64,000 bases of DNA, taken from positions 1 through 64,000 of the forward strand of contig JAJTYR010000007.1 in NCBI GenBank assembly GCA_021463505.1. Direction: 5' to 3'. Shown here piece by piece: positions 1-64,000 of the stretch. A program made the translations under genes and the position numbers. How positions within the stretch are numbered: position 1 is the stretch's first letter; each line of letters opens with the position of its first letter. This DNA comes from Burkholderiaceae bacterium (GTDB taxonomy: Bacteria; Pseudomonadota; Gammaproteobacteria; Burkholderiales; Burkholderiaceae_E). The notes below the pieces were generated by a model. The model was not told where the DNA came from, made no database searches, and saw only the letters and a list, made by a program, of their open reading frames with translations.

Positions 1-554
1 GCTGCGGCCGGTGCCGCGGGCGGGCCAGGGTCTGCGGCCGGTGCGACTGGCGCGGCCGCTGCCGCGGCCGCGCGCTCGACGTCGGCGACGTTGATCGGCG
101 CGCCTGCGGTCGCGGCGGCCAGCGCATCGAGGTCCACGTCCAGTTCGGCGGCGCGCCGGCGCGCGGCGGGCGATGCACGCGGTGGCAGGGCAGGCCGGCC
201 CGTGATCGTCGGACCCGTCGACGGCACCGATGCCGGCTGCGCGGGCAAGCCTGCCGCGGGCGCGGTGGCGCGTGCGGCCTGCGCTTCGGTCGAAGACGCT
301 ACCGCACGCCAGTCCTCGCCGGGCGATGCGACGAGCGCCATCGTCTGGCCGACCGGTATCCTCTGGCCGGGCTCGGCGAGCAGCCGCGCCGCGGTGCCGG
401 AGGCCCAGATCTCGACCTCGATCGCACCCTTCTGGGTTTCGACCACGCAGGCCACCTGCCCGCGCGCCACCGTCTCGCCGGGCGCGACGCGCCACTCGAC
501 GAAGACGCCGTCTTCCATGTCGGCGCCGAGTGACGGCATGCGGAACTCGATCAT
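1..554 (-). CDS. 2-oxoacid dehydrogenase E2 (dihydrolipoamide acyltransferase), partial
   Basis: This is the N-terminal 184 codons of the acyltransferase core of a pyruvate/acetoin/branched-chain type dehydrogenase complex; the catalytic domain lies beyond the left edge. The protein opens with a lipoyl domain (residues about 1-78) whose lipoylation lysine sits in ETQKGA near residue 42. An Ala/Pro-rich linker follows, and then a peripheral subunit-binding domain (about 125-160, ending [12 protein letters not shown]) that would hold E1 or E3. The ATG overlaps the E1 beta stop in ATGA, so the start is well fixed and translation is probably coupled. The last gene of a four-gene minus-strand operon in this window. 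The exact substrate cannot be read from this piece. Confidence 0.9.
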
Positions 555-1549
555 CGGCCGACCACCTCGCGCGCTACGGCGACGACGTTCGCGACCTGCG
601 GCAATGCGGCATCCTCGAGGTGCTTCGGGTAGGGGATCGGCACTTCGGCGCTGCACACGCGGGCCAGCGGCGCGTCGAGGTCGTAGAACGCCTGTTCGAC
701 GATCAGCGCCATGATCTCCGCGGCGAGACTGCAGGTCTTCCAGCCCTCGTCGACCACCACCGCGCGGCGCGTCTTCGCGACGCTGGCGATGATCGCCTGC
801 TCGTCGAGCGGGCGCAGCGTACGCAGGTCGAGCACCTCGGCGTCGATCCCCTCGCGGGCGAGCGCTTCGGCGGCTTCGAGGCACTTGGGCAGCGATCCGC
901 CGTAGGTGATCAGCGACAGCTGCGTGCCCGGCCGGCGCACCGCGGCGTGATCGATGTCGACCGCACCGGCACCGGCATCGAGCTCGCCCTCCATCGGCAG
1001 CAGCATCGCGTGTTCGAAGACGATCACCGGGTCGGGATCCTGCAGTGCGGTCCACAGCATGCCGCGCGCGTCGGCCAGCGTCGCGGGCGCCACCACGCGC
1101 AGGCCCGGCACGTGGGCGTACCAGACCTCGAGGCTGTGCGAATGCTGCGCCGCCAGCTGCCGGCCGGCGCCGGTGGTCATGCGGATCACGACCGGCACTT
1201 CGATCTGCCCGCCCGACATGTGGCGCAGCGTTGCCGCGTTGTTGACGATCTGGTCGAGTGCCAGCAGGCTGAAGTTGACCGTCATCACCTCGACGATCGG
1301 CCGCATCCCGTTGATCGCCGCGCCGATGCCCGCGCCGACGAAGCCCGATTCCGACAGCGGCGTGTCGCGAACCCGCGCTTCGCCGAACTCCTCCAGCAGC
1401 CCCTTGCTGACCGCGTAGGTGCCGCCGTAGCGGCCGACGTCTTCGCCCATCAGGAACGCCCGCTCGTCGCGTGCAAGCGCTTCGCGCAGCGCCTCCCGCA
1501 GCGCCTCGCGGTAGGTGGTGCGCACGGCCGCATTCACGACCGCGCTCAC
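551..1549 (-). CDS. 2-oxoacid dehydrogenase E1 component, beta subunit
   Basis: This is the 332-residue beta subunit of a heterotetrameric thiamine-diphosphate E1 (PdhB/AcoB/BkdA2 family). It combines the pyrimidine-binding transketolase domain (residues about 1-175; GEDVGRYGG near 35 carries the conserved Glu) with a C-terminal transketolase domain (about 200-325, including DLRTLRPLD). With the alpha subunit it decarboxylates a 2-oxoacid and passes the acyl group to the E2 lipoyl arm. It overlaps E1 alpha and E2 by 4 bases on either side. Betaproteobacteria usually carry the single-chain AceE pyruvate dehydrogenase, so this alpha/beta type may serve acetoin or another 2-oxoacid. That is inference. 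Confidence 0.93.
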
Positions 1550-2546
1550 GATCGCGCCCCGGGCGTTGGCGCTGCGCCAGGCAGGGGTGCGCGCACGTAG
1601 ACGTCACGCGCCAGTTCCTCGACCGGCTCCAGCGTTCCGGCCTCGGCGAACGCCACCGCGGCGTCGATCTCCGCGCTCACTTCGCGCTCGATGACCGCGA
1701 CGGCGTCCCCGTCGAGCCATTCGTGCTCGAAGGCCGTGCGCATCAGGCGGTCGATCGGGCAGCGCTTCCTCCATTCGGCGACTTCGGCCTTGTCGCGATA
1801 GAGTTCTGGGTCGAACATCGAGTGGGCGCGGAACCGGTAGGTGCGGAACTCGACGAACACCGGGCCTTCGCCGGCACGCACCGCCGCCACCGCGTGCCGC
1901 GTCGCCTCGCGCACCGCGAACACGTCCATGCCGTCGGCCGACAGCGCCTGCATGCCGCAGGCGCGTACGCGCCCGCACAGATCCACGCTCGATTGCGAGC
2001 GCGCGAGCGCAGTGCCCATCGCGTACAGGTTGTTCTCGCACAGGAACAGCACCGGCAGCTTCCACAGCGCAGCGAGGTTGGCGGATTCGTGGAATTCGCC
2101 CTCGGCCATCGCGCCTTCCCCGAAGAAGCAGGCGGCGAGGTGGTCGGTGCCGCGCATCTGCTCGGCCAGCGCGAAGCCGGCCGCCAGCGGCAGCGCGCCA
2201 CCGACGATCGCGTTGCCGCCGAAGAAGCGCCGCGAGACGTCGAACAGGTGCATCGAGCCGCCGCGCCCGCCGCTGCAGCCTTCGCGCTTGCCGAACATCT
2301 CGGCCATGATCGCGCCGGCGGGTACGCCGCGTGCGAGCGCGTGGCCGTGCTCGCGCCAGGTCCCGAGGATGCTGTCGTCGGCGCGCAGTTCGGGCATCGC
2401 CCCGACGGCGACGGCTTCTTCGCCGATGTACAGGTGCAGGAAGCCGCGGATCTTTCCGGCGCTGTAGAGTTCGGCGCACTTCTCCTCGAAGCGCCGGATG
2501 CGCAGCATCTGCCGGAGCAGATGCCGGGCGTCGTCGCGCGCGAGCG

Positions 2547-2550
<4 letters not shown>
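1546..2550 (-). CDS. 2-oxoacid dehydrogenase E1 component, alpha subunit
   Basis: This is the 334-residue alpha subunit partner of the downstream E1 beta. The thiamine-diphosphate/Mg2+ motif is visible as [12 protein letters not shown] followed by CENN (residues about 143-175); its first residues read GEG rather than the usual GDG. Other family blocks are [11 protein letters not shown] near the N-terminus and GGRGGSMHL around 95. The length is normal for PdhA/AcoA proteins. The start overlaps the end of the acyl-CoA synthetase gene in ATGA, giving the order synthetase, E1 alpha, E1 beta, E2. No E3 (lipoamide dehydrogenase) is present in the visible part. Substrate assignment between pyruvate, acetoin and branched-chain acids is open. 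Confidence 0.93.
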
Positions 2551-4301
<1,751 letters not shown>

Positions 4302-4506
4302 GCGTGCCTCGGTGATCCTGCGCAGCCTATCGTCGCAGGTGCCCGGGGCGTATTGCGTCCGGTCAAGCCGATGCCGGGTGCGCTGGTGGCGCGCTCACGG
4401 GTGCGTGGCTGCCCTCGGAGCGCGCTGCGCATCGGTCGGGCTACTCGGGCATCGGCGGGAGACCAGGCACTGCCCCGGTTCCGTTCCAGCAGGGCAGGTG
4501 TTTCTT

Positions 4507-4536
4507 ACTTCATATATAACAATGTGTTATTGAAGT
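4507..4536. promoter_or_regulatory. AT-rich imperfect inverted repeat, possible operator
   Basis: The arms ACTTCA...TGAAGT and ATAACA...TGTTAT form a nested inverted repeat with a three-base TAT asymmetry on the left side. It sits in a roughly 60-base AT-rich island inside DNA that is otherwise strongly GC-rich, about 205 bases upstream of the acsA-type start. The position suits a regulator-binding or promoter region for the E1/E2 operon. No specific regulator family is recognised. Confidence 0.35.
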
Positions 4537-4814
4537 ATTTTAATCTAAATGCTAAAGAACCTGCTTGCCTCGTCAACGTGGCAGCGCATCCGTGTGGGTG
4601 GCGGTTGCCTTCGACGCCGCCGTAGCGTGGCATTCCGAGTCCACTTCGTTGCATGTCGGCACGGCGGTACGCCTGACTGCCCGTCGACCCAGCGTACGCC
4701 TGGTGCTGGCTGTGGACGAGATCACGGTGGCTGCCGGCACAGCAGCCTGGACGGGCCACGCGGGCGCCCAGGCACGCAGTGCCGCTGGAGTGACCCGGCC
4801 CCACAAGGCAACAG

Positions 4815-4835
4815 CCCAGCAGGGTCACTGCTGGG
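4815..4835 (-). terminator. Hairpin downstream of tRNA-Asn, probable terminator
   Basis: CCCAGCAG and CTGCTGGG form a perfect 8-bp stem around a 5-base loop, starting 29 bases beyond the CCA end of the tRNA. There is no good U-run, so it may act as a processing barrier or an imperfect terminator. Flanking GGCAA/TTGCC could extend the stem. Confidence 0.45.
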
Positions 4836-4863
4836 CCGATTGCCTGCCACACAGGGCTAATCT

Positions 4864-5172
4864 TGGCTCCCCGACCTGGGCTCGAACCAGGGACCTGCGG
4901 ATTACAAGTGCCCGGAAGTTTCCAACCGGCTTGGACTTTCTCTTCGCCCTGGCCAACGATCCGCTTGCGCGCATCGCCTGCGTTAGGCGCACCCCGTAAA
5001 GTCTCTACACATGCCCGGCGTCCGTCCGGAACGTCCGCCTGCTTGCTCGGGATTGCCTTAGCGCATCGCGCCTTAGGGTTCCCCGAATTAGGGATGTTTT
5101 CACCACCCGGTTTCCCGGGTGGGCTGCCATTGAGTCAACAGTCCGTCGCTCTACCGACTGAGCTATCGGGGA
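4864..5172 (-). tRNA. tRNA-Asn(GUU) interrupted by a group I intron
   Basis: The two exons join to a 76-nt tRNA including encoded CCA. The 5' exon (5172-5138, 35 nt) carries the 5' acceptor strand TCCCCGA, the D arm GCTC/GAGC and the 5' anticodon stem ACGGA, ending CTGT. The 3' exon (4904-4864, 41 nt) begins TAATCC and carries the T arm CCTGG-TTCGAGC-CCAGG, acceptor TCGGGGA, discriminator G and CCA. The joined anticodon loop is CTGTTAA, giving GUU for asparagine. The first pair of the anticodon stem would be an A-C mismatch. Between the exons lies a 233-nt insert with a full group I intron core. Whether another, uninterrupted tRNA-Asn exists elsewhere in the genome cannot be seen. Confidence 0.92.
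4905..5137 (-). ncRNA. Group I self-splicing intron in the tRNA-Asn anticodon loop (IC3-like)
   Basis: The insert reads as a compact group I ribozyme. P1: exon CUGU pairs with intron GCAG, leaving the U-G wobble at the splice site. P2: CCACCCGG/CCGGGUGG capped by GAAA (5122-5103). P3: CAUCCC (5096-5091) with GGGGUG (4995-4990). P4: UCGGGG (5086-5081) with UCCCGA (5052-5047). P5a: GCGC/GCGC. P7, the guanosine site: GACUUU (5003-4998) with AAAGUC (4939-4934). A P9.0-like CAAG/CUUG pair precedes the terminal G at 4905. The core closely follows my recollection of the Azoarcus tRNA-Ile intron, including GUGUAGAGACU and CCUAAG...GGCAA...CGAG.CAAGC. There is no endonuclease ORF. Confidence 0.9.
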
Positions 5173-5182
5173 ACAAACGGCG

Positions 5183-5212
5183 ATTCTAGCGTGAGATCGG
5201 ATGCGCTGTCGA
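5183..5212 (-). promoter_or_regulatory. Candidate sigma-70 promoter of tRNA-Asn
   Basis: On the minus strand TCGACA (5212-5207) and TAGAAT (5188-5183) are separated by 18 bases, and the -10 ends 10 bases before the first base of the tRNA. Spacing and position suit a tRNA promoter, but both boxes deviate from consensus. Confidence 0.4.
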
Positions 5213-5520
5213 ATCGACGGGACTGCCGACAAGGCGCATCGCTGCCATGCGCGTTCCCGGTTCCCTTTGCCTGGCGGTTTCGTGCCGGATCAACTCGAAG
5301 CCGGGCTTCGCGCCGACAGTGCTCCACCACGCAGATCGGGACCAGACAGACCGAATCGGTCTCCGGGGAAAAGACGCCGAATGCGTCGACGTGTCCGCGA
5401 CAGTCGTGTCGTCCGCGCCCACGATGGTTTGCGCAGGAGCACACGGGGAAAGCGATCGAACCCTTGTCATCGAGACGACCGGTCTTGCACTGGACGCGCA
5501 TGAGTCGCTGCCCGCCATCG
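5213..5520. other. Intergenic region between tRNA-Asn and tyrB, nothing recognised
   Basis: About 310 bases separate the tRNA promoter from the convergent-side end of tyrB. Open frames here have no recognisable domains. I saw no clear terminator for tyrB. Confidence 0.5.
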
Positions 5521-6729
5521 CTACCCCTCGATCACCGCCGCCATGGCCTTCGCGACGTTGTCGATGTTGCCGCTGTTGAGCGCCGCCAGGCAGATGCGGC
5601 CGGTGGCCACCGCGTAGATGCCGAACTCGTTGCGCAATCTTTCGACCTGCGCCGGGTTCAATCCCGAGTAGGAGAACATCCCGCGCTGGCGGGCGACGAA
5701 GGAGAAATCCTGCGCGACGCCGTTCTCGCGCAGCTTGCGCACCAGGTCTGTGCGCATCGCGCGGATGCGCTCGCGCATGCCGGCGAGTTCCTTCTCCCAG
5801 AGGTAGCGCAGCGCCGGTGTCGACAGCACCGCGGCGACGATCGCCGCGCCGTGAGTCGGCGGGTTGGAGTAACTGGTGCGGATGACGCGCTTGACCTGGC
5901 TGATGACGCGCGCGGTCTCGTCGCGGTTGGCGGTGACGATCGACAGCGCGCCGACGCGCTCGCCGTACAGCGAGAACGACTTGGAGAAGGAACTGGAGAC
6001 GAAGAAGTCGAGGCCGGACTGCGCGAACTTGCGCAGCGCCAGCGCGTCGGCCTCGATGCCGTCGCCGAAGCCCTGGTAGGCCATGTCGAGGAACGCGACC
6101 AGGTCGCGTTCGCGTACTGCTTCGACCACCGTATCCCATTGGGCGGCATCGAGGTCGACGCCGGTCGGGTTGTGGCAGCAGGCGTGCAGCACGACGACCG
6201 AGTGTGCCGGCAGCGCCTTCAGCGTCGCGAGCATCGCGTCGAACCTGACGCCGTGTGTCGCGGGGTCATAGTACGGGTAGGCATGCACCGCGTAACCGGC
6301 GGCCTCGAACAGCGCCCGGTGGTTCTCCCAGCTCGGGTCGCTGATCCAGGCCTGTGCATCGGGATACAGCCGGTGCAGGAAATCGGCGCCGATGCGCAGC
6401 CCGCCGGTGCCGCCGAGTGCTTCGAAGGTCGCCACCCGGCCTTCGGCAAGCAGTGGCGAGTTGGCGCCGAACAGCAACTGCTGGACCGCCTGGTTGTAGG
6501 CAGCGAAGCCCTCGATCGGCAGGTAGCCGCGCGCCGGAGCGCTGGTGATGCGTGCCTGCTCTGCTTCGCGCACCGCGGCGAGCAGCGGGATGCGGCCGGT
6601 GTCGTCGCAGTAGACGCCGACGCCGAGATTCACCTTGTGGGTGCGTTGGTCAGCATTGAAAGCTTCTGTCAGGCCGAGAATCGGATCCCGGGGCGCCATC
6701 TCGACGGTGGCGAACATCGACTGGCTCAT
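5521..6729 (-). CDS. tyrB: Aromatic amino acid / aspartate aminotransferase
   Basis: This 402-residue class I pyridoxal-phosphate aminotransferase of the AspC/TyrB family moves amino groups between glutamate and aspartate or aromatic 2-oxoacids. Family features are HACCHNPTGVDL (about 182-193), the Schiff-base lysine in SSFSKSFSLYGERVG (Lys about 251), and a C-terminal substrate Arg in ATGRICLAAL. Length and the MFATVEMAPRDPILGL opening are typical. It lies divergent from uvrB, an arrangement I associate with Burkholderia-type genomes. Distinguishing AspC from TyrB by sequence alone is uncertain; TyrB is the usual label in this position. Confidence 0.88.
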   Translation of the reverse strand: MSQSMFATVEMAPRDPILGLTEAFNADQRTHKVNLGVGVYCDDTGRIPLLAAVREAEQARITSAPARGYLPIEGFAAYNQAVQQLLFGANSPLLAEGRVATFEALGGTGGLRIGADFLHRLYPDAQAWISDPSWENHRALFEAAGYAVHAYPYYDPATHGVRFDAMLATLKALPAHSVVVLHACCHNPTGVDLDAAQWDTVVEAVRERDLVAFLDMAYQGFGDGIEADALALRKFAQSGLDFFVSSSFSKSFSLYGERVGALSIVTANRDETARVISQVKRVIRTSYSNPPTHGAAIVAAVLSTPALRYLWEKELAGMRERIRAMRTDLVRKLRENGVAQDFSFVARQRGMFSYSGLNPAQVERLRNEFGIYAVATGRICLAALNSGNIDNVAKAMAAVIEG

Positions 6730-7023
6730 GGAGGGCGCTCGCGTCCTTGGTGTTCGAGGGGTGGGTTAGGTGCAATGCACAAGTTTCGTGCAGAACACTG
6801 GATTTTCGGGGGCTGCGCGGCGATAATCGGAGCTTCGCCGGAAGGCCACCGAAAGCCTTGCGGTGACAGAGTTCCTGACCCTGCCAGCGACCCGTCGACC
6901 GGTGGCCGAATCGATGGATCCAGCCGCCACGCTGCGATTGTGCGGCGCAGCATCACGGGCGCCGCAGGCCGTTCGTATCCGCAACGAGTGTAGCACGCCG
7001 ATCCGCGCCGCCCGACTCCGACG
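6730..7023. promoter_or_regulatory. Divergent tyrB/uvrB intergenic region
   Basis: This 294-base spacer must contain both start regions. I looked for a LexA-type CTGT-N8-ACAG box for uvrB and found none convincing. No small gene is supported. Confidence 0.4.
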
Positions 7024-9108
<2,085 letters not shown>

Positions 9109-9172
9109 GCCCGGCTCGAAATGGCGCGACGGACCCCCACATGGTGAATCACTGACTCAGGCGGATGACGAA

Positions 9173-9694
9173 ATGGCAAAACGAGAACCGGTTTCGCTGG
9201 CGATGAACACGCGTGTGCTCTTCGTGTGCATGGGCAATATCTGCCGCTCGCCGATGGCCGAAGGGGTGTTCCGGCAACTGGTCCGGCAGGCCGGGCTGGA
9301 CGAGGTCGTTCGGGTTGCTTCGGCCGGCACGCACGCGTTCCATGTCGGCGAGCCGCCCGACAAGCGCGCGCAGGCGGCGCTGCTGCGGCGCGGCTACGAC
9401 ATTGCCGACCTGCGTGCCACGAAAGTCAAGGAGCGAGATTTCGGCGACTTCGACATGATCCTCGCGATGGACTGGGACAACCTCGCGCAACTGCAGCAGC
9501 TGGCACCGAAGACCTCGCACCACAAGCTGCAGCTGCTGATGCGCTTTGCCACCGAGCACGAGACGGCCACCATCGCCGACCCGTACTACGGCAACGTGCA
9601 GGGCTTCGAGCAGGCGCTCGACTACATCGAGGACGCCTGCAACGGCCTGCTCGAACTGGCCAAGCGCCGCGCCACGCAGGTCGCGGCCGCCTGA
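9173..9694 (+). CDS. Low-molecular-weight protein-tyrosine phosphatase
   Basis: This 173-residue cytoplasmic phosphatase has the signature loop C19-M-G-N-I-C-R25-S near the start (CX5R) and the general-acid block ADPYYG near residue 137. It would remove phosphate from phosphotyrosine proteins or small phosphoesters. Start 9173 is chosen because MAKREP precedes the conserved strand; a second ATG at 9203 (MNTRVLFV) is equally possible. It lies 221 bases upstream of iscR on the same strand, the same pairing that I recall from Burkholderia and Bordetella relatives. The length is slightly above the family norm of about 155 because of the N-terminal and C-terminal extensions. Confidence 0.9.
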   Translation: MAKREPVSLAMNTRVLFVCMGNICRSPMAEGVFRQLVRQAGLDEVVRVASAGTHAFHVGEPPDKRAQAALLRRGYDIADLRATKVKERDFGDFDMILAMDWDNLAQLQQLAPKTSHHKLQLLMRFATEHETATIADPYYGNVQGFEQALDYIEDACNGLLELAKRRATQVAAA

Positions 9695-9803
9695 GAAACC
9701 GCAGCGGTGCGCGGTATCGATGCCGCGGCGCTGCGCGGCGTCGATGCCGCCGCCGGTAAGGTCGTGCCGCTGGTGGACGACTTCATTGGAATGCAGCCTC
9801 TGG

Positions 9804-9821
9804 TTTTGTCTTTGGACAAAA
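9804..9821. repeat. Perfect palindromic hairpin upstream of iscR
   Basis: TTTTGTC and GACAAAA flank TTTG in the spacer between the phosphatase gene and iscR. It could be a weak terminator for the phosphatase gene or a protein-binding site. TTGGAC within it could also serve as a -35 box with TGAATA 17 bases further on. Confidence 0.35.
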
Positions 9822-9837
9822 AGACCACGCAGGCTGA

Positions 9838-9872
9838 ATACCGAGTAAAAAAGTCGGAAAATCAGGTATACT
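9838..9872 (+). promoter_or_regulatory. Candidate IscR-regulated promoter of iscR
   Basis: The stretch ATACCGAGT...AGTCGG (9838-9857) resembles a type 1 IscR operator, and is followed by a -10-like TATACT (9867-9872), 43 bases before the iscR ATG. A second half-site-like GAGTCGGGTA lies at 9882-9891. IscR normally represses its own operon through such a site. The match is imperfect. Confidence 0.4.
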
Positions 9873-9915
9873 TGAGCATCCGAGTCGGGTACTCGTCTTT
9901 CCAGACGGAGCCAAC

Positions 9916-10446
9916 ATGCGACTGACTACCAAAGGACGCTTCGCGGTCACCGCGATGATCGACCTGGCCTTGCGCCAGCACCAGGGTCCGGTGACGCTGG
10001 CGGGAATCAGCCAGCGTCAGAAGATTTCGCTGTCGTACCTGGAGCAGCTGTTCGGCAAGCTGCGACGTCACGAGCTCGTGGAGAGCACCCGCGGCCCGGG
10101 GGGCGGCTACACGCTGGCGCGGTCGATGAAAGGCATCACCGTCGCCGACATGATTTTCGCGGTCGATGAGCCGCTCGACGCGACGCAATGCGGCGGCAAG
10201 GAAAACTGCCAGGATGAAAACGGGCCCTGCATGACGCACGAGCTCTGGACCAACCTCAACAAGCGGATGATCGAGTACCTCGACTCGGTCACGCTGGCCG
10301 ACCTGGTCGAGCAGCAGAAGGGGCGCGAGACACGCGCCCAGCCGAAGGAGATCTCGGTGCTGAAAGAGCACCGCGCGGCGCTCGAATTCCCGACCTCCAC
10401 GCTGCAGCCGATCAAGTTCGAAAAGGGCCGCATCACGACGGTCTGA
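9916..10446 (+). CDS. iscR: Fe-S cluster-sensing transcription regulator IscR
   Basis: This 176-residue Rrf2-family winged-helix regulator represses Fe-S assembly genes when it holds a [2Fe-2S] cluster. The N-terminal HTH (residues 1-70, with [10 protein letters not shown] recognition helix and [10 protein letters not shown] wing) is intact. The cluster ligands C92, C98, C105 and H108 are present, in CX5CX6C spacing. A C-terminal extension of about 40 residues follows. It is normally the first gene of iscRSUA-hscBA-fdx, but here iscA follows 16 bases downstream with iscS and iscU absent, so the operon context is unusual. Confidence 0.95.
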
Positions 10447-10462
10447 CACGGGAGAAGCGCGA

Positions 10463-10786
10463 ATGGCTGTGAACCTCACCGAAAGGGCGGCCCGCTACGT
10501 GGCGCGTTCGATCGAGCAGCGGGGCAAGGGGATGGGGCTGCGCGTGGGCGTGAAGACCTCGGGCTGTTCCGGCATGTCGTACCAGCTCGAGTTCGCCGAC
10601 GCGCGCAACGCTGACGACCTCGAGTTCGAGAGCCAGGGCATCAAGGTGTTCATCGACTCGAAGAGCCTGCCCTACCTGCAGGGCATCGAGCTCGATTTCG
10701 TCCGCGAGGGGCTCAACGAGGGGTTCCGGTTCAACAATCCCAACGTGAAGGGCACCTGCGGCTGCGGGGAATCGTTCTCGGTCTAG
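10463..10786 (+). CDS. iscA: A-type Fe-S carrier IscA
   Basis: This 107-residue A-type carrier takes assembled clusters or iron and passes them to target proteins. The three invariant cysteines are C35 (in TSGCSGMSY), C99 and C101 (in GTCGCGESF). The length equals E. coli IscA. It starts 16 bases after the iscR stop, with GGGAGAAG upstream as a ribosome site, so the two are almost certainly co-transcribed. Its stop TAG overlaps the stop of the convergent MFS gene. The usual iscS and iscU between iscR and iscA, and hscB, hscA and fdx after it, are all missing here. Confidence 0.93.
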
Positions 10787-11973
10787 TGCCGCGCCAGCCG
10801 CACGGCGGCGGCGATCGACGCGAGCGCACCGAAGCCGCAGGCCGCGAGCAGCACCAGGCCGGCGCGCGGTCCGGCCGCTTCGACCAGCGCCGACAGCGCA
10901 ACCGGGGCGGCCGCCGCGGCAAACAACCCCGGCGCGGCGATACGCCCGAGCAACTCGGCGTAGCCACGGCTGCCGAACAGCGCCAGCGGCAGCACACCGC
11001 GCACGATCGTCATCAAGCCGTTGGCGCACCCGTACAGCATCACGAACAGGGCCGCCGCCCACGGCTGCACGGGCAGGACGAGGGCGGCGACGAAAGCCAC
11101 GGGCATCAGCATGATCGAGGGCACCGCGACCGCCACCGCGCTGAAGCGCCGCTGAAGCGACATCTCGGCCACGCGCGCGACGACCTGCGCGGGGCCCATC
11201 AGCGAAGCCGTCGCCACGACCACTGCTGCCCCGTAGCCGAAGCCGCCCAGCAGCATCACCAGGTGAGCGCCGATGGCCGAGTTGATGAACGCGTACAGCG
11301 TGAAGCCGAGCGCGATCAGTACGAGCGCGCGACGCGCGTGCTGCACCGGCAGCCGCGCCTGTGCGTCGGACACGCCGGCGTGCGTCGCGGTGCCGGCCGG
11401 GCGGCGCCGTGGGCCGCCGGCGAAGCGCGCGTGCAGCAGCGCGCACGGCATCAGGTTCAGCAGCGCGTAGACCTGCAGCGCGACGCGCCAGCCGAACGAG
11501 GCGTCGAGCCAGGCGCCGATCGGCCAGAACACGCTCGAGGCAAAGCCGCCGAAGAGGGTCACCAGCGAGATCGCGCGACGCGCACCGTCGCCGGCCAGCA
11601 CGGTCAATGCGGCGAAGGCGCCGTCGTACAGGATCGAGCGCATGGCCAGCCCGATCAGCGTCCAGCCCGCGAACAGCGCCCGCCAGCCCTGCGCCAGCGA
11701 AATCGCCAGCAGACCGGCTGCCGCGAGGACCGATGCCAGCATCATCACGCGTGCGGCACCGTGGCGGTCGATCAGCCAGCCGCTGGCGCGCGCGCTTGCG
11801 CCGGCCACCAGCAGGCCCCAGGAGAATCCGCCCAGTACCGTGGTCGGTGACAGGTCGAGCCCGTCGGCGATCGAGCCGGCGAGGATCGCGGTCATGTAGT
11901 GGGTCGTGCCCCAGCCGACGATCTGGGTCAGCCCCAGCGCGGCGATCGCGGCGCCAACCGACCGGGTCGACAC
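10783..11973 (-). CDS. MFS transporter
   Basis: This 396-residue membrane protein has about 12 hydrophobic segments in two blocks of six, separated by an Arg/Pro-rich cytoplasmic loop (about 190-215). A motif-A-like loop [14 protein letters not shown] follows the second helix. It belongs to the broad major facilitator superfamily; the substrate is not recognisable. It is convergent with iscA, sharing overlapping stops. On the other side a 31-base gap separates its GTG/ATG region from the lysS end, so it could be the last gene of the recJ-prfB-lysS transcript. Confidence 0.85.
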
Positions 11974-12004
11974 GCCGGCCTGCGGGAGCGTGCCGGGCGT
12001 GGCG

Positions 12005-13543
<1,539 letters not shown>

Positions 13544-13546
13544 GGC

Positions 13547-14651
13547 TCAGACTCCCTGTTTGAGACTGGCGACGATGAACTCGTCGAGGTCGCCGTCGAG
13601 CACCGAACGGGTGTTGCTGATCTCCACGCTGGTGCGCAGGTCCTTGATGCGCGACTGGTCGAGCACGTACGAGCGGATCTGGTGGCCCCAGCCGATGTCG
13701 GTCTTGCCGGCCTCGACCTTGTCCTGCTCGGCCTGGCGCTTGCGCAGCTCGAGCTCGTGCAGGCGCGCACGCAGCATGCTCATCGCCTCGTCGCGGTTGC
13801 GGTGCTGCGAGCGGTCGTTCTGGCACTGCACGACGATGCCGGTCGGGTTGTGCGTGATGCGTACCGCCGATTCGGTCTTGTTCACGTGCTGGCCGCCGGC
13901 GCCCGACGCCCGGTAGACGTCGATGCGCAGGTCGGCGGGGTTGATGTCGACTTCGATCGAGTCGTCGACCTTCGGGTAGACGAAGACCGACGCGAACGAA
14001 GTGTGGCGCCCGCCGCTGGAGTCGAACGGCGACTTGCGCACCAGCCGGTGGATGCCGGTTTCGGTGCGCAGGTGGCCGTACGCGTATTCGCCGTCGATGC
14101 GCAACGTCGCGCCCTTGATCCCGGCGACGTCGCCCGGCGACTCCTCCAGGATCTCGGTGGCGAAGCCCTTGCGCTCGCAGTAGCGCAGGTACTGGCGCAG
14201 CAGCATCGCGGCCCAGTCCTGTGCCTCGGTGCCGCCGGCGCCGGCCTGGATCTCGAGGAAGCAGGCGTTGGGATCGGCGGGATTGGAGAACATGCGCCGG
14301 AATTCGAGACCGGCCACCCGCGCCTCGATCGCCTGCGCGTCGCCTTCCACGGCGACCAGCGTGTCGTCGTCGTTCTCGGCCGAGGCCATCGCGAACAGCT
14401 CGGCGACGTCGGCGAGTCCGGTGTCGATCGTCTCGATGCGCTCGACCACGCCTTCGAGCGCCTTCTTCTCGCGGCCGAGCTCCTGCGCGTGCTTCGCGTC
14501 GTTCCAGACGCCGGGAGTCTCGAGCTCCCGGACGATCACTTCGAGACGCAGCTTCTTCGTGTCGTAGTCAAAGATACCCCCGGAGTTCGTCGACGCGCCG
14601 GCGAAGGTCGTCGATCAGCGATTCGAGTTGGTTCAGGCGCTCGGCTTCCAT
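13547..14651 (-). CDS. prfB: Peptide chain release factor 2, with programmed +1 frameshift
   Basis: RF2 recognises UGA and UAA stops and triggers peptide release. The gene starts at ATG 14651, and the first 26 codons run to CTT TGA (14573-14568). There the ribosome must slip +1 and continue GAC TAC GAC. The context GGGGGTATCTTTGAC is the classical autoregulatory site, with a purine-rich element upstream of the slip. The full protein is 367 residues. It has the SPF stop-codon tripeptide ([11 protein letters not shown], about 218) and the GGQ release loop ([13 protein letters not shown], about 260). It lies between recJ and lysS as in E. coli. Confidence 0.97.
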
Positions 14652-14739
14652 GGGGACGATGATCCTTCGCTCAAACCGGGCATTATACGGGCGGCGTCGT
14701 GGTGCGGGCCCCCTGGCATCGCACCGCGGACACTGCGCA

Positions 14740-16491
14740 TCAGGGTGCGGCTGCCGCTGCGGGCAGTGGCTCGACCGCCTCGACCGCCTCGACCAAGAGG
14801 CGCACGCTGGCCAGCCCCTGGTACTCGTCGCGCGTCAACCGGTAGGCGAGGCGCGCGGGCGAGGGCAGTGGATCCACGCGGCCGAAAGCGATCGCCTCCA
14901 GCGGAGGTGCCAGCCCGGTGCGCAACTGCACCCGCAGGTGGCGCCCGGCGACGATGGACTGGCGCGCAACCGTGAATTCGCCGCAGAACAGCGGCGGCGC
15001 GAAACCCTGTCCCCAGACCGCGGCGTCCATGGCGTCGACCAGCGGCAGGTCGATCTCGTCGTCGGACAGCGGGCCGTCGGTGGCCAGTGAGGTCGAGAAA
15101 CAGGACGGATCCGCGAACTGGCCGACGGCCTGTTCGAGCAGTGCGGCGAATTCGTCGAGCCGCTCGGCATGCAGCGTCAGTCCGGCGGCCATTGCGTGGC
15201 CGCCGAAGCGCAGCAGCAGGCCGGGCGCGAGCTTGTCCACCCGATCGAGCACGTCGCGCAGGTGTATGCCGGCAATCGAACGCCCCGAGCCACGCAGCAG
15301 CGACGGATCGGATACGGACGCCGCCAGAGCGAATGCGGGGCGGTTCACGCGGTCCTTCACGCGGTTGGCGACCAGGCCAATGACTCCTTCGTGCCAGCCT
15401 TCGCGATGCAGCACGACCGACATTCGGCCGGCACCGGGTTCGGGCAGGGCGTCGAGTGCCGCGAGCGCCTGTTCGCGCATCACTGTTTCGATGCTGCGGC
15501 GCTCGCGGTTCATCGCATCGAGCACCCGGGCCAGTTCGTCGGCGCGCGTGGCGTCGTCGGTGAGCAGGCATTCGATACCCGTCGAGATGTCGGCGAGCCG
15601 GCCGGCGGCATTTACCCGTGGGCCCACGGCGAAGCCGAGGTCGGTGCTGCACGTGCGGCGTTCGTCGCGGCCTGCCATCCGCAGCAATGCGCGCACCCCG
15701 GCGCAGGCGGCGCCCGCGCGGATGCGGTGCAGGCCGGCGGCGACCAGCAGCCGGTTGTTGGCGTCGAGCCGGACCAGATCGGCGACCGTGCCCAGCGCCA
15801 CCAGGTCGAGCAGTTGCTGCAGCGGCGCCTGCGCAGCGGCGCAGTGCGGATCGCGGCGGCGCCACTCGGCGCGCAGCGCGAGCAGCAGGTAGAACATCAC
15901 GCCGACGCCGGCCAGGTGCTTGCTGGGAAACGCACAGTCCGGCTGGTTGGGGTCGACGATCGCTGCGGCCGCGGGCAGCGTCGCGGCCGGCAGGTGATGA
16001 TCGGTGACGATGACGCGCATGCCGGCGGCATGGGCCGCCGCGACGCCATCGTGGCTGGCGATGCCGGCATCCACCGTGAGCAGCCAGTGCGGGCGGCCGA
16101 GGCGCGGGTGGCGTGCCGCGAGCGCGACCACGGGCGGCGTGAGCCCGTAGCCGTGCTCGAAGCGGTTCGGCACGATGAAGTCGACCTGACCGGGCGCGGC
16201 GCCGAGCGCGCGCAGGCCGCGAATCGCCACCGCGCAGGCCGTCGCGCCGTCGCAGTCGAAGTCGGCGACCACGCAGATGCGCTCGCCGCGCGCGATCGCC
16301 TCGACCAGCAGGCGTGCTGCGGTGCTCAGGCCCTTCATCGAGTCGGGAGCAGCCAGGCGCGCGAGATCGCGCGACAGCGCATTCGCGTCCTCGACGCCGC
16401 GGGCCGCGAGCAGCCGCGCCATCACCGGGTGCACGCCTGCGGCCAGCAGCCGTGCGCGCGCCGCCGCCGGCACCTCGCGAACGGTGATCAC
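14740..16491 (-). CDS. recJ: Single-stranded-DNA-specific exonuclease RecJ
   Basis: This 583-residue 5'-3' exonuclease acts in recombination, mismatch and base excision repair. It is a DHH-superfamily phosphoesterase: VADFDCDGATA (about 85-95, usually DYDADGAT), the Asp block VDAGI (about 150) and the eponymous TDHH (about 173). The DHHA1 domain follows, with GSGRSIAGIHLRDVLD and FGGHAMAAGL (about 420-450). The start is GTG 16491, overlapping the upstream stop as GTGA; a longer open frame upstream is only a shadow of the neighbouring gene. The length matches E. coli RecJ (577). Confidence 0.94.
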   Translation of the reverse strand: MITVREVPAAARARLLAAGVHPVMARLLAARGVEDANALSRDLARLAAPDSMKGLSTAARLLVEAIARGERICVVADFDCDGATACAVAIRGLRALGAAPGQVDFIVPNRFEHGYGLTPPVVALAARHPRLGRPHWLLTVDAGIASHDGVAAAHAAGMRVIVTDHHLPAATLPAAAAIVDPNQPDCAFPSKHLAGVGVMFYLLLALRAEWRRRDPHCAAAQAPLQQLLDLVALGTVADLVRLDANNRLLVAAGLHRIRAGAACAGVRALLRMAGRDERRTCSTDLGFAVGPRVNAAGRLADISTGIECLLTDDATRADELARVLDAMNRERRSIETVMREQALAALDALPEPGAGRMSVVLHREGWHEGVIGLVANRVKDRVNRPAFALAASVSDPSLLRGSGRSIAGIHLRDVLDRVDKLAPGLLLRFGGHAMAAGLTLHAERLDEFAALLEQAVGQFADPSCFSTSLATDGPLSDDEIDLPLVDAMDAAVWGQGFAPPLFCGEFTVARQSIVAGRHLRVQLRTGLAPPLEAIAFGRVDPLPSPARLAYRLTRDEYQGLASVRLLVEAVEAVEPLPAAAAAP

Positions 16492-17600
16492 CCGTCCGCC
16501 TCCAGCAGCGTCGCCAGCGCGAGGTGGCGCCACGGTTTCCAGCGATCGGTGGGCAGGCCGAGCAGTTCGATCGTGCCGCGCTCGCCGGTGAATACCAGCC
16601 GCATCGCGCCGGCGGCCCACCGGGGCCCCGTCGCCATCAGCATCTCGAACCAGCGCGCGAAGACGTGCCAGGCCTGCATCCAGCCCTGGGTGTCGCCTTC
16701 GTCGACCGGGTGACGCCAGAAGTCGGGTGCGAGCAGCAGCGCGCCGGCACCTGCGAGCGCATCGCCGCCAAACCACTGCGCGAGATCGGCGCCGGCGTCC
16801 GCTGCGGGCCGATGCAACGCGACGCCTGCGCGCCGGGCCAGTCCTGCGAGCGCCTCGTCGGTCGTGAGCACGCGCTCGAAAGGGCGCGCGGCCGGGCGGC
16901 CTGCGCGGCCTTCGAGCCACAGTCCGTTCACCACGAGTTGCCCGGCAGCCTCGCGCGCAAGGTTCAGCGGATGCTCGAACCAGATCATCTGCACCAGGTT
17001 CGCAAGCTGGCGCCAGCGCCGCGCCGCCGCGCCGCTCGGCAGATAGGCGTCGACGTTGCGGCCGGCGGCCATGCGGGCACTGCGCGCCAGCAGTTGCGCC
17101 AGCCCCGCCAGGTCGGCCGATGGGCGCTGCGTGTCGGCAGCTTCGAGCCGCCACGCGGCGGGATCGAGCACGCGCAGGCGCAGTCCCTCGTCGGCGAGCA
17201 CGGCGTTGGCGCTGTCGGCCAGTTCCACGGCCTCGCCGTGGCCGAGACCGAGGCGCTCGGGCGGCGCGAGCACGAGATGATCCAGAGCGAGATGCAGGTG
17301 GACCGGGCGCACCAGGAGTTCGGGCGTGGACGCGGGTGCGCGGTCTGCGGCGGGCAGCGCGCACGCGGCGACCGTGCCGTCGATGGCGAAGCATTCGCGC
17401 AGCCAGGCTTCGTGCGGAAGCTCGTCGGGCACCAGTGCGGCCTGTCGGCTGCGCCGGACGATGCGTGCGCGCCGGATCGTGCGGGCGAGCAGGCCATCGG
17501 CGCTCGGTGTCGGCGGGCAGGCCGCGCGCCGGGGTTCGTCATGCGGCGTGGCCGGGCGCGGTCGGGCGAGTGCTCCGGCGCACAGGATCGTGATGGTCAC
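16488..17600 (-). CDS. RpfE-like conserved protein of unknown function
   Basis: This 370-residue soluble protein has no signal peptide or membrane segment. It matches my memory of the family annotated as RpfE-type regulatory protein or phosphoglycerate-mutase-like, found next to recJ in betaproteobacteria and xanthomonads. Conserved-looking patches are VHLHLALDHLVL (about 100-111), the central NVDAYLPSGAAARRWRQLANLVQM (within 180-205) and a Trp-rich C-terminal third. The start is a GTG at 17600; a later start is possible because the first 40 residues are Pro/Arg-rich. It is translationally coupled to recJ and divergent from lolC/E by 34 bases. Its real activity is unknown. Confidence 0.6.
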   Translation of the reverse strand: MTITILCAGALARPRPATPHDEPRRAACPPTPSADGLLARTIRRARIVRRSRQAALVPDELPHEAWLRECFAIDGTVAACALPAADRAPASTPELLVRPVHLHLALDHLVLAPPERLGLGHGEAVELADSANAVLADEGLRLRVLDPAAWRLEAADTQRPSADLAGLAQLLARSARMAAGRNVDAYLPSGAAARRWRQLANLVQMIWFEHPLNLAREAAGQLVVNGLWLEGRAGRPAARPFERVLTTDEALAGLARRAGVALHRPAADAGADLAQWFGGDALAGAGALLLAPDFWRHPVDEGDTQGWMQAWHVFARWFEMLMATGPRWAAGAMRLVFTGERGTIELLGLPTDRWKPWRHLALATLLEADG

Positions 17601-17634
17601 TGCGGCATTCTATGGCAAACTGCCGCGGTCCCAG

Positions 17635-18891
17635 ATGCCATTGCCCTACGAACTCTTCATCGGCCTTCGCTACACGCGCACCAGCAGACGCGCGGGTCGG
17701 CGCAACGGCTTCATCTCGTTCATTTCGGCGCTGTCGGTCGCCGGCATCGCACTCGGCGTGGCCGCGCTGATCACCGTGCTCTCGGTGATGAACGGCTTCC
17801 AGAAGGAAGTGCGCGACCGGATGCTGTCGGTGCTCGCGCACATCGAGGTGCTGGCGGGACGCGCGCCGATGACCGACTGGCAGTCGGTGCTGGACCAGGC
17901 GCGGCGCAATCCGGCGATCGTCGGCGGTGCCCCGTACGTGGCGGGGCAGGCGATGCTGACTCATGAGGGCAGTGTGCGCGGCGTGCTGGTGCGCGGCATC
18001 GATCCGGCCCTCGAGCCGCAGGTCGCCGATTTCGCGCGGCACATGCTGCGTGGCAACCTGGCCGACCTGCGCCCCGGCGGATTCGGCGTGGCGATCGGCA
18101 GCGAACTGGCCGACCAGTTGCTGCTCGACGTGGGCTCGAAGCTCACGCTGATCGCCCCGCAGGGCACGGCCACGCCCGCCGGACTGGTGCCGCGGCTGCG
18201 CCAGCTCACGGTCGTGGCGGTATTCAGGGCGGGGCACTACGAATACGACTCGAGCCTGCTGCTGATGAACATCGAGGACGCGGCGAAGCTGTTCCGCGTC
18301 GAGGGCGTGAGCGGCCTGAGGCTGAAGACGCGCGACATGCTCGCCGCGCCGGCGATCGCCAGCGCGCTGGCGCGCACGCTGAGCGGCGACCTGATGATCC
18401 GCGACTGGTCGGCCGAGAACCGCAACTGGTTCGCGGCCGTGCAGATCGAGAAGCGGATGATGTTCATCATTCTCACGCTGATCATGGCGGTGGCGGCATT
18501 CAACCTGGTCTCCATGCTGGTGATGACGGTCACCGACAAGCAGTCCGACATCGCGATCCTGCGCACCCTCGGCGCCACGCCGGCGAGCATCATGCGCATC
18601 TTCGTCGTGCAGGGCGCGTCGGTGGGGCTGCTCGGCACGTTGCTCGGCGTGGTGCTGGGCGTGCTGCTGGCGCTGAACATCGGTTCGGCCACCGCCTGGG
18701 TCGAATCGGTGTTCGGCCTGCAGGTGCTGCCCAAGGGCATCTACTTCATCAACTATCTGCCCAGCGACCTGCGCTGGCCCGACGTGGCGGTGATCGGCGC
18801 CACCGCGTGCGCGCTCGCGCTGGGGTCGACGCTGTACCCGAGCTGGCGCGCCTCGCGCGTGCGCCCGGCCGAAGCGTTGCGCTACGAATGA
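17635..18891 (+). CDS. lolC: Lipoprotein-releasing ABC transporter permease (LolC/LolE)
   Basis: This 418-residue inner-membrane permease extracts mature lipoproteins from the inner membrane and hands them to LolA. It shows one N-terminal helix (about 25-50, [22 protein letters not shown]), a large periplasmic domain (about 50-265) and three C-terminal FtsX-type helices (about 270-410), ending in the typical [15 protein letters not shown]. Start ATG 17635 gives the family N-terminus [15 protein letters not shown]. Only one permease is found next to lolD, as in many betaproteobacteria, so it may act as a LolF-like homodimer. Confidence 0.93.
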
Positions 18892-19646
18892 GCGGCGAAG
18901 CGCAGCACGGCACCGCGCCGCAGGCGATGGCCGCGGACGCGGCAAGCGGCGTCGTGATCGGCGCCCGTGGCCTGCGCAAGGTCTACGGCAGCGGAGCGCT
19001 GGCGGTGCCGGTGCTGCACGGCGTGGACCTCGACGTCGGCGCCGGCGAACGCGTCGCGATCATGGGCGCGTCCGGGTCGGGCAAGAGCACGCTGCTGCAC
19101 CTGCTCGGTGGCCTGGACGAGCCCACCGCGGGCGAGGTGCTCTGGCAGGCGCAGCCGGTCGCCGGGCTCTCGCAGGCCCGACTGGGCGCGCGACGCAACC
19201 GGCTGCTCGGTTTCGTCTACCAGTTTCACCACCTGCTGCCGGAATTCAGCGCGCTCGACAACGTCGCGATGCCGCTGCGCATCCGGCGCGTCGGCGCCGC
19301 GGCGGCGCGCCGCCAGGCGGCGGTGATCCTCGGGCGCGTCGGACTCGCGACGCGACTCGATCATTCGCCCGGACAACTTTCGGGCGGCGAGCGTCAGCGG
19401 GTGGCGCTGGCACGCGCGCTGGTCACCGAGCCGCGCTGCGTGCTCGCGGACGAACCGACCGGCAATCTCGACAGTGCGACCGCCGCGCAGGTCTGTGCGC
19501 TGATGGACGCGCTGTCGCGCGAGTTGGGCGTCGCGTTCGTGATCGTCACGCACGACCGTGACCTGGCGGCGCGCGCCGACCGGGTGCTGCAGTTGCGCGA
19601 TGGGCGCATTCTGGCGGACGATCGTCGGGTTCCTCGCGCGCCCTGA
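18888..19646 (+). CDS. lolD: Lipoprotein-releasing ABC transporter ATPase
   Basis: This 252-residue ATPase drives the LolC/E permease. It has Walker [10 protein letters not shown] (about 65-73), a Q-loop YQFHHLLPE (about 110), the signature [15 protein letters not shown] (about 165), Walker [12 protein letters not shown] (about 185) and an H-loop VTHD. Start ATG 18888 overlaps the permease stop in ATGA. The N-terminal 20 residues are a little longer than in E. coli LolD. Confidence 0.95.
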
Positions 19647-19674
19647 CGGCGCGCATCCGTGACCGGTGACGGCG

Positions 19675-21183
19675 ATGGCGGCGTTCGACGACTACGAGGA
19701 CTACGACGCACTGGGACTTGCGGCGCTGGTGCGCGCCGGCGCGGTGCAGCCGATCGAGCTGGTCGAGGCGGCGATCACGCGCATCGATGCGCGCAATCCG
19801 GCGCTGAACGCCGTGATTCTGCCGCTGTACGAGCAGGCGCGGGCGGCCGCGGCTGGCCCGCTGCCCGACGGCCCGCTGCGCGGGGTGCCGATCCTGCTCA
19901 AGGATCTGCTGGCCACGGTGCAGGGCGTGCCCACCGGCTACGGCAACCGGATGTTGCGGCGGATTCCGGCCGAGCGCGACAGCGAACTGGTGCGCCGGCT
20001 GCGCGCAGCCGGCCTGGTGCTGCTGGGCAAGACGAATACGCCCGAGTTCGGGCTGACGCCGTATACCGAACCCGAGGCGTTCGGCCCGGCGCGCAATCCC
20101 TGGGATCCGTCGCGCACGCCGGGCGGGTCGAGCGGGGGCTCGGCCGCCGCCGTGGCGGCCGGCATGGTGCCGGTGGCCAGTGGCGGCGACGGTGGCGGGT
20201 CGATCCGCATTCCGGCTTCCTGCTGCGGTCTGTTCGGTTTGAAGGTGTCGCGCGGGCGCACGCCGACCGGACCCGAGTTCGGCGAGCTGTGGCACGGCTT
20301 CGCCAATGAACATGCGCTGACGCGCTCGGTGCGCGACAGCGCGGCGCTGCTCGACGCGACCGCCGGCGAGGATGTCGGTGCGCCTTACGCAGCGCCGCGC
20401 GCGCCGTCGAGTTTCGTCGCCGAGGTGTTGCAGGAGCCGGGCCCCTTGCGCATCGCTTTCACCGCCAGGCCGCTGTTCGGCGCTGCCAGCGCCGACGTGC
20501 ATCGCGATTGCCGCGACGGCCTGGCGAACGCCGTCGCGCTGCTGGCGGAACTGGGCCACGCGCTGAGCGAGGAGGCGCCGCGCGTCGATGGCGAGGCCTG
20601 CGCGCAGGCGTTCCTCACGATCCTCGCTGCCGAGACACGGGCGACGATCGAACAGGCCGCACAACTGGCCGGTCGCAGGCCGGCACCAGCGGACTTCGAG
20701 GCGGCAACCTGGGCGCTCGGATTGCTCGGGCGCGCGACGCCGGCTTCCGGGTACGCGAGCGCGGCGCTGTACCTGCAGAACGTGGCGCGTGGTGTCGGCG
20801 CGTTCTTCCAGCGCTACGATGTGCTGCTCACACCCACCTTGTCGCAACCGCCGATCGCGCTCGGCGCGTTGCAGCCGGGCGCGTCCGAGCGCGCGGCGAT
20901 GCGCATCGTCAACGCACTGGGTGCCGGCTGGCTGTTGCGGCACACCGGCGTCGTGCGCGCGCTCGCGCTGAAAACGTTCGCCTGGATGCCGTACACCGCG
21001 CTGTTCAACGTGACCGGACAGCCGGCGATGTCCGTGCCGCTGCACTGGAATGCGACGGGCCTGCCGATCGGCATGCACTTCGTCGGGCGTTTCGGCGACG
21101 AGGCGACCCTGCTGCGGCTCGCCGGCCAGCTCGAGCGTGCCCGGCCATGGGCTCGCAGGCGCCCGCCCGTGCGGGCGCGCTGA
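19675..21183 (+). CDS. Amidase signature family hydrolase
   Basis: This 502-residue amidohydrolase has the Ser-cisSer-Lys triad: Lys in PILLKDLLA (about 75), Ser in [10 protein letters not shown] (about 150) and the nucleophile Ser in the [13 protein letters not shown] block (about 175). It would hydrolyse a carboxamide; the substrate is not evident, and it is not GatA because the partners gatB and gatC are absent. An alternative GTG start at 19666 adds three residues. It ends in TGATG with tatD. Its placement between lolD and tatD looks like an insertion into an otherwise common gene order. Confidence 0.88.
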
Positions 21184-22007
21184 TGCCGATGCTGATCGAC
21201 ACGCACTGCCACCTGGATGCTGCCGAGTTCGACGCCGATCGCGACGCGGTGCGTGAGCGCGCCTTTGCTGCGGGCGTGGCAGCGATCGTGGTACCCGCGG
21301 TCGAGGCGGCGAATTTCGCGGCGGTGCGCGCATTGGCTGCCGCCGATGCGCGCATCGGGTACGCGCTCGGCATCCATCCGCTCTACGTCGGGCGCGCGCT
21401 CGACGACGATCTCGTGCGGCTGCGCGCCGCGCTGGAAGCCTCGATCGACGATCCGGCGCTGCTCGCGATCGGCGAGATCGGACTCGACTTCTTCGAGCCC
21501 GGACTCGACGAGGCGCGCCAGCAACGCTTCTTTCACGCGCAACTCGAACTGGCGCGCGAGTTCGGGTTGCCGGTGCTGATGCACGTGCGCCGTGCGCAGG
21601 ACACGGTGCTGAAGCACCTGCGCGCCGTGCGTCCGCCGGCGGGCGTCGCGCACGCCTTCAACGGCAGCGTGCAGCAGGCCATGCAGTTTCTCGGTCTGGG
21701 CATGGCGCTCGGCTTCGGCGGCGCGATGACTTTCGAGCGGGCACTGCAACTGCGCCGCCTGGTGCGCGAACTGCCCGCCGAGGCGCACGTGCTCGAGACC
21801 GACGCGCCGGACATCGCCCCGGCGTGGATCGCGCGTCGCCGCAACGAACCCGCACAGCTCGCGCGCATCGCGCAGGTGTTCGGTCGCCTGCGCGGCGAGC
21901 CGCCGGAGCGTGTCGCGCAGCGCACCGCCGACAACGCCCTGCGCGTGATGCCCCGCCTGGGGCGGCTGCTGGCGCCGGCATTGGCCAGGCCCGGGCGCGA
22001 GGCGTAG
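21183..22007 (+). CDS. tatD: TatD-family metal-dependent DNase
   Basis: This 274-residue TIM-barrel hydrolase of the TatD family acts as a 3'-5' exonuclease in DNA quality control. The metal-ligand blocks are DTHCHLD (6-12), GEIGLDFFE (about 96), LMHVRRA (about 135), HAFNGS (about 157) and ETDAPDI (about 205). The start ATG overlaps the amidase stop as TGATG. The paralogues YcfH and YjjV cannot be separated from TatD by inspection. Confidence 0.9.
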   Translation: MPMLIDTHCHLDAAEFDADRDAVRERAFAAGVAAIVVPAVEAANFAAVRALAAADARIGYALGIHPLYVGRALDDDLVRLRAALEASIDDPALLAIGEIGLDFFEPGLDEARQQRFFHAQLELAREFGLPVLMHVRRAQDTVLKHLRAVRPPAGVAHAFNGSVQQAMQFLGLGMALGFGGAMTFERALQLRRLVRELPAEAHVLETDAPDIAPAWIARRRNEPAQLARIAQVFGRLRGEPPERVAQRTADNALRVMPRLGRLLAPALARPGREA

Positions 22008-22126
22008 GAGGGCGCCGGACTTCGGGAAGGGGTCGCGCAACGCATGCGCCTCGTTCGTGCGCGTCGTCCGTGCGTGTCGGCCGCCCGGCGGATGCGGCGC
22101 GACGCGACGCTGCCTAGCATGCAGCG

Positions 22127-24730
22127 ATGCGTTCGCTCGCGGCGCTCTGCGGCGCCATTCCGTTGCCGGTGCCGATCGTGGTGGCGGCACTGCTCGTGCA
22201 CCGGCTGCCTGCCTTGCCGGGTCCGCAGGTGGCCGCGGCACTGCTGGTGGGCGGCTTGCTGGCGTTGCTGCTGGCGGTTCGCATCGGCCGCCATGCGTGG
22301 CGGCTGGCGGCCGTGGGCATCGCCGCGGCCGGCTGGGTGCTGGGTGTCGCCGGGCACGGCCTCGCCGAACGCCTGCAGCCACAGCAGGAGGGGCGTGACT
22401 TCGTCGTCGTCGGGCGCGTCACGTCGATGCCGATCGCTGCCGAGCGCGGCACGCGCTTCGTGTTCGACATCGAACGCTGCCTGCAGGCGACGGCGCCGTG
22501 CCCCGAGCGTCGCCGCGTGCGGCTGAGCTGGCAGGGATTCGCGGCCCCGGAGTCCGGTGCCGCTGCGGCGGAGCCGGCGTCTGCGACGATGCCGGCGCCC
22601 GGCGAGCGCTGGCAGCTCAATCTGCGGCTCAAGCGCCCGCATGCGCTGCACAACCCCGGGGTCTTCGATGCCGAACTGCGTGCGCTCGAGGAGGGCATCG
22701 CGGCGAACGGCTACGTGCGTGCGTCGCGTCGCCTGGCACTGCCGAACCGCAGGCTCGCGGCGGGTCTCACGCTGGCCACGGCGTTCGAAGCCGCACGCGC
22801 ACACCTGCGCAGCGCGATGCGTACGGCGCTCGCCGGTGCGCGCGATGATGTCTCCGGCGTGCTGGTCGCGTTGGTGGTCGGCGACCAGGCGGCGATTTCG
22901 AATCGTTGGTGGGAGATTTTCAACAAGACCGGCATCGGCCACCTGATGAGCATCTCCGGCTTGCACATCACGATGCTGGCCGGCCTGTCGGTGCTGGTCG
23001 CGCGGCGGCTGCTGCGTGCGCGGCTGGTCGCGCGCAGCGGCCTGCTGTTGCGCTGGCCCGCGCAGCGCATCGCCTGGCTGACCGGGGTGGTGACCGCCTT
23101 CCTCTACGCCGGGCTGGCGGGCTGGGGCATTCCGGCACAGCGCACCTGCTGGATGCTGCTGGTGGCCGGTCTGTCGCTGGCCGGCGGTCGCTCGCGCTCG
23201 ATGCTGCACGTGCTCGCGCTGGCGGCAGGCGTCGTCACGGTGCTCGATCCGTGGGCGCCGCTGGCCGCGGGCTTCTGGCTGTCGTTTGCCGCGGTCGGCG
23301 CAATCACGCTGCACGGTTCGGCGCACACTGCGCGGACGAGTCGCCCGGCTGGCTGGCGCTCGCGTGCCCGGGCCGTGCTGCACGAGGCGGTGCGCACGCA
23401 ATGGGCCGCGACGCTCGCGCTGGCGCCGCTGGGGGCGCTGTTCTTCTCGTCGGTGTCGCTCGTCGGGCCGATCGCCAATGCGTTCGCCATCCCGCTGGTG
23501 TCGGCACTGATCACGCCGCTGGCGATGCTCGCCGCTGCCTGCCTGCCGTGGGCACCAGCGCTCGGTTCCGCCTTGCTGTCGATCGCTGCATTCGCGACCG
23601 GCGCCATGCTCGATCTGCTCGAGCCGCTGGCCGCGTCGCCGCTGGCAACGCTGGTGCTCGCCCGACCCGATGAACCGGCGCTGCTGCTCGCGTCGGCGGC
23701 CGTGGCGCTGATGCTGTGGCCGGCAGCGCTGCCCGCACGCCCCGTCGCCTTCGCAGGCTTGTTGCCGCTACTGGCGCCTGCGGGCGAGCTGCCGCCCGCA
23801 GGCGCCTTGCGGATCACCGCGTTCGACGTCGGCCAGGGGATGGCGGTGCTCGTCGAGACGCCGCAGCGGCGCCTGCTCTACGATGCCGGGCCGGTGTACG
23901 GGCGCGACTCCGACGCCGGCGCCCGGGTGATCGTGCCGTGGTTGCGCGCCCGTGGCATCGACCGGCTCGATGCGGTGGTCATCTCGCATCTCGATTCGGA
24001 TCACTCGGGCGGGCTGCCGACGCTGCTGCGCAACCTGCGCATCGACTGGCTCGCCGGCTCGCTGCCCGTCGGACACCCGGCACGCGAGGCAGGACGTCCG
24101 TTCCACGAGTGCCGCCGCGGGCAGGCGTGGCGCTGGGGCGAAGTCGCCTTCGACGTGCTGCATCCGGGGCAGGAAGCGGCACGCGGCGCGAAGTCGCCGA
24201 CCAACGCGTCGAGTTGCGTGCTGCGAATCGCCGCCCCGGCGGCGCGCGTGCTGCTCACCGGCGACATCGAGGCGGCGCAGGAGCGCGCCCTGGTGACCGC
24301 CTACGGTCCTGCCGGGTTGCGCGCCGATCTGGTGCTGGCGCCGCACCATGGCAGCGGCACATCGTCGAGCGCGGAGTTCCTGGCGGCGGTCGCGCCCGCG
24401 CACGCGATCGCGCAGCTCGGCTACCGCAATCGCTTCGGGCACCCGGCGGCACGCGTCGACGCACGCCATCGCGAGGCCGGCATCGCGCTGCTGCGCAGCG
24501 ACCGCGATGGCGCGATCACGCTTACGTTTGCGAAGGGGCAGCCGCCGCGCCTCGAGCGCTCGCGGATCGACGATCGTCGCTACTGGCGCGTACGGCTGGC
24601 CGACGACTTCGCCGGCTCGCCGGCTACTGCGCCGTCCAGCCGCCGTCCACCGCCCAGGCCACGCCACGAACCTGGTCGGCAGCGGGCGAGCACAGGAAGA
24701 CGGCCAGCTCGCCCAGTTGCTCCGGCGTGA
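22127..24730 (+). CDS. comEC: ComEC/Rec2 DNA-uptake channel protein
   Basis: This 867-residue inner-membrane protein forms the channel through which single-stranded DNA enters during transformation. It has N-terminal helices (about 10-75), a soluble OB-like domain (DUF4131, about 80-235), the competence domain with many helices (about 240-550, including GIGHLMSISGLHITML near 270), and a C-terminal metallo-beta-lactamase-like domain with FDVGQGMAVLVE and the metal motif SHLDSDHSGG (about 618-627). The last about 35 residues are Pro/Arg-rich and overlap the convergent 3-hydroxybutyrate dehydrogenase gene by 107 bases. Natural competence would need other com and pil genes not seen here. Confidence 0.92.
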   Translation: MRSLAALCGAIPLPVPIVVAALLVHRLPALPGPQVAAALLVGGLLALLLAVRIGRHAWRLAAVGIAAAGWVLGVAGHGLAERLQPQQEGRDFVVVGRVTSMPIAAERGTRFVFDIERCLQATAPCPERRRVRLSWQGFAAPESGAAAAEPASATMPAPGERWQLNLRLKRPHALHNPGVFDAELRALEEGIAANGYVRASRRLALPNRRLAAGLTLATAFEAARAHLRSAMRTALAGARDDVSGVLVALVVGDQAAISNRWWEIFNKTGIGHLMSISGLHITMLAGLSVLVARRLLRARLVARSGLLLRWPAQRIAWLTGVVTAFLYAGLAGWGIPAQRTCWMLLVAGLSLAGGRSRSMLHVLALAAGVVTVLDPWAPLAAGFWLSFAAVGAITLHGSAHTARTSRPAGWRSRARAVLHEAVRTQWAATLALAPLGALFFSSVSLVGPIANAFAIPLVSALITPLAMLAAACLPWAPALGSALLSIAAFATGAMLDLLEPLAASPLATLVLARPDEPALLLASAAVALMLWPAALPARPVAFAGLLPLLAPAGELPPAGALRITAFDVGQGMAVLVETPQRRLLYDAGPVYGRDSDAGARVIVPWLRARGIDRLDAVVISHLDSDHSGGLPTLLRNLRIDWLAGSLPVGHPAREAGRPFHECRRGQAWRWGEVAFDVLHPGQEAARGAKSPTNASSCVLRIAAPAARVLLTGDIEAAQERALVTAYGPAGLRADLVLAPHHGSGTSSSAEFLAAVAPAHAIAQLGYRNRFGHPAARVDARHREAGIALLRSDRDGAITLTFAKGQPPRLERSRIDDRRYWRVRLADDFAGSPATAPSSRRPPPRPRHEPGRQRASTGRRPARPVAPA

Positions 24731-25406
24731 CGAATTCGTGTGACGGCTGCTTCTCCGAAACCAGTGCCACCTTCGCCTGCTCCAGCGTCTGCCCGGATTG
24801 CGCCGCACGCGCGTCGATCTGCTTCTGTACCAGCGGCGTCAGCACCCAGCCGGGGCAGATCGCGTTGCAGGTGATCGCGGTGCGCGCGTTTTCGAGCGCG
24901 ACCACCTTGGTGAGTCCGACGACGCCGTGCTTGGCGGCCACGTAGGCCGATTTGTCGACCGAGGCGACCAGCCCGTGAGCGGAGGCGATGTTGACGATGC
25001 GCCCCCAGTTGCGCTGCTGCATCGCCGGCAGCGCGCAGCGCGTCGCGTGAAACGCCGCCGAGAGATTGATCGCGATCACCGCATCCCAGCGCTCGGTCGG
25101 GAAGCGCTCGACCGGCGCAACGTGCTGGATGCCGGCGTTGTTCACCAGGATGTCGACGGCGGCGCCGCGCGCCGCGATGCGCGCGAACATCGCTTCGATC
25201 TCGACCGGTTTCGAGAGATCGGCCCCTTCGTAGGTCGCCGCGATGCCGAACTCCGAGGCGAGTGCGGCACGCAGGCGCTCGATCTCGGCCGGCTCGCCGA
25301 AGCCGTTGAGCACCAGATCGGCACGCTGGCGCGCCAGTGCCCGGGCGATGCCCAGTCCGATGCCGCTGGTCGAACCGGTGACGAGCGCGAGCTTGCCTTG
25401 CAGCAT
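24624..25406 (-). CDS. bdhA: 3-hydroxybutyrate dehydrogenase
   Basis: This 260-residue short-chain dehydrogenase interconverts D-3-hydroxybutyrate and acetoacetate with NAD, a step in polyhydroxybutyrate use. It has the Rossmann motif TGSTSGIGLG (about 9-18), NNAG (about 90), catalytic Ser in NIASAHG (about 142) and YVAAK (about 155). The C-terminal WAVDGGWTAQ is the typical family ending. The start is ATG 25406 with a strong GGGAGG 6 bases upstream; a longer frame to 25463 is not supported. Convergent overlap with comEC. Confidence 0.92.
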   Translation of the reverse strand: MLQGKLALVTGSTSGIGLGIARALARQRADLVLNGFGEPAEIERLRAALASEFGIAATYEGADLSKPVEIEAMFARIAARGAAVDILVNNAGIQHVAPVERFPTERWDAVIAINLSAAFHATRCALPAMQQRNWGRIVNIASAHGLVASVDKSAYVAAKHGVVGLTKVVALENARTAITCNAICPGWVLTPLVQKQIDARAAQSGQTLEQAKVALVSEKQPSHEFVTPEQLGELAVFLCSPAADQVRGVAWAVDGGWTAQ

Positions 25407-25480
25407 GATGCCTCCCTGTACAATTCCCGCGAGATTGTAGCGATTCGCTGCAGCGACTCCCATCGTAGCGGTCTGCGTTG

Positions 25481-26350
25481 ATGCTCGAACCCCGATTGCG
25501 CCACGTCACCTGCGCCAACCCGGAGGGCCTGCACCGGCTCGCCTACTGGGAGTGGCTGCCCGCGGTCGCGGGCGCCGACGCGCCCACCGTCGTCTGTCTG
25601 CACGGCCTGACCCGCAACGGGCGCGACTTCGACGCGCTCGCCACGCGGCTGTCGCGGCGCTGGCGCGTCGTCTGTCCCGACATGATCGGACGCGGGCGCT
25701 CCGGGCGGGCCGCCGATCCGCAACGCTACGTGCTGTCGCAATACATCGCCGATTGCGTGACGCTGGTGGCGCGACTCGACGTCGGGCAGCTCGCCTGGGT
25801 CGGTACGTCGATGGGCGGGCTCATCGGCATGCTGCTTGCGGCGCTGCCGCACACGCCGATCGACCGACTGGTGCTCAACGACATCGGCCCGCAGGTGGAT
25901 GCGGCGGGCCGCGCACGCATCGGCAGCTACGTGGGCCAGGACCCGCAGTTTGCCACCGAGGCCGAGGGCGTAGCGGCGCTGCGTGAATTGATGCGCGATT
26001 CCGGCCCGCACACCGATGACCAGTTCCGGCTGCTCACGCGCCATTACCTGGTGCCGCGCGAGTCCGGCTTCACGTTCGCCTACGACCCGGCGATCGCGGT
26101 CGCCTTTCGCGAGCAGCAGTCGGCGCCCGCGCCCGATCTCTGGCCGGTCTACGACGCGATCCGCTGCCCCACACTGGTGATCCGCGGCGCGCAGTCCGAC
26201 ATCCTGTCGGCAGCGACTGTCCAGGCCATGACGCAGCGCGGGCCGCACGCCCGGTGCGTCGCATTCGCCGGCGTGGGTCATGCGCCGACCTTCATCGCCG
26301 CCGACCAGATCGACGCGGTCGAACAATTCCTTTCGGGAGAGCGCCAGTGA
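25481..26350 (+). CDS. Alpha/beta hydrolase
   Basis: This 289-residue alpha/beta-fold hydrolase has an HGLTRNG oxyanion segment (about 40), the nucleophile elbow GTSMGG (Ser about 108), an acidic residue after GAQSD (about 240) and His in GVGHAP (about 268). The substrate is unknown; similar proteins are annotated as haloalkane dehalogenase-like or carboxylesterases. The GTGA overlap with the next RidA-like gene suggests a two-gene operon. Start ATG 25481 lies 74 bases from the divergent bdhA start, so a short shared promoter region is likely. Confidence 0.87.
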   Translation: MLEPRLRHVTCANPEGLHRLAYWEWLPAVAGADAPTVVCLHGLTRNGRDFDALATRLSRRWRVVCPDMIGRGRSGRAADPQRYVLSQYIADCVTLVARLDVGQLAWVGTSMGGLIGMLLAALPHTPIDRLVLNDIGPQVDAAGRARIGSYVGQDPQFATEAEGVAALRELMRDSGPHTDDQFRLLTRHYLVPRESGFTFAYDPAIAVAFREQQSAPAPDLWPVYDAIRCPTLVIRGAQSDILSAATVQAMTQRGPHARCVAFAGVGHAPTFIAADQIDAVEQFLSGERQ

Positions 26351-26703
26351 CCACGACGATCCGGCGACTGCACGTGGGTGCGCGCATGTCCGAGGCCGTG
26401 ATCCACAACGGCGTGGTCTACCTGGCGGGGCAGGTCGCCGAAGATCCCTCGGCCGACGTGGGTGCCCAGACCGGTCAGGTGCTCGCGGCGATCGACCGCC
26501 TGCTCGCCGAGGCCGGCAGCGACCGCACCCGCATTCTCCAGGCGCAGGTGTTCCTGGCCGACATCGGCGACTTCGCGGCGATGAACGCCGTCTGGGACGC
26601 CTGGGTGCCGGCGGGGCACACGCCGGCGCGCGCCACCGTCGAAGCGCGGCTGGCCGCGCCGCAGTACCGGGTCGAGATCAAGATCGTCGCCGCGCAGGCC
26701 TGA
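26347..26703 (+). CDS. RidA/YjgF-family reactive intermediate deaminase
   Basis: This 118-residue protein belongs to the RidA (YjgF/YER057c/UK114) family, which hydrolyses reactive enamine/imine intermediates. The core reads GVVYLAGQVAEDP (about 20-32), followed by the helix TGQVLAAIDRLLAEAGS and the C-terminal ARATVEARLAAPQYRVEIKIVA, which carries the conserved Arg and Glu. The start is GTG 26347, overlapping the hydrolase stop; the ATG further in would remove the conserved RRLHVGARM segment. Function of this specific paralogue is not known. Confidence 0.88.
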   Translation: MTTTIRRLHVGARMSEAVIHNGVVYLAGQVAEDPSADVGAQTGQVLAAIDRLLAEAGSDRTRILQAQVFLADIGDFAAMNAVWDAWVPAGHTPARATVEARLAAPQYRVEIKIVAAQA

Positions 26704-26733
26704 CAGCCCGCGTGCGACGGTGGCGCTGGCGCC

Positions 26734-27783
26734 TCAGCGCCAGCCGGTGCGGTCGATGATCTTCGAGGCGGCAATCTGCGCGCGCCCGATCGAGGCGATC
26801 GGCAGCGTGTCGGCCTTGAACGCGCCGAGCGATTCGAGCTCGCGGTTGCGCAGCTTCACCGTACCGACCACCGGCCACTCGTTGTTGCCGTCGGCGAGAT
26901 AGGCCTGCGCCGAGTCGCTGGCCAGATACTCGATGAAGCGCACCGCGTTTTCGCGATGCGGGGCGTGTCGCGCCAGTGCCGCACCCGAGACGTTCACGTG
27001 GGTGCCGAAGCTTCCCTGGTTCGGCCAGACCATGCCGATGCGCTCGACCGCCTCGCGATCGGCCGGCTTGTCCGAGCGCATCAGGCGCACCAGGTAATAG
27101 GTGTTGGTCAGCGCCACGCCGCACTCGCCGGTGGCGACGGCGCGGATCTGGTCGGTGTCGCCGCCGCGCGGCTTGCGCGCGAAGTTGGCCACGACGCCGC
27201 TCGCCCACTGCTCGGCCTGTGCTTCGCCCAGGTGCTCGGACATCGCGCCGATCAGCGACAGCATGTACGGGTGCGCGCCCGAGCGGGTGCAGACCCTGCC
27301 CTTCAGTTCCGGTCGTGCGAGGTCTTCGTAGTTGCGCACCAGCGCGGCATCGACCTTTGCCTTGTTGTAGACGATCACGCGTGCGCGCGTGGAAATGCCG
27401 AACCACTGGCTGCCCTTGCCGTCGTCGTTGCCGCGCAAGGTGGCTGGAATGCGTGCTTCCAGTGTCGGCGACTTCAGCGGCTGGAACAGACCCTCGACCT
27501 GTGCCTTCCACAACCGCGCGGCATCGACCAGCAGGATCACGTCGGCCGGGCTGTTGGCGCCCTCGTTGCGCAGTCGCTCGAGAATGGCCTCATCGCCGGC
27601 TTCGATGCGGTTGACCCGGATGCCGGTCTGCTTCGTGAACCCGGCGTACAGGTTCTCGTCGGTCTGGTAGTGGCGGGCCGAGTACAGGTTGAGCACCTGT
27701 TCCTGCGCGCAGACGGCGCCGGCGGCGACGACCGCGCCGAGCGCCAGCGCGGCAGCGAGGACGGAAAACTTCGGGTGGGGCAT
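26734..27783 (-). CDS. Iron(III)-type ABC transporter substrate-binding protein
   Basis: This 349-residue periplasmic binding protein starts with a signal peptide (residues 1-26, cleaved near AVCAQE). The mature protein begins VLNLYSARHY, as in the FutA/FbpA/IdiA group. Adjacent tyrosines in ALTNTYYLVRLM (about 225) fit the Tyr-based ferric iron site. No permease or ATPase gene is adjacent, so the rest of the transporter must be encoded elsewhere or the protein acts alone. A Fur-like box lies upstream in the divergent region, consistent with iron regulation. Confidence 0.87.
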   Translation of the reverse strand: MPHPKFSVLAAALALGAVVAAGAVCAQEQVLNLYSARHYQTDENLYAGFTKQTGIRVNRIEAGDEAILERLRNEGANSPADVILLVDAARLWKAQVEGLFQPLKSPTLEARIPATLRGNDDGKGSQWFGISTRARVIVYNKAKVDAALVRNYEDLARPELKGRVCTRSGAHPYMLSLIGAMSEHLGEAQAEQWASGVVANFARKPRGGDTDQIRAVATGECGVALTNTYYLVRLMRSDKPADREAVERIGMVWPNQGSFGTHVNVSGAALARHAPHRENAVRFIEYLASDSAQAYLADGNNEWPVVGTVKLRNRELESLGAFKADTLPIASIGRAQIAASKIIDRTGWR

Positions 27784-27871
27784 TGCGGCGATCTTTCGAG
27801 TCGATGAGGGTCTGGAGGGTCGGGGAGAGCGCCAATCTAAACGAGAAACGCTCGCAATAGACATGACATTT

Positions 27872-27892
27872 AAATGGGAATCCCTATCATTT
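27872..27892. promoter_or_regulatory. Candidate Fur box in divergent promoter region
   Basis: The minus-strand reading AAATGATAGGGATTCCCATTT resembles betaproteobacterial Fur sites: an inverted repeat of ATGATA/TCCCAT type in an AT-rich patch. It lies 89 bases upstream of the iron-binding-protein start and 114 bases upstream of the DUF2325 gene, so iron could control both. Confidence 0.45.
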
Positions 27893-28005
27893 GTCAAGTC
27901 CACGCTACGATGAATTCGCACGACGACCGATTCATGCGACGACAGGTTCACGCCTCGGCCGGCAACGACACCCGGAACCGGGGCGTCACTGCACGGGACA
28001 CGACG

Positions 28006-28329
28006 ATGAAGGCTCTGGTGGTGGGCGCCGACAGGCTCGGCAACATTCCGCAGGTGCTGACCGAATACGGCATCTCGATCATGCGCCACGTCTCGGGTCG
28101 GGATCCGTCGGCGCAGCGCGCCGACCGCTCGGTGCCCGCGGGTGCGGAGCTGCTGATCCTGTTCACGGACTTCCTCGGGCACAACGTGATGCGCGGCTAT
28201 CGCGAGGCAGCGCGCCGGCAGGGGCTTGCGGTGCTTGCCTGCCGCCGGTCGACCTGCAGCCTGCGCGGCGCGATCGAAAGCTGCGCGTGCTGCCCGCACC
28301 GGCGCGACGGTCCCGGCAAGGACGACTGA
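28006..28329 (+). CDS. DUF2325-domain protein
   Basis: This 107-residue small protein matches DUF2325: an MKALVVGADRLGNIP beta-alpha start, a central LLILFTDFLGHNVM strand-helix unit (about 48-62), and a Cys-rich tail with six Cys in the last 40 residues (CRRSTCSLRGAIESCACC). The tail could bind metal. The function of the family is unknown. It is divergent from the iron-type binding protein with a Fur-like site between, which hints at iron response; that is inference from context. Confidence 0.7.
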   Translation: MKALVVGADRLGNIPQVLTEYGISIMRHVSGRDPSAQRADRSVPAGAELLILFTDFLGHNVMRGYREAARRQGLAVLACRRSTCSLRGAIESCACCPHRRDGPGKDD

Positions 28330-28417
28330 CGTACCCCCCCCTCCTGGCGCGAGCGGGCCCTGGCCGTAGAATGCGCGCAGGGGCACGGCATCATCGACGA
28401 CGAGGAGGAGAGGGGTC

Positions 28418-30340
28418 ATGGGTGCTGGCGACGTCACCGGGGCGGGCACGCTGCGCGAGTTCCATGCGCGCTCGATCACCGATCGCGAGGGGTTCTGGCG
28501 CGAGCAGGCTGCGCTGATCGACTGGCACGCGCCGTTCGGGCGCGTACTCGACGACTCGAGGCCGCCATTCACGCGCTGGTTCGTCGACGGGCGCACCAAT
28601 CTGTGCCACAACGCGGTCGACCGGCATCTGGCGACGCGACGCGACTCGACGGCGCTGGTCTACGTGTCGACCGAGACCGACACCGAGCGCGTCTACACCT
28701 TCGGCGAGTTGCACCGAGAAGTGGTGCGGATGGCCGCAATCATGCGCGAACTGGGCGTGCGGCGCGGCGACCGGGTGCTGATCTACATGCCGATGATCCC
28801 CGAGGCCGCCTTCGCGATGCTCGCCTGCGCACGCATCGGTGCGATCCACTCGGTGGTGTTCGGCGGCTTTGCCTCGCACAGCCTGGCCAGCCGCATCGAC
28901 GACGCGAACCCGGTGCTGATCGTCAGTGCCGACGCCGGCTCGCGCGCCGGCAAGGTGGTGCCGTACAAGCCGCTGCTCGACGCGGCGATCGCGATGGCGC
29001 GCAACCGGCCGGCGAACGTGCTGATGGTCGACCGTGGGCTCGCAGCGTTCGAACGCGTGGCCGGGCGCGACCATGACCATGCCCGGCTGCGCGAACGTCA
29101 CCTCGACGCCGAAGTGCCCATCGAGTGGCTCGAATCGAACGAAGTCAGCTACACGCTGTACACGTCGGGAACCACCGGTGTGCCCAAGGGCGTGCAGCGC
29201 GACGTCGGCGGCTACGCGGTCGCGCTGGCTGCGTCGATGAAATACATCTTCTGCGGCAACGCCGGAGAGACTTATTTCTCGACCAGCGACATCGGCTGGG
29301 TGGTGGGCCACTCGTACATCGTCTACGGACCGCTGATCGCCGGCATGGGCACGATCATGTACGAGGGCACGCCTCTGCGCCCTGACGCCGGCATCCTGTG
29401 GCAACTGGTCGAGAAATACCGCGTCACGGTGATGTTCTCGGCGCCGACAGCGATTCGCGTGCTGAAGAAGCAGGACCCGTCCTGGCTCACCCGTTACGAC
29501 CTGTCGTCGCTGCGCACGCTGTTCCTGGCCGGCGAGCCGCTCGACGAGCCGACCGCGCGCTGGATCGGCGAGGCGCTGGGCAAGCCGATCGTCGACAACT
29601 ACTGGCAGACCGAAACCGGCTGGCCGATCCTGTCGGTGGCGCACGGCGTGGAGAAGACCCCCACGCGGCTCGGTTCCCCGGGCATGCCGATGTACGGCTA
29701 CGACCTGCGTCTGCTGCACGAGCAGACCGGCGAGGAGGTCGGCACCAACGAGAAGGGCGTGGTGGCGATCATGCCGCCGCTGCCACCGGGCTGCATGCAG
29801 ACGGTCTGGGGCGACGACGAGCGCTTCGTGAAGACCTATTTCTCCACCATTCCCGGCAAGCTCGCCTATTCCACCTTCGACTGGGGCATCCGCGACGAAG
29901 ACGGCTACTACTTCATCCTCGGGCGCACCGACGACGTGATCAACGTGGCCGGGCACCGGCTCGGCACCCGCGAGATCGAGGAGAGCCTGTCGAGCCACCC
30001 GTCGGTGGCCGAATGCGCGGTGGTCGGCGTGGCCGATTCGCTCAAGGGCCAGGTGGCCATGGCGTTCGTGGTGCTGAAGGATCCGTCGCGGGCCGTTGTC
30101 CCCGATGCGCGCCTGGCGCTCGAGGGCGAGTTGATGGCCACCGTGGACAGACAACTCGGCGCGGTCGCGCGGCCCTCGCGCGTGCATTTCGTGACGCTGC
30201 TGCCCAAGACCCGCTCGGGCAAGGTGCTGCGCCGCTCGATCCAGGCGATCTGCGAGGCGCGCGATCCGGGCGATCTGACCACCATCGAGGATCCGGGCGC
30301 ACTCGACCAGCTGCGCCAGGCCGTGGGTCTGCGCAGTTGA
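28418..30340 (+). CDS. prpE: Propionyl-CoA synthetase
   Basis: This 640-residue ANL adenylate-forming enzyme converts propionate, CoA and ATP to propionyl-CoA. It has the N-terminal Acs-type cap (YEWHAPFGR-like block), the P-loop YTSGTTGVPKG (about 247-257), the NYWQTETGWP block (about 393) typical of PrpE, and the C-terminal lysine motif PKTRSGKVLRR (about 597). PrpE differs from Acs by the GWP after QTETG, which is seen here. A GAGGAGGAGAGG ribosome site is just upstream of ATG 28418. The other prp genes (prpBCD) are not in the window. Confidence 0.92.
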   Translation: MGAGDVTGAGTLREFHARSITDREGFWREQAALIDWHAPFGRVLDDSRPPFTRWFVDGRTNLCHNAVDRHLATRRDSTALVYVSTETDTERVYTFGELHREVVRMAAIMRELGVRRGDRVLIYMPMIPEAAFAMLACARIGAIHSVVFGGFASHSLASRIDDANPVLIVSADAGSRAGKVVPYKPLLDAAIAMARNRPANVLMVDRGLAAFERVAGRDHDHARLRERHLDAEVPIEWLESNEVSYTLYTSGTTGVPKGVQRDVGGYAVALAASMKYIFCGNAGETYFSTSDIGWVVGHSYIVYGPLIAGMGTIMYEGTPLRPDAGILWQLVEKYRVTVMFSAPTAIRVLKKQDPSWLTRYDLSSLRTLFLAGEPLDEPTARWIGEALGKPIVDNYWQTETGWPILSVAHGVEKTPTRLGSPGMPMYGYDLRLLHEQTGEEVGTNEKGVVAIMPPLPPGCMQTVWGDDERFVKTYFSTIPGKLAYSTFDWGIRDEDGYYFILGRTDDVINVAGHRLGTREIEESLSSHPSVAECAVVGVADSLKGQVAMAFVVLKDPSRAVVPDARLALEGELMATVDRQLGAVARPSRVHFVTLLPKTRSGKVLRRSIQAICEARDPGDLTTIEDPGALDQLRQAVGLRS

Positions 30341-30385
30341 CGGCGCAGCCTGGCTGCGCGACGCATTCCTGGGACTGGAGACACG

Positions 30386-30796
30386 ATGAATACGAAGCCC
30401 GCCCTGGACGTTGCCGACGCCCGGTCGATCGCTGCTGCCGCCGAGGCCGAGGCGTTGCGCAACCACTGGGCGGTGTCGATCGCGATCGTCGACGACGGCG
30501 GTCAGCTGCTGTGGCTGCAGCGACTCGACGGCGCGGCGCCGATCTCCGCGCAGATCTGCGAGGCGAAGGCGCGCACCGCGGCGCTCGGACGGCGCGAATC
30601 GCGAATCTACGAAGAGATGATCAACGGTGGCCGCACGGCCTTCCTGTCGGCGCCGGCGCTCGACGGCATGCTCGAGGGCGGGGTGCCCATTCTCGTCGAC
30701 GGCCACTGCGTTGGCGCGGTGGGCGTCTCGGGTGTCAAGTCCACGCAGGACGCGCAGATCGCGCGTGCCGGGATCGCCGCGTTGTCGGCCCGCTGA
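30386..30796 (+). CDS. GlcG/HbpS-like heme-binding family protein
   Basis: This 136-residue protein is of the GlcG/HbpS fold (DUF336): an N-terminal helix with DARSIAAAAEAEA, the strand VSIAIVDDGGQLLWLQRLDGA (about 28-48) and a C-terminal GAVGVSGVKSTQDAQIARAGI segment. Family members bind heme or corrinoid or accompany glycolate and other oxidation genes, but many have no known role. It lies 45 bases after prpE and may be co-transcribed with it. Confidence 0.85.
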   Translation: MNTKPALDVADARSIAAAAEAEALRNHWAVSIAIVDDGGQLLWLQRLDGAAPISAQICEAKARTAALGRRESRIYEEMINGGRTAFLSAPALDGMLEGGVPILVDGHCVGAVGVSGVKSTQDAQIARAGIAALSAR

Positions 30797-30866
30797 GCTT
30801 CGTCGGGCCGATGCGAAGCGGCGGGTCCGGTTCGGCCTGATTCGGGCGCGCGATGCGCGCCGCGCG

Positions 30867-31640
30867 TCAATGCCCGTCGAGCGACACCGCGATCTGGTAG
30901 AGGCCCTCGAGCACCAGGTTTTCGTGGTAGGTGAACTCGATCGTCAGGCGTGGCCCGAGCGTGCGCGCCGCGCCGCCCGACAGGATGCAGCGCAGGTCGG
31001 GATGGTTGCGTTTGTGCAGGTAATAGAGCCGCTCGACCGCGCCGGCCTGCGCATGGGCGCAGCCCGAGGCGATCGCGTCGACCGTCTGGCGCGGGTAGTC
31101 GACGTAATCACCCTGGGCATCGGGCAGCGTGGCCGTGTTCTGGTGCAGTGCGCGCACCATCAGCCCCAGACCCGGCATGATGCCGCCGCCGAGGAACTGT
31201 CCGTCGGCGGTCAGCAGGTCCATCGTGGTGGCGGTGCCGCACACCACCACCAGCGCGGGGCGCTCGCCCACCAGCGCGCGCGAACCGATCATCGCGGCCC
31301 AGCGGTCGCAGCCGAGCGCGGCCGGGTTCAGGTAGCCGTTCTTCACGCCGCACTGCTCGGCGCGCGAGGTGATCCAGTGCGGCTCGGGCGCATCGGGCCA
31401 GATCTCGAGCGAGCGCAGCGTGGGGTTGACCACGCCGGTGCCGGCGACATTCGAGATCACGATCGCGTCCGGTGTGGGCTGGTGGCGCCATTGCTTGGTC
31501 ACCATCGGGATTTCCTCGAGCAGCACGCGACCGAAGACCTGCTGCTTGTCCTGCGCCAGCGACCGGCCGGCCGACGAGGGCGGGGAGTACGTTCCCCACT
31601 TCAGGAACGTGTTGCCGATGTCGATCAGCAGGTAGCTCAT
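30867..31640 (-). CDS. coaX: Type III pantothenate kinase
   Basis: This 257-residue ASKHA-fold kinase carries out the first step of coenzyme A synthesis. It has the phosphate-1 motif DIGNTFLKWG (6-15), the pantothenate-site block YLNPAALGCDRWAA (about 101-114), and VCGTATTMDLLTADG (about 127-141). A long insertion between the first strand and the rest (about 17-45) is hydrophilic. The ATG overlaps the fumarase stop as ATGA. It is usually next to birA; here fumarase is the partner. Confidence 0.9.
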   Translation of the reverse strand: MSYLLIDIGNTFLKWGTYSPPSSAGRSLAQDKQQVFGRVLLEEIPMVTKQWRHQPTPDAIVISNVAGTGVVNPTLRSLEIWPDAPEPHWITSRAEQCGVKNGYLNPAALGCDRWAAMIGSRALVGERPALVVVCGTATTMDLLTADGQFLGGGIMPGLGLMVRALHQNTATLPDAQGDYVDYPRQTVDAIASGCAHAQAGAVERLYYLHKRNHPDLRCILSGGAARTLGPRLTIEFTYHENLVLEGLYQIAVSLDGH

Positions 31641-33163
31641 GATGCCGTGGTGACCGGGATCTTGCCGATGCGCGCCTGCCATTCGCGCGGTCCGGTCTGG
31701 TGCACCGAGGTGCCGGCCGCGTCGACGGCCACCGTCACCGGCATGTCCTGCACCTCGAATTCGTAGATGGCCTCCATGCCGAGGTCGGCGAAGCCGGCCA
31801 CCCGGGCCTTGCGGATCGACTTCGAGACCAGATAGGCCGCGCCGCCCACCGCCATCAGGTAGGCCGCCCGGTGCCGGCGGATCGCGTCGATGGCCGCCGG
31901 CCCGCGCTCGGCCTTGCCGATCATCGCCAGCAGCCCGGTCTGCGACAGCATCATGTCGGTGAACTTGTCCATCCGCGTCGAGGTGGTCGGCCCCGCCGGC
32001 CCCACGACCTCGTCGCGCACCGGGTCGACCGGACCGACGTAATAGATCACGCGACCGCTGAAATCGACCGGCAGTGCCTCGCCGCGCGCCAGCATCTGCT
32101 GGATGCGCTGGTGGGCCGCGTCGCGCCCGGTGAGCATCCGGCCCGACAGCAGCAGCGTCTGGCCCGGGCGCCACGAGGTGACTTCCTCGCGCGTCAGCGT
32201 GTCCAGGTCCACCCGTTTCGAGGTGCGCACGTTCGGTGCCCAGTGCACGTCCGGCCAGGCCGACAGCGGCGGAGGCTCGCAGAACGCCGGCCCCGAGCCG
32301 TCGAGCACGAAGTGCGCGTGGCGCGTCGCAGCGCAGTTCGGAATCATCGCCACCGGTTTGGACGCCGCGTGCGTCGCGTACATCGCGATCTTCACGTCGA
32401 GCACCGTGCTCAGTCCGCCCAGCCCCTGCGCACCGATGCCCAGCGCGTTCACCTTCTCGTAGAGCTCGATGCGCAAGGCCTCGAGCGGGTTCGACGGTCC
32501 GCGCGCGAGCAGGTCGAACATGTCGAGCGGCTCCATCAGCGATTCCTTGGCCATCAGCATCGCCTTCTCGGCGGTGCCGCCGACGCCGATGCCGAGCATG
32601 CCCGGCGGACACCACCCCGCGCCCATCGTCGGCACCGTCTTCAGGACCCAGTCGACGATCGAGTCCGACGGATTCAGCATGGCGAGCTTCGACTTGTTCT
32701 CCGAGCCGCCGCCCTTGGCCGCCACCGTCACTTCGACCGTCTCGCCGGGCACGAGTTCCACGCTGACCACCGCCGGCGTGTTGTCGCGCGTGTTGCGGCG
32801 CTCGAACTGCGGGTCGGCCACCACCGACGCGCGCAGCGTGTTCGACGGGTCGAGGTAGGCGCGGCGCACGCCTTCGTCGATCGCCTCGGCCAGCGAGCCG
32901 TCGAAGCCCTCGAAGCGCACCCCCATGCCGACTTTCAGGAACACGTTGACGATGCCGGTGTCCTGGCACAGCGGGCGGTGGCCTTCGGCGCACATCCGCG
33001 AGTTGGTCAGGATCTGGGCGATCGCGTCCCTGGCGGCCGCACTCTGCTCGCCCCGGTACGCGCGGGCCAGATGCTCGATGTAGTCGCGCGGGTGGTAGTA
33101 GCTGATGAACTGCAGTGCAGCAGCCACCGACTCGATCAGATCGCCCTGCCTGACGACGGCCAT
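31637..33163 (-). CDS. fumA: Class I fumarate hydratase (iron-sulfur)
   Basis: This 508-residue oxygen-sensitive [4Fe-4S] fumarase interconverts fumarate and malate in the TCA cycle. It is a fusion of the alpha domain (about 1-290) and the beta domain (about 300-505). Candidate cluster ligands are Cys in RPLCQDTGI (about 65), PNCAATRH (about 275) and one in GAGWCPPGMLGIGVGG (about 182-186). The beta domain contains YYVGPVDPVRDEVVGPAGPTTSTRMD. It precedes coaX and is divergent from acs across 215 bases. It could also be an L(+)-tartrate dehydratase-like enzyme, but the fused form favours fumarase. Confidence 0.92.
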   Translation of the reverse strand: MAVVRQGDLIESVAAALQFISYYHPRDYIEHLARAYRGEQSAAARDAIAQILTNSRMCAEGHRPLCQDTGIVNVFLKVGMGVRFEGFDGSLAEAIDEGVRRAYLDPSNTLRASVVADPQFERRNTRDNTPAVVSVELVPGETVEVTVAAKGGGSENKSKLAMLNPSDSIVDWVLKTVPTMGAGWCPPGMLGIGVGGTAEKAMLMAKESLMEPLDMFDLLARGPSNPLEALRIELYEKVNALGIGAQGLGGLSTVLDVKIAMYATHAASKPVAMIPNCAATRHAHFVLDGSGPAFCEPPPLSAWPDVHWAPNVRTSKRVDLDTLTREEVTSWRPGQTLLLSGRMLTGRDAAHQRIQQMLARGEALPVDFSGRVIYYVGPVDPVRDEVVGPAGPTTSTRMDKFTDMMLSQTGLLAMIGKAERGPAAIDAIRRHRAAYLMAVGGAAYLVSKSIRKARVAGFADLGMEAIYEFEVQDMPVTVAVDAAGTSVHQTGPREWQARIGKIPVTTAS

Positions 33164-33378
33164 GACGTGTCCTCGTGCAAACCGGGCGTCGATTCTAGCG
33201 GAACGTGGATATGGTGCGGCCGCGGTCTACGCCGGGACTATCCTATTGCGGCGCATCAAGCGCATGGGGCGGCGCACGCAGGCCGGCCGATCGGGGCCGG
33301 CGTAAGCGAGTCGTAAGGCATCGCTCGTAATGTGCCCGCAGTCGGCAAAGGCAGGAAGTGCGAACAGGAGGACGAGCG

Positions 33379-35364
33379 ATGTCGGCTCAGATCGAATCGG
33401 TGTTGCAGGAAGCCAGGCTGTTTCCGCCGCCCGAGGCATTCCGTAGACAGGCGACGATTTCGGGGACCGAGCAGTACGAAGCGCTGTGCGCCGAGGCGTC
33501 GAAGGACCACGCGGGGTTCTGGGCGCGCCTGGCGCGCGAGCACCTGGTCTGGCACAAGCCGTTCACGCGTGCGCTCGACGACACGAACGCGCCGTTCTAC
33601 AGGTGGTTCGCCGACGGCGAGCTGAACGTCTCCTACAACTGCCTCGACCGGCACATCGGCACGCCGGTCGAGAACAGGACGGCGATCATCTTCGAGGCCG
33701 ACGATGGCGCCGTCACCACGGTCACCTATCGCGAACTGCTGCAGCGGGTGAGTCGCTTCGCCAACGGGCTCAAGGCATTGGGCTACAAGCGCGGTGACCG
33801 CGCGATCGTCTACCTGCCGATGTCGATCCAGGGTGTGGTCGCGATGCAGGCCTGCGCGCGCCTGGGCATCATCCACTCGGTGGTGTTCGGCGGCTTCTCG
33901 GCCAAGAGCCTGCACGAGCGCATCGTCGACGTGGGCGCCACGCTGGTCATCACGGCCGACGAACAGGTACGCGGCGGCAAGCGCGTGCCGCTGAAGGCCG
34001 CGGTCGACGAAGCCTTCACGATGGGTAGCTGCGAGGCGGTCCGCAAGGTCATCGTCTACCGGCGCACTGGCGCGGGCGCGACGATGCAGGCGGGTCGCGA
34101 TCTCGGCTGGGAGCAGGTCATCGAAGGCCAGTCGGCCGACTGCCCGCCCGAATGGGTCGACGCGGATCATCCGCTGTTCGTGCTCTACACGTCGGGCTCC
34201 ACCGGCAAGCCCAAGGGCGTGCAGCATTCGTCAGCCGGATTCCTGCTCGGCGCCGCGCTCACCGTGAAGTGGGTGTTCGACCTCAAGCCCGGCGACGTCT
34301 ACTGGTGCACGGCCGATATCGGCTGGGTCACCGGGCACACCTACATCGTCTACGGCCCTACCGCCTGCGGCGCCACGCAGGTCATCTTCGAGGGCATCCC
34401 CACGTTCCCGAACCCGGGCCGCTTCTGGGAGATGATCGACCGCCACAAGGTCAGCATCTTCTACACCGCGCCTACCGCGATCCGCTCGCTGGTGCGCGCC
34501 GGTGAAACCTCGCCCGACCATCACCCGAAGAAGTACGATCTGTCGTCGCTGCGCCTGCTCGGATCGGTCGGCGAGCCGATCAATCCGGAAGCGTGGATGT
34601 GGTACTACGAGAACGTCGGCCGCGGGCGCTGCCCGATCGTCGACACCTGGTGGCAGACGGAAACCGGCGCGACGATGATCTCGCCACTGCCGGGGGTACA
34701 CGCGCTCAAGCCGGGCTCGTGCACCATGCCGCTGCCGGGCATCGCCGCGGCAATCATCGACGAGGCGGGCGGCGAGGTCGAGAAAGGCAAGGGCGGTTTC
34801 CTCGCCATCACGAAACCCTGGCCGTCGATGATCCGCACGATCTGGGGCGATCCCGAGCGCTACAGGAAGACGTACTTCCCGCCGGAAGTCCAGGGTGGGC
34901 GCTATTACGTCGCCGGCGATGGCGCGATGCGCGACGAAGACGGCTACTTCCGCGTGATGGGCCGCATCGACGACGTGCTCAACGTGTCGGGCCATCGCCT
35001 GGGCACGATGGAGATCGAGTCGGCGCTGGTGGCGCATCCGCTGGTCGCCGAGGCGGCAGTGGTCGGGCGGCCCGACGAGCTGACCGGCGAGGCCATCTCC
35101 GCCTTCGTCGTCCTCAAGCAGGCGCGGCCCGCCGGCGAGGCGGCAGCAAAGGTGGCGAAAGAGCTGCGCGACTGGGTCGGCAAGGAGATCGGCCCGATCG
35201 CCAAGCCCAGGGACATCCGCTTCGGCGACAACCTGCCCAAGACCCGTTCGGGCAAGATCATGCGCCGGCTGTTGCGGTCCCTGGCCAAGGGCGAGTCGAT
35301 CACGCAGGACGTGTCGACGCTCGAGAACCCGGGCATTCTCGACCAGTTGAAGCAGTCGCTGTGA
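33379..35364 (+). CDS. acs: Acetyl-CoA synthetase
   Basis: This 661-residue enzyme activates acetate to acetyl-CoA through acetyl-AMP. It has the N-terminal block [20 protein letters not shown]-like cap, the P-loop [14 protein letters not shown] (about 272), the acetate-pocket [10 protein letters not shown] (about 420) and the C-terminal [14 protein letters not shown] (about 627), whose lysine is the usual acetylation switch. Start ATG 33379 has AGGAGG 8 bases upstream. It is followed by two hairpins and then by a small membrane protein, a TPR protein and a symporter pair, which suggests an acetate uptake and activation unit. Confidence 0.96.
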
Positions 35365-35376
35365 GGTAGGGAGACC

Positions 35377-35398
35377 GGGCCGCCCCTCCGGGTGGCCC
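35377..35398 (+). terminator. Hairpin after acs
   Basis: GGGCCGCCC and GGGTGGCCC form a 9-bp stem (one G-U) around CTCC, beginning 13 bases after the acs stop. There is no U-run, so it is more likely an mRNA-stability or partial termination element than a full terminator. Confidence 0.45.
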
Positions 35399-35407
35399 GC
35401 AACAGAC

Positions 35408-35432
35408 GCAGGCGGACGATGTATCCGCCTGC
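35408..35432 (+). terminator. Second hairpin after acs
   Basis: GCAGGCGGA and TCCGCCTGC form a perfect 9-bp stem around a 7-base loop, 9 bases after the first hairpin and 18 bases before the next start codon. Placed so close to the start, it may affect translation of the small membrane protein. No U-run follows. Confidence 0.4.
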
Positions 35433-35450
35433 CTCGGGGAGACGCGAAGC

Positions 35451-35732
35451 GTGCCGAGTGTGGTGATCGTCCTCAAGGGACTGGTCGAGTTCGCCGGGCT
35501 GCTGCTGCTGGGGCAGGGCCTCGTGTTCCTGATGAGCTTCGGCCGCCACGAGTCCAATCCGGTCTACCGGGTCATGCGCTTTCTCACCTCTCCGGTCACC
35601 CGGCTCGTGCGGCGTCTCGCGCCGGCGTTCGTCGTCGATCGCCACGTTCCGGCGCTGGCGTTCATTCTGCTGTTCTGGATCTGGGTGGCCCTCACGGTGG
35701 CCAAGCTCAGGCTCCAGATGCCCGCGAGCTGA
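35451..35732 (+). CDS. Small membrane protein, YggT-like
   Basis: This 93-residue protein has two hydrophobic helices (about 4-28 and 68-86) around an Arg-rich middle segment. The stretch NPVYRVMRFLTSPVTRLVRRLAP recalls the conserved loop of YggT-family membrane proteins (half of the usual length). Role unknown. The start is GTG at 35451 with a GGGGAGA ribosome site upstream. It ends 4 bases before the TPR gene, so the two are likely co-transcribed. Confidence 0.65.
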   Translation: MPSVVIVLKGLVEFAGLLLLGQGLVFLMSFGRHESNPVYRVMRFLTSPVTRLVRRLAPAFVVDRHVPALAFILLFWIWVALTVAKLRLQMPAS

Positions 35733-35736
35733 GACG

Positions 35737-36366
35737 ATGGGCGCCGCCGCGATCGATGTCGTCAACGCCTGGTACTACCGGCAGATGGCCCTGTGGGCGG
35801 GGCTGTTCCGCAAGAGCGAGCTCGAACTGGAATACTGGGAGCGCGTGCGCGCCCTGCGCCCGCGCGACACCGGCACGCTCGCGGCGATCGCCAACCGGCG
35901 CGCTGCGCAGGGCGACAGGCACGGCGCGATCGCGGTGCTCGAACATTCGGTGCAGGTCGACCCGGGCGTTGCTCACGCGTGGTTCAACCTCGGCTTCCTG
36001 CGCCAGGAGCTCGGCGAGCACGAGGCGGCGTGCGAGGCGTTCGAGCGCGCGGTTGCGCTCGATCCGAAGCTCGACCGGGCCTGGTACGGCAAGGGGCTGT
36101 CGCTGGTCAAGCTTGGCCGCGTCGACGACGCGGTGGTGGCGCTGAAGAAGGTCGTCGAGCTGCAGCCGATGTCGCCGTACGGCTTCTACCAGCTGGCACA
36201 CGCGTACCACCGGCTGGGCCAGGCCGACCGGGTCGTGGGGATCGTGCGCAGGCTCTCGAAGTTCGAGCCGAAGGTCGCATTGCAGCTCGAACGCGAAACC
36301 GGCGTGCACGCCGGCATCGAGGACCCGTTCGATCCGGGCGCAGGCACGGCTCGCAGAGGTTCCTGA
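35737..36366 (+). CDS. TPR-repeat protein
   Basis: This 209-residue soluble protein is built of about four tetratricopeptide repeats (roughly 45-185), recognisable as AWFNLGFLRQELGEHEAACEAFERAVALDP and the next unit AWYGKGLSLVKLGRVDDAVVALKKVVEL (both shown here only as motifs of the repeat, residues about 85-145). It has no signal peptide. TPR proteins mediate protein contacts. Its place between the small membrane protein and the symporter suggests a role in acetate transport or its control, but that is inference from context. Confidence 0.8.
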   Translation: MGAAAIDVVNAWYYRQMALWAGLFRKSELELEYWERVRALRPRDTGTLAAIANRRAAQGDRHGAIAVLEHSVQVDPGVAHAWFNLGFLRQELGEHEAACEAFERAVALDPKLDRAWYGKGLSLVKLGRVDDAVVALKKVVELQPMSPYGFYQLAHAYHRLGQADRVVGIVRRLSKFEPKVALQLERETGVHAGIEDPFDPGAGTARRGS

Positions 36367-36440
36367 AACGGGTGACGGACACCCGACGGGGAGAGGGAGA
36401 GGAGTGGACCAATGAGCAAGACAACCCGACTGGAGGGGCC

Positions 36441-36704
36441 ATGCAACTGACCGCCAAGCACCATGAGTACTGGCGGCGCAACCTGCGCATCGCGTCGATA
36501 CTGATCGCGATCTGGTTCGTCGTCACTTTCGTCGTCGCGTACTTCGCGCGATCGCTGACCTTCACTTTCTTCGGCTGGCCGTTCTCGTTCTGGATGGCAG
36601 CGCAGGGGGCACTGGTCATCTACCTGCTGCTGATCGTCTACTACGCGCGCTACATGAACAGGCTCGACGAGGCGTTCGGCGTGGCTGAAGGAGATCTCGA
36701 ATGA
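36441..36704 (+). CDS. DUF4212 small subunit of sodium/solute symporter
   Basis: This 87-residue protein has two membrane helices (about 17-38 and 47-68) and the DUF4212 start KHHEYWRRNLRI. In this family it partners the large VC_2705-type symporter, and it lies directly upstream with an ATGA overlap. Start ATG 36441 has GGAGGGG just upstream. The pair is thought to take up acetate or another short organic acid; substrate here is inferred from the acs neighbour. Confidence 0.9.
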   Translation: MQLTAKHHEYWRRNLRIASILIAIWFVVTFVVAYFARSLTFTFFGWPFSFWMAAQGALVIYLLLIVYYARYMNRLDEAFGVAEGDLE

Positions 36705-38770
36705 GCACCGCAACCCAATCGCAGAAGTCCTTCACCCAGCAGCTGAAGAAGGTCTACGCCTTCTACACCGGCGGCTTCGTCACTTTCGTGGTGGTGCTGG
36801 CGATCCTCGAGCAGATGGGGTTGCCGCGGCAGACGATCGGCTACGTCTTTCTGATGGCCACGATCCTGCTGTACGCGGGTATCGGCATCATCAGCCGCAC
36901 CAACGAGGCGGCCGAGTACTACGTGGCGGGCCGCCGCGTGCCGGCGCTGTTCAACGGCATGGCGGTGGGCGCCGACTGGATGTCGGCGGCCTCGTTCCTC
37001 GGTCTGGCGGGCACGTTCTACCTGGCCGGCTACGATGGCCTGGCGTTCGCCATGGGCTGGACGGGCGGCTACGTGCTGACCGCGCTGTTCCTCGCGCCCT
37101 ACCTGCGCAAGTTCGGGCAGTTCACGATTCCCGACTTCCTGGGCGCGCGCTACGGCGGCAACATCCCGCGCTTCATCGGGATCATCATCGCCATCCTGTG
37201 CTCGTTCACCTACGTGGTGGCGCAGATCTACGGTGTGGGCATCATCACCACGCGCCTGACCGGCGTGGCGTTCGAGATCGGCGTGTTCCTCGGGCTGGCC
37301 GGCATCCTGGTCTGCTCGTTCCTCGGGGGCATGCGCGCGGTCACCTGGACGCAGGTGGCGCAGTACATCATCCTGATCATCGCCTACCTGATCCCGGTGG
37401 TGTGGCTGTCGGTGCAGCAGACCGGTTTCCCGATCCCGCACGTGATCTACGGCTATCAGCTGCAGCAGGTCACCGCGCAGGAGGAAAAGCTGATCGCCGA
37501 TCCGAAGGAGATCGAGGTCAAGAAGATCTTCAACGAGCGTGCGGCGGCGGCGGCCGAGAAGCTCAAGGACCTGCAGGGCTCGTTCACGGCCGGCAAGGCC
37601 GCGCTCGACAAGGCGGTGGCCGACGCGACCGCGTCGGGTGACGCCGCGGCGCTGAAGAAGGCGCAGGACGACCTCGGCAAGTATCCGAAGACGGTCGAGG
37701 ACGCGCGCACCGCGTGGGCCAAGGAACGGGCGCTGGCGGCCCGCGGCGGACCGCTGCTGCGGCATGCCGAACCGTTCCAGGGCAAGGACGAGGCAGCGCG
37801 CGACGTCAAGCGCAAGAACTTCCTGGCGCTCGTCTTCTGCCTGATGGTGGGCACGGCATCGCTGCCGCACATCCTGATGCGCTACTACACCACGCCGTCG
37901 GTGCGCGAGGCGCGGATCTCGGTGGGCTGGTCGCTGTTCTTCATCCTGCTGCTGTACCTGTCGGCGCCGGCGCTGGCCGTGCTGGTGAAGTACGACATGT
38001 ATCACGACGTGGTGGGGCTGCCGTTCGCGAGCCTGCCGGCCTGGGTGCAGTCGTGGGCGGCGGTCGACCCTGGGCTGCTGTCGATCACCGACTTCAACGG
38101 TGACGGCATCGTGCAGGCGGCCGAGATCGCGATCGGCGGCGACATCGTCGTGCTGGCGACTCCGGAAATCGCCGGGCTGCCGTACGTGATCTCGGGCCTC
38201 GTCGCGGCGGGCGGCCTCGCGGCTGCGCTGTCCACGGCCGACGGCCTGCTGCTCACGATCGCCAACGCGCTGTCGCACGATCTCTACTACAAGATGATCG
38301 ATCCGACCGTGTCGACGCAGCGCCGCGTGCTGCTCTCGAAGATGCTGCTGCTGGTGGTCGCCGTCGTGGCGGCGCTCACCGCGGCACAAAAGCCCGCCGA
38401 CATCCTGTTCCTGGTGTCGGCGGCCTTCTCGTTCGCCGCGGCCGGGTTCTTCCCGTCCCTGGTGCTCGGCATCTTCTGGAAGCGCGCCACCGGCATCGCC
38501 GCGACGCTCGCGATGATCGCCGGCATCGGCATCACGTTCTACTACATGACGCTGAACCAGCCCTGGCTGCGCGAGATGTTCTACGGCATTCCGCGCCCGG
38601 TGCCGATCACCAATCTGTGGTGGGACATCCAGCCGATCTCGGCCGGCCTGTTCGGCGTGCCGCTGGGCTTCGCGGTGCTGATCATCGTGTCGCTGCTCAC
38701 GCCGGCACCCGATCGCACCACGCAGGAACTGGTGGAGAACGTGCGCTATCCGAACCTGAAGGCGGCCTGA
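36701..38770 (+). CDS. VC_2705-family sodium/solute symporter (acetate-type)
   Basis: This 689-residue sodium:solute symporter has about 13 membrane helices. Family blocks include GADWMSAASFLGLAGTFY (about 90) and GGLAAALSTADGLLLTIANALSHDLYYK (within about 505-535). Two features stand out: a charged, Ala/Lys/Glu-rich coiled-coil-like insertion (about 253-366) between helices, and a canonical EF-hand-like loop DFNGDGIVQAAE (464-475) in a hydrophilic loop. The first is a soluble insertion of about 110 residues absent from ActP of E. coli. It is coupled to the DUF4212 gene by ATGA and followed by a strong terminator. Confidence 0.9.
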   Translation: MSTATQSQKSFTQQLKKVYAFYTGGFVTFVVVLAILEQMGLPRQTIGYVFLMATILLYAGIGIISRTNEAAEYYVAGRRVPALFNGMAVGADWMSAASFLGLAGTFYLAGYDGLAFAMGWTGGYVLTALFLAPYLRKFGQFTIPDFLGARYGGNIPRFIGIIIAILCSFTYVVAQIYGVGIITTRLTGVAFEIGVFLGLAGILVCSFLGGMRAVTWTQVAQYIILIIAYLIPVVWLSVQQTGFPIPHVIYGYQLQQVTAQEEKLIADPKEIEVKKIFNERAAAAAEKLKDLQGSFTAGKAALDKAVADATASGDAAALKKAQDDLGKYPKTVEDARTAWAKERALAARGGPLLRHAEPFQGKDEAARDVKRKNFLALVFCLMVGTASLPHILMRYYTTPSVREARISVGWSLFFILLLYLSAPALAVLVKYDMYHDVVGLPFASLPAWVQSWAAVDPGLLSITDFNGDGIVQAAEIAIGGDIVVLATPEIAGLPYVISGLVAAGGLAAALSTADGLLLTIANALSHDLYYKMIDPTVSTQRRVLLSKMLLLVVAVVAALTAAQKPADILFLVSAAFSFAAAGFFPSLVLGIFWKRATGIAATLAMIAGIGITFYYMTLNQPWLREMFYGIPRPVPITNLWWDIQPISAGLFGVPLGFAVLIIVSLLTPAPDRTTQELVENVRYPNLKAA

Positions 38771-38849
38771 GCGCCGCATGCGGCGGCCGGGCGCCCGCGG
38801 CGCTTCGGCCCTCCCGCCAGGCCCCGGCCTGCCTGGCCGCGGCGCATCG

Positions 38850-38882
38850 GGGGCGATCTTCGGATCGCCCCTTTTTCTTTTG
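38850..38882 (+). terminator. Intrinsic terminator after the symporter gene
   Basis: GGGGCGATC and GATCGCCCC form a perfect 9-bp stem with a TTCG tetraloop, followed by TTTTTCTTTTG. This is a textbook rho-independent terminator that ends the acs-to-symporter transcript. Confidence 0.92.
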
Positions 38883-38923
38883 TTATCAGGATCTTGTGCG
38901 ACGCGCCGCGTGCGCCGGTGCGG

Positions 38924-38929
38924 TATACT
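38924..38929 (+). promoter_or_regulatory. -10 element of tRNA-Ser
   Basis: TATACT lies 10 bases before the first base of the tRNA, the expected -10 position. No convincing -35 is visible at 16-18 bases upstream. Confidence 0.5.
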
Positions 38930-38939
38930 GCGCGCCCTC

Positions 38940-39030
38940 GGAGGGATGGATGAGTGGTTTAAGTCGCACGCCTGGAAAGCGTGTAGGGGTCAACAGCCCC
39001 TCGGGGGTTCGAATCCCCCTCCCTCCGCCA
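38940..39030 (+). tRNA. tRNA-Ser(GGA)
   Basis: A 91-nt class II tRNA with encoded CCA. The acceptor stem is GGAGGGA/TCCCTCC with discriminator G. The anticodon arm CACGC-CTGGAAA-GCGTG gives anticodon GGA. A long variable arm AGGGGTCAACAGCCCCT and a T arm GGGGG-TTCGAAT-CCCCC follow. The uninterrupted structure contrasts with the intron-bearing tRNA-Asn. Confidence 0.96.
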
Positions 39031-39047
39031 CGCTAAACTGCCCCGCC

Positions 39048-40919
39048 ATGTCCGCCAGCCCGCGCTCCGGCCTGTCCGCGGTGACGCTCGCCGCGCTCGG
39101 CGTCGTCTACGGCGACATCGGCACCAGCCCGCTGTACGCGTTCAAGGAGGCATTCGGCGGCACGCACGCGCTGCCGCTCACCGAGGGCAACGTGTTCGCG
39201 GTGCTGTCGATGATCTTCTGGGCGGTGACGATCATCGTCTCGCTGAAGTACGTGTCGATCATGCTGCGCTTCGATCACCGCGGCGACGGCGGGGTGCTCG
39301 CGCTGCTGTCGTACTGCGCGCAGCAGGTGCGCGAGCGCCCGCGCCTGCTGTGGCTGGTGACGATCCTCGGCGCGTTCGCCGTGTCGCTGTTCTACGGCGA
39401 CGCGGTGATCACGCCGGCGATCTCGGTGCTCTCGGCGGTCGAGGGACTCGTGGTGCTGGCGCCTGCGCTGGACGTGCTGGTGGTGCCGATCGCGCTGGGG
39501 ATCATCCTCGGGTTGTTCCTGATCCAGCGCCGGGGCACGGCTGCGGTGGGTGCCTTCTTCGGGCCGATCATGCTGGGCTGGTTCTTCGCGCTTGCCGGAC
39601 TGGGCATCGCGAGCATCGCCGAGAACCCGGCGGTGCTGCAGGCGCTCGATCCGCGCTACGCGCTGAAATTGATCGTCGAACAGCCGTCGCTGGCCTTTCT
39701 CGCCGCGAGCGCGGTGTTCCTGTGCATGACCGGCGCCGAGGCGCTGTACGCCGACATGGGCCACTTCGGCCGGCGTCCGGTGCAGATCGCCTGGTTCGCG
39801 CTGGTGCTGCCGTCGCTCACGCTGAACTACTTTGGCCAGGGCGCGCTGGTGCTGCGCGACCCGGAGGCGGCACGCAATCCGTTCTACATGCTCGCGCCCG
39901 AACCGTTGCTGCTGCCGCTGATCGTGCTGGCGACCGCAGCCACGGTGATTGCCTCGCAGGCGACGATCTCGGGTGCGTTCTCGGCCACCCAGCAGGCGTC
40001 GCGCCTGAACTTCCTGCCGCGTCTGCGCGTGCTGCACACCTCGGAGGTCGCGCAGGGCCAGATCTACATTCCGGCCGTGAACTGGCTGTTGCTGGTGCTG
40101 GTGCTCGGGCTGGTGCTGGGGTTTCGCAGTTCCGGGGCGCTGGCCTCGGCCTATGGCATCGCGGTCTCCGGCGACCTGCTGATCACCAGCCTGATGATGC
40201 TGATCGTGTTGCCGCTGATCGCCGATGCGCGCTTGCGCTGGCTGTGGCCGCTGTTTCTGCTGTGCGTCGTGCTCGAGGGGTCGTTCTTCGCGGCCAACGC
40301 CGCCAAACTGCTGCACGGCGGCTGGTTCCCGATCGTGCTGGCGTTGCTGGTGTTCACCGTGCTGACCACCTGGCGGCGCGGTATCGAGATCATGCGTGCG
40401 CGCAAGCAGGCGGCGCCGAACGCCGTGCGCGACGGATTGAGTCTGGACATTGCCGACGTGCCGCGCGTGCCCGGGGCGGCGGTGTTCTTCTCGTCGTCGG
40501 CCGGCGGCTGCCCGAGTGCGTTCCTGCACAACCTGAAGCACAACCGGATCGTGCACGAGCAGACCGCGTTCCTCACGGTGCAGTTCGACGAGGGGCCGCG
40601 CGTGGCCGATGACGAGCGCATCGAGGTGATGCGCGGGGCCAACGGCATCGTCCGCATCACTGCGCATTTCGGCTATCGCGAGCAACCCGACGTCGATCGC
40701 GTGCTGCGCCTGGCCGCGCGCAAGGGCGTGGCCTGCCCGGTGGGCGAGACTTCGTTCTTCACCAGCAAGCCGACGCTGGTCTCGGTGAGCCGGCGCGGGT
40801 TGTTCGGATGGCGGCGTTCGCTGTTCGGCTGGATGCTGCAGAACAGCACCAGCGTGGCGCGCTACTTCGAACTGCCGCCCGACCGGGTAGTCGAACTGGG
40901 CACGCAGGTCGCGATCTGA
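39048..40919 (+). CDS. kup: Low-affinity potassium transporter Kup
   Basis: This 623-residue KUP/HAK/KT-family K+ uptake protein has about 12 N-terminal helices, with the conserved start GVVYGDIGTSPLYAFKEAF (about 19-37) and the GDAVITPAISVLSAVEG block (about 118-134). A cytosolic C-terminal domain (about 450-623) follows. Length matches E. coli Kup (622). The start is ATG 39048, just 18 bases after tRNA-Ser, so it may be expressed from a promoter within or upstream of the tRNA. Confidence 0.95.
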   Translation: MSASPRSGLSAVTLAALGVVYGDIGTSPLYAFKEAFGGTHALPLTEGNVFAVLSMIFWAVTIIVSLKYVSIMLRFDHRGDGGVLALLSYCAQQVRERPRLLWLVTILGAFAVSLFYGDAVITPAISVLSAVEGLVVLAPALDVLVVPIALGIILGLFLIQRRGTAAVGAFFGPIMLGWFFALAGLGIASIAENPAVLQALDPRYALKLIVEQPSLAFLAASAVFLCMTGAEALYADMGHFGRRPVQIAWFALVLPSLTLNYFGQGALVLRDPEAARNPFYMLAPEPLLLPLIVLATAATVIASQATISGAFSATQQASRLNFLPRLRVLHTSEVAQGQIYIPAVNWLLLVLVLGLVLGFRSSGALASAYGIAVSGDLLITSLMMLIVLPLIADARLRWLWPLFLLCVVLEGSFFAANAAKLLHGGWFPIVLALLVFTVLTTWRRGIEIMRARKQAAPNAVRDGLSLDIADVPRVPGAAVFFSSSAGGCPSAFLHNLKHNRIVHEQTAFLTVQFDEGPRVADDERIEVMRGANGIVRITAHFGYREQPDVDRVLRLAARKGVACPVGETSFFTSKPTLVSVSRRGLFGWRRSLFGWMLQNSTSVARYFELPPDRVVELGTQVAI

Positions 40920-40987
40920 GCGCGGCTGCCGAGCCGATCAGCCCTCGGGCGACTGGGCGAACCGGGTCCGCAAGTAGAATGCCGGCC

Positions 40988-42247
40988 ATGAACACAGCGG
41001 CCTGGCGACGATCGCCGAACCTGATTCTGGCGTGTGCGGTGGGGGTGCTCCTGCTGGCCATGGGGGTGCGCGCCACCTTCGGCCTGTTCATGCAACCGAT
41101 GGGCATGGCGCGCGGCTGGAGCCGCGAGGTGTTCTCCTTCGCCTTCGCGATCCAGAACATCGTCTGGGGTCTGGCCGCACCACTGCTCGGCGTGCTGGCC
41201 GATCGCCACGGTTCCGGACGCACCATCGTGCTGGGCGCACTGCTCTGCGCGCTCGGACTGGCCGGGATGGCCTGGGCCTCGACGCCGGCCGAGCTCTACC
41301 TGACGGCCGGACTGCTGGTCGGGATCGGGCAGGCGGGCACGACCTTCGGCGTGGTTCTGGGCGTCGTCGGTCGCGCCTTTTCGCCGCAGCAGCGCAGTTC
41401 GGCGCTCGGGCTGGCGAGCGCCGGCGGGTCGCTCGGGCAGTTCGTGATGATGCCGCTCGGCGCTTCCCTGATCGCCGCCTTCGACTGGCAGGCGGCGCTG
41501 TGGTGGATGGCCGGCCTGTCGATGATCACCGTGGCGTTGGCCGCGATGCTGACCGGCAGACCTCGGCACGTCGGGACGCGCGACGACGTGCCGCTGGGTG
41601 ACGCGTTCCGCGGGGCGCTGCGCGACCGCTCGTTTCACCTGCTGTTCTGGAGCTTCTTCGTCTGCGGCTTCCACACGGCCTTCATCACGCTTCACCTGCC
41701 CGCCTTCGTCGTCGATCAGGGTCTGAACTTCGGGCACGGTGCGATGGCCGTCGCTGTCATCGGCCTGTTCAACGTGATCGGTTCGTGGGGTGCGGGCTGG
41801 CTCGGCGATCGTCGCAGCAAGCGTGCGCTGCTGTCCTGGCTGTATCTGCTGAGGGCCGGCAGCATTGCGATCCTGCTCGCGTTGCCGCTGACACCGCTCA
41901 CCCTGTACCTGTTCGCCGCGACGATGGGCCTGCTGTGGCTCGGTACGGTTCCGCTCACCAACGGGCTCGTCGGCCAGATCTACGGGATGCGCTACGTCGC
42001 GACGCTGTACGGTCTGGTGTTCCTCGGTCACCAGGTCGGCAGCTTCGTCGGTGCCTGGCTGGGTGGCTGGGCCTACGAACACACCGGTTCGTACGCGTTG
42101 ATGTGGTGGCTCGGCATTGGCCTCGCGCTCGCCGCGGGCGCGCTGGCCCGGCCGATCGACGAACGCCCGGTCGGGTCGCGCAATGCTGCGGCCGCTGCGG
42201 TCGCTGCGGTCGTGCCCGCGCCGGCCGCAGCACGCGAGTCGCGATGA
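40988..42247 (+). CDS. MFS transporter (oxalate/formate or monocarboxylate-type)
   Basis: This 419-residue MFS protein has 12 predicted helices and a motif-A block GVLADRHGSGRTIVLG (about 68-83). The opening GVLLLAMGVRATFGLFMQPM and the central FHTAFITLHLPAFVVD recall the monocarboxylate/oxalate-formate subfamily, so an organic acid substrate is plausible but not shown. An Ala-rich C-terminal tail follows the last helix. A small downstream gene overlaps its stop in ATGA. Confidence 0.85.
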   Translation: MNTAAWRRSPNLILACAVGVLLLAMGVRATFGLFMQPMGMARGWSREVFSFAFAIQNIVWGLAAPLLGVLADRHGSGRTIVLGALLCALGLAGMAWASTPAELYLTAGLLVGIGQAGTTFGVVLGVVGRAFSPQQRSSALGLASAGGSLGQFVMMPLGASLIAAFDWQAALWWMAGLSMITVALAAMLTGRPRHVGTRDDVPLGDAFRGALRDRSFHLLFWSFFVCGFHTAFITLHLPAFVVDQGLNFGHGAMAVAVIGLFNVIGSWGAGWLGDRRSKRALLSWLYLLRAGSIAILLALPLTPLTLYLFAATMGLLWLGTVPLTNGLVGQIYGMRYVATLYGLVFLGHQVGSFVGAWLGGWAYEHTGSYALMWWLGIGLALAAGALARPIDERPVGSRNAAAAAVAAVVPAPAAARESR

Positions 42248-42396
42248 ACCGGACGCTGCGCTTCGTGTCCTTCGTCGCGGCAGCCGCGGTGCTCGGTTTC
42301 GTGGTGACCTGGTCGTTCCTGGCGTACCTGAAGCCGGACATGGTGGTCGACTTCGCCACGCTGCTGCAGATGTGCGGCATCCCGGTCGCGCGCTGA
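42244..42396 (+). CDS. Small hydrophobic protein, 50 residues
   Basis: Start ATG 42244 overlaps the MFS stop (ATGA), so it is likely translated by coupling. The 50-residue product has one strong helix (about 8-27, FVSFVAAAAVLGFVVTWSFL) and a short polar tail with one Cys. It looks like a real small membrane protein rather than a shadow because of the coupling and the lack of any other feature in the frame. Function unknown; no family recognised. Confidence 0.55.
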   Translation: MNRTLRFVSFVAAAAVLGFVVTWSFLAYLKPDMVVDFATLLQMCGIPVAR

Positions 42397-42427
42397 AGCA
42401 GCTTTCCTTTCTCCTTTCCTCCCCGAC

Positions 42428-44407
42428 ATGGCGACACGCAAGAGCGACTACGGCGAATCGTCGATTCGCGTTCTCAAGGGACTCGAGCCGGTGCGGCAGC
42501 GCCCGGGGATGTACACGCGCACCGAAAACCCGTTGCATATCCTCCAGGAGGTGATCGACAACGCCGCCGACGAGGCGCTTGCCGGGTTCTGCCGCGAGAT
42601 CGCCGTCACCTTGCACGCCGACGCCAGCGTTTCGGTGGACGACGATGGTCGCGGCATTCCGGTGGGGTTGCACCCCGAAGAAGGCGTGCCGGTGATCGAG
42701 ATCGTGTTCGCGCGCCTGCACGCCGGCGGCAAGTTCGACAAGGCGGGCAGCGGCGCCTACAGCTTCTCCGGCGGGCTGCACGGGGTCGGCGTGTCGGTGA
42801 CCAACGCGTTGTCCAGGCGCATGGAGGTCACTGTCTGGCGCGATGGCGCGGTGCACCGGATCGCGTTCGCCGGTGGCGACGTCGCCGCGCCGCTCGCCTC
42901 GCAGGGCGCCGGGCGCGGCGAGCGGCGCAGCGGCACGCGCGTGCGCGCCTGGCCCGACCCGAAGTACTTCGATTCGCCGGCGATTCCGCAGCCCGCGCTG
43001 GCGCAGTTGCTGCGCTCGAAGGCGGTGCTGCTGCCCGGCGTCAAGGTCACGTTGTTCGACGAGAAGAGCGGGCGGCGCGAGGTCTGGCAATACGCGCAAG
43101 GGTTGCGCGGTTACCTCGCCGAGTCGCTGGCGGCGCTCTCGGAGGCCGAGCCGGTGATTCCGCTGTTCGAGGGCGAGCAGTCGGTCGGCGCCGACCACGA
43201 CACCTTCGCCGAAGGCGAGGGCGCACACTGGGTGGTCGCCTGGACCGAGGAGGGGGGCCTGTTGCGCGAGTCGTACGTGAACCTGATCCCGACGTCTGCG
43301 GGCGGCACCCACGAGTCGGGGCTGCGCGAGGGCCTGTTCGCAGCGGTCAAGGGCTTCGTCGAACTGCACAACCTGCTGCCCAAGGGGATCCGGTTGCTGC
43401 CCGAAGACGTCTTCGCCCGCGCGAGCTTCGTGCTGTCGGCCCGGGTGCTCGATCCGCAGTTCCAGGGGCAGATCAAGGAGCGGCTGAACTCGCGTGACGC
43501 GCTGCGCCTCGTGGCGTCGCTCGCCAGACCGCAACTCGAGCTGTGGCTGAACCAGCACGTCGAGCACGGCCGCAGGCTGGCCGAACTGGTGATCCGTCAG
43601 GCGCAGGCGCGCAGTCGCGCGGCACAGAAGGTCGAGAAGAAGAAGGGCTCGGGCGTGGCGGTGCTGCCCGGCAAGCTCACCGATTGCGAGTCGACCGACG
43701 TGGCGCGCAACGAGTTGTTCCTGGTCGAGGGCGACTCGGCCGGCGGTTCGGCCAAGATGGGGCGCGACAAGGCGTTCCAGGCGATCCTGCCGTTGCGCGG
43801 CAAGGTGCTCAACACCTGGGAGACCGAGCGCGACCGCCTGTTCGCGAACAACGAGATCCACGACATCGCGGTGGCCATCGGCGTCGATCCCCACGCGGCC
43901 GGCACCGCGCCCGACCTGACGAACCTGCGCTACGGGCGCATCTGCATCCTGTCGGATGCCGACGTCGACGGCGCGCACATCCAGGTGCTGCTGCTGACGC
44001 TGTTCTTCCGGCACTTCCCCGTGCTGATCGAGCGCGGCCACGTCCACGTCGCGCGCCCGCCGCTGTACCGGGTCGACGTGCCGGCGCAGGGCAAGCGGCC
44101 GCTGCGCAAGCTCTACTGTCTGGACGACGGCGAGCTGCAGCACCTCGAAGACAAGCTGCGCAAGGAAGGCGTGCGCGAGGGCAGCTGGTCGATTTCGCGT
44201 TTCAAGGGGCTGGGGGAAATGAACGCCGCGCAGTTGTGGGAGACGACGATGAATCCCGACACGCGCCGACTGCTCGCGGTGCGCCTGGGCGACGTCGACG
44301 CTGCCGCCACGCGCGAGCGCTTCACGATGCTGATGGGCAAGGGCGAGGCGGCGTCGCGGCGCGCGTGGCTCGAGGAGCGCGGCAACGAGGCCGAGGTGGA
44401 CATCTGA
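42428..44407 (+). CDS. parE: DNA topoisomerase IV subunit B
   Basis: This 659-residue ATPase subunit of topoisomerase IV separates linked daughter chromosomes. It has a GHKL ATP site: NAADEALAG (about 40), DDGRGIP (about 72) and [15 protein letters not shown] (about 115). The TOPRIM part has [21 protein letters not shown] (about 435) and [12 protein letters not shown] (about 510). The missing about 150-residue insert in the C-terminal region separates it from E. coli GyrB. It lies directly upstream of parC with a TGATG overlap. Confidence 0.95.
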
Positions 44408-46758
44408 TGGAATCGCTCGAGTTGTTTCCCGCCGCCGGCGAGCCCGGCGACGGTTCCGGCGAGGGGCTGACGCTTGCCGAGTATGCCGAACGCGCCTACC
44501 TCGACTACGCGGTCTCGGTGGTCAAGGGGCGTGCGCTGCCCGACGTCTGCGACGGCCAGAAGCCGGTGCAGCGGCGCATCCTGTACGCGATGAACGAGAT
44601 GGGACTGGGGCCGGCGGCCAAGCCGGTCAAGTCCGCGCGCGTGGTCGGCGACGTGCTCGGCAAGTACCATCCGCACGGCGACGTGGCGGCCTACGACGCG
44701 CTGGTGCGCATGGCGCAGTCGTTCACGCTGCGCTATCCGCTGGTCGACGGGCAGGGCAACTTCGGCTCGCGCGACGGCGACGGCGCAGCGGCGATGCGCT
44801 ACACCGAGGCGCGGCTCACGCGCTACGCGAAGCTGCTGCTCGACGAGATCGACCTGGGGACGGTCGACCTCGCCGCCAACTACGATGGCTCCACCGAGGA
44901 GCCGCTGCTGCTGCCGGCGCGGCTGCCGATGGTGCTTCTGAACGGCGCCTCGGGCATTGCGGTGGGCATGGCCACCGAGATTCCGCCACACAACCTGCGC
45001 GAGGTGGCCGCAGCCGCCGTGGCGGTGCTGAAGAAGCCGCAGACGGGGCTCGACGCGTTGCTCGAGCTGGTTCCGGGTCCCGATTTTCCGGGCGGCGGAC
45101 AGGTGATCTCGCCCCCCGCCGACCTGCACGAGATCTACGCTTCGGGGCGCGGCTCGGTCAAGGTGCGCGCGCGCCACGAGATCGAGGAGCTGGCCCGCGG
45201 GCAGTGGCAACTGGTGGTCACCGAGTTGCCGCACGGCGTGTCCGCACAGAAGGTGCTCGAGGAGATCGAGGAGCTCAGCAATCCGAAGGTGCGTCCGGGC
45301 CGCAAGTCGGTCACGCCCGAGCAGCTGCAGCTCAGGCAGGCCGTGCTGGCGGTGCTCGATGCGGTGCGCGACGAATCGGGCAAGGACGCGCCGGTGCGGC
45401 TGGTGTTCGAGCCGAAGACCTCGCGCATCGACCAGCACGAACTGCTGCGCGTGTTGCGCGCGCACACCAGTCTCGAGACCGGCGTGCCGATCAACCTGGT
45501 GATGATCGGCGTCGACGGCCGGCCGCGCCAGAAGGGGCTGGCTGCGATCCTCGCCGAGTGGTGCGAATTCCGCGTGCGCACCGTGACGCGGCGCTGCGAG
45601 CACCGGCTCGGCAGGGTGGGCGAGCGCATCCACATCCTCGAGGGGCGGCAGCTGGTGCTGCTGAATATCGACGAAGTGATCCGCATCATTCGCGCCTCCG
45701 ACGAACCGAAGCCGGCGCTGGTCGCAGCGTTCGCACTGAGCGAACGGCAGGCCGACGACATCCTGGAGATCCGGCTGCGCCAGCTGGCGCGGCTCGAGGC
45801 GATCCGCATCGAACGCGAGCTCGCCGAGCTGCGCGCCGAGCGCGAGGCCCTCGAGGCACTGCTTGCCAGCCCGGCGGCGATGCGCCGGCAGGTGATCCGC
45901 GAGATCGAGGCCGACGCGAAGGAATACGGCGATGCGCGGCGCACGCTGATCGAGGCGGCCGAGCGCACCACGGTGGCGTTGCGCGTGCCCGAGGAGCCGG
46001 TCACCGTGATCGTCTCGGAGAAGGGCTGGGTGCGCGCGCGCCAGGGTCACGGCCACGACGCGTCGCAGTTCGGCTACAAGGCGGGCGACGGGCCCTACGG
46101 TGCCTTCGAGGTGATGACCACCGACCAGCTGTTCGCGATCGCGACCAACGGCCGCGTCTACTCGGTGCCGGTGGCGCAGCTGCCGTCGGCGCGCGGCGAC
46201 GGTGCGCCGATCACGAGCTTCGTCGAGCTCGAACCCGGCTCGCGGATCGACCACGCATTCGCCACGTCGCTGGAGACGGGCGTGTTGCTCGCCAGCAGCG
46301 GCGGCAACGGCCTGCTGTGCCAGGGCGCCGACCTGGTGGGCCGCACGCGCCAGGGCAAGGCGTTCCTGTCGCTGGACGAAGGCCAGGCGCCGCTGCGCCC
46401 GGCGCTGTTCGCGCCGGGCATGGCACAGGTGCTGTGCGTGTCCGTGGAAGGCAAGGCGCTGGTGATCGGTCTGCACGAAGTGAAAGTGCTCAGGAGCGGC
46501 GGGCGTGGCGTGATCCTGATGGGGCTCGACGCGACGGATGCGCTGCGCCAGGCGATCGTCTTCGGCGATGCCGGCGTGCGGGTGCGCGGTGCGGGGCGCG
46601 GCGGCAAGGCGCTCGACCGGGTGTTCGGCGCCGGTGCGCTCCGGGCCTGGGCGGGCGCGCGCGCGCGCAAGGGGCGTTTCCTCGAGCCCCGGGTGCGGGA
46701 AGCCAGGCTCGAGCTGGCGGGCCGGACGAACGGTACCGACCGGGCAGATCGAGGGTGA
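44407..46758 (+). CDS. parC: DNA topoisomerase IV subunit A
   Basis: This 783-residue subunit cleaves and rejoins DNA. The breakage Tyr is about residue 132 in [10 protein letters not shown]. The quinolone-region HPHGD block is at about 92, with GNFGS (about 117) and the coiled-coil region in 440-500. The C-terminal beta-pinwheel repeats follow (about 520-740; for instance [11 protein letters not shown] and GVILMGLD). Length is near E. coli ParC (752). The start overlaps parE as TGATG. An RG/RK-rich C-terminal tail of about 40 residues extends beyond the pinwheel. Confidence 0.95.
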
Positions 46759-46769
46759 CGTGCCGGCGG

Positions 46770-46797
46770 CTTGAAATGCGCCGTGCCGCCCTCATTT
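46770..46797 (+). promoter_or_regulatory. Sigma-32 heat-shock promoter of htpG
   Basis: CTTGAAA (46770-46776) is followed after 12 bases by CCCTCATTT (46789-46797), close to the CTTGAAA/CCCCATnT RpoH consensus. It lies 80 bases upstream of the htpG start. HtpG is a heat-shock protein in other proteobacteria, so the match and context agree. Confidence 0.7.
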
Positions 46798-46876
46798 GCG
46801 CGCGAGCCGGCGCGCTCGCAGGCAGGCCGCTGCGCGCAGCGGCGCGCGCGCAGACCAACGAATCGGGGAACACGAG

Positions 46877-48934
46877 ATGGGTGCGATGAAGGAAACACTG
46901 GGATTCCAGACCGAAGTCAGGCAGCTGCTGCAGTTGATGATCCACTCGCTGTACAGCAACCGCGAGATCTTCCTGCGCGAGCTGATCTCCAACGCCTCCG
47001 ACGCCTGCGACAAGCTGCGCTTCGAGGCGCTGGACCAGCCCGGGCTGTACGAGGGCGACGGCGAACTGCGCATCCGCATCGAGATCGATCCGGATGCGCG
47101 CACGCTCACGGTGTCCGACAACGGCGTCGGCCTGTCGCGCGAGGAGGCCGTCGAGCACCTGGGCACGATCGCGCGCTCGGGCACGCGCGAGTTCTTCGGC
47201 CGGCTCTCGGGCGACCAGGCGAAGGACGCGCAGCTGATCGGCCAGTTCGGCGTCGGCTTCTATTCCTCCTTCATCGTCGCCGACCGCGTCACCGTGATCT
47301 CCCGCCGGGCCGGCCTGGCGGCGGCCGAGGCGGTGCGCTGGGAGTCCGACGGCAGCGGCGAGTTCTCGGTCGAGACGGTCGAGAAGGCCGGGCGCGGCAC
47401 CGACGTGATCCTGCACCTGCGCGGCAAGCCGACCGAGGGTGCCGAAGGCGCCGAAGGAGCCGGGGGCCCCGGGGGGGCCGAAGCCGGCAGCGACGGCCCG
47501 GGCTTCGACGACCTGCTCTCGCCGTGGACCATCAAGTCGATCGTGCGTCGCTACTCCGACCACATCTCGCTGCCGATCCTGATGCGCAAGGAAGAATGGG
47601 ACGCCGAGGCCAAGCAGATGCGCCCCACCGACGACTGGGAGACCGTCAACCAGGCGAGCGCGCTGTGGGCGCGGCCGAAGGCCGAGATCGACGACGAACA
47701 GTACCGCTCGTTCTACAAGCACCTCGCGCACGGCGAGGGCGAGCCGCTCGCCTGGACGCACAACCGCGTCGAGGGCCGCACCGAGTACACGCAGCTGCTC
47801 TACATCCCGTCGCGCGCGCCGTTCGACCTGTGGGACCGCCAGCGCCGCAGCGGCGTGCGGCTGTACGTGCGCCGCGTGTTCATCATGGAGGATGCCGAGC
47901 AGTTGCTGCCGGCGTGGCTGCGCTTCGTGCGCGGCGTGATCGACTCGAACGACCTGCCGCTGAACGTCTCGCGCGAGATCCTGCAGGAAAGCCGCGACGT
48001 GCGCGCGATCCGCGAAGGCTGCACGAAGCGCGTGCTGTCGCTGCTCGAGGACATGGCCGGCGAGCGCGCCGACGACTACGCGAAGTTCTGGAGCGAGTTC
48101 GGCCAGGTGGTCAAGGAGGGCGTCGGCGAAGACCACGCGAATCGCGAGCGCATCGCGAAACTGCTGCGCTTCGCCTCCACCGCCTCGGACGACGACGCGC
48201 AGGCGGCCTCGCTGGCCGACTACGTGGGCCGCATGAAGGAAGGGCAGAAGAAGATCTGGTACGTCACCGCCGACACGCCGGCGGCTGCACGCAGCAGTCC
48301 GCACCTGGAGGTGTTTCGCAGGAAGGGCGTCGAGGTGCTGCTGCTCACCGATCGCGTGGACGAGTGGATGCTGAACTTCCTCGCGGCGCACGACGGGCAC
48401 GAACTCGCGTCGGTGGCGCGCGGCGGGCTGGACCTCGATGCGCTCGAGGACGAAGCCGAGAAGGCCGCTTCGCAGCAGGCCGCCGAGGAGTACGCCGCGC
48501 TGGTCGACGGCATCCGCGGCGCCCTCGGCGAGGCGGTGAAGGAGGTGCGCGTCACGCGCCGGCTCACCGACTCCGCCGCCTGCCTGGTGTCGGACGAAGG
48601 CGAGATCAGCGGCCACCTGCAGCGGTTGCTCGAGCAGGCTGGCCAGAAGGCGCCGCCCCGCAAGCCGATCCTCGAGATCAACCCGCAGCATCCGTTGCTC
48701 GTGCGCGCGCGCAGCGAGCGCGAGCGCATCGGTGACTGGTCGCGACTGCTGTTCGACCAGGCGGTGCTCGCCGAAGGCGGGCAACTGGAGGATCCGGCTG
48801 GCTTCGTGCGGCGGATGAACGCGATGCTGGTTGCGGCGCCCGCTGCGCCGGGCGCTTGCGGGGCGCCGAACGCAACCGCTGCGCCGCCGGCATCCGACAC
48901 ACCGGCATCCGACACACCGGCGGGCGCGGGCTGA
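46877..48934 (+). CDS. htpG: Molecular chaperone HtpG (Hsp90)
   Basis: This 685-residue bacterial Hsp90 has the GHKL ATP domain with [23 protein letters not shown] (about 20-42), [10 protein letters not shown] (about 80-89) and GQFGVGFYS (about 120-128). A middle domain follows, with [19 protein letters not shown] (about 350-370). It is about 60 residues longer than E. coli HtpG (624): a Gly/Glu/Ala-rich linker sits at about 190-211 between the N and middle domains, and a low-complexity tail with a repeated PASDT unit ends the protein. The start is ATG 46877, with a second ATG at 46886. Confidence 0.95.
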
Positions 48935-48938
48935 ACGC

Positions 48939-49421
48939 GTGCTGCGCGGGCTCGCCCCGGTCGTCGATCGCGCCTCGCGGCTGCTGCTGCTCGGCAGCTT
49001 TCCGGGTGAGGCGTCGCTCGCGGCCGGATGCTACTACGCGCATCCACGCAACCAGTTCTGGCCGATCCTCGGGCGCGTGCTCGGCCTGCCGCTCGCCGAC
49101 TGGCCGTTCGAGCAGCGCTATCGCGCGGTGCTCGACGCAGGACTGGCGATCTGGGACGTCTATGCCGGGTGCCGGCGCGAGGGCAGCCTCGACAGCCGCA
49201 TCCGCGACGCCGCGGCCAACGACTTCGAGACGATGCTGCGGCGCGCACCGGGCCTGCACGCGGTACTGTTCAACGGCCGCGCCGCCGGGCGCTACGAACC
49301 GTGGTTCGCGGGCCGCGGGCTGCCCACGCGCGTCCTGCCGTCGACCAGTCCGGCGTTCGCCGCAATGAGCGCGGCGTGCAAGCTCGAGCGCTGGCGCGAG
49401 GCAATCGAGACGCTTCGTTGA
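48939..49421 (+). CDS. DNA-deoxyinosine (hypoxanthine) glycosylase, Mug-like
   Basis: This 160-residue single-domain protein belongs to the uracil-DNA glycosylase superfamily. LLLGSFPG (about 15-22) is the catalytic block in place of GINPG, followed by YYAHPRNQFWPIL (about 31-43) and a C-terminal VLPSTSPAFAAM. This pattern fits the hypoxanthine-DNA glycosylase (TIGR04274-type) branch, which removes deaminated adenine. The start is GTG 48939, 5 bases after the htpG stop. It is coupled to the next gene by a TTGA overlap. Confidence 0.82.
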   Translation: MLRGLAPVVDRASRLLLLGSFPGEASLAAGCYYAHPRNQFWPILGRVLGLPLADWPFEQRYRAVLDAGLAIWDVYAGCRREGSLDSRIRDAAANDFETMLRRAPGLHAVLFNGRAAGRYEPWFAGRGLPTRVLPSTSPAFAAMSAACKLERWREAIETLR

Positions 49422-50176
49422 GGCGCACGTGCGACACCGCGATCACGCTGTCCGAGGAGGACGGCGTGCGCTACCTGCACTTCGGCTCGCCGTGGGTGCA
49501 GGGAGCGATGCGCATCGCGCGACCGTTTGGGCTCGAGATCGACTACGTGCGCGACATGATGGCCTGGCTGCTGTTTCTCGCGCCGCCCGCGCACATCCTG
49601 CAACTGGGGCTGGGTGCCGCCGCGCTGACGAAGTACTGCTGGCGCCGCTTTCCCGGCTCCGCCGTCACCGCCGTGGAGCGCAGCCCGGCGGTGATCGCCA
49701 GCGCACGCCGCGACTTTGCGCTGCCCGCCGACGATGCGCGGCTGCGCGTGGTCTGCGCCGACGCCGGCGAGTTCGTCGCACGCGCGTCCGGGCGCGGCCG
49801 TTACGGCGTCGTCCAGGTCGACCTCTACGACCGTCAGGCGCGCGGCCCGGTCATCGACAGTCTCGCGTTCTACCGGCGCTGCCGCAGCGTGCTCGCGACC
49901 TCGGGCGTGCTGGTGGTGAATCTCTTCGGCGAGCACGACGCGTACCGGCGCAGCACCGGGCGCATCGGGGAGGCGTTCGGCGCACGCCTGCTCGCGTTGC
50001 CGCCGGTGCCTGCCGGCAACGTGGTGCTGCTCGCGTTCAAGGGCCCGCCGTTGCAGATCGACTGGCAGGCGCTGCGGCACCGCGCGCGCGAACTCGACCG
50101 CACGGGCCTGCCCGCGCGCGCCTGGTTCGAGGCACTGCGCGGCCAGCAGGGGCGATCTGCACGGTTCGGAGTCTAG
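49418..50176 (+). CDS. Spermidine synthase-like methyltransferase-fold protein
   Basis: This 252-residue protein has a Rossmann-type AdoMet-binding fold: ILQLGLGAAALTKYC (about 65-79), VTAVERSPAVI (about 88-98) and VQVDLYDRQARGP (about 135-147), typical of spermidine synthase-like proteins. Polyamine synthesis itself would need a decarboxylated-AdoMet pocket that cannot be judged here. The start TTG 49418 overlaps the glycosylase stop as TTGA; no better in-frame start is close. It ends 780 bases before the next gene. Confidence 0.8.
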   Translation: MRRTCDTAITLSEEDGVRYLHFGSPWVQGAMRIARPFGLEIDYVRDMMAWLLFLAPPAHILQLGLGAAALTKYCWRRFPGSAVTAVERSPAVIASARRDFALPADDARLRVVCADAGEFVARASGRGRYGVVQVDLYDRQARGPVIDSLAFYRRCRSVLATSGVLVVNLFGEHDAYRRSTGRIGEAFGARLLALPPVPAGNVVLLAFKGPPLQIDWQALRHRARELDRTGLPARAWFEALRGQQGRSARFGV

Positions 50177-50957
50177 TACGCCGACCCGGAGGTATCGCAG
50201 CAGACCGTGCCTGGCAAAGTCGAAGCCCGATACCACCCTGGAGCCGGTGTCGCCGCGCATTGCCGTGCGTATCGTCGGGGTCGGCGGCATGCCGGTGCGC
50301 CGGGCCCCGCCCACACGAGAACGTCGCAGGGCGGGTGCCTGGTGTCTCTGAATCGCGCCGGTCCGGTCGCGCACGCGGCGGGCGCAGCCTCGGCCGGATC
50401 GAGGCCGCTCACATCACCGGCATGACACAGCCCAGGGTGTCTCAGGTTCGACGCTACAAGCTGCAGAACGTCCCGCTGGAGCGTCTGATGCAGGCGCTGG
50501 TCTTGCTGGCTCAGCATGTCGGGATCGTCGTTCGGCCAGCGCGGCGTGCGCGTACCGCCGGCATCACGGTCGCGGCTTGACGAGCCAGGCGAGCCGGAAC
50601 CGCAATGAAATCCGCATACGAAGACCGGAGTGACGGTCAGTCCGAGACCGTGATCGTTCTCTTGTGCCAGCGGCTGCCAGGGGTTTCCGTACAAGGCTTC
50701 GCAAGAGGGCCGGATGGGGGACGCGATGCCAGGTTTGTCGGTACGGCCGAGCTGCACCCGGGCAGGACGGCGCTGTAGAGATCTGTCCACGGCGGCGGAC
50801 GTCGCTTGCGACGAACGCCTGCAGGAGTCCGCGAAACTCCGACCTTGCGAGCGGCGGCATCCCTGCGTGCAGCGCGTGCGTCGCGCGCCGGCCCTCCTTT
50901 TCGACCGTTCGTCCGGCGCTGCCCGCCTGCGGTGCGGCCCGCTGCTAGCCTGCCTGC
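50177..50957. other. Gene-poor region of 780 bases
   Basis: No intact gene is recognised between the spermidine-synthase-like gene and the GspE-like ATPase. The plus frame ending at 50580 holds the remnant of an XRE-type regulator (listed). The rest (50581-50957) has open frames on both strands without recognisable motifs. The stretch looks like a site of past insertion and decay. Confidence 0.6.
50380..50580 (+). pseudogene. Remnant of XRE-type antitoxin/regulator (HigA2-like)
   Basis: The frame ending TGA 50578-50580 reads GMTQPRVSQVRRYKLQNVP, then LERLMQALVLLAQHVGIVVRPA, then an Arg-rich tail. This matches the second half of short XRE/HigA2-like antitoxin proteins: HTH recognition helix TQPRVS, then the LMQAL..LGR/H-V-IVV-P ending. 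The N-terminal part, with the first HTH helix, is degenerate (EAAHITGMTQ is preceded by RSLGRI), and no start codon or N-terminal domain is visible. No toxin gene is adjacent. I read it as a decayed toxin-antitoxin module. Confidence 0.55.
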
Positions 50958-52778
50958 ATGAACGCGCGCACCGATCCCGGCACCGCCCCGGCCGCCGCAT
51001 TGCCGCCGCTCGGGCAACCGGGGCGGCGCGTCACGGTCGAGGACCTGCTGCCGGCGCTGGTCGCCGACGGGCTGCTCGCGCCGGCCGATGCCGAAGCCGT
51101 GGGCCGCTACGCACGCCTGTCGAGCGCCGACCAGCACGCGCTGGTGGCGCTGGCGCGCCGCAAGCTGAAGGTGCCCGGCACCCACCGGCTGCTCGATCTG
51201 GACCTGCTCTGCCCGTGGTTCGCCCAGCGCGTGGGTCTGCCGTACGTGCACATCGACCCGCTCAAGGTCGACCTGTCGCGTGTCGCCGAGGTGATGTCGA
51301 GCCAGTACGCGACCCGCTTCAAGATCCTGCCGCTCGCGGTGAAGTCCGGCGAGATCACCATCGCGACCGCCGAGCCGTTCGTCACCGACTGGGTCGACGA
51401 ACTGCGCGGGCTGCTCAAGCGCGAGATCCGGCGGGTGATCGCGAATCCGCAGGACATCGCGCACTTCATCGTCGAGTTCTTCACGCTGGCGCGCACCATC
51501 CGCGGGGCGCAAAAGAGCGGGGCGGCCGCGCACCAGAGCAACTTCGAGCAGCTGGTCGAACTGGGCCGCTCGGGTCGCAACCTCGATGCCAACGACCAGC
51601 ACGTGGTCACGATCGTCGACTGGCTCTGGCAGTACGCGTTCGAGCAGCGCGCCAGCGACATCCACATGGAGCCGCGGCGCGACACCGGCTCGATCCGCTT
51701 TCGCATCGACGGGGTGCTGCACAACGTCTACCAGGTGCCGGCGTCGGTGTTCGCGGCGATGACCAGTCGCATCAAGCTGCTCGGGCGCATGGACGTCATC
51801 GAGAAGCGGCGTCCCCAGGACGGGCGCATCAAGACGCGCAACGCCGACGGCCGCGAGATCGAGTTGCGTCTGTCGACGCTGCCGACCGCGTTCGGCGAGA
51901 AGCTGGTGATGCGCGTCTTCGACCCCGAAGTGCTGGTGCGCGACTTCGCCGAACTCGGTCTCCAGGACGACGACCTGCAGACCTGGGAGGCGATGACCGC
52001 GCGGCCCAACGGCATCGTGCTGGTGACCGGGCCGACCGGCTCGGGCAAGACCACGACGCTGTACACCACGCTCAAGCAGCTGGCGACCGACGAAGTCAAC
52101 GTGTGCACCGTCGAAGACCCGATCGAGATGGTGGAGCCGCGCTTCAACCAGATGCAGGTGCAGCACGGCATCGAGCTGGGCTTCGCCGACGGCATCCGCG
52201 CGCTGATGCGCCAGGACCCGGACATCATCATGGTCGGCGAGATCCGCGACCTGCAGACCGCCGAGATGGCGGTGCAGGCCGCGCTCACCGGCCACCTCGT
52301 GCTCTCGACGCTGCACACCAACGACGCACCGTCGGCGGTGACGCGCCTGCTCGATCTCGGCGTGCCGCCGTACCTGCTGAACGCCACGCTGATCGGCGTG
52401 ATGGCGCAGCGCCTGGTGCGTACGCTGTGCGCAGCGTGCAAGCAGGAGGTCGACGCGCTCGCCGAGGAGGAATGGAACGCGCTGATCGCGCCGTTTCGCG
52501 CGGCGCGTCCGAAGCGCATCCACCGGCCGGTCGGTTGCCTGGAGTGCCGGATGACCGGCTACCGCGGCCGCACCGGGCTGTACGAATTGCTGGTGGTCGA
52601 TGCCGGGCTGCGCGCGCTGATCGACGAGAAGCCGGACCTCGGCGCGATCCGCCGCCGTGCGATTCGCAGCGGGCTCAAGCCGCTGCGGCTGGCCGGTGCG
52701 CAGAGGATCGCCGCCGGCATGACCACCTGCGAAGAGGTGCTGCGCGCCGCGCCGCCGATCGGTGATCAGGGGTTGTAG
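50958..52778 (+). CDS. GspE/PilB-family secretion/pilus ATPase
   Basis: This 606-residue ATPase would power type II secretion or type IV pilus assembly. It has an N-terminal GspE-N domain (about 85-190), Walker A GPTGSGKTTT (about 358-367), the Asp box EDPIE (about 388), Walker B IIMVGEIRD (about 424), the His box and the zinc-type Cys pairs CAAC (about 492) and CLEC (about 527). It stands alone: no gspF/pilC or pseudopilin is next to it, although a GspH-like gene lies about 3.7 kb away. Start ATG 50958. Confidence 0.88.
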   Translation: MNARTDPGTAPAAALPPLGQPGRRVTVEDLLPALVADGLLAPADAEAVGRYARLSSADQHALVALARRKLKVPGTHRLLDLDLLCPWFAQRVGLPYVHIDPLKVDLSRVAEVMSSQYATRFKILPLAVKSGEITIATAEPFVTDWVDELRGLLKREIRRVIANPQDIAHFIVEFFTLARTIRGAQKSGAAAHQSNFEQLVELGRSGRNLDANDQHVVTIVDWLWQYAFEQRASDIHMEPRRDTGSIRFRIDGVLHNVYQVPASVFAAMTSRIKLLGRMDVIEKRRPQDGRIKTRNADGREIELRLSTLPTAFGEKLVMRVFDPEVLVRDFAELGLQDDDLQTWEAMTARPNGIVLVTGPTGSGKTTTLYTTLKQLATDEVNVCTVEDPIEMVEPRFNQMQVQHGIELGFADGIRALMRQDPDIIMVGEIRDLQTAEMAVQAALTGHLVLSTLHTNDAPSAVTRLLDLGVPPYLLNATLIGVMAQRLVRTLCAACKQEVDALAEEEWNALIAPFRAARPKRIHRPVGCLECRMTGYRGRTGLYELLVVDAGLRALIDEKPDLGAIRRRAIRSGLKPLRLAGAQRIAAGMTTCEEVLRAAPPIGDQGL

Positions 52779-52807
52779 TCACGCCTTGCGGGACCCCAAA
52801 CCCCGCT

Positions 52808-53983
52808 TTACCTGGAAAGATCCCGCATCGCCCGCTCCAGCCCCTGCAGCGTCACCGGGTACATCCGGTGGTGCAGCACCTGGCGGATCACCGCGATCGA
52901 CTGCCGGTACTCCCACACGCCCTCCGGCTCGGGATTGAGCCAGGCGAACTTCGGGAAGCGTTCCACCAGCCGGCGCAGCCAGACCGCGCCGGCTTCCTCG
53001 TTGTTGTATTCGACCGAGCCGCCGGGTTGCAGCACTTCGTACGGGCTCATCGTCGCGTCGCCGACGAAGATCAACCGGTAATCCGGGTTGTACCTGCGGA
53101 TGACGTCCCAGGTTTCGAAGCGCTCGGCGTGGCGCCGGCGGTTGTTCTTCCACAGGAAGTCGTAGACGCAGTTGTGGAAGTAGTAGAACTCGAGGTGCTT
53201 GAACTCGCTGCGGGCGGCGGAGAACAGCTCCTCGGTCTGCCGGATGTGGTCGTCCATCGTGCCGCCGACGTCGAGCAGCATCAGCACCTTGATCGTGTTG
53301 TGCCGCTCGGGAACCATCCGGATGTCGAGCCAGCCGGCGTTGCGCGCGGTGCTGGCGATGGTGTCGTCCAGATCGAGCTCTTCGTCGGCGCCTTCACGTG
53401 CGAACCTGCGCAGCCGGCGCAGCGCGACCTTGATGTTGCGCGTGCCCAGTTCGACCTGGTCGTCGTAGTCGCGATAGGCGCGCTGCTCCCAGACCTTCAC
53501 GGCGGTGCGGTTGCCCGCCGACGGGCCGCCGATGCGGATGCCTTCCGGGTTGTAGCCGCCGTTGCCGAACGGCGAAGTGCCGCCGGTGCCGATCCACTTG
53601 CTGCCGCCCTGGTGGCGTTCCTTCTGCTCGTCGAGCAGTTCGCGCAGCCGCTCGAGCAGCTTGTCTAGCCCGCCCATCGCCTGGATGGCCGCTTTTTCCT
53701 CGGCGGTGAATTCGCGCTGCAACTGGCGCTCGAGCCACTTCAGTGGCAGGTCCACGTCGATGCCGGGGATCGCCTGCACACCCTTGAAGTAGGCGCCGAA
53801 AGCGCGGTCGAACTTGTCGAAGTTGCGCTCGTCCTTCACCAGCACCGCGCGCGACAGGTGATAGAACTCGTCGATCGACGGGCCGATCACGTGCTCGCGC
53901 ATCGCTTCGAGCAGCAGCAGGTATTCCTTGATCGAAACCGGCAGTCTCGCGTGCCGCAGGTGCAGGAAGAAGTCGATCAGCAT
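52808..53983 (-). CDS. VWA-domain protein, CoxE-like
   Basis: This 391-residue protein resembles CoxE-type VWA proteins that act with MoxR AAA ATPases in metallocofactor or complex maturation. Start ATG 53983 gives MLIDFFLHLRHARLPVS, a characteristic family opening. The central region is charged. The VWA domain (about 230-390) carries LMLLDVGGTMDDH, a DxGGT version of the MIDAS motif rather than DxSxS, so metal binding may be altered. It is the downstream partner of the MoxR-type gene, with a GNAT gene between them. Confidence 0.82.
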   Translation of the reverse strand: MLIDFFLHLRHARLPVSIKEYLLLLEAMREHVIGPSIDEFYHLSRAVLVKDERNFDKFDRAFGAYFKGVQAIPGIDVDLPLKWLERQLQREFTAEEKAAIQAMGGLDKLLERLRELLDEQKERHQGGSKWIGTGGTSPFGNGGYNPEGIRIGGPSAGNRTAVKVWEQRAYRDYDDQVELGTRNIKVALRRLRRFAREGADEELDLDDTIASTARNAGWLDIRMVPERHNTIKVLMLLDVGGTMDDHIRQTEELFSAARSEFKHLEFYYFHNCVYDFLWKNNRRRHAERFETWDVIRRYNPDYRLIFVGDATMSPYEVLQPGGSVEYNNEEAGAVWLRRLVERFPKFAWLNPEPEGVWEYRQSIAVIRQVLHHRMYPVTLQGLERAMRDLSR

Positions 53984-54609
53984 GGCGTGGCGGCCCGGGT
54001 CGTCGCCGCGTCGTCGGCACGGGGCCGGCGCAGCATCCAGTCGAGGTTGGCGCGCACCGCCGGCCACTCGGAAGCGACGATGCTGTAGACCGCGGTGTCG
54101 CGCAGCGAGCCGTTGGGCATGCGCACGTGGCTGCGCAGCACGCCGTCGAGCCTCGCGCCGAGCCGCTCGATGGCGCGGCGACTGCGCAGATTCATGCAGT
54201 GCGTGCGGAACTCGACCGCGATGCAGTCGAGCTGCTCGAACGCGTGCCGCAGCAGCAGCGCCTTGCAGTCGGTGTTCAGCGCGGAGCGCTGCACCGAGGC
54301 AGCGTACCAGGTGGAGCCGATTTCCACGCGGCGGTGCGTGGCGTCCACGTTCATGTAGGTGGTCATGCCCGCGAGCCTGCCGCTGGCGTTGTGCCGCACC
54401 GAGAACGGCAGCATCGTCCCGGCCTGGCGCAATGCGAGCCTGCGGGCGATCTCGGCGCCCATCTGCGCCGGGCCCGGCACCGTCGTGTACCAGATCTCCC
54501 ACAGGCGGCCATCGGCACAGGCCTCGGCGAGGGCGGCCTCGTGCGCGGGATCGAGCGGCTCGAGGGTGGCGTGCTCGCCGGCCAGCGTGACGGGTTCGAG
54601 CCAGGACAT
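53977..54609 (-). CDS. GNAT-family N-acetyltransferase (RimL-like)
   Basis: This 210-residue acetyltransferase of the RimJ/RimL GNAT group has a core strand VEIGSTWYAA (about 92-102), the acetyl-CoA loop region NTDCKALLLRHAFEQLDC (about 110-128), and the helix MNLRSRRAIERLGA (about 137-150). Substrate unknown; RimL-type members acetylate ribosomal proteins or other N-termini. It overlaps the VWA gene by 7 bases and is 19 bases downstream of the MoxR gene, which suggests one transcript. Confidence 0.85.
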   Translation of the reverse strand: MSWLEPVTLAGEHATLEPLDPAHEAALAEACADGRLWEIWYTTVPGPAQMGAEIARRLALRQAGTMLPFSVRHNASGRLAGMTTYMNVDATHRRVEIGSTWYAASVQRSALNTDCKALLLRHAFEQLDCIAVEFRTHCMNLRSRRAIERLGARLDGVLRSHVRMPNGSLRDTAVYSIVASEWPAVRANLDWMLRRPRADDAATTRAATPC

Positions 54610-54628
54610 GTCGCACCCGCCCCGCAGT

Positions 54629-55471
<843 letters not shown>

Positions 55472-55632
55472 GATATGGGGTTGTTCCGGATATCGGGTTG
55501 CAGGCGCATCGAGTATACGGGAACCCCGCCGGCGCTCCCGCGGGCGTACCCCTTCTCTGGACGTGCCCGCGAGCGCTCCGATAGAATCCGCGTTCCTTTG
55601 CACAGATCAAAGACCCGGTGCCCGGAACACAC

Positions 55633-55950
55633 ATGTACAGGAAAATGCTGATCGCGGCCGGTTTCGCGGCTGCGCTGATTCCGCTCGCGGGGGCCGTCGA
55701 AGGCAGCGCCGACGCCGGCGGGAAGAAGAACTCGATGTGCATCGGCTGCCACGCGATTCCGGGGTACAAGTCGTCGTTCCCGTCGGTCTACCAGGTGCCG
55801 ATGATCAAGGGGCAGAGCGCGAAGTACATCGAATCGGCGCTGGAGGCCTATCGCAAGGGAGACCGCAGCCATCCGACGATGCGTGCCATCGCGCAGGGCC
55901 TGAGCGACCAGGACATCGCCGATCTCGCGGCGTACTACGGCACCCGGTGA
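55633..55950 (+). CDS. Cytochrome c (single heme), periplasmic
   Basis: This 105-residue exported protein has a signal peptide (about 1-20, AAGFAAALIPLAGA), the heme site CIGCH (36-40) and a distal Met near 83 (HPTMRAIA). Class I cytochrome c fold, as a small electron carrier. ATG 55633 is preferred over an upstream GTG at 55618. A second cytochrome gene follows 7 bases later. Confidence 0.88.
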   Translation: MYRKMLIAAGFAAALIPLAGAVEGSADAGGKKNSMCIGCHAIPGYKSSFPSVYQVPMIKGQSAKYIESALEAYRKGDRSHPTMRAIAQGLSDQDIADLAAYYGTR

Positions 55951-55957
55951 GACGGCC

Positions 55958-56317
55958 ATGAACGACCTGCGCGACTTGCGCAGCGCCCGATACGGCGCTC
56001 TCGCCGGCACGCTGGCGCTCGCCCTGTTCGCCGCGAGCGGGGCGCAGGCTGCCGACGTCGCCAAGGGCAAGGAAAAGGCGGACCAGGTCTGTGCCGCCTG
56101 TCACGGCAAGGACGGCAACACCCCGATCGATCCGTCCTATCCGCGGCTGGCGGGCCAGCACGCCGACTATCTGCGGCACGCATTGCACGCCTATCAGGCC
56201 GACCAGCGCAGGAACCCGATCATGGGCGCGCAGGCCAAACAACTCTCGCGCGCCGACATCGAGAACCTGGCTTCCTGGTACGCGAGCCTGCCGGGCCCGC
56301 TCAGTCACCAGCGTTGA
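55958..56317 (+). CDS. Cytochrome c (single heme), periplasmic
   Basis: This 119-residue protein has a signal sequence (about 10-32, ending GAQAADV), heme site CAACH (45-49) and a probable distal Met in NPIMGAQA (about 87). It differs from the first cytochrome by an extra N-terminal stretch and a KGKEKADQV lead-in. The two cytochromes form a tandem, as seen for paired cytochromes c4-like or c553-like electron carriers. They follow the MoxR gene on the opposite strand. Confidence 0.88.
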   Translation: MNDLRDLRSARYGALAGTLALALFAASGAQAADVAKGKEKADQVCAACHGKDGNTPIDPSYPRLAGQHADYLRHALHAYQADQRRNPIMGAQAKQLSRADIENLASWYASLPGPLSHQR

Positions 56318-56439
56318 CGCGCGCACGCGCGGCCTGCTTCCATCGCCGACGCGCCGCCTTCCGTCGCGCGCTCCTGTCGTGACGGCGCATGCCGTCGCTA
56401 GACTGGCACGACCTTCCCCATCGTGTTGTCGTCGCCCCG

Positions 56440-57021
56440 ATGCGTCCCGAGTCACCGAAGCGCGTGCGACGTCCGCAAATGGGCGTGACGGCGGCCGAAC
56501 TGGCAATCGTGACCACGATCGTGGCGACGCTCGCGGCCGCGGCAGCCCCCGAGTTCTCGGGTTTTCTCGTCAACGCGGAGCTGCGCTCCGTCTCGGAAGA
56601 CCTGCGCAGCGGCCTGCGGCTGGCGCAGATCGAGGCGATCAAGCGCCAGGGCGTGGTCGAACTGGTGCTCACCGGCGAGGCGCCCGAACGCGCCGACGTT
56701 CATCCGGCGAGCGACGGCCGCAACTGGGTGATCCGCGCGGCGCGCCGCGACGGCGGCTTCGCGCTGCTGCGCTCGTCGTCCGGCGCGACCTGGACCCCGC
56801 GGGTGCGCATCGAATCCGATCGTGAAGCCTTCGCGTTCGACAAATTCGGCCGGCTGCACGCGGACTCGATCGGCAACGCCGCGCCGGGGGCCGACCTGCG
56901 CATCGAACTGAGCGACCGCGACGAGCGCGGCCGGCCGCTGCGCGTTCTGGTACGCCCCTCCGGTTCGAGCCTGACCTGCGATCCTGGCGCGCAGGACGGT
57001 GCGGCGTTCGCCTGCGGCTGA
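56440..57021 (+). CDS. GspH/FimT-type pseudopilin-like protein
   Basis: This 193-residue protein has a prepilin-like start: a basic leader of about 15 residues ending in Gly (RRPQMG), then VTAAELAIVTTIVATLAAAAAPEF, with Glu at position +5 and a hydrophobic helix. The first residue after cleavage is Val instead of Phe/Met, and Thr-Ala-Ala replaces the usual Thr-Leu-Ile, so processing is likely but not certain. The C-terminal beta domain (about 60-185) matches GspH/FimT in pattern. An earlier ATG at 56389 is possible. The secretion or pilus operon it belongs to is not adjacent. Confidence 0.7.
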   Translation: MRPESPKRVRRPQMGVTAAELAIVTTIVATLAAAAAPEFSGFLVNAELRSVSEDLRSGLRLAQIEAIKRQGVVELVLTGEAPERADVHPASDGRNWVIRAARRDGGFALLRSSSGATWTPRVRIESDREAFAFDKFGRLHADSIGNAAPGADLRIELSDRDERGRPLRVLVRPSGSSLTCDPGAQDGAAFACG

Positions 57022-57111
57022 TCGTACGCAGCGGCCGTTTGCTCCCGACGGTGGCACAGCGAATGTGCGAACATCGCGCTCCCCGATCGGCCCCGGACAC
57101 CAGGATCAGAC

Positions 57112-57633
57112 ATGCCGCAGACCGCCCCGATTCCGGACTTCGCGACCACCGACCTGTGTGATGCGCATGAAGAACGGCTCACTGCCGGCGCCCTGCGTGT
57201 CCTGCATCCGGCGTTCAGGGCGTTCGGCAAGCGTCCCCGATTCGCGGGACCCGTGGCAACGGTGCGCTGTTTCGAGGACAACTCGATGGTGCGCGCGGCA
57301 CTCGAGACCCCCGGGCAAGGGCGGGTGCTGGTGGTCGACGGCGGCGGCAGCCTGCGCTGTGCGCTGGTCGGCGGCAACCTCGCCAGACTCGCGAGCGACA
57401 ACGGCTGGGCCGGGGTCGTCGTCAACGGTTGTGTGCGCGACGTGGCCGAGATCAACGCCAGCGACATCGGCGTGCGCGCGCTCGCCGCACACCCGCGGCG
57501 CAGCGATCGGCGCGGCAGCGGTTCGCAGGGAAAGGCAGTCGAGATCGCCGGCGTGCGGGTGGCGCCCGGCGACTGGTGCTACGCCGACGACGACGGCATC
57601 CTGGTGAGCGACCACCGGCTCGACGCCGGCTGA
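57112..57633 (+). CDS. rraA: Ribonuclease activity regulator RraA-like protein
   Basis: This 173-residue protein has the RraA/MenG-like fold: [10 protein letters not shown] (about 12-21), [17 protein letters not shown] (about 75-91) and NGCVRD (about 107-112). E. coli RraA inhibits RNase E; other members of the fold are 4-hydroxy-4-methyl-2-oxoglutarate aldolases, and the NGCVRD pattern is shared, so the enzymatic alternative is open. The length matches. It is convergent with moeA, only 7 bases apart. Confidence 0.85.
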
Positions 57634-57640
57634 GGGTGCT

Positions 57641-58912
57641 TCAGACGAGGCCGTCGAAGGCGATGCAGTCGACGGCGTCGCCGACCTGTACCGCACCCTG
57701 GTCGTGGTGCAGCACGACCACGCAATTGGCCTCGGACATCGAGCGCAGCACGCCTGAGCCCTGGCTGCCGGCGCTGCGCACCGACATCGTGCCGTCGGTC
57801 TCGAGCGCCAGCCGCGCGCGCTGGTATTCGGTGCGACCCGGGCGCTTGCGAAAGGCGCTCAGCGAGCGTGCGCGCACCAGCGGCAACGGCGCGGGTTCGG
57901 CACCCATCTGGCGCAGCAGCGCGTCGCGCGCGAAAAAATAGAAGGTGATCATCACCGCCACCGGGTTGCCCGGCAGGCCGAAGTAGCTCGCACGCCCGAT
58001 GCGTCCGAACGCCATCGGCCGCCCGGGGCGCATCGCGATGGTCCAGAACGCGATGTCGCCGAGCCTGGCCATGATCCGCTTCGTGAAGTCGGCCTCGCCG
58101 ACCGACACGCCACCGGAGGAAACGATCGCGTCGGCGCACTCCGAGGCGATCCGCACCGCCTGTTCGAGCGCACCCGGGTCGTCGCGTACCACGCCCAGGT
58201 CGATGAGCTCGACGCCCAGCCGCGCGAGCATGCCATAGAGGGTGTAGCGATTGCTGTCGTAGAGCTCGCCCGGGCCGAGCGGCTCGCCCACGCTGCGCAA
58301 TTCGTCGCCGGTGGAGAAGAAGGCCACCCGCAGGCGCCGGCGGACCGGCACTTCGGGCAAACCCAGCGAGGCGAGCAGGCCGAGGTCGGCGGGCGCGAGC
58401 CGCTTGCCCGCGCGCAGCGCCGGCTGGCCGCACGCCAGGTCTTCGCCGCGCCGCCGGCGGTGCTGACCCGGGGTTTGCCCCGGGGGTACGGTCAGGCGCT
58501 CGCTGTCGAGCGTCACCACTTCCTGGATCACCACGGTGTCCAGGCCCGCCGGCATCACGGCGCCGGTGGTCACGCGCACCGCCTCGCCCGGGCCAGCGAC
58601 GCCGGTGAAGGGGCGCCCGGCCAGCGCGGTGCCGGCGATGGCGAGCGTGGTGGGCGCGCCGGCCGCGAGATCGGCGGCGCGTACCGCATACCCGTCCATG
58701 GCCGAGTTGTCGGCGGCCGGAACGTCGATCGGCGAGGCGATCTCCGCGGCGAGCACGCGACCGAGCGCGCTGCGCAGCGCCACCCGCTCGACGGCCTGTA
58801 CCGGCACCACCACCCGGTCGATGATCTCGCGCGCGCGTGCCACCGGCAGCGCGTTCGGATCGTAGTCGGACAGGCAACTGATCGCCTCGGCAAGGGTCTG
58901 CGGCGCGTTCAT
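57641..58912 (-). CDS. moeA: Molybdopterin molybdenumtransferase MoeA
   Basis: This 423-residue enzyme inserts molybdenum into molybdopterin. It has NSAMDGYAVRAADL (about 68-81), the MoCF-type block STGDEL (about 200) and SSGGVSVGEADFTK (about 265). Length near E. coli MoeA (411). The start is ATG 58912, overlapping the mobA stop by 4 bases. Part of the minus-strand block moaA-fdhD-mobA-moeA serving molybdenum or tungsten enzymes such as formate dehydrogenase. Confidence 0.93.
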   Translation of the reverse strand: MNAPQTLAEAISCLSDYDPNALPVARAREIIDRVVVPVQAVERVALRSALGRVLAAEIASPIDVPAADNSAMDGYAVRAADLAAGAPTTLAIAGTALAGRPFTGVAGPGEAVRVTTGAVMPAGLDTVVIQEVVTLDSERLTVPPGQTPGQHRRRRGEDLACGQPALRAGKRLAPADLGLLASLGLPEVPVRRRLRVAFFSTGDELRSVGEPLGPGELYDSNRYTLYGMLARLGVELIDLGVVRDDPGALEQAVRIASECADAIVSSGGVSVGEADFTKRIMARLGDIAFWTIAMRPGRPMAFGRIGRASYFGLPGNPVAVMITFYFFARDALLRQMGAEPAPLPLVRARSLSAFRKRPGRTEYQRARLALETDGTMSVRSAGSQGSGVLRSMSEANCVVVLHHDQGAVQVGDAVDCIAFDGLV

Positions 58913-59520
58913 TCGGGTTCCTGTTCGCTCAGTTCCTGCGGCGTGTTGATGTTGCGGAAAGCCGCGTCGTCGTCGAACTCGACCTCGACCACGCCGAGGG
59001 GCGTGTACCAGGCGTCGATCTTGCGCTGCCCGCTGGCGAGGAAGGTCTCGAGGTCGGCGAGCAGCGAGCGATCCACCAGTGCGAACACCGGATGCGCGTG
59101 TTCGCGGGTGCGCGCCACCGCGAGCCGCGCACCGTGTGCGCCGGCCAGTCCTGTGGCGAGCCGCTCGACCAGGTCGGCGGGCAGGAACGGCGAGTCGCAG
59201 GGCACCGTGACCACGTAACGCGTGCGCGCATGGCGCATCCCGGCGTGCAGGCCGGCCAGCGGCCCGGCGAAGCCCTCGATCGCGTCGCCGATCACCGGCC
59301 AGCCGAATCGGGCATGGCGATCGGCGTTGCGGTTGGTGTTGACCAGCAGGGTCGCCACCTGTGGGGCGAGGCGCTCGATCGCGTGTTGCACCATCGGGCG
59401 ACCACGAAACGGCTGCAACCCCTTGTCGACGCCCTGGCCGTCCGTGCTCATGCGCCGGCCCAGCCCGCCGGCGAGCACGATGCCGGTGATTTCGCTGCGC
59501 TCGATCCGGGATGCGGGCAT
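58909..59520 (-). CDS. mobA: Molybdenum cofactor guanylyltransferase MobA
   Basis: This 203-residue nucleotidyltransferase adds GMP to the molybdenum cofactor to make the bis-MGD form used by formate dehydrogenases. It has the GTP-site LAGGLGRRM (16-24), DKGLQPFRGRPM (about 32-43) and PCDSPFLP (about 110). The length matches E. coli MobA (194). It is 21 bases downstream of the fdhD end and overlaps moeA. Confidence 0.93.
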   Translation of the reverse strand: MPASRIERSEITGIVLAGGLGRRMSTDGQGVDKGLQPFRGRPMVQHAIERLAPQVATLLVNTNRNADRHARFGWPVIGDAIEGFAGPLAGLHAGMRHARTRYVVTVPCDSPFLPADLVERLATGLAGAHGARLAVARTREHAHPVFALVDRSLLADLETFLASGQRKIDAWYTPLGVVEVEFDDDAAFRNINTPQELSEQEPE

Positions 59521-59541
59521 CGACGGTTGGCCGGGCAGCGC

Positions 59542-60420
59542 TCACGCCAGGGCCGTCACCGGCTGGCGCACGAAGCGCTGGCCGCCGGTGAACAGCAGGT
59601 AGTGACGCCCCTGGCAGCGCCCGACCATCGTGATGCCGACGCGCTGCGCGATCTCGTAGCCCATCTGCGTGAGCCCGGAGCGCGACAGCAGGAACGGAAT
59701 GCCCATCTGGGCGCACTTGATGACCATCTCGGAGGTGAGGCGTCCGGTGGTGTAGAAGATCCTGTCGGCGCCGTCGATCGACTCGAGCCACATCCAGCCG
59801 GCGATCGCATCGACCGCATTGTGGCGTCCGACATCCTCGACGAAGCTCAGGATTTCGCCGCGCGAGTCGCCGGCATTCGAGCACAGTGCGCAGCCGTGCA
59901 CCGCCCCGGCCACCTTGTAGATGGACTCGTGGCGGCGCACGCGGTCCAGCACCGTGTAGAGCGTTTCCTCGGTGAGGCGCGGGCTGGCCGGAAGCGCGAT
60001 GCGGTCGATCTCCTCCATCAGGTCGCCGAACACCGTCCCCTGGCCGCAGCCCGTGGTGACCGTGCGCCGGTCGAGTCGGCCGGCGAGCGCATCGGCGCGC
60101 CCGCTGTCGTCCCAGACGGTGATGCCGCGCTCGGCAAGCGAGCGCGAGGTGATCGCCACCGAACCGGTGTCCCAGTCGACCTGCACTGCGGCCAGTTCGC
60201 CGATGTCGGACACCAGCCGCTGGTTGCGCAGGTAGCCGAGCGCCAGGTGCTCGGGCGCCGCGCCCAGCGTCATCAGCGTGACCAGTTCGCGCTTGTCGAG
60301 GTACAGCGTCAGCGCGTGTTCGCCGGCGATCGAGGTGGGAACGGTTTCGCCGCGCTCGTTGACGGCCTCGACCTGGAAGGTGCCCGGGCGCGCCTGGCGG
60401 GTGAGCGTGGGGATCGGCAT
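59542..60420 (-). CDS. fdhD: Formate dehydrogenase accessory sulfurtransferase FdhD
   Basis: This 292-residue protein passes sulfur from a cysteine desulfurase to the molybdenum cofactor of formate dehydrogenase. It has EHALTLYLDKRELVTLMTLG (about 33-52) and EVDVGRHNAVD-like block VEDVGRHNAVDAIAG (about 197-211). The E. coli Cys-loop CGMC is here TTGCGQGTVF (about 120), with only the first Cys kept; another Cys pair occurs in GCALCSNAGD (about 180). Start ATG 60420 follows the moaA stop by 14 bases. Confidence 0.9.
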   Translation of the reverse strand: MPIPTLTRQARPGTFQVEAVNERGETVPTSIAGEHALTLYLDKRELVTLMTLGAAPEHLALGYLRNQRLVSDIGELAAVQVDWDTGSVAITSRSLAERGITVWDDSGRADALAGRLDRRTVTTGCGQGTVFGDLMEEIDRIALPASPRLTEETLYTVLDRVRRHESIYKVAGAVHGCALCSNAGDSRGEILSFVEDVGRHNAVDAIAGWMWLESIDGADRIFYTTGRLTSEMVIKCAQMGIPFLLSRSGLTQMGYEIAQRVGITMVGRCQGRHYLLFTGGQRFVRQPVTALA

Positions 60421-60434
60421 CGCGGGCAGGCGGA

Positions 60435-61538
<1,104 letters not shown>

Positions 61539-61598
61539 CGTGAATTCGCTAAGATGACCGCATGGTAGCAATCCCCGCGCCAGCCGCCGGAGAAGGCG

Positions 61599-62234
61599 TT
61601 GGAACAGCGTGACTTTCGCCCGCCTGGCGCCGAGCCGCTGATCGATGTCGATCCGGTGCCGGTGCGCGTGGTCTTCGAGCGTCGCGAGACCGGCAGCCCG
61701 TGGCAGCCGGTGATCTGGCGACCCGGTGCGATCGAGCCCGCTGCCGCCGGTTCGCCGCTGGCCGTGCGCCTGAGCGTCGACGAGACCGAAGGTTATTACC
61801 TGAACCTCACCACCGGGCAGCCGTCGGTGTTCGTGCTCTGGCGAATGCCATCCGACGACTCGGGGGTGATCGTCGAGGGCGATCCGACGCCGCCTCGCGC
61901 GCTGGCGGTGACCGCCAGCTACAACGAGGCGGGCCGCTGGATGGACGGCGGCGAGCGCGTCGATCCGGTGCCGATGCCTGCGCCGATGCAATCCTGGGTG
62001 GCGGAATACACCACCCTGCACTACGTGCCCGAGAAGGGACGCAAGCAGCGCGGCAATCGGCCGTCGTTCATGGGTCGCGGCGAGTTCGAGGCGATGGCCG
62101 CACGCGAACGGGCCATCCATGCGCCCGGACCCGGGACACCCATCGCTGCGGGGAGCGCTGCGCCCGCAGGCGTGACCCCCGGGGACGCCAGGCACGGGGC
62201 GAGCCCGGATCGATCGGACGCGGGCGAGTCATGA
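61599..62234 (+). CDS. DUF3305-domain protein
   Basis: This 211-residue soluble protein has a DUF3305 core (about 20-165): [35 protein letters not shown] and the [11 protein letters not shown] segment. Members occur beside DUF3306 and formate dehydrogenase genes in betaproteobacteria; the role is unknown. The start is TTG 61599 with AGAAGG 4-9 bases upstream, chosen over internal GTGs because it retains the N-terminal block. An Ala/Gly/Pro-rich tail follows. Confidence 0.8.
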
Positions 62235-62980
62235 GCGAGGCCGACGACGGATTTCTTGCGCGCTGGTCGCGCCGCAAGCACCGCAGCCGAGCGCAGAGCG
62301 CGCCGGATCCCGGCTCCGCGATCCCGCCTGCGGTCACGCCTGCAGCCGACGCTGGCGCGCCCGCTGCGTCCGACACGAGCGTCAGCGCTGCGGGCGCGAG
62401 CGGCACGCGCGATTCGGGCGCAACCGCGGGCCCGATCGCCGATGGCGGCGCCCCCGCCGACGAACTGCCGTCGATCGATTCGCTGAGTCCGGCATCGGAT
62501 TTCCGGCCATTCATGCGCACCGGCGTTGAACCTGCGACCCGCAACGCGGCGCTCAAGCGGCTGTTCGCGGACCCGCAGTTCAACGTGATGGACGGTCTGG
62601 ACGTCTACATCGACGACTACGGCAAGACCGAGCCGATTCCGCCGGCGTTGCTCGGCCGTCTGCTCGGGCCGCCCGCGGCGCAGGAGTCCGGATCGCAATT
62701 GCCCGAATCGCGTTCGCCACAGTCGCAATCGCCCGCATGCCCCCCCGATTCTGGCGGTGACGTGCCTGTGTTCGCGTCCTCCGGCCCGGGGTCGCGTGGC
62801 GGCGACGACAAGGCACGGATCGAAGCGACGCAAGGCGGATCCCAGGGCAATGCCCTCGATCGCTGTGGCAAGGGTGCTGCCGGGGACGGAGCCGGCGATG
62901 GCGACGCGGCCCCCGTGGCATCGCATCCGGATGTCCGTGGAATCGACGCAGGCCCATGTCCGGACGTGCATAGGCGCTGA
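62231..62980 (+). CDS. DUF3306-domain protein
   Basis: This 249-residue protein starts with FLARWSRRKHRSRA, the recognisable DUF3306 start, and has the block DFRPFMRTGVEPATRNAALKRLFADPQFNVMDGLDVYIDDYGKTEPIP (about 95-142, given as region) as its core. The rest is low complexity: Ala/Pro/Asp-rich N-terminal linker and a Ser/Gln/Gly-rich C-terminus. It overlaps the DUF3305 stop in ATGA. Function unknown; it accompanies formate dehydrogenase genes. Confidence 0.8.
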   Translation: MSEADDGFLARWSRRKHRSRAQSAPDPGSAIPPAVTPAADAGAPAASDTSVSAAGASGTRDSGATAGPIADGGAPADELPSIDSLSPASDFRPFMRTGVEPATRNAALKRLFADPQFNVMDGLDVYIDDYGKTEPIPPALLGRLLGPPAAQESGSQLPESRSPQSQSPACPPDSGGDVPVFASSGPGSRGGDDKARIEATQGGSQGNALDRCGKGAAGDGAGDGDAAPVASHPDVRGIDAGPCPDVHRR

Positions 62981-63025
62981 TATAGTCGGCGAGACCGCGC
63001 CCATCGGGCCGAAGGAATCGCCGCC

Positions 63026-64000
63026 GTGAAAACCCGGCTGCTCGCATGCAACTGCAACGGCACCGTCGATCTCGATGGCGCCGCGCTCGGGCGGGCATTT
63101 CCCGTTCCGGTGACGTCCCTTCCGGTGGCGCGCGAGTTGTGTCGGCGCGAGGTGTCGCGCTTTCTGGGCGAACTCGACGGCACCGATGACCTGCTGATCA
63201 CCTGTACCCAGGAGTCGGCCATGTTCTCGGAGATCGCCGGTGCGCGTGACGCGGCGGCGCCGATCCGGTTCGTGAACATCCGCGAGCAGGCCGGGTGGGG
63301 CGAACAGGGTGCCGATGCGGGTCCGAAGATGGCTGCACTGGTGGCGATGGCTGCGGCGGGCGGCATCGATCCGGTGCCGGCGGTTTCGTACCGGTCGTCG
63401 GGCCGGGTCCTGGTGGTCGGCGAGGGGCCCGACGCGCTCGAATGGGCTGGCCGCCTCGCGGGCCCGCTCTCGGTCACCGTGCTGATGAGCCGCTCGCGCG
63501 GCGCCGCGCTGCCGGCGTTGCGCGACTGGCCGGTGCTTTCGGGCACGCTGCTCTCGCTCACCGGCTGGCTCGGCGAATTCGAGGCGCGCTGGCGCCAGGA
63601 CAACCCGATCGATCTCGACGCCTGCGTGCGCTGCGCGGCGTGTATCGAGGCCTGTCCCGAAGGCGCGATCGGCGCCGATTTCCAGGTTGACACGCTGCGT
63701 TGCCGCGCGCACCGCGCCTGCGTGGCCGCCTGCGGCGGGATCGGCGCGATCGATTTCACGCGCGCCGATCGCGAACGCAGCGAGAAATTCGATCTCGTGT
63801 TCGACCTGCGCGAGCGCTCGATGTTCGACTGCAAGGTGGCACCGCAGTCCGACATCTGCGAGCGCTGTCCGCTGATGAGTCGTGCCGGCGTGGCCTTCGA
63901 CGTGCACCAGCCGCCGCAGGGCTATTTCCACCCCGGGCGCGACCCGTCCGCGGGCATGGAGCAGGCGCTGCGCCTGGTCGCGATGGTCGGCGAGTTCGAG
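63026..64000 (+). CDS. 4Fe-4S ferredoxin-domain protein, partial (right edge)
   Basis: This is the first 325 codons of a protein running off the window. A ferredoxin-like CxxCxxCxxxCP motif (CVRCAACIEACPEGA, about 198-212) and additional Cys in CRAHRACVAACGG and CERCPLM imply two or more clusters. The N-terminal region (1-190) carries a KTRLLACNCNG start and a Rossmann-like RVLVVGEGPDALEWAGRLAGP. This fits the iron-sulfur protein that follows DUF3305/DUF3306 near formate dehydrogenase. The start is GTG 63026 with AAGGA upstream. The end and final domain order cannot be seen. Confidence 0.85.
   Translation, partial: MKTRLLACNCNGTVDLDGAALGRAFPVPVTSLPVARELCRREVSRFLGELDGTDDLLITCTQESAMFSEIAGARDAAAPIRFVNIREQAGWGEQGADAGPKMAALVAMAAAGGIDPVPAVSYRSSGRVLVVGEGPDALEWAGRLAGPLSVTVLMSRSRGAALPALRDWPVLSGTLLSLTGWLGEFEARWRQDNPIDLDACVRCAACIEACPEGAIGADFQVDTLRCRAHRACVAACGGIGAIDFTRADRERSEKFDLVFDLRERSMFDCKVAPQSDICERCPLMSRAGVAFDVHQPPQGYFHPGRDPSAGMEQALRLVAMVGEFE

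Follow-up and report, generated by a model that had tools for sequence, protein, structure and literature searches.

A 64,000-nt stretch of Burkholderiaceae DNA, here called the window, contains a tRNA-Asn(GUU) gene at 5172..4864 (-) that is interrupted by what sequence comparison confirms to be a real group I intron. We predict with high confidence that it is a self-splicing, ORF-less intron in the anticodon loop of an apparently single tRNA-Asn(GUU) gene. The kind of element is known, but the tRNA-Asn host and the site between positions 35 and 36 are apparently undescribed in the open-access literature that we searched. The bacterial tRNA introns thus gain a host tRNA and an insertion site that are apparently undescribed.

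The interrupted gene and the intron core

The gene (4864..5172, -) encodes its own CCA (4864-4866). Its 5' exon (5138..5172, -) comprises tRNA positions 1-35 and ends in GACTGT, and its 3' exon (4867..4904, -) comprises positions 36-73 and begins with TAATCC. ARAGORN identifies the joined exons as tRNA-Asn(gtt), as it does for all 14 Burkholderiales loci that were joined in this way (window included), and the window exons match a Neisseria record in two pieces, with 100% identity over 74 nt. The original prediction described a good tRNA-Asn marred by one A-C pair in the anticodon stem. The A27/C43 mismatch is real and the joined exons are normal, but the mismatch is ordinary: a standard 27-43 pair occurs in none of the 13 aligned intron-bearing genes (window included), and A27/C43 also occurs in three intron-less tRNA-Asn genes of the genus. 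In the L206/L063 carrier, the tRNA-Asn acceptor begins with G, which produces a G1/A72 mismatch.

Upstream is a sigma-70-like promoter, TCGACA-18-TAGAAT (5183..5212, -), with 10 of 12 consensus bases (0.1 such sites expected in shuffled sequence); TTCGACA precedes tRNA-Asn in 10 of the 13 aligned genes. A possible terminator hairpin (4814..4836, -) was picked out by eye, and no terminator-like site at the locus satisfied the rule of the terminator scan. Default ARAGORN missed the tRNA-Asn and called a tRNA-Ser as the sole tRNA of the window. Thus, some draft genomes may be recorded as lacking tRNA-Asn. The intron mode of ARAGORN found the gene, although with a 218-nt intron at position 38; this boundary was set aside because it breaks the omega-G rule.

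The intron is 233 nt long (4905..5137, -), begins with T(U) and ends with G. Its length, coordinates and strand are all as originally described, as are a P1 that ends in U-G and the P7 pairing GACUUU/AAAGUC. The internal guide GCAG (5124..5127, -) forms P1 with the exon sequence CUGU (5138-5141), with U-1.G at the splice site, and is invariant in 13 of 13 genes. P2 (5103..5122, -) is a hairpin of eight pairs with a GAAA loop, and four of the eight pairs show changes on both sides. The P3 strands, CAUCCC (5091..5096, -) and GGGGUG (4990..4995, -), are supported by both of the alignments described below. Within the P4-P5 domain (5047..5086, -), P4 pairs 5082-5086 with 5047-5051, and compensatory changes in P4 and P5 occur across 104 introns. 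The P5 internal loop (-) has CCUAAG (5072-5077) opposite UAAGG (5056-5060), which we take to resemble the 11-nt tetraloop receptor. Both alignments are also consistent with P6/P6a/P6b (5009..5046, -), the 5' strand of P7 (GACUUU, 4998..5003, -), P8 (4945..4989, -) and P9 (4912..4929, -), which has a GAAA loop and, in the window, two U.U mismatches. The 3' strand of P7 (AAAGUC, 4934..4939, -) is invariant in the 13 genes, and the letters of the omega G, the last intron base (4905..4905, -), were checked. The window therefore has the features by which a group I intron is recognized: U-1.G in P1, the omega G, a P4-P6 and P3-P9 core, and the P3/P7 pseudoknot.

A permissive Rfam scan (601 bases against 4227 families) matched RF00028 at 5148..4912 (-) with 36.2 bits and an E-value of 1.3e-7. 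The covariance-model search proposed at the outset thus yielded a group I score, albeit one under the RF00028 gathering score of 50, which is a curation threshold rather than a biological feature. The intron is absent from the default Rfam scan for this reason. In the 3.58-Mb draft genome it is the only RF00028 match (E 1.9e-7).

We drew the P1-P9 model by hand and evaluated it in the window gene and those of 12 relatives. In these 13, 96.4% of cells are paired, versus 31-44% when the strands are slid, and 14 pairs show changes on both sides (40 cells). On four of five covariation measures the model scored above every one of 500 shuffles; on the fifth, further pair types, 28 of the 500 scored at least as high. 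As P1, P4, P5 and P7 do not vary across the 13 genes, their support (P1 apart) comes from a wider, sequence-made alignment of 104 less redundant introns from Asn, Ile2, Thr, Leu, Arg and Lys tRNAs. There, 93% of core-helix cells are paired, versus 32-44% for slid strands, and changes on both sides are seen in 24 of 30 core pairs, including pairs of P3, P4 and P7. The fifth pair of P7 is U-A in the window and in 9 of the 104 introns and A-U in 91; the sixth forms in 59. With the RF00028 match, this covariation bears out the claim that the insert folds into a group I P1-P9 structure. Across the 13 genomes, core helices are kept and exons are nearly invariant, whereas loops are divergent. GCAGC occurs in the first 20 nt of 54 of 64 Asn introns of at most 350 nt, among the matches listed, versus 2.5% of single-base shuffles.

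These data bear on the possibility that the insert is of some other, non-group I type, either excised by proteins or retained. Nothing positive points to such an insertion: the minimum-energy fold lacks P3-P7, as expected of a pseudoknot-free method, while the RF00028 match, the covariation and the wider intron set all argue against it and make it extremely improbable. No shuffle in 100 folded as stably by energy (z -3.23). As energy-only folding allows no pseudoknots and cannot form P3/P7, it was left out of the structure evidence.

Insertion site and probable reliance on splicing

The window junction is ambiguous by one T and can be read (slashes marking the boundaries) as GACTGT/T..G/TAATC or GACTGTT/..GT/AATC. 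We place the insertion after U35 (GU/U), inside the anticodon, because the base before a group I intron is U and the intron's own last base is G. Departure after U36 would be compatible with the window letters, and position 36 is the one used by most other isotypes in a separate sample of introns. The intron would then end in U, however. Moreover, 86 of 99 related Asn introns, among the matches listed, start with a base other than T, so that for these only insertion after 35 restores the tRNA, bearing in mind that the pattern used to find them itself demanded G before TAATC and so had the omega G built in. We consider exit after U36 most improbable and retain the U35 boundary.

The separate sample comprised 38 loci (8 of 14 matches and the best 30 of 70), of which 34 were assigned to a tRNA and four had no tRNA. 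Isotypes were assigned from stems, in place of ARAGORN voting on joined flanks, which gave noisy isotypes; genes with a CAT anticodon were taken as Ile2 from features regarded as diagnostic. Among the 34 assigned, introns after 36 are in Ile2(CAU) (21), Thr(UGU) (4), Arg(CCU) (1) and Lys(CUU) (1), and those after 34 are in Leu(UAA) (4). The three Asn introns, after 35, are alone at their site. The four tRNA-Thr(UGU) loci and the one tRNA-Lys(CUU) locus with introns after 36 (L215, L217, L220, L223 and L226) are from the same class.

Splicing would begin with the exon end CUGU paired to the guide GCAG, which puts a U.G pair at the splice site. In the precursor, the bond between U35 and the intron would be attacked by a P7-bound guanosine, and the freed U35 would then attack after the omega G. 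The anticodon halves would be ligated, giving the junction GACTGTTAATCC, after which the usual enzymes, together with RNase P, would complete the tRNA-Asn.

The genome apparently has no tRNA-Asn(GUU) gene other than the interrupted one. The draft genome comprises 120 contigs and is estimated to be 97.7% complete. Anticodons were read for all 39 of its tRNA matches and no other tRNA-Asn is among them; the exon-1 pattern, with up to three mismatches, occurs once. The 39-tRNA list likewise lacks tRNA-Ile(GAU) and tRNA-Ala(UGC), which implies that some tRNA genes are missing from the draft; a second tRNA-Asn may be among them. If this is the sole tRNA-Asn, reading of every AAU and AAC codon depends on splicing.

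The missing tRNA genes, together with the RF00028 score below the cut-off, could suit a dead intron in a pseudogene, the asparagine tRNA being encoded by another gene that the draft lacks. Several observations weigh against this: the lack of a second tRNA-Asn among the 39 matches, the promoter-like site upstream, and the combination of near-invariant exons, kept core helices and divergent loops across 13 genomes. In addition, a search of 74 genomes of the family found the pattern of an intact tRNA-Asn in none of the 13 carriers (12 in the genus and one in another). We therefore regard a dead intron as very unlikely, and favor a functional, self-splicing one.

Distribution and descent of the tRNA-Asn introns

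Twelve of 18 genomes of the genus carry the intron, three have an intact tRNA-Asn at the same place and three have neither. The proposed search of related genomes for tRNA-Asn group I introns was thus productive. The window ORF at 5521-6729 presumably encodes an aminotransferase-like protein, and the same ORF lies near tRNA-Asn in all three genomes with intact genes and in 11 of the 12 split relatives, with no match beside L202. The cultured Zeimonas arvi CC-CFT501 carries a 214-nt homologue of the window intron on contig10, the same intron as on contig 10 of the relative G057. As G057 shares the window's genus and Z. arvi belongs to the Burkholderiaceae, the betaproteobacterial host that was read from the letters is upheld. 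In the order sample, the omega-G pattern occurs in 3 of 399 genomes; two are in the window's genus and the third (L199) has a tRNA-Asn intron of another lineage. A further genome of the genus (G069, locus L042) has a 722-nt RF00028 match of 66.2 bits at 1501-2222 (-), in a 23S rRNA gene.

A scan of an 84,980-genome collection for the 3' half of the split gene returned at least 115 stretches, and for 99 of the 115, among the matches listed, the 5' half was also found, placing an intron at the same tRNA-Asn site. The other 16 were left out: six have the 3' exon less than 120 nt from the end of the stretch, four are contiguous tRNA-Thr-like genes and six are unresolved. Among the 99 listed are 22 Pseudomonadota (12 of them the genus relatives), nine Omnitrophota, three Cyanobacteriota, two Bacteroidota, two with the assigned name Myxococcota, and one each from Planctomycetota, Margulisiibacteriota and Bdellovibrionota. 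Most of the remaining loci belong to CPR lineages or are unplaced. Introns at this site thus occur in at least about nine broad phyla, counting CPR names as one, although single odd placements (e.g., L058) may be misbinned because most carriers are metagenome-assembled genomes (MAGs).

Forty genomes of the 99 listed were tested with RF00028. A match falls at the tRNA-Asn place in 37, and 32 of these are over the cut-off. The location check covered the best 80 matches; the three insertions without a match, one of which, L067, falls in the clade of the window, are in genomes that had none in the full search either. RF00028 matches ten times in the 0.9-Mb genome of L071 (G837), a CPR bacterium of the Uhrbacteria.

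The suggestion of a new host tRNA holds insofar as no tRNA-Asn host was described in the open-access literature searched. The insertion is not peculiar to the window genome, as it is common to 99 of the 115 stretches, among the matches listed, so that "new" is to be read only as not described in the literature searched.

We inferred a tree from 98 Asn introns and 25 others (123 in all). Twelve duplicate Burkholderiaceae loci, the three close relatives L200, L204 and L209, 6 of the 21 Ile2 introns and 16 viral introns were left out of the trees. The sample is biased, in that Asn introns were gathered by pattern over all genomes and the others came from one family and one class. For seven host labels (the window's group having a label of its own), the tree requires 7 changes versus 33.9 in shuffles. 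The window falls in a clade of 16 Asn introns with support of 100/99, a set that was defined once the first tree had been seen. This clade also takes in two other Betaproteobacteria MAGs, two Deltaproteobacteria MAGs (named Myxococcota), an Omnitrophota single cell with an HNH-like ORF (L151), and a Bacteroidota MAG on a long branch (L116). A single clade of all Asn introns was neither recovered nor rejected (AU p 0.206).

Relation to known introns, probable mobility and phage-like contigs

The L2 and L9 loops of subgroup IC3 introns are GAAA, and P8 and P5 hold the receptors. GAAA occupies L2 and L9 in 13 of 13 genes of our alignment. P5 and P8 have receptor-like CCUAA...GG motifs, found by eye, that depart from the IC3 receptor letters. 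The intron of the Azoarcus pre-tRNA-Ile(CAU) (IC3), which has a P3-P9 core and GAAA L2/L9 loops like those of the window, is, with other Ile2(CAU) introns, likewise small and located in the anticodon loop. The Ile2 introns of relatives share the P3-P9 core and have GAAA in L2 and L9, in line with the likeness to Azoarcus noted at the start. The window intron differs from the Ile2(CAU) introns in its tRNA-Asn host, in its insertion after 35 rather than 36, and in its guide, GCAG rather than the GGUG type; in the tree it groups with Asn introns (the 16 rows supported at 100/99). The tRNA-Leu introns are also group I introns in the anticodon loop, but the four in our sample are inserted after 34 and branch elsewhere.

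Accessible portions of the literature report tRNA-Ile2 introns in Acidovorax and Burkholderia, as well as fMet introns (PMC8450103), and cyanobacterial introns in Arg, Gly and Lys tRNAs besides Leu and fMet (PMC5733544). Group I introns also interrupt some tRNAs of circular CPR genomes (PMC8172020). Many of the Asn introns reported here are likewise from CPR bacteria, but the accessible part of that paper names neither isotype nor site, and its genomes are not betaproteobacterial. Introns of tmRNA, known from 21 phyla with LAGLIDADG genes in a few, have a tRNA-like host and the same U-1 and omega-G rules, but according to the portion available are inserted in the T-loop instead (PMC11915505). 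No source in the open-access literature searched, in the portions accessible, lists tRNA-Asn among the bacterial hosts of group I introns, and subscription papers and supplements lie outside that search; the accessible parts of PMC4033280, PMC11809585 and PMC8155191 do not name it as one. Five candidate prior reports (PMC1924603, PMC6145125, PMC3888941, PMC3634792 and PMC7373986) were rejected because both terms are present in the accessible text but unlinked.

Many longer Asn introns encode a small protein: an ORF of about 110 aa with a CxxC...HH motif is present in 30 of the 35 longer ones (30 of the 99, among the matches listed). Three of these HNH-like ORFs match Pfam HNH with E-values of 0.0009-0.006, which do not reach its cut-off, and the top match of one in a PDB sequence search is a group II maturase (E 0.0033). 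As relatives at the same site hold this small ORF, homing into tRNA-Asn is probably how the Asn-intron family spreads. The window intron, at 233 nt, is too short for such an ORF and hence encodes no homing endonuclease. A search of the 18 genomes of the genus with the L151 HNH-like protein, run without a positive control, gave no match; given this and the sub-cut-off Pfam scores, homing is unsupported for the window copy, which was probably inherited within the genus. We lean slightly toward a broader proposal: that group I introns have a widespread, undescribed home at U35/U36 of tRNA-Asn(GUU), both in phage-like contigs and in bacteria, among them CPR, Omnitrophota and Betaproteobacteria, and that they may have been spread between phyla by a small HNH endonuclease, encoded in the intron, that targets the anticodon loop of tRNA-Asn. 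Gain, loss and homing can be tested at this one site with Z. arvi as a cultured carrier, together with genus members that lack the intron and relatives that have HNH-like ORFs.

The split-gene pattern was also found in 20 stretches of IMG/VR, 16 of which have a split tRNA-Asn. RF00028 matches at the split gene in all six contigs scanned of these 16, two of them below the cut-off. Ten proteins from four contigs were tested, and RIIA- and RIIB-like proteins were identified in L258. These IMG/VR carriers are putatively phage-like contigs. Phage introns known when PMC3984707 was published were in protein genes, and the term Asn is absent from its accessible text. Among named phages, partial matches occur in four records. 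Six IMG/VR contigs (L250, L251, L252, L253, L258 and L259) have further tRNA genes beside the intron-bearing tRNA-Asn. Also present in two of them are RF00028 matches that overlap the tmRNA models RF01851 and RF04321 (L251 2056-2392 and L258 4016-4352). Both contigs have the same matches, perhaps a tmRNA intron.
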